Positions 1-64,000 of a stretch of DNA of 64,000 nucleotides are shown piece by piece. Below the pieces are notes generated by a model that was not told the DNA's origin, ran no database searches, and saw only the letters and a program-made list of their open reading frames with translations. The translations under genes were made by a program, and so were the position numbers. The stretch is from Qipengyuania flava (lineage in GTDB: Bacteria; Pseudomonadota; Alphaproteobacteria; Sphingomonadales; Sphingomonadaceae), in contig NZ_CP080410.1 of NCBI RefSeq assembly GCF_019448255.1, positions 1,674,001-1,738,000 on the forward strand. Direction: 5' to 3'. Positions within the stretch are counted from its first letter, which is position 1; each line of letters begins with the position of its first letter.

Positions 1-1417
1 CGCCGCCGCGATTGTGCGAAATCACGCCCTGGGCGAGACCTGCGCGAACCATGGCTCCGATCTGCGGCACAAGATCATCCAGCGTGGCCGGGAGCGCATC
101 CGGTTCCGACGTACCCGTCAGCATGGCCTGCGCCGGGGCGTTCATCAGCAGGACGTTGAGGTCGCTATCGACCGAGATCACGCCGGCGCTCACCGATTCC
201 AGCACAGCCTCGATAAAGCTGCGGCGCTCTTCCAGCTCGGTGTTGGCCGACAGCAGCGCATCGGTCTGTTTTTCGAGTTGGGCGGTCATGCGGTTGAAGG
301 CGCGGTTGAGCAGGCCGATCTCGTCGGCCCCGGTGCGTCCTTCGACGCGCAGGCTGAAGTTGCCCGCCCCCACCTTGCGCGCGGCCGCCACGAGGTCCGT
401 CAGCGGTTCGACTTGCCGATCGGCGAAACGCAGCGCGAACCAGACGGCGATCCCGACCAGCGCGAGCGAAACGAAGAACAGCGCCAGGTTGAAGCGCAAC
501 TGAAGCGCGCGCGCCCGCTGGGTCAGTTCGTCATAGGCCGTTGAGATGGAGCGCGCCGATTGCCAGCTGCGGAAGGTCGCCGCCTCGGCGTTCCGGGCAG
601 TATAGAGGTAAATGCCGGCGTCGCGATCGATCGGCGCCACCGCCTCAATCCGCTCCGGGCTGCCCTGCACGGCGACCTGCTCGCCGCCCAACAGCCCGGC
701 GAGCGAATTCTGCGCAAAGGCGCGCGGGTCGCTCTCTTCGCTGAGGCCATAGACCACGGCCGTGCGCATCGTTCCATCCGGCATCGCCTGCAGGATCGCG
801 CTTTCGATGACATCGCGCGGCTCTGCCTGGTACTGGTAAACGAGCGCGAAGTTCGGGTCGGTTACCTGAACCCGGCCAAGGATCGCGCGCATATCCATCG
901 CCATGGAAATGGTCTCATTGGCGAGATCGAGCTGGTTCTCCTCGTAATAGCCCTCAGCAAGCTGATTCGCGTTCTCCATCAGCCCGCGCGAATTGTCGGA
1001 GAACCAGAAATCCACGCCGGACTGGAACAGGAAGGCAGCAAACCCGGCGACCAGCAGGGTCGGAACGGCCGCGATCATGGAGAAGAAAAACACGAGCCGG
1101 ACATGCAGCCGTGCCGTGCTGCCCGCTGCGCGCCGCAGGGCAATCCGACGGCCCGCGAGCACGAGAAGCGCCATGGCCGGGATCAAGGTTCCTATAAGCA
1201 GGCCGGCCACCTGGCGTGACGGCAGCAGGGCCCCATCGGGCGGTGCCGTCGTAAAGGTCGCCCAGGTCGTCACGACCATCACCAGGAAGGCAAGGGCGGC
1301 GGCAATCTCGATATAGGAAACGATGTTCTGCCGGCGCGACGTCACGACGAACCTGCGCCACCAGCGTGGGGGCTGCCGCTTCTGTCCTGCTGCACTCGTC
1401 GCCATCGTGGCGGGCAT
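1..1417 (-). CDS. ntrY: NtrY-type membrane sensor histidine kinase (3' end outside window)
   Basis: Sensor of the NtrY/NtrX nitrogen and redox two-component pathway in the inner membrane. About 470 residues are visible. Three hydrophobic segments lie near residues 28-52, 68-90 and 103-128, then a periplasmic stretch, a fourth segment near 300-325, a HAMP domain (about 325-378, with the DEIGLLNRAFNRM signature) and the beginning of a PAS domain (SAGVISVDSDLNVLLMN). The HisKA and ATPase domains would lie beyond base 1. The start is either the ATG at 1417 or an in-frame ATG four codons later at 1405; neither has a clear Shine-Dalgarno sequence, and an in-frame TAG lies just upstream. It follows ntrC on the same strand, as in the usual alphaproteobacterial dusB-ntrB-ntrC-ntrY-ntrX order, so ntrX is expected to the left. 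Confidence 0.9.
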   Translation of the reverse strand, partial: MPATMATSAAGQKRQPPRWWRRFVVTSRRQNIVSYIEIAAALAFLVMVVTTWATFTTAPPDGALLPSRQVAGLLIGTLIPAMALLVLAGRRIALRRAAGSTARLHVRLVFFFSMIAAVPTLLVAGFAAFLFQSGVDFWFSDNSRGLMENANQLAEGYYEENQLDLANETISMAMDMRAILGRVQVTDPNFALVYQYQAEPRDVIESAILQAMPDGTMRTAVVYGLSEESDPRAFAQNSLAGLLGGEQVAVQGSPERIEAVAPIDRDAGIYLYTARNAEAATFRSWQSARSISTAYDELTQRARALQLRFNLALFFVSLALVGIAVWFALRFADRQVEPLTDLVAAARKVGAGNFSLRVEGRTGADEIGLLNRAFNRMTAQLEKQTDALLSANTELEERRSFIEAVLESVSAGVISVDSDLNVLLMNAPAQAMLTGTSEPDALPATLDDLVPQIGAMVRAGLAQGVISHNRGG

Positions 1418-1490
1418 ACAACGCTACTGTTGCAGATATGCAAGTATAAATGCGACAAAGCGCACGATATCCCCGCCTTTACGGCACGGC

Positions 1491-2903
1491 CTATCTCCGG
1501 CGGGAGAACCGCTCGGGCGCGATGTCGAGCTCCGACAGGCGTTTGCGCAAAGTGTTGCGGTTGATCCCCAGCAAGCGCGAGGCGCGCAGCTGGTTGCCCT
1601 CGGTACGTTCCAGCACCAGCTCAAAAAGCGGCTTCTCGAACGCGGCAAGCGCGGCGTGATAAACCGTCCCGTCAGCGGGCCGCTCGGAATCCATCCACGA
1701 TTCAACGATCGCGTCGAACCCGTGCTTGCCTCCGGCTCCGTCTTCAGCCTTCCGCTCGGGCAAGACATCGACCACGGCCGAACGGTCGATGACATCGTCG
1801 CGCGCCATCAAGGCAAGGCGGAAGATGGCGTTGCGAAGCTCGCGCACATTGCCCGGCCAATCGCGCGCTTCGAGAGCCGCAATCGCCTCGGCGGTTGCCT
1901 GCCGGTTCGGAAGCCCCTCCCCTGCCGCCTGGCCCAGGAAATGCCGCACCAGCGCCCCGATGTCCTCTTTGCGTTCGCGCAGGGGCGGAAGATGGATCGG
2001 GACAACGTTCAGGCGGTAGTAGAGGTCCTCACGAAACCGTCCATCGGCGATCATCGGCAAGAGATCGCGGTTGGTGGCCGAGACGATCCGCACATCGACC
2101 CCGATCTCCTGGCGCCCGCCAACCCGGCGGATCCGGCCCGATTGGAGAGCTCGCAGCAGGCGGGTCTGTGCTTCAGCAGGCATGTCGCCAATCTCGTCGA
2201 GGAAGAGCGTGCCGCCATTGGCTTGTTCGAACTTGCCGATCTGCTGGCTGACCGCACCGGTGAACGCGCCGCGTTCGTGCCCGAACAGCTCGCTTTCGAG
2301 GAGATCGTGCGGGATCGCCGCCATGTTCACGGCAACAAACGGCCCGGTCTTGCGGGCGCCGAGTTCGTGGATGGCCTCCGCCACCAGCTCCTTGCCGGTA
2401 CCGCTCTCGCCGGTGATCAGGACGGTGAGATCATTGCGCAGGACCCGCGTGATCATGCGGAACACGCCCTGCATTGCCGGACTGCGACCAATCAGCGGAA
2501 GCGCGCTGTCTTCGCCCTCGCCCGCAGCGGCTGCGGTCGGGCGGCTTGCAACGGCCTGCGCCACCGCCTGGGTGAGCTCGTCGAGGTCGAAGGGTTTCGG
2601 GAAATATTCGAAGGCGTCGCTGTCGCTCGCGCGCACAGCCGTATCGAGCGTGTTCTGCGCCGACAGGACAATGACCGGCATGTCGGGCGCAACGCCGCGC
2701 ACACGGTCGATTGACGCCAACCCGTCCCCGTCTTCAAGCATGACGTCGGTCAGCATGACGTCAAACTGGTGCTCGGCCAGCAGGGCGTCACGCCGCTCGA
2801 TGCTTTCGCACGCCGTGACGTCGAATCCATCGTCGCGCAGCGCCTCCGTAATGACGGTGGCGATGCCCTTGTCGTCCTCGACCAGAAGAACCGTGTGTCC
2901 CAT
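1491..2903 (-). CDS. ntrC: Nitrogen regulation response regulator NtrC (sigma-54 activator)
   Basis: Transcription activator of nitrogen-assimilation genes, phosphorylated by NtrB. The 470 residues carry a receiver domain (acidic pocket E9-D10-D11, phospho-acceptor D53 in MLTDVML, K103 region FPKPFD), a sigma-54 AAA+ domain with Walker A GESGTGKE near 165 and the sigma-54 contact loop GAFTGA near 210, and a C-terminal Fis-type helix-turn-helix (RASRLLGINRNTLRKRL, near 442-458). Length is normal for NtrC (about 470-480). It starts 9 nt after the ntrB stop and is followed by ntrY. The order separates it from its paralogue NtrX, which would lie downstream of ntrY. Confidence 0.94.
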   Translation of the reverse strand: MGHTVLLVEDDKGIATVITEALRDDGFDVTACESIERRDALLAEHQFDVMLTDVMLEDGDGLASIDRVRGVAPDMPVIVLSAQNTLDTAVRASDSDAFEYFPKPFDLDELTQAVAQAVASRPTAAAAGEGEDSALPLIGRSPAMQGVFRMITRVLRNDLTVLITGESGTGKELVAEAIHELGARKTGPFVAVNMAAIPHDLLESELFGHERGAFTGAVSQQIGKFEQANGGTLFLDEIGDMPAEAQTRLLRALQSGRIRRVGGRQEIGVDVRIVSATNRDLLPMIADGRFREDLYYRLNVVPIHLPPLRERKEDIGALVRHFLGQAAGEGLPNRQATAEAIAALEARDWPGNVRELRNAIFRLALMARDDVIDRSAVVDVLPERKAEDGAGGKHGFDAIVESWMDSERPADGTVYHAALAAFEKPLFELVLERTEGNQLRASRLLGINRNTLRKRLSELDIAPERFSRRR

Positions 2904-2911
2904 TGCCTCCC

Positions 2912-3976
2912 CTAAACCGCTGCGACCGGCAGGTTGATACGGAAATGTGTCTCGCCGGCGCGGTCATCGCGCGTGTGCGAGATCCGGCCACCCATGTCGC
3001 GCAGCAGCTTGCGCACCAGCGCAAGGCCCAGCCCCTGCCCCTGCGGCTTGCTCGAAACGAAGGGTTCGAAAACGTGATCGCGCAACTTCGGATCGATGCC
3101 CTTGCCCTTGTCGGTGACGGTGATCTCAATCGGCAGGCGTGTCGCCTGGCCAAATCGAATGGTGTTGAACACCAGTCCGCTGACAAAGCGCGTGCGGACA
3201 CGCACAGTGGCGTCCTCAAGGCCCGCGCTGGCGTCGCAGGCGTTGGCGAGCAGGTTGATCAGTACCTGTTCCAGCGCCCCCTGGTCGGCCGCGACGGGTG
3301 GCAGCGACGGATCGAATTCCTCGACCAGCTCGCACGCCTCGCTGCGACCGGCGCGCACCGTGGCCATCGCGTTGCGGATCGCCTCGTGCAGGTTGCAGGG
3401 GCCGGTGACTTCGACCGGCTTTGCCCCGAGCTGCTGCATCCGGTCGATAAGCTGCGCGATCCGGTCGACTTCGCCGGAGATCATCTTGGCCAACGGTTTG
3501 TCCTTGCCCGCAACGCGCCGCGCAAGCAGCTGGCTGGCCCCGCGGATGGCGGATAGCGGGTTCTTGATCTCATGCGCAAGGACCGCCGGCGCGCGCAGTT
3601 CGACCCGTTCGCTGTCGTCTTCCTCGTTCTCAGGCTGACCGGCATCGGACATGGTGAGGACCCGCCAGCCCGGCTCGGAATGCATGGGCGAGCTGCTTAT
3701 ATTCACGCGTCTTTCGCCAATTGCCGTCGCGATCGTCACGCCGCGGGCTACAAGCTGCGCTTCAGAGTTGTGGAGGTTGTCGGATAGCCGTTGGTCGGAA
3801 ATCCCGACCACGTCCCAAAAGCGCATCTCGCACAGTTTGCGCGCGCTGCGCCCGAGCATTTCCTCGGCCGCATGGTTGGCCTCGACGATGTTGTCGTCTT
3901 CATCGAGCAGCAGCACGGCGAACAGGAGCGCCGCCAGCTGGTCACGCGCGCGCGGGACGCGGGAGGGCGTACTCAC
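2912..3976 (-). CDS. ntrB: Nitrogen regulation sensor kinase NtrB
   Basis: Cytosolic PAS-type histidine kinase that phosphorylates NtrC in response to PII. The 354 residues show an N-terminal PAS domain ([20 protein letters not shown]), an H-box [14 protein letters not shown] with the phospho-accepting His at about residue 135, an N-box ([12 protein letters not shown]) and G-boxes DKGKGID and GQGLGLALV. No membrane segment is seen, as expected for NtrB. Its start overlaps the dusB stop by 4 nt (ATGA), so the two are probably translationally coupled. Confidence 0.94.
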
Positions 3977-4992
3977 GCCGCGCGGCGCCGCAGGAACGGT
4001 TCGTAGAAACGCTCGATTTCTTCAAGGACTTTAACAGGATCGTCGATGAAGTTGACGAAGTTCCTGAACTCGGCCGAACCGTGCATACCCTTGGTGTACC
4101 AGCCAAGGTGCTTGCGCGCGATCTTGGCGCCGACACCCTCGCCGTAGTGATCGAGCATCAGCTTGTAGTGCTCGACCAGCGTTTCGTACTGCTCGTCGAA
4201 ACTGGGGCTTTCGAGCACTTCGCCGGTGCGCCACCAGTGCATGACCTGGCCCAGCAGCCAGGGCTTTCCGTAGGCCCCGCGACCGATCATGATGCCGTCC
4301 GCGCCCGACTGTTCCAGCGCCTTTGATGCATCTGCAATCGTGCAGATGTCGCCATTTGCAATGACAGGGACCGAAACCGCGTCCTTGACCTTGCGAATGA
4401 ACGCCCAGTCCGCCGAGCCCTTGTACATCTGGTTACGCGTGCGGCCGTGAACGGTGATCATCTTCACGCCCAGGTCCTCGGCAATGCGCGCCAGTTCGGG
4501 GGCGTTGAGATCGGCGTGATCCCATCCCATGCGCATCTTGACCGTGACCGGCACGTCGACCGCCTTCACGGTCGCTTCCATCAGCTTGGTGGCAAGTGGC
4601 ACTTCGCGCATCAGCGCGGAGCCAGCGAGCTGGCCGACCACCTTGCGGACCGGGCAGCCGAAGTTGATATCGATGATGGCCGCGCCGTTATCCTGCTGCA
4701 GCTTGGCCGCCTCCGCCATGCTGTAGGGGTCGCAGCCGACGAGCTGCATCGACACCGGCTCCTCGATCGCGTCCCAGGCCGCTTTCTGGACACTCTGGCG
4801 CGTTTCGCGGATGGCCGCCTCGCTAGCGATCATTTCGGTTACATTGAGGCCGGAGCCATAGCGGCGCACGAGCTTGCGGAACGGCAGGTCGGTTACGCCA
4901 GTCATCGGCGCGAGGACGACGGGTGTGTCGATCTCGACATCGCCGACCATAATGGGCTTCGGCGGGACCGGAGGGAGAGGGTGCGTGCTCAT
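3973..4992 (-). CDS. dusB: tRNA-dihydrouridine synthase DusB (NifR3)
   Basis: FMN-dependent reductase that makes dihydrouridine in tRNA. The 339 residues form a TIM barrel with the family start [13 protein letters not shown], the active-site motif NFGCPVRKV (catalytic Cys near residue 112), the FMN/phosphate motifs [10 protein letters not shown] and VIANGDI, and [13 protein letters not shown]. It is the first gene of the ntr operon, the position that gave the old name nifR3. The start ATG at 4992 faces ispDF across an 82 nt divergent gap. Confidence 0.95.
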
Positions 4993-5074
4993 GACGGAAT
5001 GGATTGCCTAATAATTGGGCAGGCACATAGTGCGTTGCAGCGCAAACGGCAAGCGGCTAGCGCGCTGCCTTCGT

Positions 5075-6217
5075 ATGCAGGACAAAGCTCCCCTTCCCCC
5101 TTTCGCCGCCGTGATTGTTGCGGCCGGCAAGGGCCTGCGCGCCGGGCAACCGCTCCCCAAGCAATTCGCGCTCTGGCGAGGCAAGCCGGTCTTGCGCCAT
5201 TCGGTCGACACGCTTCTGGCTGCTGGAGCCGCTCCGCTGGTCATCGCTATCCCGGAGAACGGCGAAGAACCTGCGCGTGCCGCGCTCGCCGGGCTCGAAG
5301 GCTATGCCCTCGTGGTGGGCGGTGCGACCCGTCAGGAATCGGTCGCGCGCGCACTCGACGCGGTCGGATCGGCCGAGCGGGTCCTGATCCACGATGCGGC
5401 GCGCCCGAACCTGCCACAAGCTGTTATTGAGCGCCTTCTGGGCGCGCTGGACAGTCATCCCGGCGCAATTCCCGTCCTCCCTGTCGTCGACAGCCTTTCG
5501 CGCGATGAGAATGGCCTGATGATCGGCACCGCCCCGCGCGAGGAGTTGCGGCGGGTGCAGACACCGCAAGCCTTCCGCTACGACGAAATCCGCGCTGCGC
5601 ATGCCAATTGGCAGGGCGACGCCGAAGCTGGCGATGACGCGCAAGTGCTAAGGGCGGCCGGCGGAGCAGTGGCGCATGTCGCGGGCGACGAACGCCTCGC
5701 CAAACTCACCTTTGCGGAGGATTTCATGACCGAGCTTCCCCCCGTGCGCATGGGCATGGGCTACGATGTGCACCGCCTGGCAGCCGGCGAAGAGCTGTGG
5801 CTAGGCGGCATCCGCATCGAGCACGACAAGGGCCTTGCTGGGCACAGCGACGCGGATGTCGCGCTCCACGCGATTGTCGACGCGCTGCTCGGCGCGATTG
5901 CCAATGGCGATATCGGCAGCCATTTCCCGCCCGGCGACCCGCAATGGAAAGGCGCGAGCAGCGAGCGCTTCCTGGCCCATGCCGCGAAGCTGGTCGGCGA
6001 AGCCGGCTACCGCGTGGGCAATATCGACCTCACCATCATCTGCGAAGCGCCCAAGATCGGCCCCCACCGCGAAGCCATGCGCACGCGGATTGCCGAGCTG
6101 CTTGGCGTTGACATTGGCGCGGTATCGGTAAAGGCCACCACGACCGAACGGCTGGGCTTTGCCGGCCGCGGCGAAGGGATCGCGGCGCAGGCCGTCGCAA
6201 CCGTGCTGTCCAACTGA
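5075..6217 (+). CDS. ispDF: Bifunctional IspD/IspF, MEP-pathway isoprenoid enzyme
   Basis: Fusion of 2-C-methyl-D-erythritol 4-phosphate cytidylyltransferase (IspD) and 2-C-methyl-D-erythritol 2,4-cyclodiphosphate synthase (IspF), steps 3 and 5 of the MEP pathway. The 380 residues have the IspD nucleotide loop [12 protein letters not shown] and KQF near the N-terminus, LIHDAARPN mid-domain, then from about residue 225 the IspF domain with its metal-site motif MGYDVHRL and [11 protein letters not shown]. The fusion is common in alphaproteobacteria and rare elsewhere. An in-frame start exists at 5015, but the ATG at 5075 ([10 protein letters not shown]) gives the normal IspD N-terminus. pncC follows after 8 nt. 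Confidence 0.95.
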
Positions 6218-6225
6218 GGAACCCC

Positions 6226-6729
6226 ATGCCCCTCGAAGCCCTCCTCCCCGAAGACATCGATGCGCTGGCCAAACGCGTGGTCGAGGAAAACACCGCGGCT
6301 GGCCGCAAGGTCGTGCTGGCCGAAAGCTGCACCGGCGGCCTTGTCGCAGCAGCGATAACTGAAGTGCCGGGATCCTCGGCCGTGCTCGATCGCGGATATG
6401 TGACTTATTCGAACGAAGCGAAGCAGGAAAACCTCGGCGTGCCGCTCGACATTATCGAGACCTTCGGGGCCGTCTCGATTGCCTGCGCCTGGGCAATGGC
6501 CAAGGGCGCGCTTGAACGCTCGAACGCCGATGTTGCGGTGGCGATCAGCGGCGTGGCGGGTCCGGGCGGCGGGACTGACCTCAAACCCGTGGGAACAGTG
6601 GTATTCGCCCGTGTCCTGCGCGGCTCGGAGGGGGATCCGGAAGGCGAACTGAAACGCTTCGAACCAACCTCGCGCGCCGACATCCGCCGCGAAGCAACGA
6701 TATGCGCGCTGGAGCTGCTGCTTCCCTAG
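6226..6729 (+). CDS. pncC: Nicotinamide-nucleotide amidase (CinA C-terminal family)
   Basis: Deamidates nicotinamide mononucleotide for NAD recycling. The 167 residues match the stand-alone C-terminal CinA domain, with the catalytic-Ser region LAESCTGGLVAAAIT, the DRGYVTYSNEAK motif and AISGVAGPGGGTDLKPVGTV. The N-terminal molybdopterin-binding half of full CinA is absent, which is usual for PncC. It follows ispDF and probably shares its transcript. Its last 4 nt overlap the end of the convergent START-domain gene. Confidence 0.92.
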   Translation: MPLEALLPEDIDALAKRVVEENTAAGRKVVLAESCTGGLVAAAITEVPGSSAVLDRGYVTYSNEAKQENLGVPLDIIETFGAVSIACAWAMAKGALERSNADVAVAISGVAGPGGGTDLKPVGTVVFARVLRGSEGDPEGELKRFEPTSRADIRREATICALELLLP

Positions 6730-7181
6730 AGATTGGCCGCCGCGTTTTCGCGCCCGTAGAGCTCGTCCGCGCGGTCTTCGAAAGCCTGCACCATCTTGCG
6801 AAAGGCGCGGTCGAAATACTGGCCTGCTAGCCGTTCGAACACGGCGTTCCGGAAGGTGAAATCGACACAGAAATCGATCTCGCACCCGCCGTCCTCGGTG
6901 GGCGTGAAGGTCCAGTTGTTGTCGAGATCCCGCAGGGGCCCGTCGACATAGATGACCTCGATATGCTCGGGACGCTTCTTGAGCACCTTGGAAGTGAACT
7001 TTTCGCGGATTGCCTTGAAGCCGACAAGCATGTCGGCGATCATCTCGTCCTCGCTGTCGCTCTTGACGCGCGTTGCGATCACCCAGGGCAGGAACTTGGC
7101 GTAATTGCCCACGTCCGCGACGAGGTCGAACATCTGCTCCTGGCTGTAGGGCAGGCGGCGTTTCTCGCGAATGCCGGGCAT
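6726..7181 (-). CDS. COQ10/RatA-type START-domain protein
   Basis: 151-residue protein of the COQ10/RatA branch of the START (SRPBCC) fold. Motifs seen are RRLPYSQEQMFDLVADVGNY at the N-terminus, FLPWV, and the C-terminal FRKMVQAFEDRADELYG. Eukaryotic and several bacterial relatives bind ubiquinone or help its biosynthesis; the Escherichia coli member RatA was described as a ribosome-association toxin. The COQ10-like role is the more likely one here, but that is inference. The start overlaps the lipA stop (TAATG), and lipA with a COQ10-like gene downstream is a common alphaproteobacterial pair. Confidence 0.85.
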   Translation of the reverse strand: MPGIREKRRLPYSQEQMFDLVADVGNYAKFLPWVIATRVKSDSEDEMIADMLVGFKAIREKFTSKVLKKRPEHIEVIYVDGPLRDLDNNWTFTPTEDGGCEIDFCVDFTFRNAVFERLAGQYFDRAFRKMVQAFEDRADELYGRENAAANL

Positions 7182-8134
7182 TAGGCGCCCTGCTTGGCCA
7201 GCTTCGCTTCGCGCGCGGCGCGCATTTCGGCAAAATCGTCGCCGGCATGGTAGCTCGAACGCGTCAGCGGGCTCGATGCGACCTGGAGGAAGCCCTTGGC
7301 CCGGGCAATCGCGCCATAGGCGGCAAACTGCTTGGGCGTGACGAACTCCTCGACCTTGGCGTGCTTGGGCGTGGGCTGGAGATACTGGCCCATGGTGATG
7401 AAATCGATATCCGCGCTGCGCATGTCGTCCATCACCTGGTGCACTTCGAGGCGCGCTTCGCCGAGACCGAGCATGATGCCCGACTTGGTGAAGATCAGCG
7501 GATTGTGCGCCTTGACCTCTTCCAGCAGGCGCAGCGAAGCGTAGTAGCGCGCGCCCGGACGGATCGTGGGGTAGAGGCGCGGAACGGTTTCGAGGTTGTG
7601 ATTGAACACGTCCGGACCCGCTTCGCAGATCTCGGCGATCGACTGCTTCATCCGGCCCTTGAAGTCGGGGGTGAGGATTTCGATCGTGGTGTTCGGCGTT
7701 TCGCGGCGCAGCGCGTTGATGACCTTGACGAACTGGCCGGCCCCGCGGTCGGGAAGATCGTCGCGGTCGACGCTGGTGATCACGATATGCTCGAGGCCCA
7801 TCGCGGCGGCCGCGGCAGCGGTGTGTTCCGGCTCGAGCGGGTCGACCGGCATCGGCATGCCCGTCTTGATGTTACAGAACCGGCAGGCGCGCGTGCAGGT
7901 ATCGCCAAGGATCATCACCGTGGCGTGCTTCTTGGTCCAGCATTCGCCGATATTCGGACAGGCCGCTTCCTCGCACACCGTATGGAGGTTGAGTTCGCGC
8001 ATCAGCTTGCGCGTTTCCTGATAACCCTTGCTGACCGGCGCCTTCACGCGGATCCAGTCGGGCTTGCGCTGCATCTTCGGGCGGTCGCCCTCGGGCTTCG
8101 GCGGGGAGGAGAGATCGTTCATGTCGCGGCCCAT
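7181..8134 (-). CDS. lipA: Lipoyl synthase
   Basis: Radical-SAM enzyme that inserts two sulfurs into octanoyl groups on lipoyl domains, feeding the pyruvate dehydrogenase encoded near 24 kb. The 317 residues carry the auxiliary-cluster cysteines ([12 protein letters not shown]), the radical-SAM motif [22 protein letters not shown] and the C-terminal SSYHAGDDF, which supplies the conserved Ser ligand. The ATG at 8134 is preceded by GGGAGGGAG at good spacing and is preferred over the internal ATG at 8122. It is divergent from sbtA. Confidence 0.96.
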
Positions 8135-8219
8135 CTAGGCTCCCTCCCCCCTGTGGGCAAGCCGCATAGCTATTCGCCGCCCACTTGCCGCGCGAAAGGC
8201 GGCGCGCTACGCGCGGCGC

Positions 8220-9203
8220 ATGGACGCTACGACACTGCAGACCTTCACCTCGCCGGTCGTTCTCTTCTTCGTACTCGGCCTGCTTGCGGCCTTTGCGCGG
8301 TCCGACCTCGCGATTCCCGAAGCCATCGCCAAGGGCATGTCACTCTACCTCATGGCTGCCATCGGCCTCAAAGGCGGTGTGGCGGTGTCCGAATCCGGCT
8401 TCAGTATCACCGTGGCGGTCGCGCTGATCGCAGGTATCGCGGCCGGTTTCATCCTGCCCATCTTCGCCTTCTGGCTGATCCGCAGCTTCGGCAAGCTCGA
8501 CAGGATCAACGCTGGCGCCGTTGCCGCCCATTACGGCTCGATCAGCGTGGTTACTTTCGTCACGGCGGTCGAAATCCTCGAATTCCAGGGCAAGCCGTCG
8601 GCCGGCTACATGGTCGCGGTCATGGCGACGATGGAAAGCCCGGCCATCCTTGCCGGCCTGTTGCTCGCACGCGGCTTCGGCAGCGACGATGGCCAGTCGA
8701 TGAAAGAGATGCTGCACGAGGTGTTCTTCAACTCCTCGGTCGTGCTCCTGCTGGGCGCCTTTGCCATCGGCCTTGTCGGCGGCAAGGACGGTTTTGCCGA
8801 TGTGAGCCCCTTCTTCGAGGCTGGCTTCAAGGGCGTTTTGTGCCTCTTCCTGCTCGACATGGGTCTTATCGCCGCGCGCCGCATGATGGATTCGCGCGCG
8901 GTCACCTGGCGCCTGGCGGCCATTGCCATCTTCCTGCCGCTGGTGAACGGCGCGGCCGGCACGATCCTTGGCACCCTTGTCGGCCTCGATGTCGGGTCCG
9001 CCGCAGCGCTTGGCGTGCTGTGCGCAAGCGCCAGTTACATCGCGGTGCCGGCTGCCATGCGCCTGGCCCTGCCCGAAGCGGATCCGGGCATCTACTTGAC
9101 GATGTCGCTGTCCATAACTTTCCCCTTTAACGTGCTGATCAATATTGGACTTATCAGCGCCTTTGCGTCCATGATCGGCGGCCAGGGAGGGATCGCGCCA
9201 TGA
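8220..9203 (+). CDS. sbtA: Sodium-dependent bicarbonate permease, SbtA family
   Basis: 327-residue polytopic membrane protein with about ten hydrophobic segments and the SbtA family features AIGLKGGVAVSESG, GAVAAHYGSISVVTF and the inverted-repeat counterpart ALGVLCASASYIAVPAAMR. Cyanobacterial SbtA is a high-affinity sodium/bicarbonate symporter of the carbon-concentrating mechanism. The next genes encode a PII-like protein (ATGA overlap) and a carbonic anhydrase (TAATG overlap), so the three are very likely one translationally coupled inorganic-carbon operon. Substrate is inferred from family and context. Confidence 0.9.
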   Translation: MDATTLQTFTSPVVLFFVLGLLAAFARSDLAIPEAIAKGMSLYLMAAIGLKGGVAVSESGFSITVAVALIAGIAAGFILPIFAFWLIRSFGKLDRINAGAVAAHYGSISVVTFVTAVEILEFQGKPSAGYMVAVMATMESPAILAGLLLARGFGSDDGQSMKEMLHEVFFNSSVVLLLGAFAIGLVGGKDGFADVSPFFEAGFKGVLCLFLLDMGLIAARRMMDSRAVTWRLAAIAIFLPLVNGAAGTILGTLVGLDVGSAAALGVLCASASYIAVPAAMRLALPEADPGIYLTMSLSITFPFNVLINIGLISAFASMIGGQGGIAP

Positions 9204-9508
9204 TCGAGACAGTAACCCGCAAGCGGATCGAAATCCTCACCGATGCAGCGCTGGTGCGCCGTGTGACCGACGCCATCGACCGCGCGGAGATCACCGGCTG
9301 GACCGTCACCCCGGTGCAATCGGGCAAGGGCCGCGACGGTCACTGGCGCGAAGAGCGCGTGATGGGCACGGACAAGGTCCTGGTGCTCACCATCGCGCCC
9401 GAGGACAAGGCAATGGCGCTGGCGAAAGACATCGCGCCGATCCTGACCAGCCACGGCCTGCTCCTGTCGATGTGGGACGTGCAGGTCATCCGCGGAGAGC
9501 GTTTCTAA
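9200..9508 (+). CDS. sbtB: PII-like regulator, SbtB type
   Basis: 102-residue PII-superfamily protein whose start overlaps the sbtA stop. The beta-alpha-beta fold is recognisable (RIEILTDAALVRRVTDAIDRAEITGWTV is split over its first half), with GKGRDGH in the T-loop base, and a final strand ending MWDVQVIRGERF. The GlnB uridylylation Tyr motif is absent and the T-loop differs from GlnB/GlnK, as in SbtB. The C-terminal Cys pair of some cyanobacterial SbtB proteins is also absent. In cyanobacteria SbtB binds adenine nucleotides and gates SbtA. The same role is inferred here. Confidence 0.87.
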   Translation: MIETVTRKRIEILTDAALVRRVTDAIDRAEITGWTVTPVQSGKGRDGHWREERVMGTDKVLVLTIAPEDKAMALAKDIAPILTSHGLLLSMWDVQVIRGERF

Positions 9509-10149
9509 TGCCCGAGTATGCCGAGCTCCTGAAAGGCTACCAACGCTTTCGCGAGAACACCTTTCCGCGCCAGCGCGCGCGGTTCAAGGAAACCGCGATG
9601 GAGGGCCAGCACCCCAAGCTGATGGTGATCGGCTGTTCCGACAGCCGCGTGGACCCTGCGCAGATTTTTGACGTCGATCCGGGCGATATTTTCGTGGTGC
9701 GCAATGTCGCTGCGCTCGTCCCTCCGTTCGAGACAACGCCAGGCCATCATGGCGTTTCGGCTGCGGTGGAGTTCGCCGTCCAGATGCTCGAGGTGAAGCA
9801 GATTGTGGTCATGGGCCACGGCCGCTGCGGCGGGTGCAAGGCGGCGCTTACGCAAAGCTTTGCCAAGGCCGAACCCGGCGAAGGCGGCTTCGTTGCCAAC
9901 TGGATCGACCTCCTGTCCGAAGTGCGTGAACCGATTGCGCGTAAATACGGCACCGAGGGGCGCAAGGCGGAACTGGCGATGGAATTCGCAGCCATCCGGC
10001 AAAGCCTTGATAACCTTCGCTCTTTCCCGTGGCTCGCCGATAAGGAAAAGGCGGGGCACCTCAAGCTGCGCGGCGCGCATTTCTCGATCTACGAAGGCAT
10101 CCTCTATTCGCTCGACGAGGAAAGCGGCGCCTTCCTGCCCGAAGACTGA
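9508..10149 (+). CDS. Beta-class carbonic anhydrase
   Basis: 213-residue zinc enzyme interconverting carbon dioxide and bicarbonate. The zinc ligands are visible as C and D/R of IGCSDSRVDP near residue 39 and the GHGRCGGC motif near 100-107; FVVRNVAALVPP is the usual third block. The ATG at 9508 overlaps the stop of the PII gene (TAATG); a longer reading from 9472 would run into sbtB and is not needed. Last gene of the sbtA-sbtB operon, where it would equilibrate imported bicarbonate with carbon dioxide for carboxylases. Confidence 0.94.
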   Translation: MPEYAELLKGYQRFRENTFPRQRARFKETAMEGQHPKLMVIGCSDSRVDPAQIFDVDPGDIFVVRNVAALVPPFETTPGHHGVSAAVEFAVQMLEVKQIVVMGHGRCGGCKAALTQSFAKAEPGEGGFVANWIDLLSEVREPIARKYGTEGRKAELAMEFAAIRQSLDNLRSFPWLADKEKAGHLKLRGAHFSIYEGILYSLDEESGAFLPED

Positions 10150-10203
10150 CCGCTCCCAGAAGAGCCTTGCCCCGCCCTGCCCGCGCGCCCATGTAGCGCG
10201 CCT

Positions 10204-10923
10204 ATGGCAGACTTCGAACAGCGCAACATCGCCCTCCTGATCGATTCCGATAACGCGAGCCCTGCGGGGATCGACCCAGTGCTGACCGTGCTTGCAGAGC
10301 TAGGCCAGGTGAACATCCGAAGGGCCTATGGCAATTGGCGCAAGACCAGTCTCAAGGGCTGGATCGACCTGATGCACCGCTATGGCATCGAACCGCAGCA
10401 GCAGTTCGACATGACCAAGGGCAAGAACGCCACCGACATGAAGATGACCATCGATGCGATGGACCTGCTCTACCGCGGGCGGGTCCATGGTTTCGGCATC
10501 ATGAGTTCCGACAGCGACTTCATGCCGCTCGCCATGCGCATCCGGCAGGATGGTTTCCCGGTCTACGGCTTCGGCGGGGCGAAGACGCCCGAAGCCTTCC
10601 GTCAGGCCTGCACGCGTTTCATCGATGTGAACGCGCTGATCCGGGCGGAAAAGGAAGAGAACGGCAAAAGCGGGCCAAGCAAGGAGTCGAACGTCCTCGA
10701 CCAGGAGCTGCTCGACCTCTTGTTCGACGCCTACGCCGCCAGCAAGCGCGACGAGAACGGCTTCGCCAAGCTGTCGGAAGTCGGCCAGCGCGCCGGCAAC
10801 CGGTCGAGCTTCGACACACGCAATTACGGCTTTGCGCGCCTGACGGACCTGATCGAGACGATCCCCAATTTCTCGGTCGAACGCCGCTCCAACGGCCAGA
10901 GCTTCGTCAAACGCCTGCGCTAA
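10204..10923 (+). CDS. NYN-domain protein with C-terminal OST-HTH/LOTUS domain
   Basis: 239-residue protein. Residues about 1-150 are a PIN-like NYN (LabA/DUF88) domain with the acidic motifs ALLIDSDNAS, NATDMKMTIDAMD and MSSDSDFMPL, which form the metal site of this predicted RNase family. Residues about 165-239 are an OST-HTH/LOTUS domain (LDLLFDAYAASKRDENGFAKL and FDTRNYGFARLTDLIE is split here around its core), a fold that binds RNA. Such bacterial proteins are common and their targets are mostly unknown. RNA cleavage is inferred from the domain pair. It stands alone after the carbonic anhydrase. Confidence 0.87.
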   Translation: MADFEQRNIALLIDSDNASPAGIDPVLTVLAELGQVNIRRAYGNWRKTSLKGWIDLMHRYGIEPQQQFDMTKGKNATDMKMTIDAMDLLYRGRVHGFGIMSSDSDFMPLAMRIRQDGFPVYGFGGAKTPEAFRQACTRFIDVNALIRAEKEENGKSGPSKESNVLDQELLDLLFDAYAASKRDENGFAKLSEVGQRAGNRSSFDTRNYGFARLTDLIETIPNFSVERRSNGQSFVKRLR

Positions 10924-10943
10924 CACGAAAGCTCATACGAAAA

Positions 10944-10969
10944 AGGGCGCGAACCGAAGTCCGCGCCCT
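10944..10969 (-). terminator. Rho-independent terminator of the periplasmic repeat-protein gene
   Basis: Stem AGGGCGCG / CGCGCCCT (8 bp, 10 nt loop). On the minus strand it is followed by TTTTT, so it terminates the gene ending at 10999. On the plus strand, where it follows the NYN gene, only CTTCC follows, so bidirectional use is possible but weaker. Confidence 0.8.
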
Positions 10970-10998
10970 CTTCCAATTTCGAGGCCGAAGCCCGCTGC

Positions 10999-12282
10999 TT
11001 ACATGGCAGCGGTGCCTTCGCCGGCCTGTGCTGCGTGGATCGCCCACAGGTCGGCAATCGCACCGCGCGGACCTTCGACGCGGCCGAAGGTGGCTACGGC
11101 GTCAGCAAACTTGCCCTGCTCGAGCTGGGCAATGCCGAGGCGCGTGAGGGCCATCGGGGTTTCCGCACCGGGCATGCCGGCAGCCTTCAGATAGAACTCC
11201 TCGGCTTCGGCCGGACGGTTGAGGCTCAGCAGCGCGTCGCCCGCAGCCATCACCGTGCGGATGGTCGCACCCGAAGCGCGTGCGTCACCAAGCAGGTTGT
11301 CCATGTCGGCACGGTCGGCTGCAACACGTTCCGAGGCCTGGTTGCGCGTGTCGTTCACATAGGGATCGTCGGCGGGAAGGAAGCCCTTCTGCTTGCCTTC
11401 GTCGATGACCGAGACGACTTCGGCCGGCAGGCGGCGGTAGTCGGCAGCGTCGACATATTCCATGTACAGGCGGCCGTCGTTCAGCGTGCCGAGGCGGCGG
11501 CCGAGACGCAGGAGGTCGAGAATCTCGGGGTTCTCATAGCCACCGGTGTTCAGCAGGATCGCAATCGCATCGCGCCAGCTGGTCTCGCTCGGGTAGTCGG
11601 TGACATACCACTTGGCGAACTTGTTGACTTCGTCCTTCATCGAACCGCGATAGGCAACGGCGAGGCCGCGCTGCAGCCAGGCTTCGTCGACTGCCTGCCC
11701 GGCAGCCTTGCGCGCGTCGACCACGCCCGAGAGGTAGGCGAGACCTTCCGCGTCACGATCTTCCGCGAAATAGCTTTCCGCGATGATGCCTTCCGGGTTG
11801 TTTTCCGTGTAGCCTGCGTCGAGGGCAGCCTGCAGGAAGGCGCGCGACTTGCTGTATTCCTGGCGGTTGTAGGCGATCTGGCCGGCCTGCATGTTGAACA
11901 TGCCGACCTGCTCGGGAGCGACCTTGCCGCTCTGCAGCATCAGTTCCAGACCCTGGAGCGCGAGGCCCAGGTCGTTGGTCTTCTGGCTTGCGCCGACAAT
12001 CGCGCCGCCAGCGGCATAGCGGTCGTCTTCGTTCTCGATTGCAGCAATCACGGCCGGGATGGCCGCCTTGATTGCAGCCGCGTCCGGCGTTTCGGCCGAG
12101 ACAGCAGTCTGCAGCGGGGTATAGGCTGCGATAAAGCCCTTCGAGTATTTCGGACGCTTCTGCGCCGAAGCCGGGGCTTCGAGAGCGGCGGTTGCGCCAA
12201 CGGCGGCACCGGTCGCAAGGGCAATGGCCATTGCGAAGCTCGAGGCCGCGCCGTTCTTGCGGGCAAGGCGAGTGAAAATCAT
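10999..12282 (-). CDS. Exported tetratricopeptide-like repeat protein
   Basis: 427-residue protein with an N-terminal signal peptide (FAMAIALATGAAVGATAAL, cleavage probably after ASA near residue 41). The mature part is almost all helical with TPR-like units, for example GMFNMQAGQIAYNRQEYSKS, and at the C-terminus ALTRLGIAQLEQGKFADAV. This suggests a periplasmic or surface scaffold. No enzyme motif was seen. The ATG at 12282 with GGGAG upstream is chosen; the reading frame stays open to 12354 but that adds no signal-like sequence. The gene is monocistronic, with a clear terminator. Relatives are widespread in sphingomonads; no function is known to me. Confidence 0.75.
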   Translation of the reverse strand: MIFTRLARKNGAASSFAMAIALATGAAVGATAALEAPASAQKRPKYSKGFIAAYTPLQTAVSAETPDAAAIKAAIPAVIAAIENEDDRYAAGGAIVGASQKTNDLGLALQGLELMLQSGKVAPEQVGMFNMQAGQIAYNRQEYSKSRAFLQAALDAGYTENNPEGIIAESYFAEDRDAEGLAYLSGVVDARKAAGQAVDEAWLQRGLAVAYRGSMKDEVNKFAKWYVTDYPSETSWRDAIAILLNTGGYENPEILDLLRLGRRLGTLNDGRLYMEYVDAADYRRLPAEVVSVIDEGKQKGFLPADDPYVNDTRNQASERVAADRADMDNLLGDARASGATIRTVMAAGDALLSLNRPAEAEEFYLKAAGMPGAETPMALTRLGIAQLEQGKFADAVATFGRVEGPRGAIADLWAIHAAQAGEGTAAM

Positions 12283-12585
12283 CTGGTAAAACTCCCAAGA
12301 GTGGAAAGGGGCTGAGCGCTTAGCGCGCCGGATTCCATGTGCTGTCCGGCCCATGCCGCTAGTCGGCGCTCATTGCAAATCTTACTAGGGCCACGGGGCT
12401 GAACGAGGATTGAATGCAGCGCCGCCCCGGCGTTCATGGTTACCATCCGCACAGACAGTACCCATATGTGGAAAAAGCGCTCGAAACGGGGCTTTGGTTC
12501 CCCGCCAAGGTAGCGCTCCCCCCCCTGTTCGCCTAAGTTTGCCCTTCACAGAACATAAGCAGTTCGCAGTACGGAAATTCACGTT
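12283..12585. other. 303 nt divergent intergenic region before gyrA
   Basis: Holds the promoters of the exported repeat protein (minus) and gyrA (plus). A short CGGGG / CCCCG hairpin and two copies of AGCGCT flank it near 12470-12520. I see no confident -35/-10 pair, no ORF and no RNA gene. Confidence 0.5.
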
Positions 12586-15419
<2,834 letters not shown>

Positions 15420-15423
<4 letters not shown>

Positions 15424-16262
15424 GCCTGACGGTCGAGCCTTCCGGTCAGGCGTGCGGCGCGCGCGTGACCGGGCTCGACCTTACGCAGCCCATCTCCGCT
15501 GAGCTTGCCGCCGAAATCCGCGCCATCTGGCTGGACAATAAGGTCCTCGCCTTCCCCGGCCAGCGGATGGATGACGACGCACTCGAAGCCTTTACCCTCG
15601 CGATGGGCGGTTTCGGAGAAGACCCGTTCTTCGACCCGATAGCAGGCCGCACCCATATCGCGGCGATCCTGCGCGAAGCGGACGAGGAAAGCCCGCTGTT
15701 CGCCGAGAACTGGCACAGCGACTGGAGCTTTCTCGAGCGTCCTCCCGCAGGCACCTGCCTGATGGCGGTCGAGATCCCGCCCATGGGCGGGGACACGCTC
15801 TATGCCGATCAGGCGGCGGCCTTTGACGCGCTGCCCGAAGAACGAAAAGAGCAGCTGCGGGGCCTCACCGCGATCCACAGCGCTCAGCTCGCCTATGCGC
15901 CCGAAGGCACGTACGGTGAGAAGGACACGAGCCGCTCGATGGCGATTCGTCCGGACGAAAGTGCCCGCGCCACACAAACCCACCCGCTCGTTCAGCGGCA
16001 TCCCGAAACTGGGATGGAATGCCTCTATTCCACGCTCGGCTATATCATCGGCATTGACGGAATGGAGGCCGCCGAGGGCTTCGCACTCCTGCAAGAACTA
16101 GCCGCATGGCAGGGTCGCGACGAATTCGTCTACCGCCACGTCTGGGAGCCCGACATGCTGGTCCTGTGGGACAACCGCGCGCTGCTGCATAAAGCGACCG
16201 GCGGCTACGACGGCTACCGGCGCGAACTCCACCGAACGACCATCGCGGCCTGGGATGGCTAG
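15420..16262 (+). CDS. TauD/TfdA-family Fe(II)/2-oxoglutarate dioxygenase
   Basis: 280-residue non-haem iron oxygenase. The iron triad is visible as the HxD motif in ENWHSDWSF (near residue 98) and the distal His in ALLHKATGGY, and the 2-oxoglutarate Arg in RRELHRTT. The N-terminus ACGARVTGLDLTQPI is typical of the family. The substrate cannot be told from the sequence; relatives act on taurine, 2,4-D, sulfates or amino acids. It overlaps gyrA by 4 nt, an unusual partner, so it may be co-transcribed with gyrase. It also overlaps the convergent YhhN gene by 4 nt. Confidence 0.88.
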
Positions 16263-16927
16263 GCGACTGGCAAGTTGCGGTCCTTACGGAGCGTTTGCAC
16301 CACCCCGACCGCGATCAGGAACTGCCCACCAAAATAGAGCGGCCAGATCAGCCATCCCGTAACGAGATCGGGCAGGACCGATGCCTCCCGCGCGAAAATC
16401 AGCAGGTCGCTGATCACGAACAGTACCGCCCCCACCCCGACACGATAGCGCCCGAACCGGCTCATCCACGCGGCCGCCGCCATCGCGCCTACGAGGCCCG
16501 AATAGGCCGTCGCCAGCGTCCAGTTTGTGAGCGGATACGTCATCAGCCCAGCGATGAGGGGCGTGAGCACTACCAGGCCGATGGCGGCAAGCCGCTGGCT
16601 GCCTGTCGTGCTCTCCCGCCGGTTGCGCAGGTAAAGCGCGATGGCGATCAGATGGCCCACCGCAAACAGGCCGCCGCCGACCAGGAAGCTGACCTCCAGC
16701 GCAACATCGCCCATAGCGCCAAAGAGCAGCACAGCTGCAATGAGCAGCCCGTCCGTTCCGACTCCGCGAAACGCGGCGTAAACGGCCAGGAACGCGACAC
16801 CCGCCCCCTTCCACAGCATCAGCCAAACGCCGCCGATCGGATCGTCCGACACGAAGAAATAGCTGACCCCCGCGATCAGCGCGGCGAGCAGCCATGGACG
16901 GTGTTTGGCAAGCGCGGCCTTGGGCAT
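16259..16927 (-). CDS. YhhN/TMEM86-family membrane protein (lysoplasmalogenase-like)
   Basis: 222-residue integral membrane protein with about eight hydrophobic segments. The two family acidic motifs are present as GAMGDVALE (near residue 72) and ISDLLIFAREA (near 176). Animal TMEM86 proteins hydrolyse the vinyl-ether bond of lysoplasmalogens; bacterial YhhN proteins share the motifs but their substrates are less certain. It lies 29 nt downstream of the S41 peptidase on the same strand and may be co-transcribed with it. Confidence 0.82.
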   Translation of the reverse strand: MPKAALAKHRPWLLAALIAGVSYFFVSDDPIGGVWLMLWKGAGVAFLAVYAAFRGVGTDGLLIAAVLLFGAMGDVALEVSFLVGGGLFAVGHLIAIALYLRNRRESTTGSQRLAAIGLVVLTPLIAGLMTYPLTNWTLATAYSGLVGAMAAAAWMSRFGRYRVGVGAVLFVISDLLIFAREASVLPDLVTGWLIWPLYFGGQFLIAVGVVQTLRKDRNLPVA

Positions 16928-16956
16928 GTGTCGCCTTTCGTTGGAAAGCGCAGAGG

Positions 16957-18441
16957 TTACCCGTCTTCGCGCCGCGAAACCACCAGCGCCGCCGCGTTCT
17001 CCAGCGTTCTGTCTTCGACAACGCCGAGAGGCTGCGGGGCAAGCTCGATGTCGGGAACGACGCCGCGCGCCGAGATCGCGCCGCTCGGGCGGACGATAAA
17101 GCTCTTGGGATAGTCTATTTCCGCACCTGTCAAAGGCAGCGTGAACTTCTCTACCGAGCCGTAGGTCGTCGGCAGGTCGGCCGTTTCCTCGCCGATTATG
17201 GTTCCGAAGCCATAGTCCTTCACCAGCGCGGCCATCACCGCCGCGTTCGAGTAGCTGTTACGGTCGATCAGCACATAAACGGGGCCGTCGAAGCGGTTTT
17301 CCGTTCGCGGCTGCACGCGCGGCAGTTCGACCTCGTATAACTCGCCGTTGGGCGTCGCAGCCTCGCCGGCGCGAAGGCGCCGGCCCAGTTCATCGGTTGC
17401 GGGGTTGTCGGCATGCCGGGCTTTCGTTGCGGCGCTGGCCTTCAGGGTGAACGTCGAGGCAAAGGCAAAATCGCGATCGGCAAAACGCGCGACAAGGGGA
17501 TCGGAGAACGAGTTGTCGCCGCCCGGATTGCCCCGCAAATCGATGATAAGCTCCCGCGCGCCGGCCTTGGCAAAGCTGTCGAAAGCTTCGGTGTAGAATG
17601 CCTCTACGGGCGCGACCGTGTAGCCGCCAGCAGTTGCGCCTTCATCGCTTGGCACATTGTAGAACGGGCCGGGCTGGAGATAGGCGATATTCTCCTCGAG
17701 CATACGGTATATTCGGGCATTGCTGTCCCGCGCAGGCCGCACAGGTGGGCGGGCATCGCGCCTGGTGACATAGGTCCCGTAATCCGTGGCAAGCAGCGCG
17801 CCTCTTGCAACGCGGCCGTCGGGCCAGCGCACCTCAAGCTGCAAGGAGGGTTTCGGCTCGGCCTCAACCTTTAGGAGCAGCGGGAAGAGCTGCTCGAGCT
17901 GCGAATGAAACAGCCGCTCGTTGTCGGCCGAAACATGGGTTCGCAATCGCGCGAGCCATTTCCCGATCGGCTCACCATCCATCGCAATAATCGCGGATCC
18001 TGGAGGAAACCGGTTCGTGTCATCCGCCCATTGGTCGAGCAGCACTTCGCCATCGCGCACGATTACCGAGAGCGGGAAGAAAGACCCGCCCGACTGCAGC
18101 TCACCGAACACTTCCAGCAGCGGGGCCATGGTACGCGCGTGGCCGACATTGCCGATGGCCAGCGTTTGCTGGAGCAGCGTGAGAAGGCGCGCCTTCGATA
18201 CCGAACCATCGATCTCGGCCTTCAGTTGCTCGAAGCGCGTGCGGTATTCCGCCTCAGGCACACGGGCGAACATGTCGAAATGCGCATCGCGCATCATAGT
18301 GTAGAGCGTTTCGAGCTCTGCCCTCGCCTCGTCTGCCGTGTAGCAGGTCTCGGCCTCGCACACGGTCGGCTCGGCCGCCGAAAGAGGCATGGGCTGGGCC
18401 AGGACAAGGGCTGCCGACAGGGTCAGGAAAAGACGTTTCAT
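16957..18441 (-). CDS. Exported S41-family peptidase
   Basis: 494-residue protein with a signal peptide ([18 protein letters not shown]). The C-terminal half is a tail-specific protease (S41) domain: [15 protein letters not shown], the nucleophile region [19 protein letters not shown] and [15 protein letters not shown]. The N-terminal half is helical, as in the S41 proteins lacking a clear PDZ domain. Periplasmic location inferred. The ATG at 18441 gives the signal peptide; the frame remains open upstream to 18651 inside trmFO but without export signal. Divergent from trmFO with 81 nt between. Confidence 0.85.
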
Positions 18442-18522
18442 GGGCGAATGCCCTATGTCCGCCAATCCTCCTGTCAACCACGCCTCTCGACGCATCCCCG
18501 CTGCATCCCTATTAGGCGCGGC

Positions 18523-19890
18523 ATGACCCATGACATCCAGATCATCGGCGGCGGTCTTGCCGGGAGCGAAGCCGCGTGGCAGCTCGCCCGCCGCGGCTTC
18601 AAGGTCCGCCTGTCGGAAATGCGCGGCAGCGGCGAAATGACGCCTGCCCACCAGACCGATGGCCTAGCCGAACTCGTCTGTTCGAACAGCTTTCGCAGCG
18701 ATGACGATACGAAGAACGCCGTTGGCCTGCTGCATCATGAAATGCGCCGGCTCGACAGCCTGATAATGCGCGCGGGCGAAGTGGCGCGTGTACCCGCCGG
18801 TTCGGCCATGGCGGTGGACCGCGATGTCTTCTCGGCTGAAGTCCAGCGCACGCTCGAAGAGCATCCCAACATCACCGTCGTGCGCGAGCGGTTTGACGCC
18901 CTGCCCTCCTCCGGCCCGACCATCGTTGCCACAGGACCGCTGACCGCGCAGGCGCTGGCCGAGAGCATCGTCGGGGCGACCGGGCAGGACCGCCTCGCCT
19001 TCTTCGATGCCATCGCGCCGATCGTGCACCGCGACAGCATCGATATGTCGAAGTGCTGGATCCAGTCGCGCTGGAACAAGCGAACCGAGGCGAGCAACGA
19101 GGACGGCGATTATATCAACTGCCCCATGACCAAGGAGCAGTACCTCGTCTTCCACCAGGGCCTGATCGATGGCGACAAGACCGAATTCAAGGAGTGGGAA
19201 GCGGACACGCCCTATTTCGACGGCTGCATGCCCATCGAGGTTATGGCCGCGCGCGGGGTCGAAACGCTGCGCTACGGGCCGATGAAGGGCGTCGGCCTAG
19301 ACAACCCTTACGACACCACCGAAGAGCACCCGCAGGGCCGCTGGCCCTATGCCGTGGTGCAACTGCGCCAGGACAACAAGCTCGGCACGCTGTGGAACAT
19401 GGTCGGCTTCCAGACCAAGCTGAAATACGGCGCGCAGGTCGAGCTCTTCCGCACAATCCCGGGCCTGGAAAACGCCGAATTCGCGCGCCTGGGCGGCCTG
19501 CACCGAAACACCTTCATCAATTCGCCGCTGGTGCTCGACCGGCAGCTGCGCCTCAAGGGCGGCGATCATATCCGCTTTGCAGGCCAGATCACGGGCTGCG
19601 AAGGCTATGTCGAAAGCTCCGCCGTCGGCCTCATGGCGGGCATGATGGCGGCAGCCGAGATAGCGGGACACGACTGGGCACCGCCGCCGCGCACCAGCGC
19701 TTTTGGCGCGCTGCTCTCGCACATCACAGGCGATGCTGAAGCGGACACCTTCCAGCCCATGAACGTCAATTTCGGCCTGTTCCCGCCCTTGCACGACGTG
19801 AGCAAGAAGGTCCGCAAGGAGGCGTACACGAACAGGGCCAAGGAAGACTTCGGCGCCTGGCTTTCGGCGATGGAAACCGTCCCCGCCTGA
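18523..19890 (+). CDS. trmFO: Methylenetetrahydrofolate-tRNA-(uracil-5-)-methyltransferase TrmFO
   Basis: Folate- and FAD-dependent methyltransferase making m5U54 in the tRNA T-loop. The 455 residues begin with the FAD-binding [19 protein letters not shown] and contain the family blocks [47 protein letters not shown] and [16 protein letters not shown]. Cys residues in FDGCMP match the catalytic Cys. The ATG at 18523 starts immediately before the Rossmann motif. A much longer open frame from 17905 runs antisense to the S41 gene and is not coding. Confidence 0.95.
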
Positions 19891-19891
19891 G

Positions 19892-20350
19892 CTAGCAGGC
19901 GCAGCGCCTAGCCTTGCGGGGTTTCGGCGCGGTCGTGGCGAACTCTGCCGGCGTCAGCTCGTTGTCGCCATCGCTGTCGGCGCCTTCGAACTTGTCGACC
20001 GTAGCTACGGCCCATTCCTCGAAATCGAGGAGGTTGTTGCCGTCCTTGTCCAGCTTGCGGAATGCGTCGGACCGGGTGGAGAGCATTTCGGTGCGTGTGA
20101 TGCGCCAGTCGCGGTTGCGGTCATAGCGGAAGAAGCGGCGCTGCTCCTTGGTTAGCTCGCTGGCCTCGGGCGGTGCGGGGCCAACCAGGTCGCCGGGGTC
20201 GGATTCGGGAACCTCGGGCAGCGGTTCTTCTGTCGGAGCAACCTCGGGCGGAGGAGCGCCTTGCTCGACCTGCGCCCTGCCCTGCCACCAGAATGTCCCC
20301 AGACCCAGCAAGGCCAATGTGGCCAGCGCACCCAGGACGATCCGGTTCAT
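19892..20350 (-). CDS. Membrane-anchored EF-hand protein
   Basis: 152 residues: an N-terminal hydrophobic anchor (IVLGALATLALLGLGTFWW), a Pro/Glu-rich linker (about 25-65), then three EF-hand loops, DRNRDWRITRTE, DKDGNNLLDFEE and DSDGDNELTPAE. The last two fit the canonical calcium-binding loop; the first has Trp at position 6 where Gly is usual. The C-terminus is a basic tail ending in CAC. Probably periplasm-facing and calcium-binding, role unknown. ATG at 20350 has AAAGGAG at 8 nt. It is convergent with trmFO, one base from its stop. Confidence 0.75.
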   Translation of the reverse strand: MNRIVLGALATLALLGLGTFWWQGRAQVEQGAPPPEVAPTEEPLPEVPESDPGDLVGPAPPEASELTKEQRRFFRYDRNRDWRITRTEMLSTRSDAFRKLDKDGNNLLDFEEWAVATVDKFEGADSDGDNELTPAEFATTAPKPRKARRCAC

Positions 20351-20382
20351 GGACAAACTCCTTTTCCCGCAAGGACATAGCC

Positions 20383-21027
20383 TTAGCGGCCAAAGAGCCC
20401 CAAGCGCAAGGCAACGAACGGACTGGACCGGTCGCCCACTAGAGGCGCTCCGCCACGAGCAAGTGCCCGGCGCGACAATCCGGCTAGGACTGCCAGCGGA
20501 CGCAAAGGCTTTGGCAAAGCGGGCGATCGCATCGTGAGCCCTTCGGCCATATCCAGCGCGAGCTGGCGATCACTTTCATCAGGCAGTCGGAATGCGAGGT
20601 CGGCGAGCGCCCACAGTCGCGCAGCCGTTCCGGCTCCTTCGAGGTGTTTCACGCTCAACCGGCGTGCAAGGCCCTGCACTGCTGTCGCGCGGCCGGACAC
20701 GAAGGGCTCGAGGCCCTCGCGGCCCAATGGCGCCTCAGCCAAGAGAGCCTCCCACCCGTCGAGGAGTTCACGCAATCCTTCCGTTTCCGAACCAATCGCA
20801 TCGAGCAGCTGGTCGCCCTGCGGACGCATCGAGGGGGCCTTCGCCAGTTCATCGCGCCACCAGGCGATGCGCATTTGTGCCAGCAGGGGTTCCTGAGCCC
20901 CGAGGACATAACCACCGACTCGCGCATCGAGTGCAAAAAAGGTGAGCCACTGGGTCCGGTTTCCCCCAGCGCTCGCCAGCGCCAAACGGGTTGCTTCGGG
21001 CAATTCGTGAACGAGATCGTCAGCCAT
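20383..21027 (-). CDS. Short squalene/phytoene synthase-like protein, catalytic motif missing
   Basis: 214-residue helical protein of the squalene/phytoene synthase superfamily, recognised by the block AQEPLLAQMRIAWWRDELAKA-like region near residue 45-62 and by LWALADLAFRLP. Active family members are about 280 residues and carry two Asp-rich motifs that bind diphosphate-magnesium. At the first motif this protein reads FFALDARVGGYVLG and lacks the Asp pair, and no second motif was found. It resembles the catalytically dead NDUFAF6-like branch, involved in complex I assembly in mitochondria. That function is an analogy only. ATG at 21027 chosen; a much longer frame upstream is antisense to the tad gene. 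Confidence 0.65.
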   Translation of the reverse strand: MADDLVHELPEATRLALASAGGNRTQWLTFFALDARVGGYVLGAQEPLLAQMRIAWWRDELAKAPSMRPQGDQLLDAIGSETEGLRELLDGWEALLAEAPLGREGLEPFVSGRATAVQGLARRLSVKHLEGAGTAARLWALADLAFRLPDESDRQLALDMAEGLTMRSPALPKPLRPLAVLAGLSRRALARGGAPLVGDRSSPFVALRLGLFGR

Positions 21028-21095
21028 CGCCCGTGCAAGAGCCTCCCTCCAAATCCCTGTCAAGCTGCGGCTTTGCGCAAAGTCCAAACGGGGCG

Positions 21096-21127
21096 TTAAC
21101 CATACGCGCCTACCGCTCGCTAACCAT
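21096..21127 (+). promoter_or_regulatory. Two CtrA-type half-sites upstream of the tad genes
   Basis: TTAACCAT at 21096-21103 and CTAACCAT at 21120-21127, 24 nt apart, 67-98 nt before the first Tad gene. TTAACC half-sites are bound by the alphaproteobacterial cell-cycle regulator CtrA, which controls pilin genes in Caulobacter. No full TTAA-N7-TTAAC box is seen here. Confidence 0.4.
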
Positions 21128-21193
21128 GCAAATTTCCTATCGAGTAATGCCGCTTGGCTAATGCAGCGTGGAACAAAACCCTGTGAGGACACC

Positions 21194-22834
21194 ATGCTGA
21201 CCAAGCGGATCTGCAATCTCTTCGGCAACCTGAAGAGCGACACCAACGGCAACGCCATGATCCTGATGGCGCTGGGTATGCCGGTGCTGATCGGAAGCTC
21301 GGGCATGGCTGTCGACATGACCCAGTGGTACATGTGGAAGCGCGAACTGCAGTATGCGGTCGACCAGGGCGCCATTGCCGGCGCCTGGGCCCGCGCCGAA
21401 ACGGCGACGCAGGCGACCTATCAAACACGCGCGGACCAGGAATTCAGCGCAAACCTCGGTGCGCTCTCGGGCAAGACCACCTCGCCCGTCGTCGCGCTTG
21501 CCGATTACAACGGCGGCACGCAGAACAGCGTGACGGTAACCTCAACCGTGACCGTCAACCTGCCGTTTTCGCAGGTCGTCATCAGCAAGCCGACCACGAT
21601 CACTGCGAACGCCCAGGCGACGTTTGAGGCAGCAACCAATTGGACGACGTGCCTCCTCGCGCTTGACACTTCGGCATCGGGCGCGCTGACGATTGGCGGT
21701 ACGGCGTCGGGCACTGTCACCTGCGGCGCAGGCACACTGTCGACCTCGAGCACGGCCATCGTGAAAAATGGTAATCCCAGCGTGACGCTCGGCGATATCA
21801 TCGCTGCCGGCGGGATCGAGTCCGGTCTCGCGGGCAACGGCACGATCCGCGAATATATCAATAACCTCAGCAATCCGTATGATGGCCTCACCCCGCCGCA
21901 GAGCACGTCGCCGCAGACCTACGGCTGTGTGACGACGACGCAGACGGTCCAGACTCCGAACGGATCGACAACGACTACGGCCAATGTCGTCCAGACCGAC
22001 GACGTCGCCTACACCTACTGGCAGGGCAAGAACCAGAACAACGCAAAAACTCAGGTTAGCTATTCGGGTGCCGCAGCTGACACCTCGCAGGACACCGACC
22101 TCGGCAGCCAGACTGTCGCGAATGACGCGAGCGAGGGCGAAACCCGGGTAATCAGCGAAACGTCCGAGTGGACAGGCCGTAACTGGCCGGTTTCCGGTTC
22201 AAAGAACCAGGAAATTTACGAGATGAAGACCACGACCATCTCCTACACATATACGGGCGTTTCGCAGTCCGGTGGCTACGACACCGAAGTGGTCGAGACG
22301 ACTTCGGCAACCCTTAATCCCGGCACCTACAACAACGTCACCATCAGCTGCGACACCTTCTTCAATCCGGGCGTCTACACGATTACCGGGGTGCTGGATT
22401 TCGGGCAGAACCACACCGTCACGGGCGACGATGTGATGCTGGTGCTGAGCGGTTCGGGTTCGGAACGCTTCAAGCTCAATGCCCAATCGGTCGTACGCAT
22501 GAGCGGCATTTCCGAAAGCAGGCTCATCAACACCTACAGCGTCGCAGCCGAAGACGCCGCGAGAATGGCCGGCATGCTCATCTTCGATCCAAACTCGACG
22601 GCCGATGTCAAGATCAACGGCGGCGCGGATATGCAGCTGGAAGGCATTCTCTACATGCCCGGCCGCAAGGCCAAGTTTAACGGCAACTCCTCGGTATCGG
22701 GCCAGTGCATGATGCTCGCGGCCGGCCAGCTGGAGTTTACCGGAACGAACGATCTCGACAGCTTCTGCGTGCCGACCGGCGCGACCTCCTTCGATATCGG
22801 AGGCAACACCATCTCCATCCGTCTGGTGACCTGA
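21194..22834 (+). CDS. TadG-like Tad-domain protein (Flp pilus-associated)
   Basis: 546 residues. The N-terminus is a pseudopilin-like segment: GNAMILMALGMPVLIGSSGM after a short polar leader, followed by DMTQWYMWKRELQYAVDQGA, the standard start of TadG/TadE-like proteins. Residues about 65-330 are Thr/Ser/Asn-rich. Residues about 370-530 form repeated short strands (PGVYTITGVLDFGQNHTV, GADMQLEGILYMPGR) like the polymer-forming C-terminal domain of many Tad proteins. Likely anchored in the inner membrane facing the periplasm. ATG at 21194 has TGAGGA upstream. Its stop overlaps the next tad gene (TGATG). No tadA, cpaB or rcpA gene is in the window. Confidence 0.8.
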   Translation: MLTKRICNLFGNLKSDTNGNAMILMALGMPVLIGSSGMAVDMTQWYMWKRELQYAVDQGAIAGAWARAETATQATYQTRADQEFSANLGALSGKTTSPVVALADYNGGTQNSVTVTSTVTVNLPFSQVVISKPTTITANAQATFEAATNWTTCLLALDTSASGALTIGGTASGTVTCGAGTLSTSSTAIVKNGNPSVTLGDIIAAGGIESGLAGNGTIREYINNLSNPYDGLTPPQSTSPQTYGCVTTTQTVQTPNGSTTTTANVVQTDDVAYTYWQGKNQNNAKTQVSYSGAAADTSQDTDLGSQTVANDASEGETRVISETSEWTGRNWPVSGSKNQEIYEMKTTTISYTYTGVSQSGGYDTEVVETTSATLNPGTYNNVTISCDTFFNPGVYTITGVLDFGQNHTVTGDDVMLVLSGSGSERFKLNAQSVVRMSGISESRLINTYSVAAEDAARMAGMLIFDPNSTADVKINGGADMQLEGILYMPGRKAKFNGNSSVSGQCMMLAAGQLEFTGTNDLDSFCVPTGATSFDIGGNTISIRLVT

Positions 22835-23277
22835 TGCGCAAGATTACGGAACTCCTTCGCGACAGCATGGGCGCGGTCGTCATCGAGACGGCCTTCGTCG
22901 CCCCTGCCCTTGTCCTGATGGGCATCGGCGCGTTTGAAGCAGGCATGATCATCTCGCGTCAGGTTGAGCTGCAGAACGCGGCCGCAGAAGCCTCGCAGAT
23001 CGCCCTCGCCTCGCCACCCGCCGATTCCGCTGAGCGCGATACCCTGAAAGCCATCGTGAAGACGTCCACCGGCCTCGGCGATAGCAACGTGACTATTGCC
23101 GAAAAATTCCGCTGCGGAACCGATCTGGCATACGTCGATGACACCAGCGGCTGCACCGCCGAATTCTCGAAGTATGTACAAATCTCGCTAACCGACACCT
23201 ACACGCCTGTGTGGGCCAAAGTCGCCTTCGGCTCGCCGTTCAACTATTCGGTCGTAAGGACGGTGCAGATCGGATGA
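22834..23277 (+). CDS. TadE-like pseudopilin
   Basis: 147-residue protein. After a short basic leader it has the TadE-type segment GAVVIETAFVAPALVLMGIG with the conserved Glu, then a periplasmic domain with a Cys pair (FRCGTD and SGCTAEF). Such proteins are minor pseudopilins of Flp pili. Start overlaps the TadG-like stop, and its own stop overlaps the third gene (ATGA), so all three are coupled. Confidence 0.8.
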   Translation: MRKITELLRDSMGAVVIETAFVAPALVLMGIGAFEAGMIISRQVELQNAAAEASQIALASPPADSAERDTLKAIVKTSTGLGDSNVTIAEKFRCGTDLAYVDDTSGCTAEFSKYVQISLTDTYTPVWAKVAFGSPFNYSVVRTVQIG

Positions 23278-23708
23278 CTCATTTCCTTCGCCAACTGGTC
23301 CGTGACACCCGCGGCGCGACGATGGTCGAATTCGCCATTCTCGTGCCGGTAATCTTCGGTGCGTTCCTGGGCGTGCTGCAGGTTGGCCTCGGCATGCAGG
23401 CCTACAACGCGCTGCGCAACGTCAGCGCCGACACCTCGCGCTACGCCGTGATCGAGTACCAGAAGGAAAACGAGATCACGATTGCGACTATCCAGACCCA
23501 GGCTGCGACGATTGCCACGTCGATGCCCTACGCGCTGGAGAGCGCGCGCTTCACCGCGACCGTGACGCAGCCGGGTACCCAGCGCGTCGATGGCGCGATC
23601 GAGTACCAGATCGTCACCACCTACAACGTACGCAGCGTGATGGGCTTCATGGGGTTCAACGATGTCCCCATCACCTTCACGCGACCGATTTTCCTGCTCG
23701 ATACCTGA
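23274..23708 (+). CDS. TadE-like pseudopilin
   Basis: 144-residue protein with the classical TadE start RGATMVEFAILVPVIFGAFL (Glu at +5 of the hydrophobic stretch) and a short periplasmic domain. Third gene of the tad operon. It ends 3 nt before the convergent pdhB stop, with no terminator hairpin visible between them. Confidence 0.83.
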   Translation: MTHFLRQLVRDTRGATMVEFAILVPVIFGAFLGVLQVGLGMQAYNALRNVSADTSRYAVIEYQKENEITIATIQTQAATIATSMPYALESARFTATVTQPGTQRVDGAIEYQIVTTYNVRSVMGFMGFNDVPITFTRPIFLLDT

Positions 23709-23711
23709 GGC

Positions 23712-25103
23712 TTAGTCCTTGTAGCAGACCTTCTTCGCCGCCTTCACGATGCGCGGCGTGTCGATCAGCGCGAGCTTTTCCAGATTCGCAGCGTAAGGCA
23801 GCGGGACGTCTTCGTCGCACACGCGGGTGACTGGTGCATCGAGATGGTCGAAGCCATCCTCCATGCAGATCGCCATGACTTCCGAAGCGATCGAACAGGT
23901 CGGCCAGCCCTCTTCCGCGATCACGAGACGGTTCGTCTTCGCTAGCGAGGTCAGGATCGCGTCCTTGTCGAGCGGACGCAGCGTGCGCAGGTCGATGACT
24001 TCGGCATCGATGCCCTCGCCAGCCAGCTCTTCAGCGGCTTCCAGAGCAAGGCCAACAGCGATCGAATAGGCGACGATGGTAACATCCGAACCTTCGCGCA
24101 TGATGCGTGCCTTGCCGATCGGCAGGACATAGTCGTCAACGTCCGGCACATCGAAGCTGCGGCCGTAGACGAGCTCGTTCTCCAGGAAGACCACCGGGTC
24201 TTCGCAGCGGATGGCTGCCTTCATCAGGCCCTTGGCGTCGGCCGCGTCGTAGGGCGCGATGACGATCAGGCCGGGGACGCTGGCGTACCACGGACCGTAG
24301 TTCTGACTGTGCTGCGCACCGACACGGCTTGCTGCGCCGTTGGGGCCGCGGAACACGACCGGACAGCGCATCTGGCCGCCCGACATGTAGTTGGTCTTGG
24401 CCGCCGAGTTGATGATGTGGTCGATCGCCTGCATGGCGAAGTTGAAGGTCATGAACTCAACGATCGGGCGAAGGCCGCCCATCGCCGCGCCCGTGCCGAT
24501 ACCGGCAAAGCCGTATTCGGTGATCGGGGTGTCGATCACGCGCTTGGCGCCGAATTCATCGAGCAGGCCCTGGGTAACCTTGTAGGCGCCCTGGTACTGG
24601 GCGACTTCCTCGCCCATCACGAAGACGCGCTCGTCGCGGCGCATCTCTTCGGCCATGCCGTCGCGCAGCGCTTCGCGCACAGTCGTGGAGATGAAATTGG
24701 TGCCTTCTGGTACGTCGGGGTCCTTCACGTCGACCTTGCGCGCAGGCTTGGCGATTTCCGCTTCGCTGCCCTCGCCAGAGCTGTCGGGACGGCCAACGTC
24801 CTTGCCTTCGCCCGGAACGTCTTCGACCGGAGCGGCCTCGGCTGCGGCCGAGACATCCTCGCCCTCGCCCGCCAGCATGGCGATGACCGTGCCGACCTTT
24901 ACGCCCTCGGTGCCTTCCTCGACCATGATCTTGCCGAGTGTGCCCTCGTCGACGGCTTCGAATTCCATCGTCGCTTTGTCGGTTTCGATCTCGGCGATGA
25001 TGTCGCCGGCAACGATCTCGTCGCCTTCCGACTTCAGCCATTTCGCGAGGGTGCCCTCCTCCATCGTGGGCGACAGCGCGGGCATCTTGAGTTCGATAGC
25101 CAT
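23712..25103 (-). CDS. pdhB: Pyruvate dehydrogenase E1 component, beta subunit with lipoyl domain
   Basis: 463 residues: an N-terminal lipoyl domain (residues 1-80, lipoylated Lys in [15 protein letters not shown]), an acidic Ala/Glu/Pro linker (about 80-130) and the E1 beta fold (about 135-463; [10 protein letters not shown]-type [36 protein letters not shown]). E1 beta with its own lipoyl domain is a feature of alphaproteobacterial complexes. It combines with PdhA to decarboxylate pyruvate with thiamine diphosphate. It starts 3 nt after pdhA. Lipoylation would use LipA encoded at 7.2 kb. Confidence 0.96.
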
Positions 25104-25106
25104 GGC

Positions 25107-26183
25107 TCAGTACTCCTCCACCAGAACATCGGTGTAGAGTTCGCTTGCCTCCGGTTCGGGCGAGCTTTCAGCGAAATCGGCCGCTTCGGTCACGGTCTTG
25201 CGGATGTCCTTGTCGATGGCCTTGAGTTCGTCTTCGGTGCAGCCGTTTTCGAGCAGCACCTTCTTGAGACCCTCGATCGGATCCTTGTGCTCGCGCACGT
25301 CCTGCACTTCCTCGCGCGTACGGTACTTGGCGGGGTCGGACATGGAGTGGCCGCGGTAGCGGTAGGTGTTGCACTCCATCAGCACCGGGCCCTTGCCGTC
25401 GCGCACGTGCTTGAAGGCGATTTCGGCCGCCTGCCGCACTTCGAGAACGTCCATGCCGTTCACGTCCATGCCCGGGATGCGGAAGGCCGTGCCGCGGCGG
25501 TGGAATTCGGTTTCCGCAGAGGAGCGCGCGGTGCTGGTGCCCATCGCGTACTGGTTGTTCTCCACCACGAACACGATCGGCAGTTTCCACAGGCTGGCCA
25601 TGTTGAAGGTCTCGTAGACCTGGCCCTGGTTCGCCGCGCCGTCACCGAAATAGGCAAGGCACAGACCGCCGTCGTTGTTGTACTGGTGCGCGAGCGCAAG
25701 CCCGCCGCCGAGCGAAACCTGCGCGCCGACGATGCCGTGGCCGCCGTAGAACTTATGCTCGGTCGAGAACATGTGCATCGACCCGCCCTTGCCCTTCGAG
25801 ATCCCGGCTTCACGGCCGGTCAGCTCGGCCATGATAACCTTGGGATCGATGCCATAGGCGAGCATGTGGCCATGATCGCGGTAGCCGGTGATGACGCTAT
25901 CCTTGTCACCGTCGAGTGCCGACTGCAGGCCGATCGCGACCGCTTCCTGGCCAATGTAGAGATGGCAGAACCCGCCGATCAGGCCGAGGCCGTAAAGCTG
26001 CCCTGCCCGTTCCTCGAAGCGGCGAATGAGCAGCATCTGCTCGTAGAAGTGGAGCATCTGCTCCTTGCTCGCATCGAACCGCTTGTCCTTCTCCAGCGCC
26101 TCTTGCAGCGAGTGGAGTACGAAGTCGGTATCTTCAGCGGGCGATTTGGCTTTGCTGCTCTTGCTCCGGGGGGATTTGGCCAA
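25107..26183 (-). CDS. pdhA: Pyruvate dehydrogenase E1 component, alpha subunit
   Basis: 358 residues with the thiamine-diphosphate motif GDGAANQGQVYETFNMA (near 175-195), HMFSTEHKFYGGHGIVGAQ, and the phosphorylation-loop region RYRGHSMSDP. The Lys/Ser-rich N-terminal leader (about 20 residues) is usual in this group. The start is a TTG at 26183 with AAGGA 9 nt upstream. First gene of the pdhA-pdhB pair. ftsB lies upstream on the same strand after 127 nt, a common alphaproteobacterial arrangement. Confidence 0.96.
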   Translation of the reverse strand: MAKSPRSKSSKAKSPAEDTDFVLHSLQEALEKDKRFDASKEQMLHFYEQMLLIRRFEERAGQLYGLGLIGGFCHLYIGQEAVAIGLQSALDGDKDSVITGYRDHGHMLAYGIDPKVIMAELTGREAGISKGKGGSMHMFSTEHKFYGGHGIVGAQVSLGGGLALAHQYNNDGGLCLAYFGDGAANQGQVYETFNMASLWKLPIVFVVENNQYAMGTSTARSSAETEFHRRGTAFRIPGMDVNGMDVLEVRQAAEIAFKHVRDGKGPVLMECNTYRYRGHSMSDPAKYRTREEVQDVREHKDPIEGLKKVLLENGCTEDELKAIDKDIRKTVTEAADFAESSPEPEASELYTDVLVEEY

Positions 26184-26310
26184 GACTGGTGTCCTTGTTC
26201 TTCCGGGGAGGAATATCGGTTGCGCCTATAGGCACAGGCATCGCGCGCGCGCAACGGGCAAGCGCAATGCATACGAAAACCCTTACGGCATGCGAAGGTT
26301 TCGCGCAGCC

Positions 26311-26625
26311 TCAGTCTTCGAGGGTGATGACCACCTCGTTGGGGTGGACGACGTTCAGCTGGCTGCGCAGCAGTTCGCCGACCATGTCCGGATCGGCGGC
26401 ATCGGGGTGCAGCAGGGCCACGCGGTTTTCCAGCGCTTCGCGCTCCGCCTCGATCTCGGCAAGCTGGGCCTGGCGCTGGTCGAGCAGGCGCAAATTTTCG
26501 CTCCACGCCAGGAGACCCGAAGGCCCGGCAATGGCAATACCGCCCATCGCAAGCAGCGCGGCGAGCGCAGCGTGCTGCGTTGCCTTTGCCTTGCGAATGG
26601 CTGCCATGGAGTTCGTGCGCCGCAT
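26311..26625 (-). CDS. ftsB: Septum formation initiator, FtsB/DivIC family
   Basis: 104-residue single-pass membrane protein: a short basic N-terminus, a hydrophobic segment (LAALLAMGGIAIAGPSGLLAW), then a Leu/Glu/Arg-rich coiled coil (LLDQRQAQLAEIEAEREAL) and a C-terminal tail with LRSQLNVVHPNEVVI. This matches FtsB, which with FtsL and FtsQ activates septal peptidoglycan synthesis. The start is uncertain: ATG at 26625, a GTG two codons upstream, or an ATG at 26607; none has a good Shine-Dalgarno sequence. Confidence 0.8.
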   Translation of the reverse strand: MRRTNSMAAIRKAKATQHAALAALLAMGGIAIAGPSGLLAWSENLRLLDQRQAQLAEIEAEREALENRVALLHPDAADPDMVGELLRSQLNVVHPNEVVITLED

Positions 26626-26689
26626 AAGCACACAGAATCATAGTTGGAGTCGCAGCGCAAGCGCTAACTGCCGTGGAATCCCGAGCTTT

Positions 26690-27319
26690 TCAGCTTTGGA
26701 CGAACCGCTCGGCCGAAAAACCGTCCGGCGCGTCGACTTCGGTGATCGGGTCGTCACGATCGTCGAACTCGGTCCGCAGGGCCCGGCTCATCACACCATG
26801 CATAAAATAGAGGCAGGTGATGTAGGTCAGCTCGAGGATTTCCTCGTCCGAAAACGCCTCGCGAAGGCTGGCGAACAGCGCCTCTGGCACACGCCCGTGA
26901 TGCATCACGAGGCGGTCGGTGTAGGCAAGGACAAGGCGCTCGCGAGCATCGAAGGCATCGCTCGCCTGCCAATGCGGTAGTGCGACGATCTTCTCCTCAC
27001 TCACGCCCAGACCGCGGAGGCTCTTGCAGTGCTGAGAGAAGACGAACTGGCTGCCGGTCGCCCACCCTGCCCAGGCCTGCCCCCATTCGCGCAGGACCGG
27101 ATCGAGCTTGCGGTCCGGGCTGCGGTAATAGGCAAACCCTTGCGCGGCGTGCTTGAGCGTATCGGGAGAGTTGGCGAAGACCGTCCACCAGTCGCCGGGC
27201 GTGCCGGTGGATGTGCCGGGATCGGCCACCGGGTCACGCTCGCCAAAGAGGAAATTGTAGAGCGGGAGGACAACCGTCTCGTCCGCCTCGGCGCGCGGCA
27301 CTTCGCGAAGGCGCGGCAT
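26690..27319 (-). CDS. Carboxymuconolactone decarboxylase-like (AhpD-fold) protein
   Basis: 209-residue all-helical protein. The AhpD/CMD core is seen at residues about 90-160: GSQFVFSQHCKSLRGLGVSEE followed by RERLVLAYTDRLVMHHGRVP and the ILELTYITCLYFM helix. There is a single Cys in the motif, so a CxxC peroxidase-reductase site is absent. It may be a decarboxylase-like or binding protein. Its ATG overlaps the stop of the VOC gene upstream (TGATG), so the two are co-translated next to hpd. No substrate can be assigned. Confidence 0.72.
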   Translation of the reverse strand: MPRLREVPRAEADETVVLPLYNFLFGERDPVADPGTSTGTPGDWWTVFANSPDTLKHAAQGFAYYRSPDRKLDPVLREWGQAWAGWATGSQFVFSQHCKSLRGLGVSEEKIVALPHWQASDAFDARERLVLAYTDRLVMHHGRVPEALFASLREAFSDEEILELTYITCLYFMHGVMSRALRTEFDDRDDPITEVDAPDGFSAERFVQS

Positions 27320-27843
27320 CAGGCGTCCATCCGCGCCGGTTCGTGCCGGACATCTTCGGGCGTGAAATCCTTCGTGAAGGCGGCGAATTCCATCATGATG
27401 CCGTTGGGATCGGTGAAGTAGACCGAACGCACGAAGACGCCCTCGTGCATGTCCTTGGCAACGCCCATCTGGCTGTCGTCGTGGTTGACCACAGCATGGG
27501 TGTGCGGGACTCCCGCCGCCTCGAGCTTGTCGAGCGAGGCTTCGAGATCGGCTTCGTCCATGTGAAAGGCGAGGTGGTTCATCGAGCCCACCGCGGTCTT
27601 CGCGTCATAGGGAAAGTCTTTCACCGAGGCGATGCCGGGCGCCATGGCCGGCGCGTCCTTCCACCAGAAGAACGCGACGCTCGATCCACCACCGCAATCG
27701 AAAAAGAAATGCTGCCCGCCATCAGGCAATTCGACCGTCTTGATCAGCGGCATTCCGAGGACACCGGTGTAGAAATCGACGGTTTCCTTCATGTCGCGGC
27801 ACACCAGCGCGATGTGGTTTATGCCCTTTCGTGTTTCGATCAT
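27319..27843 (-). CDS. VOC-family metalloenzyme (glyoxalase/dioxygenase fold)
   Basis: 174 residues with two vicinal-oxygen-chelate modules: the first starts GINHIALVCRDMKETVDFYT, the second SMNHLAFHMDEADLE, ending VYFTDPNGIMMEF. Metal ligands are probably the two His of INHIAL and MNHLAF and the C-terminal Glu of MMEF. ATG at 27843 has GAGAGAGG just upstream. It shares a divergent promoter region with hpd, which is also a VOC-fold enzyme. Substrate unknown; relatives include glyoxalases, extradiol dioxygenases and resistance proteins. Confidence 0.82.
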   Translation of the reverse strand: MIETRKGINHIALVCRDMKETVDFYTGVLGMPLIKTVELPDGGQHFFFDCGGGSSVAFFWWKDAPAMAPGIASVKDFPYDAKTAVGSMNHLAFHMDEADLEASLDKLEAAGVPHTHAVVNHDDSQMGVAKDMHEGVFVRSVYFTDPNGIMMEFAAFTKDFTPEDVRHEPARMDA

Positions 27844-27927
27844 GGCCTCTCTCCTCCACCCTGCAGGATGCCAAGCATCGGTCCGCCGCGCAATCGGAAC
27901 TACGCATCCCTCCCGTCCGTTCGATCC

Positions 27928-27956
27928 TTGACAGAACATGGTTTCAAGCGTAACTA
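27928..27956 (+). promoter_or_regulatory. Sigma-70-type promoter of hpd
   Basis: TTGACA (27928-27933), 17 nt spacer, TAACTA (27951-27956). This is a near-consensus housekeeping promoter. The predicted start point near 27963 is about 32 nt before the hpd ATG. Confidence 0.65.
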
Positions 27957-27970
27957 GTTTCACAAGAAAC
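27957..27970. promoter_or_regulatory. Candidate repressor operator at the hpd start point
   Basis: Perfect dyad GTTTC-ACAA-GAAAC directly abutting the -10 box and covering the predicted transcription start. An outer pair TGGTTTC (27939-27945) / GAAACCA (27966-27972) overlaps it, so two arrangements of bound dimers are possible. Position predicts repression. The regulator is unknown. Confidence 0.5.
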
Positions 27971-27994
27971 CAATTCACATGCATGAGGACTGAA

Positions 27995-29098
27995 ATGCCT
28001 GATCTCTTCGAGAACCCCATTGGCCTCGACGGCTTCGAATTCGTCGAATTCTGCGCGCCGGAAAAGGGTGTGATCGAGCCGGTTTTCGAAGCCATGGGCT
28101 TCACCCGCGTCGCCAGCCACCGGTCGAAGGATGTGGACCTGTGGCGCCAGGGACAGATCAACCTCATTCTCAATTACGAACCGCGCAGCGCTGCGTGGTT
28201 CTTCGCCCGCGAACATGGCCCCTCGGCCTGCGGCATGGGTTTCCGCGTCCGCGATGCAAAGTCGGCCTATGACGAACTGCTCGCTCGCGGCGCCGAGCCC
28301 GTGGCCGTCGAGACCGGCCCGATGGAACTGCGCATTCCGGCAATCCGCGGCATCGGCGGCGCGATCGTCTACCTGATCGACCGCTACGCCGACGAAAACG
28401 GTGATGGCCTGTCGATCTACGACATCGATTTCGAGTACCTGCCGGGCGTGGAGAAATTCCCCAAGGGCGCCGGTTTCAACGTTATCGATCACCTCACCCA
28501 CAACGTCTACAACGGCCGCATGAAGTATTGGGCGGACTATTACGAAACGCTCTTCAACTTCCGCGAAATCCGCTTCTTCGACATCAAGGGCGAGTATACC
28601 GGCCTGACCTCCAAGGCGCTCACCGCGCCCGACGGCAAGATCCGCATCCCGCTCAACGAAGAAGGCGAAGGCGGCAAGGGCCAGATCGAAGAGTTCCTCA
28701 AGGAGTTCAACGGCGAAGGCATCCAGCACATCGCGCTGATCTGCGACGATCTCGTGCAGTGCTGGGACAACCTCAAGGAGCTGGGCGTCCCCTTCATGAC
28801 CGCTCCGCCCGAAACCTATTACGAAATGCTGGGCGAGCGCCTGCCGGGCCACGGCGAGCCGGTGGACGAGCTCAAGATGCGCGGCATCCTGCTCGACGGC
28901 ACCACCGAGGGCGGCCAGCCCCGCCTGCTGCTGCAGATCTTTGCCGAAGCGCAGGTCGGTCCGGTGTTCTTCGAGTTCATCCAGCGCAAGGGCGACGAAG
29001 GCTTCGGTGAAGGCAACTTCAAGGCCCTGTTCGAAAGCATGGAACGCGACCAGATCAAGCGCGGCGTGCTCGAGGTGGAAGCGGAGCCGGCGGAATGA
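27995..29098 (+). CDS. hpd: 4-hydroxyphenylpyruvate dioxygenase
   Basis: Iron enzyme converting 4-hydroxyphenylpyruvate to homogentisate in tyrosine degradation. The 367 residues carry two VOC domains with the iron ligands in [13 protein letters not shown] (first His), [12 protein letters not shown] (second His) and [12 protein letters not shown] (Glu), plus the C-terminal gate [21 protein letters not shown] at 27995 has TGAGGA at 5-6 nt. A second VOC gene follows with ATGA overlap. Homogentisate dioxygenase and fumarylacetoacetase genes are not in the window. Confidence 0.95.
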
Positions 29099-29667
29099 GC
29101 GAAGCGGCAAGTCATCCCGTAAAGCTGGGCGGCGTTCACCACGCCGCCTACCGCTGCAAGGACGCCAAAGAGACCGTCGAATGGTACGGCAAGGTTCTGG
29201 GCATGGATTACACCACTGCCTTTGCCGAAGACCACGTGCCCTCGACCGGCGAATACGATCCCTACATGCATGTCTTCCTCGACGCGGGGAACGGCAACAT
29301 CCTCGCCTTCTTCGAGCTGCCCAACCAGAAGGACATGGGCCGCGACGAGAACACCCCTGCCTGGGTCCAGCACCTTGCCTTTCGGGTCGCATCGGAAGAC
29401 GAATTGCTGGCCGCCAAGGAGCACATCGAAAGCCTTGGTATCGATGTGCTCGGGCCGACCCACCACGGCATTTTCAAGTCGATCTATTTCTTCGACCCGA
29501 ACGGCCACCGCGTGGAACTCGCCGCCGATATCGGCACCGACGAGCAGTATGCGGAACTCAAGCGCGTCGCCCCGATGATGCTCGACGAGTGGAGCGAGAC
29601 CAAGACCGCTCCGCGCCACGCGGACTGGCTGCACGAAATCGCCCGCAAGGAACACGGTAACGCGTAA
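29095..29667 (+). CDS. VOC-family protein co-transcribed with hpd
   Basis: 190 residues with two VOC modules: [19 protein letters not shown] and [17 protein letters not shown], ending [16 protein letters not shown]. Candidate metal ligands are the His of VHHAAY and VQHLAF and the Glu of RVEL. The start overlaps the hpd stop (ATGA), implying a linked role in aromatic or tyrosine catabolism, which is inference. It is related to, but longer than, the divergent VOC protein at 27.3-27.8 kb. Confidence 0.82.
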
Positions 29668-29725
29668 CGCTTGCAGGAACATCCCGGCCCGTGTTGCGTT
29701 GCAGCGCAAAGGGAGTTCCGCACAC

Positions 29726-30604
29726 GTGAATTACATCGCTACGCTGCGCGACCAGCTGCAGGGCATGGGCGAAGGGTTTATCGAGACCCTGCCCACCCTG
29801 GCCATTGCGCTTTTCATCGTTTTCCTGACGTGGATTCTCGCGCGGTTTGCGGTGCGCTTTTCCGACATGATCGTCGGCCGGACGGAGATCCGGGCCAGCC
29901 TGAAAGCCCTCATCGATACGCTGGTGAAGCTCGGCATCTGGCTGCTTGGCCTGTTCATCGCCGCCATCGTGGTAATGCCCGATCTGACCCCGGCCAGCCT
30001 GCTGGCAGGCCTTGGCATCGGCGCGGTCGCGATCGGCTTTGCCTTCCAGGACATCTTCGAGAATTTCCTTGCCGGCGTGCTCATCATGGTGCGCGAGAAA
30101 ATGCGCATTGGCGATGTCATCGAATGCGAAGGCATCACCGGCAAGGTGGAGCATATTACCCTGCGCGAAACGCATGTCCGCAAGCTGTCGGGCGAGCTGA
30201 CGGTCGTGCCCAATTCGATCCTGTTCAAGAACCCGGTGGAAATCTTCACCGATGACGACCAGCGCCGCCACGAGGTGGTGGTCGGCGTTTCCTACGACAC
30301 CCAGCTCGACCACGCGGCCGATGTCATCCGCCGCGCGGTAGAGGACGTCGACGACGTGCTTGCCAGCAAGGGCATCGATATTTTTGCGCAGGAATTCAAT
30401 TCGAGCTCGGTCGACTTCCTCGTGCGCTGGTGGGCCGGTTCTACCCCGCGCGCCGGATGGGAGAGCAAGGACAAGGTCGTGCGCGCCATCAAGGCGGCGC
30501 TGGACGACGCCGGGATCGAAATTCCGTTCCCCTATGTCACCCATACCTTCAAGGAGACGGTCCCCGTCAGCCAGTTGGGTGACACTAGCCGCAAGACGCC
30601 TTAA
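29726..30604 (+). CDS. Small-conductance mechanosensitive channel, MscS family
   Basis: 292-residue inner-membrane channel. Hydrophobic segments lie near 21-43, 65-90 and 95-125; the third is the pore helix (GLGIGAVAIGFAFQDIFENF), followed by the conserved beta domain (RIGDVIECEGITGKVEHI and VVPNSILFKNPV). It protects against osmotic downshock. The GTG at 29726 with GGGAG 10 nt upstream is preferred over a TTG at 29699. A hairpin follows. Confidence 0.9.
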   Translation: MNYIATLRDQLQGMGEGFIETLPTLAIALFIVFLTWILARFAVRFSDMIVGRTEIRASLKALIDTLVKLGIWLLGLFIAAIVVMPDLTPASLLAGLGIGAVAIGFAFQDIFENFLAGVLIMVREKMRIGDVIECEGITGKVEHITLRETHVRKLSGELTVVPNSILFKNPVEIFTDDDQRRHEVVVGVSYDTQLDHAADVIRRAVEDVDDVLASKGIDIFAQEFNSSSVDFLVRWWAGSTPRAGWESKDKVVRAIKAALDDAGIEIPFPYVTHTFKETVPVSQLGDTSRKTP

Positions 30605-30615
30605 GGTTTCGAATC

Positions 30616-30636
30616 AAGACCGGATTTGCCGGTCTT
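30616..30636 (+). terminator. Hairpin after mscS
   Basis: Perfect 8 bp stem AAGACCGG / CCGGTCTT with a 5 nt loop, then TTCG. It lies 12 nt after the mscS stop and 16 nt before the dehalogenase start. The T-tract is short, so it could be a weak terminator or an mRNA-stabilising or attenuating hairpin between the two genes. Confidence 0.5.
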
Positions 30637-30652
30637 TCGAGAGGAGAGACCG

Positions 30653-31567
30653 ATGGAAATCCTGCGCACGCCGGCCGAACGCTTTGACGCGATCCCCGAC
30701 TATCCCTTTGCCGAAAACTGGTTCGAGGTGGACCTCGGCGACGGGCTGACCGCGCGCCAGCACTATCTCGACGAAGGCGCGAAGGACGCGCCGCCCGTGC
30801 TGCTCTTCCATGGCGAACCGAGCTGGTCCTTCCTCTACCGCAAGATGATCCCGATCCTGGTCGATGCCGGGTTCCGCGTGCTTGCGCCCGACCTCATCGG
30901 TTTCGGCAAGAGCGACAAGCCGGACGACCAGAGCTTCTATACCTACGCGCGCCATGTCGACTGGCTGAAACAATGGCGCAACGCGATCGAGCCGCGACCC
31001 GCCGCGCTGTTCTGCCAGGACTGGGGCGGCCTCCTGGGGCTTCGCATGGTCGCGCACGATCCCGACCTTTTTACCTGCGTCGTGGCCAGCAACACCTTCT
31101 TGCCTGTTGGCGGCAAACCCAGCGAAGCATTCGCGGCCTGGCGGCATTTTGCGAAGACCTCTCCCGAATTCGCCATCGGCCCCCTGCTCGACCGCGCCAC
31201 GGCAACGCCGCGGACCGCAGAGGAAATCGCGGCCTACGACGCCCCCTTCCCTACCGAGGCCTACAAGGCGGGCGCCCGCGCTTTCCCGCAGCTCGTCCCG
31301 GCCGAAGACGGCATGGACGGCGTTGAGGACAACAAGGAAGCGTGGAAGACCCTTTCCGCCTACGACAAGCCCTTCCTCACTCTTTTCGGCGAAGACGACC
31401 CGGTGACCAAGGGTGCGGAAAAGCACCTGATCGAGCGGGTTGCAGGAGCAGCTGGCCAACCGCACACCACCCTCTCGACCTGCGGCCATTTCTGCCAGGA
31501 GGACCGCCCGGTCGAGCTGGCGCAGGGCGTGATCGACACCGCACACGCTGCCGGATTCCTTGCTTGA
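30653..31567 (+). CDS. Haloalkane dehalogenase, DhlA-like
   Basis: 304-residue alpha/beta hydrolase that would cleave carbon-halogen bonds hydrolytically. Seen are the oxyanion motif HGEPSW (residues 53-58), the nucleophile Asp123 with halide-binding Trp124 in FCQDWGG (Xanthobacter DhlA has D124 and W125), a helical cap at about 150-225, and the catalytic His in STCGHFCQED near the C-terminus. The acid FGEDDPV near 250 fits the type I position. ATG at 30653 has GAGAGGAGAG. It overlaps the MFS gene start. Confidence 0.87.
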   Translation: MEILRTPAERFDAIPDYPFAENWFEVDLGDGLTARQHYLDEGAKDAPPVLLFHGEPSWSFLYRKMIPILVDAGFRVLAPDLIGFGKSDKPDDQSFYTYARHVDWLKQWRNAIEPRPAALFCQDWGGLLGLRMVAHDPDLFTCVVASNTFLPVGGKPSEAFAAWRHFAKTSPEFAIGPLLDRATATPRTAEEIAAYDAPFPTEAYKAGARAFPQLVPAEDGMDGVEDNKEAWKTLSAYDKPFLTLFGEDDPVTKGAEKHLIERVAGAAGQPHTTLSTCGHFCQEDRPVELAQGVIDTAHAAGFLA

Positions 31568-32739
31568 ACGCTCCGCCGCTTCTCACGCGAGGCCAGGAAT
31601 TCGCGCTCGCTGTCGCGGCGGCAGTGGTCACGGCCAACGCTTATTACATCCACCCCATCATCGGGGATGTGGCGCAGCATTTCGAAGTATCGGACGCGCG
31701 CATCGGACTGGTGCCGGCGCTAAACCAGCTGGCGCTTGCGGTCGGCATCCTGCTGCTCCTTCCGCTTGGTGACCGCTTCTCCAACAAACGCCTGACCATC
31801 CTGTTTGCCGCGGGGCAGACAGTATCGCTGGCGTTGATGACCTTCTCGGCGGGGTTCGCAGGCTTCGTCGCCGGTTCGACGCTCCTCGGCTTCTTCACCA
31901 TCGCGCCCTATCTGCTGCCCGCCTACGCCTCGAAACGGGTTGCGCCGGAACGGCTCGGGCAGGTCACTGCCCTACTCACCGCCGGCGTGATCTTCGGCAT
32001 CCTCGTCGCCCGGGTGGGCGCTGGTGTTGTTGCAGAGGTCTACGGCTGGCGAGCGGTCTACTGGATCGCGACCGGACTGATGCTGGCCGTGACGATCGCC
32101 CTGCCCTGGCTCATGCAGTCGGGAGAACGCTCGGATGTTCGAACGCCGTACCTGGCACTCGTATTCTCGGTCTTTCCGCTGATTCGCCAGCACCGCGAGA
32201 TCCTGCTTTCGGGCGCAATCCAGGGGCTCAACTTCGCGCAGTTCATCGCCTTGTGGCTGGCGCTCGCGCTGTATCTCACAAGCCCGCAAATGGGCTATGG
32301 GACGGACGACGTTGGATATCTCGCAGCCATTGCCGCGGTAAGCATTTTCTCGACCCCGCGCCTGGGGAGGTGGTCCGACCGGGTCGGGCCGCGCACGGCA
32401 CGGCTTGTGTTTGCGCTGGTCCAGCTGGCGGGGATCAGCCTGTTCTGGTTCCTGTCGTCGAACATCTGGTGGCTGCTCATTCCCCTGGTGCTGGTGAACA
32501 CGGTTGGGCCCGGCATCGACGTGACCGGGCGCATGACCTTCCTTTCGCTACAGCCGGACCTGCGCACGCGGCTGACCACGATCTATGTGGTCCTGATGTT
32601 CATCGGTGGCGGCCTGGGAAGCCTCGCCGCGACCTGGGTCTATGACACCTATGGCTGGGGCGGAACCTGTGTCTTGCTGGCGGGGATGTCCGTCCTGCTA
32701 ACCTGCTTGGCCGCGGTCTCCCGGCGTTTTGGCCGCTGA
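31564..32739 (+). CDS. MFS transporter
   Basis: 391-residue major facilitator with about twelve hydrophobic segments and the loop motif LGDRFSNKRLTI between helices 2 and 3; the related LGRWSDRVGPRT lies in the second half. It resembles the YnfM/drug-efflux type. The start is a TTG overlapping the dehalogenase stop (TTGA), so translation is probably coupled. Substrate unknown. Export of a halogenated substrate or product is possible from context only. Confidence 0.83.
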   Translation: MNAPPLLTRGQEFALAVAAAVVTANAYYIHPIIGDVAQHFEVSDARIGLVPALNQLALAVGILLLLPLGDRFSNKRLTILFAAGQTVSLALMTFSAGFAGFVAGSTLLGFFTIAPYLLPAYASKRVAPERLGQVTALLTAGVIFGILVARVGAGVVAEVYGWRAVYWIATGLMLAVTIALPWLMQSGERSDVRTPYLALVFSVFPLIRQHREILLSGAIQGLNFAQFIALWLALALYLTSPQMGYGTDDVGYLAAIAAVSIFSTPRLGRWSDRVGPRTARLVFALVQLAGISLFWFLSSNIWWLLIPLVLVNTVGPGIDVTGRMTFLSLQPDLRTRLTTIYVVLMFIGGGLGSLAATWVYDTYGWGGTCVLLAGMSVLLTCLAAVSRRFGR

Positions 32740-32741
32740 GG

Positions 32742-32825
32742 GAATGGTGCGCCCGACAGGATTGCTGCGCCCTTCGGGCTCCGCCGTCTTCGCTTCGCTC
32801 CGACCCCGAACGACGTTCGAACCTG
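32742..32825. pseudogene. Interrupted partial copy of the tRNA-Arg 3' region
   Basis: 22 nt at 32742-32763 are identical to 32868-32889, which covers the CCA end, acceptor arm and part of the T-arm of the neighbouring tRNA-Arg. The next part of the T-arm (TTCGAACCTG) appears only at 32816-32825, separated by 52 nt of unrelated GC-rich sequence (32764-32815). It looks like a tRNA 3' fragment split by a small insertion, or the scar of an integrated element. Confidence 0.6.
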
Positions 32826-32835
32826 AAGCGCCAAA

Positions 32836-32873
32836 CCATTCGAGGCGGCCCCTCGCAGGACCGCCTCGAATGG
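32836..32873 (-). terminator. Hairpin overlapping the tRNA-Arg 3' end
   Basis: Perfect 13 bp inverted repeat CCATTCGAGGCGG / CCGCCTCGAATGG with a 12 nt loop. On the minus strand it begins in the encoded CCA of tRNA-Arg and is followed by TTTGG. It probably ends the tRNA transcript; sharing the CCA bases is unusual. Confidence 0.65.
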
Positions 32874-32947
32874 TGCGCCCGACAGGATTCGAACCTGTGG
32901 CCCCCAGATTAGGAATCTGATGCTCTATCCGACTGAGCTACGGGCGC
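32871..32947 (-). tRNA. tRNA-Arg (anticodon CCT)
   Basis: 77 nt including an encoded CCA end. Acceptor stem GCGCCCG / CGGGCGC, D-arm with AGCTCAGTCGGATAGAGCA, anticodon stem CAGAT around loop TCCTAAT with anticodon CCT, variable loop, and T-arm ACAGG-TTCGAAT-CCTGT. Decodes AGG. All stems are intact. Confidence 0.95.
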
Positions 32948-32985
32948 GCCGGGGCTTCGTATAGCGGCTGAAGATTACGAGGCAA

Positions 32986-33447
32986 TCAATTGAGTTCGTC
33001 GGGCGGTGCGACAGGCACGAGCAGCGGCGCAACGGCAATACCCTCGGCCATCATGTCCTCGGCCTCGTCCTTGGTGGCGCGGCCGTGGATCGGCGCCTCA
33101 TCGGCCTCGCCATAGTGCATTTCGCGCGCCTTTTCGGCGAACTTGTCACCCACCCAGGTGCTGCTTTCCAGCGCCTTTGCCTGCGCCTTGGCGAGAGTTT
33201 CGAGCGCAGCCTTAACCTCCGCCGGCATTTCGCCCGAGGCCATCTGCGCGGTTTCCTTGCGCGGCTCGGCGGCCGTGTTGCCCTTGGCCGGTACAGCCGG
33301 AGCCATCGGAGCCTTGTCCACCGCGTCGCTGCCGCATTCCGGGCAGGTCAGCAGGCCCTTCTCCTTCTGGTCGGCGTAGTCGGCGGACGAGCCGAACCAG
33401 CCTTCGAAGCGGTGGCCGTCGCTGCAGGAGAGGTCGTAGACGATCAT
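32986..33447 (-). CDS. DUF1178 family protein
   Basis: 153-residue alphaproteobacterial protein of unknown function. The N-terminus MIVYDLSCSDGHRFEGWFGS followed by LLTCPECGSDAV is the family signature, with a zinc-ribbon-like set of cysteines. The middle (about 50-80) is Ala/Pro/Lys-rich, and the C-terminus carries STWVGDKFAEKAREMHYGE, also conserved. It starts 9 nt after the nitrilase stop, in the order grxC-nitrilase-DUF1178 that is common in this class, hinting at a link to thiol or glutathione metabolism. Confidence 0.88.
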   Translation of the reverse strand: MIVYDLSCSDGHRFEGWFGSSADYADQKEKGLLTCPECGSDAVDKAPMAPAVPAKGNTAAEPRKETAQMASGEMPAEVKAALETLAKAQAKALESSTWVGDKFAEKAREMHYGEADEAPIHGRATKDEAEDMMAEGIAVAPLLVPVAPPDELN

Positions 33448-33456
33448 TGCACGCGC

Positions 33457-34275
33457 CTATTTGGCGATTTCCCGCTTGTTGGCAAGGCTCGGCACCTGCG
33501 CGCGTACCTCGGCAATCCGGCCAAGGTCGACGTCGCAGAACCCCAGACCGGAGTCCGCACCGCCCATGTCTAGGACCACCTCGCCCCAGGGATCGACGAC
33601 AAGGCTGTGACCGTAGGTCTCGCGCCCGTCTTCATGCGCGCCGACCTGCGCGGCCGCGACCACGAAAGCGCTCGCCTCGATCGCCCGTGCGCGCTGCATC
33701 ACGTGCCAGTGCGCCCGGCCCGTGGGGACCGTAAAAGCCGCCGGGATTGCAAGGCAATCGCACCCTGCCCTGCCCAGCGCCTCGAACAGCGCGGGAAAGC
33801 GGATATCGTAGCAGACCGACAGGCCCAGCCTGCCGACGGGGGTACGCTCGATCGTTACGACCTGCGAACCGGCCGCATAGGCGTTCGATTCCCGCCAGCT
33901 TTCCCCGCTGGCGAGATCGACATCGAACATGTGAATCTTGTCGTAGCGGGCCGCAATCGTCCCGTCGGGCGCGATGACGAAGGCGCGGTTTGCCCAGCGG
34001 CCTTCGGGTGTTTCGACGGCCAAAGACCCGAGCGAAACCCACAATCCTGCCTTGGCCGCCGCGTCGCGGACTTGCGCCAGAGCGACCGCCTCGGATTCCG
34101 GCTTGATCGAGCCCGCAGCGCGTGTCCGGTTGCGGTCGAGCAGTCCCGACATCTCGGGCGTGAACAGCATCGCCGCCCCGCCACGCGCCGCTTCTTCCAC
34201 GGCTGACACCAGCGTGCTCGCGTTGGCCTCGGGATCGATGCCCGAAGTCATCTGCAAGACGGCGATTGCGGGCAT
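33457..34275 (-). CDS. Nitrilase-family carbon-nitrogen hydrolase (probable deaminated glutathione amidase)
   Basis: 272 residues with the nitrilase triad: Glu41 in FTPEMSG, Lys in YDKIHMFDVDL and Cys in LSVCYDIRFP. The YDKIHMFD and CYDIRFP blocks match the Nit1 branch, whose members hydrolyse deaminated glutathione as metabolite repair. Position next to grxC (stop and start adjacent) agrees with a glutathione-related role. Other nitrilase substrates cannot be excluded. Confidence 0.87.
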   Translation of the reverse strand: MPAIAVLQMTSGIDPEANASTLVSAVEEAARGGAAMLFTPEMSGLLDRNRTRAAGSIKPESEAVALAQVRDAAAKAGLWVSLGSLAVETPEGRWANRAFVIAPDGTIAARYDKIHMFDVDLASGESWRESNAYAAGSQVVTIERTPVGRLGLSVCYDIRFPALFEALGRAGCDCLAIPAAFTVPTGRAHWHVMQRARAIEASAFVVAAAQVGAHEDGRETYGHSLVVDPWGEVVLDMGGADSGLGFCDVDLGRIAEVRAQVPSLANKREIAK

Positions 34276-34539
34276 TCAGCCTTCCAGCAGCGCGTCGAGC
34301 TTGCCCTCGCGTTCCAGCGCGGCGAGATCGTCCGACCCGCCGACATGCGTCTCGCCAATGAAAATCTGGGGCACGGTCATCGCGTTGGGCGCGCGCTCGC
34401 GCATCTCGTCGCGCTTCGGGCCGCCCATGGTGATGTCGAATTCGGTGTAATCCGCCCCCTTCTGGTCGAGCAGGCGCTTGGCCCGCACGCAGTAGGGGCA
34501 ACCGAACTTGGTGTAGATATCGACCTTGGGCTGGCTCAT
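34276..34539 (-). CDS. grxC: Glutaredoxin 3
   Basis: 87-residue thioredoxin-fold protein with the dithiol site CPYC (near residues 13-16), TVPQIFIGETHVGG (the cis-Pro and glutathione-binding block) and a C-terminal helix LAALEREGKLDALL. Reduces disulfides with glutathione. ATG at 34539 has GCGAGGA upstream; the frame stays open 16 codons further but lacks homology there. First gene of the grxC-nitrilase-DUF1178 operon and divergent from hsp20. Confidence 0.95.
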   Translation of the reverse strand: MSQPKVDIYTKFGCPYCVRAKRLLDQKGADYTEFDITMGGPKRDEMRERAPNAMTVPQIFIGETHVGGSDDLAALEREGKLDALLEG

Positions 34540-34586
34540 GGATTTCCTCGCAATTTCACACTGCAAACTAGCGTGCGCGGCGACCA

Positions 34587-34614
34587 CTTGAAAGCCCCGT
34601 GGCTGCGCTTATGT
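34587..34614 (+). promoter_or_regulatory. Possible sigma-32 heat-shock promoter of hsp20
   Basis: CTTGAAA at 34587-34593 is a perfect sigma-32 -35 element. The -10 side (GCTTATGT near 34607-34614, 13-14 nt away) is only a fair match to CCCCATNT. It lies 90 nt before the hsp20 start. No ROSE-type thermometer motif was recognised in the leader. Confidence 0.4.
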
Positions 34615-34704
34615 CCTAAGGGTCGCTGCAAGGGTTGCAGCGGCGACGGGGTGCCGATTTCGGGCCCCGCCATGATAGAATCGCTCACAAGAGGATTTGT
34701 TTCG

Positions 34705-35175
34705 ATGAACCGTATGGATCTTACCCCCTTCCGTCGCTCCACCGTCGGTTTCGACCGTGTTTTCGACCTGATGGAACGCCAGGCGCGCAACGCCGGCGGC
34801 GACAACTACCCCCCGTTCAACATCGAGCGCCGCGGCGACGACGACTACCGCATCACTCTTGCGGTGGCCGGATTCCGCGCCGGTGATCTCGACATCACCG
34901 CCCAGCAGAACCTGCTGGTCGTGACCGGCCGCAAGCGCGATGAGCTGGCCGAAGGCGAGATGCTGCACATTGGCATCGCCAACCGCGGCTTCGAACGCCG
35001 TTTCGAGCTGGCCGACTACGTCCGCGTCGAGAACGCCGACCTTGCCGATGGCCTGCTGGTCATCGATCTGGTGCGCGAAGTACCGGAAGCCATGAAGCCG
35101 AAGAAGATCGCTATCGGCGGTCAGAAGCTCGAAGTCGTCAAGGATGACGAAGGCGACGGCAGCAAGGCTGCCTGA
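34705..35175 (+). CDS. Small heat shock protein, Hsp20/IbpA family
   Basis: 156-residue ATP-independent holdase. The N-terminus FRRSTVGFDRVFDLMERQA is the class A rhizobial/IbpA pattern, followed by the alpha-crystallin domain (YPPFNIERRGDDDYRITLAV to LLVIDLVREVP). The C-terminal IXI-like anchor reads KKIAIGG. ATG at 34705 has AGAGGA 9-10 nt upstream; an ATG at 34672 lacks one. A strong hairpin follows at 35217. Confidence 0.93.
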   Translation: MNRMDLTPFRRSTVGFDRVFDLMERQARNAGGDNYPPFNIERRGDDDYRITLAVAGFRAGDLDITAQQNLLVVTGRKRDELAEGEMLHIGIANRGFERRFELADYVRVENADLADGLLVIDLVREVPEAMKPKKIAIGGQKLEVVKDDEGDGSKAA

Positions 35176-35216
35176 GCCCTTCGCGGCCACTGCAGAAAAT
35201 CTGGCTGAAACGTATA

Positions 35217-35242
35217 GGGGGCGGAACTTGGGTTCCGCCCCC
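35217..35242 (+). terminator. Hairpin terminator of hsp20
   Basis: Perfect 11 bp stem GGGGGCGGAAC / GTTCCGCCCCC with a TTGG tetraloop, 41 nt after the stop. No T-tract follows. Confidence 0.65.
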
Positions 35243-35407
35243 GCGACGCATAACGCCGCCCAGTCCCGAAATCGGCCGTCCGGGTCGCAGAAGACAACCG
35301 TCATCGAGACAAGCCCCACCGCTTTCGGCGAAGCGCTATTCTCAAAACCCACGCATTTCTGCGCGGAAACAGCGTCATACTGCCCGAGATGCATCAAAAG
35401 ATAAACC

Positions 35408-35420
35408 CGCCCGACGGGCG
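35408..35420 (-). terminator. Possible small terminator of the lipoprotein gene
   Basis: 5 bp stem CGCCC / GGGCG with a 3 nt loop. On the minus strand GGTTTATCTTTT follows. It lies 71 nt past the stop; weak. Confidence 0.3.
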
Positions 35421-35491
35421 CAAAACCATTTTGTCGCCTAGTTACAAGCGATTACAGAACGGCCCTTAACGATATCAGGAACTTAGGGTTT

Positions 35492-36103
35492 TCACCGCCG
35501 GCAACGGATACGAATGCGGTTGGATTTTACCCCCTGAATACCGACGGTTGCGTTGCCCACCTGGCGCTCGTCGCGTGCGTGCTGCACGTAGATCCGCGTG
35601 CGGCGTTCGCCCGAACTGCGATTGAGCTCGCCGCCGAGAATGCCCTGCCCGGCGCCTTTGACTTCACCATCCTCGCAGGTGATGCGCAGATCGCTGGTGG
35701 CCTCTGCTCCATTGTCCGCGACCAGCGCCACGCCCACACCAATCGGATTGGGGATCAGCCCCGCATCGCGGATCAGCAGGCAGGCCGTCTGGAAACCGTC
35801 GTCGGGCGGTGTAATGTCCATGCTGACATCGAGCGTGTGCGTCTCGCCATCATTCAGGATGATCGGCCCATCGTCGTTGATGGTGATTGAATTGACCGCA
35901 AATCCCGGCTGCGATGCGCAGTTTTCGGGCAGCGTCGTCGCCAGTTCCTCGGGCAGATTGATGGGCCCGATGCTCGGACCACCGCTATCACCGCCACTGT
36001 CGCCGCTGTCGTTACCACCGTCGCCGCCTCTGCCGTTGCAGCCGATGACGAGACTGGCGCTCGCGACAAGCGCTACTAAGCCTTTTCCAATTCCACCATG
36101 CAT
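35492..36103 (-). CDS. Predicted lipoprotein, no recognised family
   Basis: 203 residues. A lipoprotein signal peptide is clear: basic start, hydrophobic LVALVASASLVIG and lipobox VIGC with Cys at residue 22. A flexible Gly/Asp/Ser linker follows (about 24-42). The remaining 160 residues look like a beta-rich domain (FAVNSITINDDGPIILNDGE, HTLDVSMDIT) with cysteines at QTACLL, ITCEDG and near the basic end RIRIRCRR. No enzyme motif. The ATG is directly preceded by a long hairpin that contains its ribosome binding site. It is on the same strand as pyrG, 63 nt downstream. Confidence 0.65.
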   Translation of the reverse strand: MHGGIGKGLVALVASASLVIGCNGRGGDGGNDSGDSGGDSGGPSIGPINLPEELATTLPENCASQPGFAVNSITINDDGPIILNDGETHTLDVSMDITPPDDGFQTACLLIRDAGLIPNPIGVGVALVADNGAEATSDLRITCEDGEVKGAGQGILGGELNRSSGERRTRIYVQHARDERQVGNATVGIQGVKSNRIRIRCRR

Positions 36104-36149
36104 GAATACTCTCCCTCTATTCCTGACACGAAGAATAGAGGGAGTATTC
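36104..36149 (-). promoter_or_regulatory. Long hairpin covering the ribosome binding site of the lipoprotein gene
   Basis: Inverted repeat with arms at 36104-36122 and 36133-36149 (17 paired positions, one 2 nt bulge, 10 nt loop). Read on the minus strand, the 3' arm contains GAGGGAGAG, 5 nt before the ATG at 36103, so the Shine-Dalgarno sequence is paired. It also sits 17 nt after the pyrG stop and may act as that gene's terminator, but no T-tract follows. Confidence 0.6.
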
Positions 36150-36166
36150 AGATAGTATTGGAAATA

Positions 36167-37801
36167 TCAGACCAGGCGTGCTTGCTCGAGAGCAGCGCCG
36201 ACGAATCCGGCAAACAAGGGATGCGGGTCGAAGGGCTTGGACTTGAGCTCGGGATGGAACTGCACGCCAACGAACCATGGGTGGTCAGGCCGCTCCACGA
36301 TCTCCGGCAGCAGGCCGTCCGGCGACATGCCCGAAAAGATCAGGCCCTGCTTTTCCAGCGGGTCGATGTATTTCCCGTTCACCTCGTAGCGGTGGCGGTG
36401 GCGTTCCGAGATCATCGTGTCGCCGCCATAGATGCTCGATACGTGGCTGTTCGCCGCAAGCTTCGCATCATAGGCGCCAAGCCGCATGGTCCCGCCAAGG
36501 TCGCCGCCCGCCTCGCGGGTCTGGAGCCCCTCTTCGGTCATCCATTCGGTAATGATGCCGACAACCGGTTCCTTCGTCTCGCCGAACTCGGTGGAGCTCG
36601 CCTCGTCGAAGCCCGCCGAACGCGCGGCCTCGATGCAGGCCATCTGCATGCCGAGGCAAATGCCGAGGAATGGCACCTTGCGTTCGCGTGCAAAGCGGAC
36701 CGAGGCGATTTTGCCTTCGCTGCCGCGCTCGCCGAAGCCGCCGGGCACGAGAATGCCGTGCATCGGTTCGAGCTTGGCGGCGATGTCGGCTTCGTCGCCT
36801 TCGAAGATCTCGGCGTCGATCCACTTGATGTTGACCTTGACCCGGTGAGCCATGCCGCCGTGGACCAGCGCTTCGTTCAGGGACTTGTAGGCGTCCTGAA
36901 GGCCGACATACTTGCCGACCACGCCGATGGTGACCTCGCCATCGGGGTTCGAGTGGCGGTCGACCACATCATACCAGCGCGACAGGTCGGGCTCGGGCGC
37001 GTCGGTGATGCCGAAGGCGCGCAGCACTTCGGTGTCGAGACCTTCGCCGTGATACTGCAGCGGGACGGAATAGATCGACGGCGCATCGAGCGCCGGAATG
37101 ACCGCTTCCTTGCGCACGTTACAGAAGTTGGCGATCTTCTGGCGCTCACCATCGGGGATCGGGTGCTCGGCGCGGCACAGCAGCACGTCGGGCTTGATTC
37201 CCAGGCTGGCGAGTTCGCGCACAGAGTGCTGCGTCGGCTTGGTCTTCAGCTCGCCCGCGGCCGCGATATAGGGCACCAGCGTCACGTGGACGCTCAGCGT
37301 CTGCCAGGGTTCGAGCTCGTTCCTGAGCTGACGGATGGCTTCCATGAAAGGCAGGCCCTCGATGTCGCCCACCGTGCCGCCGATCTCGCACAGGATGAAA
37401 TCATGGTCGTCCTGTCCGGCAAGGGCGAAGGCCTTGATCTCGTCGGTCACATGGGGAACCACCTGGACGGTCGCACCGAGGTAGTCGCCGCGGCGTTCCT
37501 TGGCGATGATGTCCTGGTAGATGCGCCCCGAGGTGATGTTGTCGCCCTGGTGGGCGCTCACGCCGGTGAAGCGTTCGTAGTGGCCAAGGTCGAGGTCGGT
37601 TTCCGCCCCGTCGTCAGTCACATAGACCTCGCCATGCTGATACGGGCTCATCGTACCAGGATCGACGTTGAGATAGGGGTCGAATTTCCGAATGCGGACC
37701 TTGTAGCCACGCGCCTGGAGGAGGGCAGCGAGCGATGCTGCCATGAGACCTTTGCCAAGCGAGGAGACCACGCCGCCGGTTATGAATATATACCGCGCCA
37801 T
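36167..37801 (-). CDS. pyrG: CTP synthase
   Basis: 544 residues. The synthetase domain starts [20 protein letters not shown] with the ATP loop, followed by [19 protein letters not shown] and [12 protein letters not shown]. The C-terminal class I glutamine amidotransferase has the nucleophile in [10 protein letters not shown] and the His/Glu pair in [10 protein letters not shown]. Makes CTP from UTP with glutamine. It is downstream of secG and tpiA on the same strand, 104 nt from secG. Confidence 0.97.
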
Positions 37802-37905
37802 GGGAGTTGGGCCTTAAGCTTATTCGTGGAGTCGGAGCAAGCGCAAAGCCATGCAAATCGCGCCGCCGGCGCAGCGCAATCCACAGGCCAGCGATTTAGC
37901 GAGGG

Positions 37906-38262
37906 TTATTGGGCGACGTCAGCCAGCGGATCGTCCCCGGCAGGAGCGGCTTCGCCAGTGGTTGCCGGACCGAGCGGATCAGCCGGTGCCGCAGGCGCGA
38001 CATTGCGATCCAGCGTCGATTCGATAGCGTCACCGCCGGTCGTGTCCACCGCAACTGCAGCCAGCGCGATCGACAGCAGGACGAACAGCACCGCCAGCCA
38101 CTTGGTCGAGCGGGTCAGGAAGTCAGCCGCACCGCGCGCGCTGAGCATGCCCGAGGGGCTGCCGCCAATGCCAAGGCCGCCGCCTTCGCTGCGCTGCATC
38201 AGGATGACGCCGACAAGCGCGGCTGCGACAATCGCCTGGACGACGGTAAGGAAGAGGAACAT
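37906..38262 (-). CDS. secG: Preprotein translocase subunit SecG
   Basis: 118-residue inner-membrane protein of the SecYEG channel. Two hydrophobic segments (FLTVVQAIVAAALVGVILMQ and WLAVLFVLLSIALAAVAV) flank the conserved GGGLGIGGSPSGMLSARG loop with the FLTRST motif. The Ala/Pro/Asp-rich C-terminal tail (about 75-118) is longer than in E. coli and common in sphingomonads. ATG at 38262 chosen because it leads straight into the first segment. Order tpiA-secG-pyrG is typical of alphaproteobacteria. Confidence 0.93.
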   Translation of the reverse strand: MFLFLTVVQAIVAAALVGVILMQRSEGGGLGIGGSPSGMLSARGAADFLTRSTKWLAVLFVLLSIALAAVAVDTTGGDAIESTLDRNVAPAAPADPLGPATTGEAAPAGDDPLADVAQ

Positions 38263-38355
38263 CGAGGATACTCGTGGAACTGGATGGGCTGTTGCTCCCG
38301 CGCATTTAGGGGCGCGAGCGCGAAACGGCAAGGTAGGCCGGGATCAGGCCAGCGA

Positions 38356-39117
38356 TTACGCCTCGTCGGATTCCGAAGCGCCGACTACGATGCCGAGAAA
38401 GCTCTCGGCCGTGAGGCTTGCCCCGCCCACCAGCGCACCGCCGACTTCCGGGGTCGAAAGGATCTCGCGGGCGTTCTCCGGCTTCACCGATCCGCCGTAG
38501 AGAATGCGGACCTGCGCAGAGACTTCCTCGCCGTAGGTCTTGTCGAGCAGCTCGCGGATAGCCCCGTGCATGGCGGCGATATCCTCGGTCGTGGCCGTGC
38601 GGCCGGTGCCGATCGCCCAGATGGGCTCGTAGGCGATGGTCAGGCGTTCGGCCGGATCCTCGAACGAGGCCAGCGCCGACTTGAGCTGGCGCAGCACGAA
38701 AGTCTCGGCATCGCCCGCGTCACGGGTTTCTAGCGTCTCGCCGCAGCACAGAATGACGCGCAGACCGGCTTCGAGAGCCGATTCGATCTTTTCGTTGATC
38801 AGTTTGTTCGTCTCGCCATGGTCCTGGCGGCGCTCGCTATGACCGAGGATGACGAATTTCGCGCCGGCGTCGGCCACCATCGAGGCGTTAATGTCGCCCG
38901 TGTGCGCGCCTTCGGGACCGGCATGGCAATCCTGGGCGCCCACGCCGATCTGCTCCGCCTCGCGGTGGACAGCGTGAATCAGGGTGTAAGGCGGAGCGAC
39001 GGCAACCTCGACCTTCATGTACCGCTGTGCGGCACGGTCGATCGCGCGCGCTTCGCTGAGCATGGCGCGCGTGCCGTTCATTTTCCAGTTTCCGACGATG
39101 TAGGGCCGTTCGGCCAT
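38356..39117 (-). CDS. tpiA: Triosephosphate isomerase
   Basis: 253-residue TIM barrel interconverting dihydroxyacetone phosphate and glyceraldehyde 3-phosphate. Substrate Lys in VGNWKMNG (near residue 12), catalytic His in ILGHSERR, catalytic Glu in AYEPIWAIGTG and phosphate loop GGSVKPENA. Full length. Faces ppiD across a 199 nt divergent gap, in which no promoter could be assigned with confidence. Confidence 0.97.
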   Translation of the reverse strand: MAERPYIVGNWKMNGTRAMLSEARAIDRAAQRYMKVEVAVAPPYTLIHAVHREAEQIGVGAQDCHAGPEGAHTGDINASMVADAGAKFVILGHSERRQDHGETNKLINEKIESALEAGLRVILCCGETLETRDAGDAETFVLRQLKSALASFEDPAERLTIAYEPIWAIGTGRTATTEDIAAMHGAIRELLDKTYGEEVSAQVRILYGGSVKPENAREILSTPEVGGALVGGASLTAESFLGIVVGASESDEA

Positions 39118-39316
39118 AGGGGGGTACCTGCAATCAGTGTGAATAGCGTGGCCCGCATATATGGGGCTTGGGATGCGCTCCGCTAGACAAGGTTTCTTCG
39201 CGCGTCAAAACCCTTTCCAACCTGTTGCCGACGGGTCGCAGGGCGGATAAAGCCCCCCAACCGACCCAGGCACCGCCTGAACGTCCGCTCCAAAGCAACG
39301 GGATCGCCCGCAAGTC

Positions 39317-41251
39317 ATGTTCAAGTTTTTCCGCAATTTCTTTAAGACAAAGATCGGTCTTGCCATTGCGCTTGCCTTTCTCGGCCTGATCGCCCTCGCC
39401 TTCGCCAGCGCGGATGTTTCGAGCACCGGTACCTTTGGCGGCATTGCCGGAGGAGACCGGGTGGCCGTGGTCGGCGATGAAAAGATCTCGACCGCCGATC
39501 TTGTACGCGGGACGAACAATTCGATCGATCGCGTCCGCCAGGAACAGCCGACCATCACAATGCAGACGTTCCTGCGCGAAGGCGGCCTCGACATCGCGCT
39601 CGACGCGCTGATCGATCGCGCCGCGCTGACGGGATTTGCCCGCCAGTACGGGATTCGGGCAGGCGACAACCTGGTGAACAGCGAAATTCGCATGATCCCG
39701 GCGTTCCGCGGCCCGGATGGCAACTTCTCCGAAGATACCTACCGTCAGTCGCTGGCGATCCAGCGCATCACCGATGCGCAGGTCCGCGAAGACCTCGGGA
39801 TCGGCCTGCTCTCGCAACAAGTCCTCATCCCGGCCAGCTTCGGCGCGACCGTGCCGGACCGCCTCGCCGAACGCTACGCCCAGCTGTTCCTCGAGCGCCG
39901 CCAAGGCTCGATCGCCCTGCTTCCGGCTGCCTCCTATGCCCCGACAGGCGAGGCCGATGCGGCAGTCGTTCGCAAGTATTACGACGACAACCGCGACCTG
40001 TTCGTGCGCCCCGAACGCCGCACGATCCGCTTCGCGACCTTCGATTCGGAAGCCCTTGGTGACCGGATCGAACCGACCGAGGCCGAAATCGCCGCCCGCT
40101 ACGAGCGCGACGACGAACAATACGCGGCCAGCGAAACCCGCAATTTCACACAGATCATCGTCCCGACCGAAGCTGCGGCCAATTCGATCCGCGACCGCGT
40201 GATCGCAGGCGGCTCGTTCGAGCAGATCGCTCGTGAGGCCGGCTTGCGCGCAGCTCCCGTCACCGATGTCGATCGCGAGGGTCTCTCCTCGCAGGCCTCG
40301 CCGGCGGTTGCCGCAGCCTATTTCGCCGCCAATCGCGGCGCCATGACGACCCCGGCGCGCAGCCCGCTTGGCTGGCATGTCGCGCGGATCGATTCGATCG
40401 ATACGCGCGCTGCCCGCACGCTGGCACAGGTCCGCGGCGAGATCACCGACACACTGCGCGAGGAAAAGCGCGTGCGCGGCCTTGCCGATCTCGCGACCGA
40501 GATCGAGGAACAGCTTTCCGACGGCGCAACCCTCGCTGAAGTGGCTGACGAGCTTGACCTCGAACTCACCACCACCGCTCCGGCGCTGGCCGACGGCCGC
40601 CTGTTCGAAACCCCGCAGCAGACTCTGCCGCAGGTGCTCGCCCCGGCTCTCGCCACCGCGTTCCAGATGGACGAGGAAGAGCCCGAAATCGCGCCGGTCA
40701 ACGGCGGCCAGACCTATCTCGTCTACGAAGTGACCGCGATCACTGAAGCGGCCGTTGCGCCCTTCAGCGAGGTCGAGGAAGCGGCCGAGTTCCGCTGGCG
40801 CGCCGCCGAGGGCATGAAAGCCGCACAGGCCGCTGCAGAGCGCGTGATCGGCCGTCTGGACAAGGGTCAGACCATTGCGGCAGCCCTGTCGGCCGAAGAA
40901 GTCCGGGTGCCGCCCGCCCAGGCAATCGACATGACCCGCGAGGACCTTGCCCGCCAGCGCGAACAGCGCATCCCGCCGCCGATCGCCCTGCTCTTCAGCA
41001 TGGCCGAAGGCACCAACAAGAAGCTCGAAGCCGCCAACAGCGCAGGGTTCTTCGTGGTCCGTGTCGACGACATCGCGATGGACGATATCGACGAAGACAA
41101 CCCGCTGATCGCGCAGGCCAAGCGCCAGATGGGCCCCCTGCTCGGCGAGGAATACGCCCAGCAGCTGCGCACCGCCATGCGCGAAGAGCTCGGCGTGTCG
41201 CGCAACCCCTCGGCGATCGAGGCGGTTCGCAAGCAGCTCCTCGGCAACTGA
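39317..41251 (+). CDS. ppiD: PpiD/SurA-type membrane-anchored peptidyl-prolyl isomerase
   Basis: 644 residues: a short cytoplasmic basic start, one membrane anchor (GLAIALAFLGLIALAFA, near 14-31), a SurA-N chaperone region with VAVVGDEKISTADLVRGTNN, and a parvulin-like domain around 245-350 (FTQIIVPTEAAANSIRDRVI, GLSSQASPAVAAAYFAANRG). Acts on newly exported proteins at the periplasmic face of the Sec channel. It precedes trpE with 7 nt between, an order seen widely in alphaproteobacteria. Confidence 0.92.
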   Translation: MFKFFRNFFKTKIGLAIALAFLGLIALAFASADVSSTGTFGGIAGGDRVAVVGDEKISTADLVRGTNNSIDRVRQEQPTITMQTFLREGGLDIALDALIDRAALTGFARQYGIRAGDNLVNSEIRMIPAFRGPDGNFSEDTYRQSLAIQRITDAQVREDLGIGLLSQQVLIPASFGATVPDRLAERYAQLFLERRQGSIALLPAASYAPTGEADAAVVRKYYDDNRDLFVRPERRTIRFATFDSEALGDRIEPTEAEIAARYERDDEQYAASETRNFTQIIVPTEAAANSIRDRVIAGGSFEQIAREAGLRAAPVTDVDREGLSSQASPAVAAAYFAANRGAMTTPARSPLGWHVARIDSIDTRAARTLAQVRGEITDTLREEKRVRGLADLATEIEEQLSDGATLAEVADELDLELTTTAPALADGRLFETPQQTLPQVLAPALATAFQMDEEEPEIAPVNGGQTYLVYEVTAITEAAVAPFSEVEEAAEFRWRAAEGMKAAQAAAERVIGRLDKGQTIAAALSAEEVRVPPAQAIDMTREDLARQREQRIPPPIALLFSMAEGTNKKLEAANSAGFFVVRVDDIAMDDIDEDNPLIAQAKRQMGPLLGEEYAQQLRTAMREELGVSRNPSAIEAVRKQLLGN

Positions 41252-41258
41252 GGCGCGC

Positions 41259-42758
41259 TTGGACACGGGTCTCAAGGGCGTTGATCGGGCGCGCCGCGCA
41301 CTGGCGGATGGGCGACCCGCGCTCGTCTGGCGCGAAGTCGTTGCCGATACCGAAACACCGGTCGGCGCCGCGCTCAAGCTCTTCAAGGAAGGCCGCGGCG
41401 ATTTCCTGCTGGAATCGGTGGAAGGCGGAGAGGTGCGTGGGCGGTACAGCCTGATCGGGCTCGACCCCGACCTGGTCTTCCGCGCCACCGGCGAAACAGC
41501 CGCGATCAACAGCCGCTGGCAGCACGACCGCGATGCTTTCGAGGATTGCGAGGGATCGACGCTCGAAAGCCTGCGCGCGCTAGTCGATTCCTGCCGCTGC
41601 TTTGTGCCTGAAGAGCTTCCGCCGGCCCTCGCCTGCTTGGTCGGGCATTTCGGCTACGAGACCATCGGCCTCGTCGAGAAGCTCCCCCGACCGGAGGAAA
41701 GCCCGCTTGCGCTGCCCGATATGCTGTTCGTGCGGCCGACGGTCCTCCTGGTCGTCGACCGGCTCAGCGATGCGCTCTTCTGTATTGCGCCGGTGTGGAC
41801 GGACGGGACCATCGAACGCGCAGGTGAGCGGATCGACGAGGTCCTGCGCAAGCTTGCCGCACCAGCACACGGCAGCCCGGTCCATGCACCAGACCATCCC
41901 GAGCCTTCCCTCGCCCCCACCATGCCGGCGAGCGACTACGAAGCCATGGTTCTCAAAGCCAAGGAGTACATCGAGGCGGGCGACATCTTCCAGGTCGTGC
42001 TCGCGCAGCGCTTCACCTCGCCGTTCAGCCTGCCGCCCATGGCGCTCTACCGGGCGCTGAGGCGCGTGAACCCTTCGCCCTTCCTCTACTTCCTCGACAT
42101 GCCGGGCTTTGCGATCGTGGGCTCGAGCCCCGAAATCCTCGTCCGGGTACGCGACGGAGACGTGACGATCCGACCGATTGCCGGCACAAGGCCGCGCGGC
42201 GCGACGCCGGCCGAGGATCGGCTCGCCGAGAGCGAGCTCCTGTCCGACCCGAAAGAGCGGGCCGAGCACTTGATGCTGCTCGACCTTGGGCGCAACGATG
42301 TCGGCCGCGTGGCCGAATCCGGCTCCGTTACCGTCACCGAGAGCTTCACTGTGGAGCGCTACAGCCACGTCATGCATATCGTCAGCAACGTCACCGGACG
42401 GCTCGATCCCTCGCGCGATGCCATCGATGCGCTGTTCGCCGGTTTCCCTGCGGGCACGGTCAGCGGCGCCCCCAAGGTGCGCGCCTGCGAGATCATTGCC
42501 GAGCTCGAACCGGCCACGCGCGGCGCCTATGCCGGCGGCGTCGGCTATTTTGCGCCCGATGGCTCGGTCGACAGCTGCATCGTACTGCGCACGGCGGTGG
42601 TGAAGGACGGGGTCATGCACGTGCAGGCGGGCGCAGGGATCGTTGCCGACAGCGACCCGGCCTATGAACAGCGCGAATGCGAAGCCAAGGCCGGCGCTCT
42701 GATCGCGGCCGCAAAGGAAGCGGTGCGCCTCGCGCGCGAACCGCAGTTCGGCCAGTGA
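41259..42758 (+). CDS. trpE: Anthranilate synthase component I
   Basis: 499 residues of the chorismate-using enzyme family: feedback region LLESVEGGEVRGRYSLIG near the N-terminus (Ser of the LLES motif binds tryptophan in homologues), then KEYIEAGDIFQVVLAQRF, IRPIAGTRPRG, LLDLGRNDVGRVA and FPAGTVSGAPKVRACEII. Makes anthranilate with TrpG. TTG start at 41259 with TGAGG upstream. It overlaps the next gene (GTGA), so the unrelated lipoprotein gene is translationally coupled to trpE. Confidence 0.95.
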   Translation: MDTGLKGVDRARRALADGRPALVWREVVADTETPVGAALKLFKEGRGDFLLESVEGGEVRGRYSLIGLDPDLVFRATGETAAINSRWQHDRDAFEDCEGSTLESLRALVDSCRCFVPEELPPALACLVGHFGYETIGLVEKLPRPEESPLALPDMLFVRPTVLLVVDRLSDALFCIAPVWTDGTIERAGERIDEVLRKLAAPAHGSPVHAPDHPEPSLAPTMPASDYEAMVLKAKEYIEAGDIFQVVLAQRFTSPFSLPPMALYRALRRVNPSPFLYFLDMPGFAIVGSSPEILVRVRDGDVTIRPIAGTRPRGATPAEDRLAESELLSDPKERAEHLMLLDLGRNDVGRVAESGSVTVTESFTVERYSHVMHIVSNVTGRLDPSRDAIDALFAGFPAGTVSGAPKVRACEIIAELEPATRGAYAGGVGYFAPDGSVDSCIVLRTAVVKDGVMHVQAGAGIVADSDPAYEQRECEAKAGALIAAAKEAVRLAREPQFGQ

Positions 42759-43606
42759 GGGCGCTCGCTCTCTCGCTCGCGCTGCTGGCGCTGACAGCCT
42801 GCGAGGCCCAGCCCGAAGGCGAACCGGTCGCGCGCGCGCGGATCGACGGGCAGCCGATGGCAAACGCGCCGTCGCAAGCTCCCAGCGCCACCCCGACACC
42901 GACGCCCACACCGACGCTCGCCAGCGCACGGGAAAGCGCCTGCCGCTCGATTATCTTTGAGGATACTCCCCTAACCCATTGTCTTGCCGTGCCTTCGCGT
43001 CACAGCATCGCAATGGAGCTTGGGCCCCAGGGTCGCCCCTACCGCAGCCTTTCCTCCTTCGCCGCCGCCAGCGACCCGGCCACGATCGCCTTTGCGATGA
43101 ACGCGGGCATGTATGACGAAGAGGGCCTGCCGATCGGCTATTTCGTGCGCGATGCGGAGCGGCTGAAAACGCTGAACACGGCCGATGGCATTGGCAATTT
43201 CCATATGAAACCGAACGGCGTGTTTTACGGCACCGATGGCGAATGGGTTGTGCGGTCGACCGACAGCTTCCTCGCCAATGTCACCGAACGCCCGCAGTTC
43301 GGCACGCAGTCCGGCCCGATGCTGGTGATCGACGGGGCCATCCATCCCGAGATCAGCCGCGACGGCCCTTCCCGCCTCGTGCGCAACGCGGTTGGCGTCG
43401 ATGACACCGGCCGCGCGCATTTCGTCATTTCCAACGCGCCGATTTCTTTCGGCAAGCTCGCCCGCTTCTACAAGGACGAGCTCGAGGTGAAGAACGCCCT
43501 GTTCCTCGACGGCAACGTATCGCTGCTGTGGAACCCGGCCACCGACCGCCTCGATACCGGCGCCCCCATCGGCCCTATCGTGGTCGTGAAGAAGAAAGCC
43601 TCCTGA
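42755..43606 (+). CDS. Phosphodiester glycosidase-family (NAGPA/DUF2233) lipoprotein
   Basis: 283 residues. A short signal peptide ends in the lipobox LTAC (Cys near residue 14), then a Pro/Thr repeat linker (TPTPTPTP, near 50-57), and from about 70 a DUF2233/NAGPA domain: FAMNAGMYDEEGLPIGYFV, HMKPNGVFYGTDGEWVV, QSGPMLVIDGAIHP and ALFLDGNVSLLW. Mammalian NAGPA uncovers mannose-6-phosphate; bacterial relatives act on cell-wall or exopolysaccharide phosphodiesters. GTG start overlaps the trpE stop; its own stop overlaps pip (TGATG). Confidence 0.82.
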   Translation: MRALALSLALLALTACEAQPEGEPVARARIDGQPMANAPSQAPSATPTPTPTPTLASARESACRSIIFEDTPLTHCLAVPSRHSIAMELGPQGRPYRSLSSFAAASDPATIAFAMNAGMYDEEGLPIGYFVRDAERLKTLNTADGIGNFHMKPNGVFYGTDGEWVVRSTDSFLANVTERPQFGTQSGPMLVIDGAIHPEISRDGPSRLVRNAVGVDDTGRAHFVISNAPISFGKLARFYKDELEVKNALFLDGNVSLLWNPATDRLDTGAPIGPIVVVKKKAS

Positions 43607-44568
43607 TGACCGAGACCCGCCGCACGCTCTATCCCGAGATCGAACCTTATGAGACCGGCATGCTCGATGTCGGCGAGGGGCATTCGCTCTATTGGGAACG
43701 CGTGGGCACAAAGGGCGCGAAACCGGCCGTGTTCCTGCACGGCGGTCCGGGAGGCGGCATGTCGCCCGACCATCGCCGCCAGTGGGATCCCGAACTTTAC
43801 GACGTCCTTTTGTTCGACCAGCGCGGCTGCGGCCAGTCGACCCCCTTCGCCGAGATCGAGAACAACGACACTTGGCGCATCGTCGATGATATCGAGAAGC
43901 TGCGCGAGATGTGCGGCCACGAGAAGTGGCAGGCCTTTGGTGGCAGCTGGGGCTCGACCCTCGCCCTCGCCTACGCGCAGAAATATCCCGAGCGGGTCAG
44001 CGAGCTGGTGTTGCGAGGCGTGTTCCTGGCCAGGCAGACGGAGAAAGACTGGCTCTACACCTACGGTGCAAGCGAGATCATGGCCGAGGAGTGGGACGCG
44101 TTCTCCGGCCTGATCCCCGAAGACGAGCGCTCTGACCTCGTCAAAGCCTATTACGAGCGCCTGACCAGCGAGGACGAGGCCACACGCCTGGAAGCGGCCA
44201 AGCGATGGTCGCTGTGGGAAGGCAATGTCGCCACCCTGCTACCCGATCCCGCGCTGCTCGACAGCTTTGCCGATCCGTCCAAGGCGGTCCCCTTCGCACG
44301 CATCTGCGCCAAGTTCTTCCTCGAGGATTTCTTCCTCACCGAAGCCCAGCTGCTGGCCGATGTCGACAAGCTCGCCGGCATTCCCGGCATCATGGTCCAG
44401 GGCCGGCACGATATCTGCACCCCGCCGACCTCGGCCTGGGCGCTCAAGAAGGCCTGGCCCGAAGCGGAGCTGTGGATCGTGGACGATGCAGGCCACAGCG
44501 CGGGCGAACCGGGCATCATCGACGGCCTGGTGCGGGCGACGGACAAGCTCGCTGACAAGCCGGCGTGA
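43606..44568 (+). CDS. pip: Proline iminopeptidase
   Basis: 320-residue alpha/beta hydrolase (S33) releasing N-terminal proline. The oxyanion motif HGGPGGG (near 46-52), DQRGCGQSTP, nucleophile Ser in GGSWGSTLAL (near 112), catalytic Asp in GRHDICTP and His in DAGHSAGEPG are all present. N-terminus LYPEIEPYETGMLDVG is typical. Coupled to the preceding lipoprotein gene by a TGATG overlap and 75 nt before trpG. Confidence 0.92.
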   Translation: MTETRRTLYPEIEPYETGMLDVGEGHSLYWERVGTKGAKPAVFLHGGPGGGMSPDHRRQWDPELYDVLLFDQRGCGQSTPFAEIENNDTWRIVDDIEKLREMCGHEKWQAFGGSWGSTLALAYAQKYPERVSELVLRGVFLARQTEKDWLYTYGASEIMAEEWDAFSGLIPEDERSDLVKAYYERLTSEDEATRLEAAKRWSLWEGNVATLLPDPALLDSFADPSKAVPFARICAKFFLEDFFLTEAQLLADVDKLAGIPGIMVQGRHDICTPPTSAWALKKAWPEAELWIVDDAGHSAGEPGIIDGLVRATDKLADKPA

Positions 44569-44643
44569 CGTCACCCTGACATTTCGCGCCTCGCAGCTTT
44601 CCTTGCTTGAAAGCGCGGTCCCACCCCTTCATTGACGCCACGA

Positions 44644-45258
44644 ATGACCGACGCACGCTCCATCCTTGTCATCGACAATTACGACAGCTTCACCTTCAAC
44701 CTCGTCCATTACCTTATGGAACTGGGCGCCAGGGTGGAGGTGGTGCGCAATGACGCCATTTCCGCAGCCGACGCCATCGCAGGCGGGCATGCCGGCTACC
44801 TGATATCGCCCGGTCCCTGCACGCCGAACGAGGCGGGCGTCAGTCTCGACCTCGTGGCGGCCTGCGCCGATGCAGGCAAGCCGCTTCTTGGCGTGTGCCT
44901 CGGCCACCAGTCGATCGGCCAGCATTTCGGCGGTCGCGTGGTGCGCGGCGGGCTGATGCATGGCAAGACCTCGCCGGTAACGCATGACGGCACTGGCGTC
45001 TTCGCAGGCCTACCCTCGCCTTATACCGCGACCCGCTATCACTCGCTGATTGTCGAGGACATTCCCGAGTGCCTGGCAATCAACGCGACCAGCGAAACGC
45101 CCGGTCTCGACGGCAGCAGCGTGATGGGCTTCCGTCATCGCGAGCTGCCGATCCATGGGGTGCAGTTCCACCCGGAAAGCATCGCCACCGAACACGGCCA
45201 CGCCCTGCTCGCCAATTTCCTCGAAATCTGCGGCATCGAAACGAAAGCCATAGCATGA
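44644..45258 (+). CDS. trpG: Anthranilate synthase component II (glutamine amidotransferase)
   Basis: 204-residue class I amidotransferase supplying ammonia to TrpE. Nucleophile Cys in [17 protein letters not shown], and the His/Glu pair in [14 protein letters not shown]; the N-terminus [18 protein letters not shown] is characteristic. ATG at 44644 is preferred over a TTG at 44632. Stop overlaps trpD (ATGA). Confidence 0.95.
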
Positions 45259-46247
45259 AGCACCTGCCCCTCGCCGTCCCGCACATGAGCGAACAAGAGG
45301 CCGAAGAGGTCTTCGGCTGGATCCTCGATGGCGAGGCAAGCGCCGAGGAAATCGCACGCTTCCTGCTGGCCATGACGGACCGCAGCGAAACGGCGGACGA
45401 GATTGCCGGGGCCGCCCGCGCCCTGCGCGCACGCTACATCCCGGTCGAAGGGCCCGACAATGCAATCGACGTGTGCGGCACCGGCGGTGACGGGCACCAC
45501 ACGCTCAACGTCTCGACCGCCGTCGGCCTGGTCGTGGCCGCTTGCGGGGTGCCGGTCGCACGGCACGGCAACCGCGCGATCTCCTCGCTGTCGGGCGTTG
45601 CCGATACGCTGGAGGTTCTCGGCCTCGACATGGAGGCCGCCGGACGCACGGCCGAGAAGACGCTGGCGGAACTCGGCATCTGCTTCCTCTTCGCGCCAAA
45701 CCACCACCCGGCGATGCGCCGCATCCAGCCCATCCGCAAGAAGCTCGGCCGACGCACGATCTTCAACCTCATGGGGCCGCTGTCGAACCCGGTCGGCGTG
45801 AAACGTCAGCTGATCGGCATCGCGCGCCCCGGCTATGTCTCAATCTATGGCGAGGCTACCGCGCGCCTCGGCACCGAGCGCACTTTCATTGTCTCGGGCG
45901 ACGAGGGCCTTGACGAACTGAGCCTTGCCGGCGGGAACGAGCTTGCCGATGTCACCGGCAACGAATTTGCGATGCGCCGGGTCGATGCGGGCATGGCGGG
46001 CCTTGAAAACGCTCCGCTGGACGCGATCCGTGGCGGCGACCCTGCTCACAACGCCAAGGCTCTGTCCGGTCTGCTCGCGGGCGATACGGGCGCCTATCGC
46101 AACACGGTCCTGTTCAACTCGGCCGCCGCCCTGATGGTGGCCGGTGTTGCCGAGGACTGGGAGAGCGGCGCGGCGATGGCCGCGGAATCGATCGACAGCG
46201 GAAACGCTGCCAAGTTGCTCGCCGACTGGATTGCGCTCGCCCGATGA
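45255..46247 (+). CDS. trpD: Anthranilate phosphoribosyltransferase
   Basis: 330 residues with the phosphoribosyl-diphosphate motif [15 protein letters not shown], the RHGNRAISS loop that binds anthranilate, and [13 protein letters not shown]. Second step of tryptophan synthesis from anthranilate. Overlaps both trpG and trpC by 4 nt, so trpG-trpD-trpC are coupled. Confidence 0.96.
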
Positions 46248-47029
46248 ACAAGCTGGAAGAAATCTGCGCGACCAAGCGCGAGGAAGTGGCCGCGCGCAAG
46301 GCTGATTGGAGCCTCGCCGATCTCGAAGCCGCCGCGCGGGAAGCCTCCGCCCCGCGCGGGTTTCGCGCCGCGCTCGAACGCGCGCAGGACGATGGATTCG
46401 GCCTGATCGCGGAGATCAAGAAGGCTTCCCCCTCCAAGGGCCTGATCCGGGCCGATTTCCAGCCTGCGGACCACGCCCGCGCCTATGCCGCTGGCGGTGC
46501 CGCGTGCCTGTCGGTGCTGACCGATGCGCCCTATTTCCAGGGCCATGAGGATTACCTCCTCGAAGCCCGCGCGGCTTGCGACCTGCCGGTCCTGCGCAAG
46601 GATTTCATGGTCGACACCTGGCAGGTCGCCGAGGCGCGGGCGCTGGGCGCCGATGCGATCCTGATCATCGTCGCCGCGCTCGAAGACAGCGCGATGGCGG
46701 ATATCGAAGCCGCCGCTATCGAACACGGGATGGACGTGCTGGTCGAAGTCCACGACCGCGCGGAGCTGGAACGCGCAGCGCAGCTCCGCTCGCGGCTGAT
46801 CGGCGTGAACAACCGCGATTTGAAGACTTTTACCACCGATCTGGCGACAACCGAGCTGCTCGCCCCGCTCGCCCCGGAAGGAAGCCTGCTGGTCGGGGAA
46901 AGCGGCATTGGCACGCATGCCGATTGTCAGCGGCTGGCCCGCGCCGGCGTGCGCAGTTACCTCGTGGGCGAAAGCCTTATGCGCAAGGACGATGTCGAAG
47001 CCGCCACCCGCGCGTTGCTGGGCCGCTGA
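46244..47029 (+). CDS. trpC: Indole-3-glycerol phosphate synthase
   Basis: 261-residue TIM barrel. [12 protein letters not shown] carries the catalytic Lys and substrate region, [12 protein letters not shown] the second Lys, [11 protein letters not shown] and [12 protein letters not shown] the C-terminal phosphate site. Stand-alone TrpC; TrpF is not fused. The trp operon ends here: lexA follows after 146 nt with its own promoter. Many sphingomonads carry moaC and moeA between trpC and lexA; they are absent here. Confidence 0.96.
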
Positions 47030-47051
47030 TCGACGCCCCGAGAGCAAAGCG

Positions 47052-47065
47052 GGAACAGCTGTTCC
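47052..47065. promoter_or_regulatory. GAAC-N4-GTTC palindrome upstream of lexA
   Basis: Perfect 14 bp palindrome GGAACAGCTGTTCC, 22 nt after trpC and 111 nt before lexA. It matches the core of the Gram-positive LexA/DinR box (GAAC-N4-GTTC), an odd site for an alphaproteobacterium. It may be a second operator or unrelated. Confidence 0.35.
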
Positions 47066-47096
47066 ACTGCAACCTGCTCGAAAATGGCGGGATTGC

Positions 47097-47125
47097 TTGA
47101 CGCCCCTCGAAAAGTTGCTTACTTG
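47097..47125 (+). promoter_or_regulatory. lexA promoter
   Basis: TTGACG (47097-47102), 17 nt spacer, TACTTG (47120-47125). The last base of the -10 element is the first base of the LexA box, fitting autorepression. Confidence 0.55.
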
Positions 47126-47139
47126 TTCCGCATTCGTTC
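47125..47139. promoter_or_regulatory. LexA box (SOS operator), GTTC-N7-GTTC
   Basis: GTTC at 47125-47128 and GTTC at 47136-47139 with exactly 7 nt between, the known direct-repeat LexA site of alphaproteobacteria. It lies 37-51 nt before lexA and abuts the predicted -10, so lexA should be autoregulated. Confidence 0.8.
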
Positions 47140-47153
47140 ACAGGTTTGTGAAC
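47136..47153. promoter_or_regulatory. Dyad GTTCACA-N4-TGTGAAC next to the LexA box
   Basis: Perfect 7 bp inverted repeat that shares its left GTTC with the LexA box. It could form an mRNA hairpin in the leader or be a second protein site overlapping the operator. Confidence 0.45.
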
Positions 47154-47175
47154 AGGCGAAACGGGAGCTCGCACC

Positions 47176-47865
47176 ATGCTGACGGCAAAGCAGCACGAAT
47201 TGATCCGCTTCATCCAGCAGCGGCTGGAGGAGACGGGAATTTCCCCCAGTTTTGAAGAAATGAAGGAAGCGCTCGACCTCAAGAGCAAGTCGGGCGTCCA
47301 CCGGTTGATCTCGGCGCTGGAAGAACGCGGCTTTATCCGCCGCCTTCCCAACCGCGCCCGCGCGCTCGAAGTGGTCAAGCTGCCCGAAGACGCGGTGATG
47401 GGCTCGCCCAAGGCAGCCAACACGAACGATGCCATGGCAAGCGCGCTGACGGCCAAGGCCGTGGCGCCCGAACCGGCGAATGACATCATCGACGTGCCGC
47501 TTCACGGCCGTATCGCGGCCGGCGCCCCGATCGAGGCGATCGAAGGCCAGTCCAGCATGCCGGTGCCCGCAGCCCTGCTCGGACCGGGCGAGCACTACGC
47601 GCTCGAAGTCTCGGGCGACTCCATGATCGAAGCGGGCATTTTCGATGGCGACTTCGCGCTGGTGAAGCGCACGGACAGCGCGCGCGATGGGGAAATCGTG
47701 GTTGCGCTCGTCGATAACGAAGAAGCGACGCTCAAATACCTGCGCCGTGATGCGGGCCGCGTGCGGCTCGATCCGGCAAACGGCGCTTACGAGCCGCAGA
47801 TCTACGAACCCGGCCGCGTGCAGGTCCAGGGCAAGCTAGCCGGCCTGCTGCGCCGCTACCACTGA
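47176..47865 (+). CDS. lexA: LexA repressor
   Basis: SOS repressor of 229 residues. The N-terminal winged helix begins [19 protein letters not shown] and contains [18 protein letters not shown]; the S24 protease domain carries the Ala-Gly cleavage site in [12 protein letters not shown], the catalytic Ser in SGDSMIEAG and the Lys in EATLKYLRR. The linker (about 75-105) is Ala-rich and longer than in E. coli, as in other alphaproteobacteria. GGGAG lies 9 nt before the ATG. Convergent with comEC. Confidence 0.97.
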
Positions 47866-47872
47866 TCCGGTC

Positions 47873-47902
47873 GGCGCGCGCCTCGCTAGCGGCGCGCGCG
47901 CC
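47873..47902. terminator. Possible bidirectional hairpin between lexA and comEC
   Basis: 8 bp stem GGCGCGCG / CGCGCGCC with a 14 nt loop, starting 8 nt after the lexA stop and reaching into the last codons of comEC. No T-tract on either strand. Confidence 0.35.
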
Positions 47903-50066
47903 ACCAGCCATGCGCGCCCTGGTCGCGAGCCACTGTCTCTATCCGTTCCTGCGATAGATAAAGCGCGGTGCCCCCTTCTCGATCGAGGAACCTTCGGTCC
48001 GCCTTGAGCCAGCGGGGCTGGCAGCTGCGCGGTAGATAGCGATCGGCGATGACGATGTCGGACTGCGTGCAGGCTGCGGCCAGGGCGCGTTCCTCGACAA
48101 GGTCACGATTTCGCGCGACAAGGACAATCCAAGTGCGATCCTCGCGCTCCAGGCGCAGGGTGCAAAACTGGTCGCTGCACCGGCTCCCCTGCCATTGCGA
48201 GATCAGCACCGGTGCATCCTCGCTGCCGGCAAGCTCGAGCAGATTATCCTGCGCGTAGCCACCCTCACTGTCACGCAACACCAGCAGGGCTTCGGCTTCA
48301 TTGGCAACGCCTATATCGCGCCCATCGCGAGTGATGAGAATATCGGGAACCGGCGCGCTCGCCATGAGCGCTGCAGAAAGTGCAATGGGCGCCAAGCCCC
48401 ACAGCCTAGGCCGCCCCTGCCACAAGGCCAGCCACAAGGCGCCCGCCAGATAAAGCGCCATGGCCCCCATGCCGATGCGCGGGGCGAGCTTCACCGAACC
48501 CGGAAGATCGGCAAAAAGATGGGCAATACCGATCAGCAGGTCGAGCGAATGCCCCACCAGCCACCACACCGGCGCCCCCGCCCCTACGAGGTCCAGCACC
48601 AGCGCCAGCGCGACCAGCGGCATGGAGACGAAGGTCACCAGTGGAATGGCGATCAGGTTCGCAGCCGCTCCATAAACACCGGCCCTGTGAAAGTGGAAAA
48701 GGACGATCGGCATCAGCGCCAATTCTATGACCATGCCGGTCAGGAACAGCACCGCCATGCGCCGCGCCAAGCGCCGCCCCCAACTCTCTTCACGCGGGGC
48801 AAGAAAGTCCCGCAGCCGCTGGACGTTGTGGAGGGAGACGATCGCTAGGACCGCGGCAAAGCTCATCTGGAAGCTCGGCCCCACCAGCGACTCCGGCCAC
48901 AGGGCCAGCACGACGCCGGCTGCGATGGCAACCATGCGCAATGACAGCGGTTCGCGGCCCAGCGCCAGCGCGACCAGCACCAGCAAGGCCCCGATGCAGC
49001 TGCGCACGGTTGGCACTTCGGCGCCTGTGAGCAGCGTGTAGCCAATGCCCGCAAGCGCCGCGGCGGCTGCGGCGACCAGCGGCAGGCGCACGCGCAGCAC
49101 CAGCCAGGGCCACAGCGCAAGCGTCTTGAGCACCAGCAGATAGGCCGCCGCGATCAGCGCGCTCACATGCAGGCCGCTGATCGAGAGCAAATGCGTGAGA
49201 CCGGAATCGCGCATCGCCTCCTCATCGGCCTCCGGAATCGCACCGCGGTCTCCGCTCGCCAGCGTGGCGGCAATGGCCCCGGCCGTCCCGTCGACATGAC
49301 TGCGGACATGGGCCGAGAGGCGCCGCTGGATCGAGGCAAGCGACAGTTCGGAGGGTGGCGGCGGCTCAACCAGCTCTATAGACCCGACCGCCGATCCCGT
49401 CGCCGAAAGGCCGTCGAACCAGGCCCGCCGCGCGAAATTGTAAGCGCCCGGCACGATCGGCGGCGATGGCGGCATCAGCCGGGCGGACAGACGGATCCGC
49501 GCACCTTCACGGAACAGGGGCTGGTCGTTTTCCAGCGGTATATTGATCCGGTAAGCGAGCGCCTGGCCGGTCTCCGCCTCGCGTGCCGCCACCGTGAGCC
49601 GCACGCGGCCTTCCGCTGGCTGCTCCTCGCGGCCCAGGATACGCGCATCGATCCGCTCGAAACGCGGTGCGGGGATCGGCTCGGCGCCGACTATCGATGA
49701 ACGCGCCCAGACCAAGGCTACGCCCAGCGCAATGGCGAGCGCCAGCGACACGAGCGCGGCGTGCGAATACGGCCGGTCATCGCGCGTTTTCCACGCGATC
49801 GCCGCCAACGCCGCAACCGACAGGCTCGTGGCGATGATCAGGAGCCATTGCCACGCCGCACCAAAATAGAACCAGGCCCCGATCCCGGCGGCGAAGGCCA
49901 CCACCAGCCAGGGCCCGCGATCGAACGCGGCGGCCTCGAGAAAACCCTCAAACCGCCCGGCAAAACTGGACATTGGACCGCGCATACGCCAAGGGCGCGG
50001 CACAGTTTCGCGGGTCTCCTCGCCCGCATCCCCCATCGGTACCGAAGGCGTCCCTCGTGTCGCCAT
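47886..50066 (-). CDS. comEC: ComEC/Rec2-family DNA uptake channel protein
   Basis: About 726 residues. Order: two to three hydrophobic segments near the N-terminus, a soluble OB-like DUF4131 region (about 150-250), then the ComEC core with LTHLLSISGLHVSALIAAAY and many hydrophobic segments (about 290-560). The C-terminal part (about 580-726) is the region where a metallo-beta-lactamase-like domain sits in full ComEC, but it is short and shows no HxHxDH motif. It would carry single-stranded DNA across the inner membrane. The start is uncertain: ATG at 50066, 50036 or 49985; no clear Shine-Dalgarno. Divergent from gltX. Confidence 0.82.
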   Translation of the reverse strand: MATRGTPSVPMGDAGEETRETVPRPWRMRGPMSSFAGRFEGFLEAAAFDRGPWLVVAFAAGIGAWFYFGAAWQWLLIIATSLSVAALAAIAWKTRDDRPYSHAALVSLALAIALGVALVWARSSIVGAEPIPAPRFERIDARILGREEQPAEGRVRLTVAAREAETGQALAYRINIPLENDQPLFREGARIRLSARLMPPSPPIVPGAYNFARRAWFDGLSATGSAVGSIELVEPPPPSELSLASIQRRLSAHVRSHVDGTAGAIAATLASGDRGAIPEADEEAMRDSGLTHLLSISGLHVSALIAAAYLLVLKTLALWPWLVLRVRLPLVAAAAAALAGIGYTLLTGAEVPTVRSCIGALLVLVALALGREPLSLRMVAIAAGVVLALWPESLVGPSFQMSFAAVLAIVSLHNVQRLRDFLAPREESWGRRLARRMAVLFLTGMVIELALMPIVLFHFHRAGVYGAAANLIAIPLVTFVSMPLVALALVLDLVGAGAPVWWLVGHSLDLLIGIAHLFADLPGSVKLAPRIGMGAMALYLAGALWLALWQGRPRLWGLAPIALSAALMASAPVPDILITRDGRDIGVANEAEALLVLRDSEGGYAQDNLLELAGSEDAPVLISQWQGSRCSDQFCTLRLEREDRTWIVLVARNRDLVEERALAAACTQSDIVIADRYLPRSCQPRWLKADRRFLDREGGTALYLSQERIETVARDQGAHGWWRARR

Positions 50067-50094
50067 GCAAGTGTTTGAAAGGAAACGTGAGACA

Positions 50095-51543
50095 ATGGCA
50101 AGCGATAGTGGCAGCAAGGCCGCCGAGGTCGTCACCCGCTTCGCCCCCTCGCCCACGGGTTATCTGCATATTGGCGGGGCGCGTACGGCGCTGTTCAACT
50201 GGCTGTTCGCGCGCCATCATGGTGGCCGCGCGCTGCTGCGTATCGAAGACACCGACAAGAAGCGCAGCACACAGGATGCGATCGACAAGATCATCGAAGG
50301 GCTCGATTGGCTCGGCCTCGATTTCGACGAAGCGCCGATCTTCCAGTCCGACCGCGCCGATCGCCACGCCGAAGTTGCGCACAAGCTGCTGGAGGCCGGC
50401 CACGCCTACAAATGCTTCGCCACGCCCGAAGAGCTCGAGGCAATGCGCGCCGAGCAGCGCGCCAACAAGCAGCCCATGCGCTACGACCGCCGCTGGCGCG
50501 ACCGCGATGAAAGCGAAGCCCCCGCCGGCGCGCCCTTCGTGATCCGTCTCAAGGTCCCGACCGATGGCGAAACGACCATCGAAGACCAGGTCCAGGGCAA
50601 GGTCACGGTTAAGAACGCGGAGATCGACGACTACGTCCTGCTGCGCGCCGACGGCACGCCGACCTACATGCTCGCCGTGGTGGTCGACGATCACGACATG
50701 GGCATCACCCACATCATCCGCGGCGACGACCATCTGAACAACGCCTTCCGCCAGCTGCCGATCATCCGCGCCATGGACACGATCGAGGGCGACTGGCCCG
50801 ACCCGATCTACGCCCATGTCCCGCTGATCCACGGCCCGGACGGCGCGAAGATGTCTAAGCGTCACGGTTCGGTCGGTGTCGAAGCCTACCGCGACGAAGA
50901 AGGCGTGCTGCCCGAAGCGCTGTTCAACTACCTTCTGCGCCTTGGCTGGGGTCACGGCGACCGCGAGGAGATTTCCAAGGACGAAGCGATCGAGCTGTTT
51001 GACCTCGACGGCGTCGGCAAGGGACCCGCGCGCTTCGACATCAAGAAGCTGCAAAACCTCAACGGCCACTACATCCGCGAGGCGGACGATGCACGTCTGG
51101 CCGAAATCGTGGCCGCAAAGATGGGCGATCACGCCGACGTGACGCTGCTCACCGAGGCCATGCCGGTGCTCAAAACCCGCGCAAGGTCCATCAATGAACT
51201 TGTTGAGGGTGCAGGATTTCTTTTCGCAACACGCCCCCTTTCCATGACGGACAAGGCGGCGAGCCTGCTGGACGACGATGGGCGCGCCCGGCTGGCTGGC
51301 CTGTCAAAAATGCTGCACCTGCAAAATGACTGGACAATCGAGGCGCTGGAGGCCAGTACGAAATCGTATGCGGAGTCCCTCGAACTGGGTCTCGGCAAGC
51401 TCGCGCAGCCCATGCGCGCAGCGCTGACGGGCACAACCACGTCGCCCGGCATTTTCGATGTGTTGGTCCTGTTGGGCAAGGAAGAGTCGCTCCTGCGTAT
51501 CGACGCGCAGGCCTCGCCCACAGGCACAGATGAGAACGAGTGA
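50095..51543 (+). CDS. gltX: Glutamyl-tRNA synthetase
   Basis: 482-residue class I aminoacyl-tRNA synthetase. HIGH-type motif in [19 protein letters not shown] near the N-terminus, [12 protein letters not shown], and the KMSKS-type motif in [11 protein letters not shown] near residue 258. The start ATG at 50095 is preceded by GTGAGA; a longer reading from 50065 is less likely. gltA follows 10 nt downstream. Confidence 0.96.
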
Positions 51544-51553
51544 GGAGACACGC

Positions 51554-52840
51554 GTGGCCGACAAGCAGGCAACCCTCGATCTGGGCGGACAGACCCAGGA
51601 ATTTCCCGTGCTGCAGGGCAGCGTCGGCCCCGATGTGGTCGATATCCGCAAGCTCTACGGCGCGACCGGCAAGTTCACCTACGACCCGGGCTACAAGTCG
51701 ACCGCCAGCTGCGAAAGCGCGCTGACCTATATTGACGGCGAAGCCGGTGTCCTGCTGCACCGCGGCTACCCGATCGGCCAGCTGGCCGAGCATTCGAGCT
51801 TCATGGAAGTCAGCTACCTGCTGCTGAACGGCGAACTGCCGACGGCGGACGAGCTGGAGACTTTCAACGACACCATCACCCGCCACACGATGGTCCACGA
51901 CCAGCTGCGCCAGTTCTACCAGGGTTTCCGCCGCGACGCGCACCCGATGGCGATCATGTGCGGCGTGGTCGGCGCCCTGTCGGCCTTCTACCACGACAGC
52001 ACCGACATTTCGGATCCCGAGCATCGCAAGATCAGCTCGCACCGCCTCATCGCAAAGATGCCGACGATTGCGGCCATGGCGTACAAATACGCCGTGGGTC
52101 AGCCGTTCCTTCAGCCGAAGAACGACCTCAGCTACACCGGCAACTTCCTGCGCATGACCTTCGGCGTTCCGGCCGAGGAATACGAAATCCACCCCGCCAT
52201 CGAAAAGGCGATGGACCGGATCTTCATCCTTCATGCCGACCACGAGCAGAACGCCTCGACCTCGACCGTGCGCCTTGCCGGTTCCTCGGGAGCGAACCCG
52301 TTTGCCTGTATGGCGGCCGGCATTGCCTGCCTGTGGGGCCCCGCGCACGGCGGCGCCAACGAAGCGGCGCTCAACATGCTGCAGGAAATCGGCTCGCCCG
52401 ATCGCATCCCGCACTACATCGAGCGCGCCAAGGACAAGAACGACCCGTTCCGCCTGATGGGCTTCGGTCACCGCGTCTACAAGAACTACGACCCGCGCGC
52501 GACGGTCATGCAGAAGACCCTGCGCGAGGTGTTCGAAGCGCTCAACGTCAACGACCCGGTCTTCGAAACCGCGCTGCGCCTTGAAGAGCTCGCTCTCAAC
52601 GACGACTACTTCAAGGAAAAGAAGCTGTTCCCGAATGTGGACTTCTACTCGGGCATCATTCTCAACTCGATCGGTTTCCCGACGACCATGTTCACCGCGC
52701 TCTTCGCCCTCGCCCGCACCGTCGGCTGGGTCGCGCAGTGGAACGAGATGATCTCGGATCCCGCACAGGTCATCGGCCGCCCGCGCCAGCTCTACACGGG
52801 CCCGACCGAGCGCGACTACGTGCCGATCGAAAAGCGTTAA
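51554..52840 (+). CDS. gltA: Citrate synthase
   Basis: 428 residues, type II (hexameric, NADH-sensitive family). Active-site His residues in [15 protein letters not shown] and [14 protein letters not shown] and the [14 protein letters not shown] block; the Asp is in FPNVDFYSG. Entry enzyme of the citric acid cycle. Start is GTG at 51554 with GAGGAG 7 nt upstream. The gltX-gltA pair is usual in this order. Confidence 0.97.
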
Positions 52841-52861
52841 GCGCTTATACCGTGATAAATG

Positions 52862-52891
52862 AAAAGGGGCGTCCATCGGGCGCCCCTTTTT
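52862..52891 (+). terminator. Rho-independent terminator of gltX-gltA
   Basis: 10 bp stem AAAAGGGGCG / CGCCCCTTTT with a 9 nt loop ending in five T, 21 nt after the gltA stop. Strong. Confidence 0.9.
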
Positions 52892-52937
52892 GATTCCAGC
52901 CTGAGAAGATGAGGGACTTAGGCCCTGAACGAGCCGG

Positions 52938-54374
52938 TCAGTCGTCGTCTCGGAATTCGGGCATTTTGGGACCCCCGCGCGGTTCCTTTCGCAAATCGTC
53001 CGCTGCCGGCACCGAAAGGGTGAAGCGTGCGCCTTGCCCCTTGGCGCTTTCCACCGTCAGGTCGCCGTCCATCGCGCGGGCAATCCGGCGCGAGATGTAG
53101 AGCCCAAGACCCGATCCGCCATCACCGCTGCGACCCAAGCGCTCGAACTTCTCGAACACCCGCTCCTGCTGCTCGGGCTCAAGCCCGTGACCCTGGTCGG
53201 CTACGGTAATCAACGCACGGTTGCCGATCCGGTCGAGCCGGATCCAGACCTGGCTGTCCTCGGGCGAATACCTAATGGCGTTGCCCACGAGGTTAAGGAG
53301 GATCTGCAGCACGCGGCGGAATTCCGCGATCGCAAGCTGGCTTTCGCCTTCCGGCGGGGCGACCAGCGTGATTCCTTTCTCGCGCGCCCGCACACCTAGG
53401 ATCCCGCAAGCGCGCCGAGCCACGTCGGCCAGCTCGATACGGTCGGGTGCGGTCGCAAAGTCGTCCGATTCCACCACTTCGAGATCGGACAGGTCGTCGA
53501 TCAGCGCGAGCAGGTGCTGCGCAGCTGTAGCGATGTCGGCGGCGTAGGAGCTGTATTCGTCCGCCAGCGGTCCGGCGAGCTTGGTGCGGATCGTCTCGGC
53601 GTTGGCGATGATGCGGTTGATCGGCTGGCGCAGGACCGGCGTCAGATCGCGCCCGAAGGAAGGCCCTTCGCCCTGCTCGTCCTGGTCCTCCACCGGCGAA
53701 CCCGACAGCGGGCTTTCAGCCGTGAGATAGAGCACGAAGCCCGCGCTGCCGGGCTGCGGCTGGCCGAGCGGTTCGAGATGCGCGGTCCATTGGCGACTCG
53801 ACCCGTCGATCTCGCACTTGGCCCCGTCGAGCAGGCGCCAGTGAAGCGGTTGCTGGTGCGTGTTGCCCGGCAGGCGCACGAAGTCCGTCCACGGCTTGCC
53901 GACATTCGCAAGCGCCGTGGCGGCAAACTCGCCGAGGTCGCTTGCCTCGGTATCGACCGAGAGCAGGCGCTGGTTGGAATCGAGCCGCGCGGTGCAATCG
54001 GCAAGGTGGCGGTTGATCTCCACGCGCCGCCGCGCCGTCTCGATCTCGTTTTCCGGCGGAAGCGGTTCGGTATTCCAGCTCACGACGTCGATCGAGCAGC
54101 CCCGCCCCTCGTCGCTGCCCTCGGCGTCGGGCGTGATCTCCACCCAGGCGGTAATGCGGTTCTCGCCGTCGACCGCTTCGAACTGGCGGGCGAGCCGCAG
54201 GCCGAAACGCTGCGCTTTCTCCACCAGCGCAAGCAGCTCGGGGATGGCAAGGCGTGTACCGATCGCACCACCACAGGCGTGCTGCAGGCGTGCCAAAACT
54301 TCGTCAGCGGAGACAAGCTTGCCTTCGGCATCGACCGTGGCGCTGGCCAGGTAGCGGGTTCCTACGCTGGCCAT
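52938..54374 (-). CDS. Histidine-kinase-like protein lacking the phospho-accepting His
   Basis: 478 residues. The C-terminal half is a normal HATPase: N-box LLNLVGNAIRYSPED, DQGHGLEPEQQERVFEKFERLG, and GGSGLGLYISRRIARAMDG. In the dimerisation helix, where kinases read HELRxPL, this protein reads PVLRQPINRI, with Pro246 where the His should be. The N-terminal 225 residues are PAS-like and show no membrane segment. It cannot autophosphorylate at the usual site, so it may be a phosphatase, an allosteric partner or a scaffold, like the Tyr-bearing DivL of Caulobacter. Starts 1 nt after the preceding gene, so the pair is coupled. Confidence 0.8.
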   Translation of the reverse strand: MASVGTRYLASATVDAEGKLVSADEVLARLQHACGGAIGTRLAIPELLALVEKAQRFGLRLARQFEAVDGENRITAWVEITPDAEGSDEGRGCSIDVVSWNTEPLPPENEIETARRRVEINRHLADCTARLDSNQRLLSVDTEASDLGEFAATALANVGKPWTDFVRLPGNTHQQPLHWRLLDGAKCEIDGSSRQWTAHLEPLGQPQPGSAGFVLYLTAESPLSGSPVEDQDEQGEGPSFGRDLTPVLRQPINRIIANAETIRTKLAGPLADEYSSYAADIATAAQHLLALIDDLSDLEVVESDDFATAPDRIELADVARRACGILGVRAREKGITLVAPPEGESQLAIAEFRRVLQILLNLVGNAIRYSPEDSQVWIRLDRIGNRALITVADQGHGLEPEQQERVFEKFERLGRSGDGGSGLGLYISRRIARAMDGDLTVESAKGQGARFTLSVPAADDLRKEPRGGPKMPEFRDDD

Positions 54375-54375
54375 A

Positions 54376-55338
54376 TCAGGCGGCTCCTACCGGTGTGGAT
54401 TCGGCCAGCATCCGGCGGGCTTCTTCGAGCGGCATGCCTGCAATCTCACGCAAGGGCACGGCCTGCGGGTTGAGGCGTAGCACCTGGCGTTCCACGGCTG
54501 CGGTATCGAGCCCGGCAGCCCTGAGGCCCAGCGCTAGCCGGGCGGTCTGCTGGTGATGGGTCGAGAGCACTGCGGCGACGCGCGATTGACCCGAACGTGC
54601 CGCAAGCGCGGAAAGGAACAGGGCCGTGCCCGCCTGATCGATATCGAGCGCGCGCTGGCCCTCGCCGCCCATGCCGGCAACGACCCGCGCGAGCAGCGAC
54701 TGGCGCCCGGCGCCTTCGTCATAGGCATTGCGCAGCTTGGCCTCGGCGCGGATCATCGCATCGGAGCGAAGCTGGCCGCTGTAGGCGCGCCAACCCATCA
54801 GCAAATAGTGGAACAGGTCACCGGGAAGCTCGCTCAGCGGCAATTCCATCCGCCGCTGGGTCTGGGCGAAGCGGGCCTGCGCGGTGAGCGAGGCCATAGC
54901 CGCGCTCGCAAGGCTGCTGTCGTCCGACGCGATGAGTTCCTGGACAACCGGCGAAAGCACCGGATCGATGCCGTACTGGACTTCGAGCCGTTCAGTCAGC
55001 TGCCATTCCAGCGCCAGCGCGTGGCAATGGGCAAGCAGCGCCGGGCTGCCGAAGAAATGCTCCGCCAGCGCCTCGCCATGACGGTCGGCAAAGGCTTCGC
55101 GCCCGGCCTGGCCGGCGGCTTCTGCCTGTGCGCGCAGGACCTGCCAGGCCAGATGGTGGCACATGCCGCGGATGCGCGCGACGATCTCGTCGCTGAACAA
55201 CGAATGGTCGGGCGTTGCGAGCAGATGCGACAGGATCGGCCCGATGCGCGCAAGCGTCGCGTTCCCGCGCGCGAGCGCGTCGCGAAGGCTTTCCTTGTCG
55301 GCCTCGGCCGAAGGGGATGCAGCGTCAGGCATCGGCAT
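54376..55338 (-). CDS. Helical protein of unknown function upstream of the His-less kinase
   Basis: 320 residues, almost all helical and Ala/Leu-rich, no signal peptide or membrane segment. Recognisable blocks for searching are MCHHLAWQVLRAQAEAAG (about 58-76), ELPGDLFHYLLMGWRAYSGQ (about 168-188) and STHHQQTARLALGLRAAGLD (about 258-278). I recognise no family; a repeat or HEAT-like fold is possible. It is coupled to the kinase gene (one base between stop and start). A near-match CtrA box lies 24-39 nt before its start. Confidence 0.65.
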   Translation of the reverse strand: MPMPDAASPSAEADKESLRDALARGNATLARIGPILSHLLATPDHSLFSDEIVARIRGMCHHLAWQVLRAQAEAAGQAGREAFADRHGEALAEHFFGSPALLAHCHALALEWQLTERLEVQYGIDPVLSPVVQELIASDDSSLASAAMASLTAQARFAQTQRRMELPLSELPGDLFHYLLMGWRAYSGQLRSDAMIRAEAKLRNAYDEGAGRQSLLARVVAGMGGEGQRALDIDQAGTALFLSALAARSGQSRVAAVLSTHHQQTARLALGLRAAGLDTAAVERQVLRLNPQAVPLREIAGMPLEEARRMLAESTPVGAA

Positions 55339-55361
55339 GGTCCGGTGGTAGCATCGGCATG

Positions 55362-55377
55362 GTTAATCGCCGGTTAG
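55362..55377 (-). promoter_or_regulatory. CtrA-like box (one mismatch) before the unknown protein/kinase operon
   Basis: Minus strand reads CTAA-N7-TTAAC against the consensus TTAA-N7-TTAAC, continuing CAT to give the half-site TTAACCAT. It overlaps the stop codon of the upstream gene and ends 24 nt before the start at 55338. Confidence 0.4.
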
Positions 55378-56570
55378 TCCCGCGGCTCTGCCGTGAGAAA
55401 AAGCGTAATCAGCACGGCAAGCGACAAAACCGCCACGACAGGCTGCGTGACCCCGAAGAAAACCGCCGGAATAAGGAGCGCAATCAGCGCAATGCGATCG
55501 GCGTAGGTGCGCCGCCATTTGCTGGCGCTGATCCGTTCACCGAGGTGGAGCAAGCCCAGCAGGACGGCGGGCACGAAGAGGCGCAACCAGCCCATCTCTT
55601 CAGGCGATGCGAGGGCGATCAGCACAAGGAGCAGCGGGTCGAGCAGGATCGCGATTGCCTGCGCCAGCGCTGGCACGCGTGGGCGCACCTGTCCGGCGCT
55701 TGAAACACGGCGGACCACCTCTTCCATGGCGAACAGCAGGGCGCTGAGCCCGGCAAGGCCAAAGCCGGGCAATGTCCATCCGCCCAATGCGAGCGAGAGA
55801 CCGGAAAGACCCGCCAGCGCCGAGGAGAGCGACAGTACGCGCGGCAGGTTCCCGCCCATCGTATCCTGCGCAAGCCGCGCGCCCATGCGCTCGGCTATCG
55901 CGAGGCCCGGCGCGGAAAAGGGCGCCACATTGGCGTGCCCGGCGACCCAGCTGCGTTCGCGTGTGGCCAGCTCCTCAGGGGACGGGTCACGCAGCCACAC
56001 GGTCTCGTCGAGCAACCGCGTTTCGAGCGGATGGGTCCTCACCCCCGACTGGAGGGCAATGCGGAGCAGTGCCGATGGCGTGTCGACATCTTCGGGAAGC
56101 TGCGCGAGTTGCTCGACCGCAGTGCCGCGCACCAGCAGCGCTCCAGCCCATGCGAAGTGCGCATCGATACGCTCGTAACCACGTGCAACCGCCGGGTCCT
56201 CGGGAAACACCAGCACGCAGGGCTTTGCTAGGTGTTTGAGGATCGCGTCTTCGTCGGGCAGGACGCCGGGCGCCAGCACCAGCAACTCGTCCTGCGCCGA
56301 CACCAGCCCCGACAGCTTGCGCGCTTCGCGAAGGGCAATGAACCGCGCGCCGGCCGCCTCTGCGCGGTGCTGGAGGTCCATCACCTCGCGTCCGACCGTG
56401 TTGGCAAGGCAGGCAATGGTTTCGCAACCGGCGGCCAGCGCCATGTCGAGCTGGCGTTCCACCAGGCGCGCACCGGCAATCGATCGGTACGGCGCGGGGA
56501 CGGTGCGCGTATCAGCTTGGCTATCGAGCACGGACAGCAGGGCGGCGCGCACGCGGAACTCCGGTTGCAA
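55374..56570 (-). CDS. Two-domain membrane protein with a nucleotidyltransferase-like N-terminus
   Basis: 398 residues. Residues about 1-150 look like a degenerate GT-A/nucleotidyltransferase domain (SIAGARLVERQLDMALAAGC, as in sugar-phosphate nucleotidyltransferases), but the G-rich NTP loop at the very start is missing. Residues about 225-395 hold four to six hydrophobic segments (LSSALAGLSGLSLALGGWTL, LLDPLLLVLIAL, AVLSLAVLITLFLT). The arrangement recalls fusions of an NTP-transferase with a CDP-alcohol phosphatidyltransferase, but I do not find the Asp-rich motif of the latter. Function unknown. Confidence 0.6.
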   Translation of the reverse strand: MQPEFRVRAALLSVLDSQADTRTVPAPYRSIAGARLVERQLDMALAAGCETIACLANTVGREVMDLQHRAEAAGARFIALREARKLSGLVSAQDELLVLAPGVLPDEDAILKHLAKPCVLVFPEDPAVARGYERIDAHFAWAGALLVRGTAVEQLAQLPEDVDTPSALLRIALQSGVRTHPLETRLLDETVWLRDPSPEELATRERSWVAGHANVAPFSAPGLAIAERMGARLAQDTMGGNLPRVLSLSSALAGLSGLSLALGGWTLPGFGLAGLSALLFAMEEVVRRVSSAGQVRPRVPALAQAIAILLDPLLLVLIALASPEEMGWLRLFVPAVLLGLLHLGERISASKWRRTYADRIALIALLIPAVFFGVTQPVVAVLSLAVLITLFLTAEPRD

Positions 56571-56637
56571 CGGTTGGGACGCCTACCGCTTTAGGGCCGT
56601 GTTGCCGCAATCGCCAAGCGTTGCGGCGGGTTTACCC

Positions 56638-56934
56638 TCAGCCGAGCGCGCCTACGAACGCGTCGATCCGCTTAAGAACCGTGGGCTCTCCCGGTGCGGC
56701 AGTCAGCGCTTCATCGGCAAGCTCAATGAGCTCGTCGGCATGGAAGCTTGCAGCAATGGCGTGCAGTTTGCCAGCAGCCAATTCCCAGTTCCCGTCGCAG
56801 CGCGAGCGGCGAAGCAGATCGAGCTGGCGTGCGCAGCTGTCGGCAAAGGCCACGCGCAGTTCGTTCTTGAGCGACAGATCGTCGCCCGCTGCGGTCGCCA
56901 ATGCGGCATCGAATCCGGTAGAGTGATACGCCAT
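56638..56934 (-). CDS. Orphan HPt-domain protein (histidine phosphotransfer)
   Basis: 98 residues, essentially one HPt four-helix unit. The helix AAGKLHAIAASFHADELIEL matches the HPt pattern HxLKGxxxxxGxxxL, with the candidate phospho-accepting His58; Ser and Phe replace the usual small residues of the loop. Flanking helices LKNELRVAFADSCARQLDLL and ELADEAL fit. It would relay phosphoryl groups between receivers. Start: ATG at 56934 (a GTG lies two codons upstream). A full CtrA-type box lies 24 nt upstream, shared with the divergent coiled-coil gene. Confidence 0.68.
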   Translation of the reverse strand: MAYHSTGFDAALATAAGDDLSLKNELRVAFADSCARQLDLLRRSRCDGNWELAAGKLHAIAASFHADELIELADEALTAAPGEPTVLKRIDAFVGALG

Positions 56935-56957
56935 GGCCACAGACTGGCACCAAAGCG

Positions 56958-56973
56958 GTTAATTGTGGTTTAA
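56958..56973. promoter_or_regulatory. Full CtrA-type box between the HPt and coiled-coil genes
   Basis: Minus strand reads TTAA-ACCACAA-TTAAC, an exact match to the Caulobacter consensus TTAA-N7-TTAAC. It is centred in the 71 nt divergent gap, 24 nt before the HPt start and 33 nt before the coiled-coil protein start. Confidence 0.55.
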
Positions 56974-57005
56974 GCCCAAGGCGTTTGGTGGTAGTTTTTG
57001 CAGCT

Positions 57006-59630
57006 ATGAGAAAGCGTCCCCTTATCAAGGCTGTCGATCCTTCGACCGACCAGGAACCTGCGAAAATCGATTTTTCCGAAGAGGTTATCAAAGAAACCTC
57101 GGAAGTGGACGAACTCGTCTATGAAGAGGAATGGGAAGAAGATGCACAGACCGCACGGCGGTTTGGTTGGGTCGTTCCGACGCTTGCCATCCTCGCGATA
57201 GCGGGCTGGACCGGTTTCTACGGCTGGGCCCATCAGGCCGAAATCCTTGCGCGTCCCACCCCTGCCGAATGGACTGGCCTGGTTACGCAGTGGGCTATTC
57301 CCGTGCTGCTCGTGGTGTCGCTTTGGCTGCTCGCCATGCGCAATTCCACGCGCGAGGCAAAGCGCTACGCCGAAGTCGCGCAGTCGCTCTCCGCACAGTC
57401 TGCCGAGCTCGAGACGCGGCTCGTGACCGTCAATCGCGAGCTGAGCCTCGCGCGCGAGTTCCTGGCAACGCAGACGCAGGAGCTCGATTATCTCGGGCGC
57501 ACGGCCACCGATCGCCTTTCCGAACACGCTGACCGCTTGCAGTCGCTGGTTGTCGCCAATGGAGAGCAGGTCGACGCCATCGCCAGTGTCAGCGTTACAG
57601 CGTTGGAAAACATGGACAAACTGCGGGACAACCTTCCCGTGGTGGCGAATTCCGCCAAGGATGTGTCGAACCAGATCGGCGGCGCCGGCCGCGAGGCACA
57701 GGCACAGCTTGATGACCTCATTTCCGGCTTCGAACGCCTGAACGAATTCGGTGCGGCAAGCGAACGGCAGGTGGGTTCACTGCGCAAGCGGGTCGATGCC
57801 GCTCTGGAAGCCTTCTCGGCGCAGGCGGACAAGCTGGGCGATGTGGCCGAACAGCGCTTTGCCGAGTTGCGCGCCGGAAGCGATGCCTTCCGCAGCGACC
57901 TCGACAGCCGCGAAGTGGAAGCCCTCACCTCGATCCGAACGCGCTTCGAAAGCCTGCGCACCGAACTGGCCGAGACCGACGCCGCGGCCGCGCGCGAACG
58001 CGATGCCGCAATCGAAAGCCTGCGCAGCCGTCTTGATGCGGTGCGCACCGAAGCGGAAACCGCCGCGACGACCATCCGCGATGGCGAAGCCCATGCCCTC
58101 ACCGCCTGGAACTCCCAGGTCGAAGCCATGCAGGAACGGCTGAGCGAGGCGGTCGCCGAGATCACCCGGATCGACGAAGCCGCCCTCGCGTCTGCACAGA
58201 CCAAGCTGAAAGCGCTGTTCGAAGAGGCGCAACGCGTCGATGCCCAGCTGGTCGAGCGCAACCGTCTGTTTGATCAGGAAACCGGGCGCCGTCAGAGCGC
58301 ATTCGCCGAAGCAGAGGAAAGCGCGCAGACGCGCCTGCGGGAGCGGCTCGATGCGCTGGACGAAGCCATCGCCGAACGCCGCGCGGCGCAGGCCGAGCAG
58401 CTTTCGGCCATGGCCGCCGAAGGCGACGAACTGGGCGAACGCATTGCCGCGCTTGGCACGACCTTCGAGACTATCTCCGCCCAGGGCCAGGAAGCGCGCG
58501 GCGCTCTTTCCGAAGGGGTCGAAGCGCTCAACGCGAAGCTGATCGAGAGCCGCGAGGCGCTAGACGGCACGGACATGGCGGTCTCGGCCCTGACCGACGC
58601 CAGCGTGCGCCTGCTCGAACTGATCCAGGCCAGCGCGAAGCACAGCCGCGATGACCTCCCCGTGGCCATGGAAGCGAGCGAATCGCGCCTCGCCGATATC
58701 GAGCGGCGCGCCGAAGAGGTGAAAGGCCTCCTCGAAGAGGCGAAGACAGCAGGAGAGGCGGTCACTGCGAGCATGGACAACGCCGAGGCACGTAGCCGCG
58801 AGGCAATGGCCGGTGTGGACGACTTCCAGGCTCGCTTCGGCGAGACGGCCGCGGCTCAGGTGGATGGGATCGAACGCCTGCGCGCCAGCGTGGCTGCCTT
58901 GGGCGACGAAAGCGATGCGGTATCGAAGCGCGCGCAGGGCGAACTGCGCGAGGCGATCGAAGTGCTGGAGACCAGCGCCCGCAGCGCCCTCGCCGCTATC
59001 GAAACCGAACAGGCCGATCGCATCGCAAAGATCGCGGACACCGTCGGCGAACAAAGCGCTGCCGCCATCGACAAGGCGCTGCGCGAACACACCGAAGAGG
59101 CCATCGCCACGCTGGACAAGGCCACCGAACGTTCCAGCGAAGCGGGACGGGAAATCACGCGCCAGCTGCGCGACCAGCTGGCCAAGGTCAACGAGCTCAC
59201 CGGCAATCTCGAAAGCCGCATCGCGCACGCGCGTGAACGGGCGGAGGAGAATGTCGACAACGACTTCAGCCGCCGCGTTGCGCTGATCACCGAAAGCCTC
59301 AATTCAAACGCAATCGATATCGCCAAGGCGCTGTCGACCGAGGTGACCGACACGGCCTGGGCAAGCTATCTGCGCGGCGACCGCGGGATCTTCACCCGGC
59401 GCGCGGTACGCCTGCTCGACAACACCGAAGCGCGCGAGATTGCCGAGCTTTACGACAGCGACCACGATTTCCGTGAGCACGTCAGCCGATACATCCACGA
59501 TTTCGAAGCGATGCTGCGGACCATGCTGTCCACCCGCGATGGCAACGCGATGAGCGTAACCCTGCTGTCGAGCGATATGGGCAAGCTCTACGTGGTACTC
59601 GCGCAGGCTCTCGAACGCCTGCGCCAGTAA
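57006..59630 (+). CDS. Large membrane-anchored coiled-coil protein
   Basis: 874 residues. An acidic N-terminal cytoplasmic part (VDELVYEEEWEEDAQ, near 35-49) is followed by two hydrophobic segments (about 53-72 and 93-110). Residues about 115-750 are nearly continuous heptad-rich coiled coil, very rich in Ala, Glu and Arg. The last 110 residues look like a folded domain (FTRRAVRLLDNTEAREIAEL, HDFREHVSRYIHDFEAML). No ATPase or enzyme motif. Similar large anchored coiled coils act as polar or division scaffolds in alphaproteobacteria, but I cannot assign one by sequence. ATG at 57006 chosen over a GTG/TTG further up. Confidence 0.75.
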   Translation: MRKRPLIKAVDPSTDQEPAKIDFSEEVIKETSEVDELVYEEEWEEDAQTARRFGWVVPTLAILAIAGWTGFYGWAHQAEILARPTPAEWTGLVTQWAIPVLLVVSLWLLAMRNSTREAKRYAEVAQSLSAQSAELETRLVTVNRELSLAREFLATQTQELDYLGRTATDRLSEHADRLQSLVVANGEQVDAIASVSVTALENMDKLRDNLPVVANSAKDVSNQIGGAGREAQAQLDDLISGFERLNEFGAASERQVGSLRKRVDAALEAFSAQADKLGDVAEQRFAELRAGSDAFRSDLDSREVEALTSIRTRFESLRTELAETDAAAARERDAAIESLRSRLDAVRTEAETAATTIRDGEAHALTAWNSQVEAMQERLSEAVAEITRIDEAALASAQTKLKALFEEAQRVDAQLVERNRLFDQETGRRQSAFAEAEESAQTRLRERLDALDEAIAERRAAQAEQLSAMAAEGDELGERIAALGTTFETISAQGQEARGALSEGVEALNAKLIESREALDGTDMAVSALTDASVRLLELIQASAKHSRDDLPVAMEASESRLADIERRAEEVKGLLEEAKTAGEAVTASMDNAEARSREAMAGVDDFQARFGETAAAQVDGIERLRASVAALGDESDAVSKRAQGELREAIEVLETSARSALAAIETEQADRIAKIADTVGEQSAAAIDKALREHTEEAIATLDKATERSSEAGREITRQLRDQLAKVNELTGNLESRIAHARERAEENVDNDFSRRVALITESLNSNAIDIAKALSTEVTDTAWASYLRGDRGIFTRRAVRLLDNTEAREIAELYDSDHDFREHVSRYIHDFEAMLRTMLSTRDGNAMSVTLLSSDMGKLYVVLAQALERLRQ

Positions 59631-59906
59631 TTAGTTTTCGAAGCTCGGGCCCCAGAAAATGAGGTCGTCGACGGTAATCCATCCGTTGATGTAATTGAGC
59701 ACGTAAACCGTGGTCACGACCGCCGAGAGGATCGCGGCGCGCATCACCAGCCTGCCCGCGCGGAATTCCACCGGCGCGCTGTCGGCCTGTCCCGGCACTT
59801 TCTCGACGCCCGCTTCGTCATGTGTGCGCACGCCGAAGGGTAGCAACACGAAGGCGCAGAAGACAAAGAACAGGAAATAGATCGCCAGGATACTGGTCCA
59901 CTGCAT
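59631..59906 (-). CDS. DUF1467 family membrane protein
   Basis: 91 residues with two hydrophobic segments (ILAIYFLFFVFCAFVLLPFG and ILSAVVTTVYVLNYI) and the connecting LPFGVRTHDEAG block that defines DUF1467. Found across alphaproteobacteria near nuo and rnj genes; function unknown, a link to the respiratory membrane is possible from context. 13 nt after the rnj stop. Its stop abuts the end of the convergent coiled-coil gene. Confidence 0.88.
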   Translation of the reverse strand: MQWTSILAIYFLFFVFCAFVLLPFGVRTHDEAGVEKVPGQADSAPVEFRAGRLVMRAAILSAVVTTVYVLNYINGWITVDDLIFWGPSFEN

Positions 59907-59919
59907 CGCGCCGTGCTCC

Positions 59920-61569
59920 TTACAAATTGGGTACGATCACGCGCACCTGCGGGCGCTTGCCCGACCAGCGCTGCGCCGCGCGCCGCGTGGCAAGCCGGGC
60001 GGCTTCGTGCACGCTGGCCGCATCGCGGCGTTCGTGCCCGCGCAGCTTCTTGATCGCGGCGCGGATATCGTCGCTCGCTTCGGCAACGAAGTCTTCGTAA
60101 TCTTCGTCCAGCGGCAGCCCAAGGCTGTCGATCCGCGGGTTGAGATCGCCATCAAGCGCAACGATCACCACGCCTTCGCGCATGATCCGGCGGCGCATGG
60201 CAATCGCCTCGCCATCGGCCGGGACAATCAGGTCCCCGTCGAGCACCAGGCGCCCGGAGCGCACTTCGGCAATCTTGCCCGGCGCGCCCGGCGCAAGGCG
60301 AACGATATCGCCGTTCTGCTGAACCACCTGGTCGGGAATGCCATTAGCACGCCCCAGGCGGCCCTGCTCCTGCATGTGCCGCATCTCGCCATGCACGGGC
60401 ACGAGGATATCGGGCCGCAGCCAGCCATAGAGCGCCTCGAGCTCCGGCCGGCCCGGATGGCCCGATACGTGGATCATGCTCTGGCGGTCGGTAACCATGG
60501 TAATCCCGCGCGCGGCGAGCTTGTTCTGCACCGCACCGATGGAGATCTCGTTCCCCGGAATCTGGCGGCTGGAGAACAGCACCACATCGCCGCGGACCAG
60601 TTCGAGCGGGTGGTTTTCGTCCGCAATACGCGCAAGCGCCGCGCGCGGTTCGCCCTGCCCACCGGTTGCCACGATCAGCACTTCGCCGCGCGGCAGGCCC
60701 ATGGCGGTGTCGAAATCGACCGGCTCGGGGAAATCGGCGAGATAGCCATTAGCCTGCGAGACCTCGATGATGCGGTCGAGCGAACGCCCAGCGACGCAAA
60801 TCTGCCGGCCGGTCTCGCGCGCGACCTCACCCAATGTCTGCAGCCGCGCGACATTGCTCGCGAAAGTGGTGACCAGCACGCGCTTGCCCGAATGGCGCTG
60901 CACTTCTTCAAGCAGGCCCTTGTAGACCGCGCCTTCCGACCCGCTTGGCGCAGGGTTGAAGACATTGGTGCTGTCGCACACGAGCGCCAGCACGCCCTCG
61001 TCCCCGATCTCGGTCAGCTCTTCTTCGGTGGTGGGCTCGCCGATGATCGGGTCTTCGTCGAGCTTCCAGTCACCCGTGTGGAAGATGCGCCCGTGCGGCG
61101 TCTCGATCAGCAGGGCGTTGCCCTCCGCGATCGAGTGAGCGAGCGGCAGGTAGGTGATGCCGAACGGGCCGATATCGAAGCTGCCATGATCGTCGCTGAT
61201 GACATGCAGCTCGACCTGGTCGGCGATACCCGCCTCGTCCAGCTTTCGCCGCACGAGATCCGCCGTGAAGGGAGTGGCGTAGATCGGCACAGCCAGGTCG
61301 GCGGCGAAATAAGGCACCGCGCCGATATGGTCTTCGTGCGCGTGGGTCAGCACGATGGCTTCGAGCTGGTCGGTCCGGTCCTCGATGAATTCGAGGTCGG
61401 CGAACACGAGGTCGACACCGGGATACTGGTCGCCGGAGAAGGTCATTCCGAGGTCGACCATCAGCCAGCGGCCCTGGCAGCCATAGAGATTGACGTTCAT
61501 GCCAATCTCGCCCGACCCGCCGAGCGCGAGGAACAGCAGTTCGTCTTCGGGGGTGAAGTCCTTCTTCAA
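59920..61569 (-). CDS. rnj: Ribonuclease J
   Basis: 549-residue metallo-beta-lactamase/beta-CASP RNase with 5' exonuclease and endonuclease activity in RNA decay and rRNA maturation. Zinc motif [15 protein letters not shown] near residue 75, [16 protein letters not shown], and the beta-CASP block [13 protein letters not shown] plus [10 protein letters not shown] and [10 protein letters not shown]. Start overlaps the coaX stop by 4 nt. Confidence 0.95.
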
Positions 61570-62339
61570 GCGACGCGCTCCGCAAGAATGGCAAGGCCTT
61601 CGAGCGTAAGGTCCGCGTCGACCGCGTCGAACAGCTCCGTATGCTCGTCGAACAGGATGGCGAGTCCGCCGGTCGCCACGACCTTGGCCGGACGTCCGAT
61701 TTCCTTTTTCATGCGGTCAATCAGCCCTTCGATAAGGGCGACATAGCCCCAGAAAACGCCGATCAGCATCTGGTCTTCGGTGTTGCGGCCGATGACGCTG
61801 TCGCTGCCCGGTTTCTCGATCGCGATGCGCGGCAGCTTGGCAGTGTTGCCGACCAGCGCGTCGAGCGAGAGATTGATACCCGGCGCGATGATGCCGCCCT
61901 TGTAGGCGCCGTTGAAATCCACCGCGTCAAAGGTCGTCGCCGTACCGAAATCGATGACGATCAGGTCACCGTCGTATTTGGCGTGCGCGGCAAGCGTGTT
62001 GAGCGCGCGGTCGGCGCCGAGCGAACTGGGCTGCTCGATATCGAGCTCGAAACCCCACTCGGCCGCACCCTGCCCAGCGATCAGCGGCGTCACGCCGAGG
62101 TACTTTTCCGAGAGGACAGTAAGGTTGTGGATCGCGCGCGGCACCACCGAACCGATGATGACCTGCGTGATATCCGCCTTGTCGAACCCCTGGAATTCGG
62201 CGAGCTGGAGCAGCCACACGGCGTATTCGTCGCCCGTCCGTCGCGGGTCGGTGGCGATCCGCCAGCGGGCCTTGATCTCGCGCCCCTCGATCAGAGCGAA
62301 TACGACATTGGTGTTCCCGACATCGGCAGCGAGCAACAT
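61566..62339 (-). CDS. coaX: Type III pantothenate kinase
   Basis: 257 residues starting [18 protein letters not shown], with the ATP-binding Asp, and [15 protein letters not shown] and [19 protein letters not shown] carrying the catalytic and substrate-binding residues. First step of coenzyme A synthesis. CoaX is the usual pantothenate kinase of this lineage. Starts 3 nt after birA. Confidence 0.95.
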
Positions 62340-62342
62340 GGT

Positions 62343-63065
62343 TCAGCTCTCCTCATTCACGAGCATGACGTCGCCCGCGTGGATGGCACGGACAGTGCCG
62401 TCCGCCAAGCGCAGCGACAGCGCGCCTTCCGCTGTCAGGCCTGCAAAGCGGCCTTCGATGCGCTCTTCACCAGGCGGATGGACGGTGAGCGCCGTACCCT
62501 GGGGATGCGCCGCGCTTTCCCAGCGGCGGATCAGCGGTTCGAGCCCGTAGGTCCGCCAGCGCTCAAGCTCCTGGTCGAAGGCCTGCGCGAGCGCCTGGGC
62601 AAACAGATCACGGTCGGGTGCCGGGCCGAGCGCGGAGAGCGCTATGGTCTTGCGATCGGGCAATTCAGGCGCTGCGGCAAGGTTGATCCCCATCCCAACG
62701 ATGATCGCGTCCCCTTCCCGCTCCAGCAGGATCCCGGCGAGCTTTGCATCGCCGAGCATCAGGTCGTTGGGCCATTTGAGGCGCAGAGCGCTGGGATCGG
62801 CCAGCTGGGCGGAAACCGCTTCGAAGGCGGCAAGACCCGCGACCAGCGCCAGTGTTGCCGGATTGGGATCGCGCGGCGCGATGTGGACCGTGGTCGAGCC
62901 CATGAAATTGCCGCTGCCGTCGAACCAGGTCCGGCCCTGGCGGCCCCGCCCGGCAACCTGCCGGTCTGCGACCAGCCAGCTGCCCTCGGGCACGGCCTCG
63001 CCAGCGCGCAGCTGGGCGGCGATATCGCTGTTGGTGGAGCCGGTTTCGGCTAGGAAACGGATCAC
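62343..63065 (-). CDS. birA: Biotin-[acetyl-CoA-carboxylase] ligase
   Basis: 240 residues with the biotin-AMP loop VADRQVAGRGRQGRTW (GRGRxG), the ALRLKWPNDLMLGDAKLAGIL block and a C-terminal SH3-like cap. It lacks the N-terminal helix-turn-helix of E. coli BirA, so it is a ligase only. Start overlaps the nuoN stop by 4 nt. Confidence 0.93.
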   Translation of the reverse strand: MIRFLAETGSTNSDIAAQLRAGEAVPEGSWLVADRQVAGRGRQGRTWFDGSGNFMGSTTVHIAPRDPNPATLALVAGLAAFEAVSAQLADPSALRLKWPNDLMLGDAKLAGILLEREGDAIIVGMGINLAAAPELPDRKTIALSALGPAPDRDLFAQALAQAFDQELERWRTYGLEPLIRRWESAAHPQGTALTVHPPGEERIEGRFAGLTAEGALSLRLADGTVRAIHAGDVMLVNEES

Positions 63066-64000
63066 ATCGCCGCGACGAAGGAAGCCGCCGCCGTCGCTGC
63101 CCAGTCACCCAGCGGCAGCGTGAGCAGGTAGCCCAGCGGCGAGATGAAGGCGACGCACAGGCCCAGCACCACCCAATGGCTCATCGGGCTTTCGTCTTCG
63201 ATCTCGCGCTTGGGCTCGTCGAAGAACATCACCTTGATGAATTTGAGGTAGTAGAAGGCGCCGATGACGCTGGCGGCGATGCCGATGGCGGCAAGCGCGA
63301 TCAGGTCGGCCTGCACCGCGGCCTGGAAGACCACGAACTTGCCCCAGAAGCCGAACAGCGGCGGAATGCCCGCAAGGCTGAACATGAGGGCCAGCAGCGA
63401 CCAGGCCAGCGCCGGGCGCTTGGTCGAAAGGCCCGAGATATCGTCGAAGGTCTCCAGCGAGTTGCCCATCGGATCGCGCAGCATGAGCAGCGCGGTGAAG
63501 CTGCCGATCACCATGGCGACATAGATCGCAAGGTAGATCATCACCCCGGCAACACCCGCCGGCGTCGCCGCGGCAAGGCCGATCAGGATGAAACCGACAT
63601 TGTTGATCGAGGAATAGGCAAGCAGACGCTTCAGGTTCTGCTGGCCGATGGCGCCGAGCGCGCCGACCACGATCGAGGCGGGCGCGGCGAAGATCACGAT
63701 CTGGCGCCAGGCATCGACCTCGCCCGCGAAGGGTTCCATCGCCATGCGCACCAGCATGCCCATCGCCGCAACCTTGGGGGCGCTGGCGAAGAAAGCGGTG
63801 ACCGGCGTCGGCGCGCCTTCGTAAACGTCGGGCGTCCACATGTGGAACGGCACGGCGCTGACCTTGAAGGCCAGACCCGCGAGCACGAACACCACGCCGA
63901 ACAGCGCGCCGGTCGAGAAGTTGGTGTCGAAGGCGGCGCGGATGCCTTCGTAATTGGTCGAGCCGGTGAAGCCGTAGACGAGGCTCACGCCGTAAAGGAT
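63062..64000 (-). CDS. nuoN: NADH-quinone oxidoreductase subunit N (5' end outside window)
   Basis: 313 residues of the C-terminal part of a proton-pumping complex I subunit. The frame is open at the right edge (ILYGVSLVYGFTGS), so about 150-170 N-terminal residues lie outside. Seen are KVSAVPFHMWTPDVYEGAPT, LAYSSINNVGFILIGLA, and the discontinuous helix FSLAGIPPLFGFWGKFVVF with the conserved Lys. About nine hydrophobic segments are visible. The rest of the nuo operon should lie upstream, to the right. Confidence 0.96.
   Translation of the reverse strand: MLYGVSLVYGFTGSTNYEGIRAAFDTNFSTGALFGVVFVLAGLAFKVSAVPFHMWTPDVYEGAPTPVTAFFASAPKVAAMGMLVRMAMEPFAGEVDAWRQIVIFAAPASIVVGALGAIGQQNLKRLLAYSSINNVGFILIGLAAATPAGVAGVMIYLAIYVAMVIGSFTALLMLRDPMGNSLETFDDISGLSTKRPALAWSLLALMFSLAGIPPLFGFWGKFVVFQAAVQADLIALAAIGIAASVIGAFYYLKFIKVMFFDEPKREIEDESPMSHWVVLGLCVAFISPLGYLLTLPLGDWAATAAASFVAAM

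Follow-up and report, generated by a model that had tools for sequence, protein, structure and literature searches.

A conserved locus of Qipengyuania flava encoding a candidate TipN/GPR-type polar scaffold and histidine-less signaling proteins

Introduction

Five neighboring genes in a 64,000-nucleotide stretch of the Qipengyuania flava genome (contig NZ_CP080410.1; hereafter the window) encode a kinase-like protein, an HPt-like protein, a long coiled-coil membrane protein and two poorly characterized proteins, and raise the question of whether they form a cell-cycle or polarity module controlled by CtrA, as the original prediction proposed. That reading holds up best for polarity, the coiled-coil protein being TipN/GPR-like and the CtrA-type boxes conserved; a working phosphorelay is unlikely. 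The locus is best read as a conserved polarity locus, a variant of the known TipN/GPR type, and the complete account, comprising a scaffold, a CtrA-type promoter and His-less partners, is the best explanation at slightly better than even confidence. A literature search returned no paper combining TipN, Sphingomonad and CtrA.

Locus layout and conservation

An ORF and motif scan of the window confirmed the original description of the five genes and of the two TTAAC sites. The features are summarized in Table 1.

Table 1. Features of the locus, in window coordinates
Feature	Position	Strand	Remarks
Kinase-like protein, 478 aa	52938..54374	-	Phospho-His replaced by Pro; motifs for ATP binding intact
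320-aa protein, weakly DUF2336-like	54376..55338	-	ORF and orthologue profile match
Box 2, CTAA-N7-TTAACCAT	55359..55377	-	Contains the 398-aa gene's stop codon, TAA (55374-55376)
398-aa membrane protein, function unknown	55374..56570	-	ORF
Pseudo-HPt, 98 aa, predicted HPt fold of ShpA type, no phospho-His	56638..56934	-	ATG at 56934
Box 1, GTTAA (56958-56962) and -35-like TTTAAGC (56969-56975)	56958..56975	+	Minus strand reads TTAA-N7-TTAACC
Putative -10-like element, GGTAGTTT	56990..56997	+	14 nt past the -35-like element
Candidate TipN/GPR-type coiled-coil scaffold, 874 aa	57006..59630	+	ATG at 57006; N-terminus with hydrophobic segment(s); long helical region poor in proline; C-terminal domain conserved
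Scaffold C-terminal domain, ~120 aa	59268..59627	+	Alignment; domain counts across genomes

The gene order is the same across 35 genus loci except at L046, which has no 320-aa gene. The 35 comprise the window and 34 others: contig ends led to the exclusion of G013 and G029 from the 36 other genomes of the genus; since the genomes are related, counts across genus, family and class are not independent. The order of the kinase, 320-aa and 398-aa genes is also held in four of the six other-genus loci with long flanks. The 398-aa protein of the window had no match in Pfam and NCBIfam searches, and one of eight orthologues was weakly MobA-like (E 0.013). DUF2336 was matched by one of 11 orthologues of the 320-aa protein (E 4.6e-4), and a literature search for this domain returned nothing.

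Joint action of all five genes is not supported, the HPt gene being absent from 13/35 genus loci; it is also absent from 6/40 further family loci. Beyond the family, HPt genes were found near scaffold genes in 11/18 loci of other families and 8/39 of other orders, and no Caulobacter-type locus (f53, 0/8) has an adjoining HPt gene. Strict adjacency of the two genes is not claimed because a canonical HPt lies 0.4-1.3 kb from the scaffold gene in several non-family loci. The same distribution bears on the strongest competing account, which stands a little below even odds: the kinase, 320-aa and 398-aa genes would be an unrelated neighboring block, and pseudo-HPt and scaffold alone would belong together. 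The recurrence of HPt genes near scaffolds in other families and orders speaks for it, as do the two long-flank loci that lack the block genes (one weak kinase match apart), whereas the gene order conserved in the genus and in the other four long-flank loci, together with TTAACC-type boxes on both units, argues for a single locus.

Putative promoter regions

As originally noted, an exact TTAA-N7-TTAAC (56958-56973) lies inside the 71-nt gap between the HPt and scaffold genes. It is the only copy in the window; shuffled windows contained a mean of 0.01 copies, with the motif present in 1/100 shuffles. The box 1 pattern is retained in 33/35 genus loci and in 30/46 other family loci (missing in 16/46), the latter count being of lower quality because of the choice of start codon: the first ATG was used at HPt-less loci, with L292 assigned by fallback. 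Automatic start calls were wrong for 2/22 genus loci in one analysis. Box 1 persists in 12 of the 13 genus loci without the HPt gene and therefore belongs to the scaffold gene; its role as an HPt-gene promoter was set aside on the same grounds.

Among pattern-bearing loci, GTTAA lies at -44 to -48 in 32/33 of the genus and at -44 to -47 in 26/30 of the other family members. The spacing of the half-sites varies (21 N7, 4 N8, 1 N6), with TTTC or TTTA frequently forming the second half. Within the 28 nt preceding the start, TGNTA occurs in 33/35 genus and 37/46 other family loci. GANTC near the -10 region was considered and dropped (5/35 genus, 7/46 other family loci). The predicted scaffold promoter would comprise a TTAAC half-site (coding strand GTTAA) some 46 nt ahead of the start codon, a second half overlapping the -35-like element, and the -10-like element, from which transcription would start at or just before the ATG. 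Activated CtrA promoters have this geometry, and production of the scaffold would accordingly fall in a single cell-cycle stage.

Outside the family, 16/19 intervals separating a canonical HPt gene from a scaffold gene contained half-sites (shuffle mean 8.6; reached in 0/200 shuffles) and 1/19 contained a dyad, a number that 70/200 shuffles reach. No such box was found upstream of Caulobacter tipN (9 loci).

Box 2, described originally as a one-mismatch box before the 320-aa/kinase gene pair, does differ from TTAA-N7-TTAA(C) by one mismatch, and one half overlaps the stop codon. It is conserved with fixed spacing in 34/34 genus loci, as a degenerate pattern: the exact TTAA-N7-TTAAC was present at this site in 0/34. 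This conserved CtrA-type box fronts the genes of the 320-aa and kinase-like proteins. The sequence TTAACCAT occurs twice in the window (21096 and 55359), against a shuffle mean of 0.31 (4/100 shuffles reach two); the other copy precedes a TadE/G pilus gene. Box conservation in relatives had been proposed as a test of the prediction, and its lack as the first ground for rejection; with both boxes conserved, that ground falls away.

Genome-wide, neither TTAA-N7-TTAAC nor TTAA-N7-TTAA is over-represented; the exact dyad occurs at 5 places in the genome versus 10 for the reversed pattern, and at 186 versus 312 for the control across 38 genus genomes, a count that alone includes G617. TAA-N7-TTAACC was found 13 times (control 7). 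GTTAA-N4-6-GGTTT, tried as a regulon motif, was uninformative (5 places, control 3). As the exact dyad is not over-represented, the CtrA argument rests on conservation, not counts.

It is doubtful, at rather less than one chance in two, that box 1 is instead a plain sigma-70-type promoter of the same scaffold gene (-35 TTTAAG, -10 GRTANAWT) that relies on either an upstream element or a different regulator, and not on CtrA. The lack of dyad enrichment, the variable spacing and the frequent TTTC or TTTA second half suit such a promoter; the conserved GTTAA position and the TTAACC-type sites at box 2, upstream of pilus-type genes and, as TTAAC half-sites, upstream of the genome's own ctrA gene stand against it. 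Binding of CtrA to the boxes is likely.

The coiled-coil protein

The 874-aa protein is most readily interpreted as a polar scaffold of the TipN/GPR type, distantly related to the pole-marking TipN and GPR. Such scaffolds have two transmembrane segments at the N-terminus; here one segment (90-111) passed the hydropathy scan, a second near 55-75 being seen by eye only. Two stretches free of proline, 341 and 322 positions long, mark a long coiled-coil or helical region. The C-terminal domain has one match per genome in 79/79 sampled family genomes and is present in at least 162/389 genomes of the class Alphaproteobacteria. It matches 18/19 Caulobacter proteins, the single exception (L191) being frameshifted; reversed and shuffled versions gave 0/19 and 0/380 matches, respectively. 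The C. vibrioides protein with this domain has 882 aa, the published length of TipN; no record names L176 as tipN.

Profile-profile comparison of the domain gave a probability of 96.9 (E 2e-10; controls 0.1 to 0.6), establishing homology. With the narrow genus alignment the probability was 86.4, and full-length profiles of scaffold and TipN matched at the end only (21.6). The predicted structure of the domain is poor (pLDDT 61), and a PDB profile search with it found nothing convincing.

The protein would thus be the single TipN/GPR-type scaffold of the family, with an inner-membrane anchor near the N-terminus, a long cytoplasmic coiled coil and the C-terminal domain, and would most likely mark or organize a cell pole. 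TipN, GPR and RgsE are all the members found with a published role, and each acts at a pole (RgsE: PMC7327166). That source places RgsE homologues in Rhizobiales and more distant ones in Emcibacterales and Rhodospirillales, for which it allows a different role. It is improbable, at about one chance in four, that the protein serves as a general scaffold of the envelope, or as a lipid-linked and apolipoprotein-like one, sharing the domain but with changed function and no polarity role in the family: weak apolipoprotein and SMC profile matches (PF01442 at E 1.5e-7, yet under the Pfam cut-off), the distant relation to TipN and the latitude given in PMC7327166 fit it, and the polar action of all three characterized members counts against it.

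The His-less neighbors

In the alignment with canonical HPt relatives the 98-aa protein carries Gly in the phospho-His column; the His that it does contain is not the phospho-acceptor. His is present in this column in 0/62 family relatives and in all 19 canonical HPt genes near scaffolds elsewhere, so the ChpT-like step in a working relay that the original prediction envisaged is unlikely; the genome has its genes for CtrA and ChpT at other places.

According to its predicted model (pLDDT 86), the protein has an HPt-like four-helix fold. In Foldseek the first 11 rows were HPt proteins, but at E 0.75 or worse, and VIA gave a best Z of 9.7, a score that helical bundles can reach by chance. Pfam PF01627 was not matched by the window protein, and two family members scored 13.9 and 15.8 bits, below the cut-off of 24.6. 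The profile of the pseudo-HPt matched that of the canonical HPts with a probability of 97.7. The latter, built from genes near scaffolds in other families, had Caulobacter ShpA as its best solved match (E 3.6e-17); the former found nothing convincing in the PDB, ShpA included. Sequence comparison thus places the pseudo-HPt as a descendant of phosphate-relay proteins that has lost the phospho-His. Rather than carrying phosphate, it would act by binding to a partner: the scaffold, a kinase or a receiver domain.

In 39/39 sequences Pro occupies the phospho-His site of the kinase-like protein, which is probably an ATP-binding regulator unable to autophosphorylate there. In DivL, Tyr replaces the phospho-His and PAS domains are present. 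The window protein had no PAS family match in Pfam at E 1, and the likeness to DivL proposed originally fails on both residue and domains. A search of solved structures matched 4q20 at E 2.4e-16, with eleven other solved sequences scoring higher.

Significance

The locus supplies a candidate TipN-like pole marker for an entire family, no description of one having been found there, and offers a testable link between cell-cycle signaling and cell polarity. Gene neighborhood ties the scaffold to ShpA-type HPt genes. Two questions thereby become open to testing: whether scaffolds of the TipN type are targets of a phosphorelay, and what takes the place of phosphate in proteins that have lost the His. 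Tentatively, ShpA-type HPt and TipN/GPR-type scaffold may be an old, widely kept alphaproteobacterial polarity unit whose pole marker takes its state from a phosphorelay, rebuilt in this family as a 'dead' relay whose His-less HPt and kinase would work purely through binding, timed by CtrA; this is a speculative extension, more probably wrong than right.

Comparison with known systems

DivL shares with the window's kinase-like protein a kinase fold in which another residue stands in place of the His, 4q20 being among the matches, and differs in the residue (Tyr versus Pro) and in its PAS domains. ChpT is set apart by PF10090, which the window's HPt-like protein, without any Pfam match, does not show and whose sole match in the genome lies at 888.5 kb. 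ShpA, the HPt of the ShkA-ShpA-TacA relay, is related through the canonical HPts near scaffold genes, themselves relatives of the pseudo-HPt; it keeps the His that the pseudo-HPt lacks and is not matched by the pseudo-HPt profile.

GPR of Agrobacterium and RgsE of Sinorhizobium have the membrane anchor, coiled coil and apolipoprotein- and SMC-like profile matches in common with the window scaffold (PMC8262873 and PMC7327166), and are much longer (~2,100 versus 874 aa). A tag at the C-terminus is reported to have disturbed GPR (PMC8262873). At this length, the search for the C-terminal domain covered reading frames of comparable size in class genomes, among the matches listed. TipN, the new-pole landmark of Caulobacter (882 aa), is alike in length, N-terminal hydrophobic region, long proline-free helix and a homologous C-terminal domain, to which detectable homology is confined. 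Its Caulobacter gene has neither an adjoining HPt gene nor an upstream TTAA-N7-TTAA box, whereas the window scaffold gene has both.

Gene content and conservation of the locus

The five neighbouring genes and two TTAAC sites from which a CtrA-linked cell-cycle and polarity module had originally been predicted were all found at the positions reported for them in the window sequence. The source genome is a single contig of 2.85 Mb. Gene order at the locus is conserved in the genus, and among 41 loci (35 of the genus, 6 of other genera) the kinase-like and 398-aa genes are each present in 39, and 38 have the 320-aa gene. The kinase-like protein retains its ATP-binding motifs and lacks the phospho-His, as had been described, with Pro in its place in 39/39 sequences. 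A citrate synthase gene flanks the locus in the 35 genus loci and 4 of 6 others; a passage of PMC7083601 describes a citrate synthase (citA) insertion recovered when a Caulobacter tipN cpdR double mutant was screened, and the two observations probably coincide by chance.

Positions in the window of the genes and sites discussed
Feature	Position	Strand	Description
TTAACCAT copy and TadE/G-like gene region	21096-22795	+	site at 21096
Citrate synthase gene	51548-52840		flanks the locus
Kinase-like gene	52938-54374	-	
320-aa gene	54376-55338	-	
Box 2	55359-55377	-	CTAA-N7-TTAACCAT; TTAACCAT at 55359
398-aa gene	55374-56570	-	
HPt-like (pseudo-HPt) gene	56638-56934	-	98 aa
Box 1	56958-56973		TTAA-N7-TTAAC
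Scaffold gene	57006-59630	+	874 aa, coiled coil

A protein search found the coiled-coil protein, a predicted scaffold, in 59 genomes out of 61, a count that includes the source genome, and matches in other families fell chiefly toward its C-terminal end. A profile of its last ~120 residues (A1) detected a gene in 79/79 genomes of the window's own family (f1), with a single match per genome, in 55/99 genomes of the Caulobacter-type family (f53) and in 162/389 genomes of the class, where the frames of the matches listed range in size from about 190 up to 2750 codons. Weak matches of the window protein to Apolipoprotein and SMC profiles were also obtained, as a section of PMC7327166 likewise reports for RgsE.

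HPt-like neighbour of the scaffold gene

The small divergent gene gave no Pfam match when the window protein was searched. A canonical HPt gene lies near the scaffold gene at 11/18 same-order loci with sufficient flank and at 8/39 loci elsewhere in the class, upstream and on the opposite strand, with 131-1255 nt between it and the scaffold start. The three canonical proteins tested against PF01627 all scored above the cut-off, and the top solved structure for the profile of the canonical HPt proteins was ShpA of C. crescentus (E 3.6e-17; next 4e-6). The f1 HPt-like proteins matched this canonical profile with a probability of 97.7 and E 1.6e-12; their gene is present at 22/35 genus loci, 6/6 first-sampled other genera and 34/40 further loci, and in 20/22 genus loci 68-72 nt separate it from the scaffold start. 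The phospho-His column of the alignment holds His in 19/19 canonical proteins and 0/62 f1 proteins. A single-sequence structure model of the pseudo-HPt (pLDDT 86) is similar to HPt proteins, at scores that helical bundles can reach by chance. Judged from sequence, the neighbour of the scaffold is a ShpA-type protein without the His. An RCD[AG]NW motif, conserved in the window protein and the 62 f1 proteins and absent from the canonical relatives, may form a new binding surface.

Promoter sites

Box 1 is the sole exact TTAA-N7-TTAAC in the window (shuffle mean 0.01), and TTAACCAT occurs twice there, as first noted. Conservation in relatives, originally proposed as a check, was seen for both boxes. 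GTTAA-N5-9-TTT precedes the scaffold start in 33/35 genus loci (shuffle mean 0.23) and 30/46 other f1 loci (shuffle mean 0.44), placed at -44 to -48 in 32/33 and at -44 to -47 in 26/30 of those having the pattern; within the genus it is found in 12/13 loci without and 21/22 loci with the HPt gene. The TTAA dyad spacing is N7 in 21 cases, N8 in 4 and N6 in 1 (one locus has two). In the loci inspected, the second half is followed 13-14 nt on by a GRTANAWT-like sequence, and together they look like a putative -35/-10 pair by the consensus of such elements.

At box 2, TAA-N7-TTAAC was found in 34/34 genus loci and 3/4 other genera (shuffle mean 0.05), with a spacing of 7 in 37/37 loci having the pattern; TTAACCAT is exact in 13/38 loci, and TTAA-N7-TTAAC occurs in 0/34 genus loci. 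The first TAA of the window's own box 2 doubles as the stop codon of the 398-aa gene, which leaves the spacing, TTAACC and the C next to TAA as the only free evidence.

The genome encodes ChpT and a protein (L213) that we take from its sequence to be CtrA, with E 1.2e-54 to solved CtrA 4qpj in a comparison of the receiver domain; GTTAAC, TTAACC and GGTTAA lie upstream of its gene. TAA-N7-TTAACC occurs at 13 places in the genome vs 7 for the reversed control, including boxes 1 and 2, two at the ate gene, and one each before a spore-coat-U-type gene and a TadE/G gene (22.4 bits, cut-off 22.3). The other TTAACCAT of the window precedes a different TadE/G-like Flp-pilus gene (PF13400, E 4.6e-9) by 57 nt, and pilus assembly is listed among the roles of CtrA, with the site TTAA-N7-TTAA, in part of PMC9437464. 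Against CtrA count the absence of enrichment of the exact dyad in genome and genus and the absence of such a box at nine Caulobacter tipN loci. The scaffold promoter is predicted to be a conserved, CtrA-type one.

A TAA-N7-TTAACCAT box is likewise seen at L310, a second TadE/G-like gene, which lies in another part of the genome. At about 978.5 kb (L003 1499-1517), ahead of the ate gene (arginyl-tRNA-protein transferase-like), GGTTAAGAGGGTTTTAACG resembles the f1 form of box 1, and its dyad is present in several genus genomes among the matches listed.

Comparison with TipN and GPR

Family f53 was chosen for its ChpT, nearest to the solved C. crescentus ChpT 4fmt (67% in G324, among the matches listed). 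A query with one f53 protein gave 24 named loci, 21 titled Caulobacter. Among them, locus L176 of C. vibrioides DSM 9893 encodes an 882-aa protein. We infer it to be TipN from its species, its length and architecture, and the occurrence of one match per f53 genome, the tipN label being absent from every record. Lengths of 882 aa for TipN and 2,115 aa for GPR appear in an excerpt of PMC13170164, and GPR is likened to TipN in one of PMC8546619.

Profile-profile comparison of the window-side and Caulobacter C-terminal alignments gave a probability of 96.9 (E 2e-10), and a narrower genus alignment 86.4 (E 4.7e-6), vs 0.1 to 0.6 for unrelated control alignments. The C-terminal profile matched 18/19 Caulobacter proteins, 0/19 reversed and 0/380 shuffled. 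Full-length profiles align at the end only (probability 21.6), and the kinship of the window scaffold with TipN is therefore distant. An HPt gene stands beside the scaffold gene in 0/8 f53 loci, and the nine Caulobacter tipN loci have no TTAA-N7-TTAA box upstream. Among the papers listed by literature searches we found neither a TipN/GPR-type scaffold in f1, nor a scaffold-HPt link, nor loss of the HPt His; the scaffold gene itself is, on the alignments, probably a conserved polarity gene of the known TipN/GPR type.
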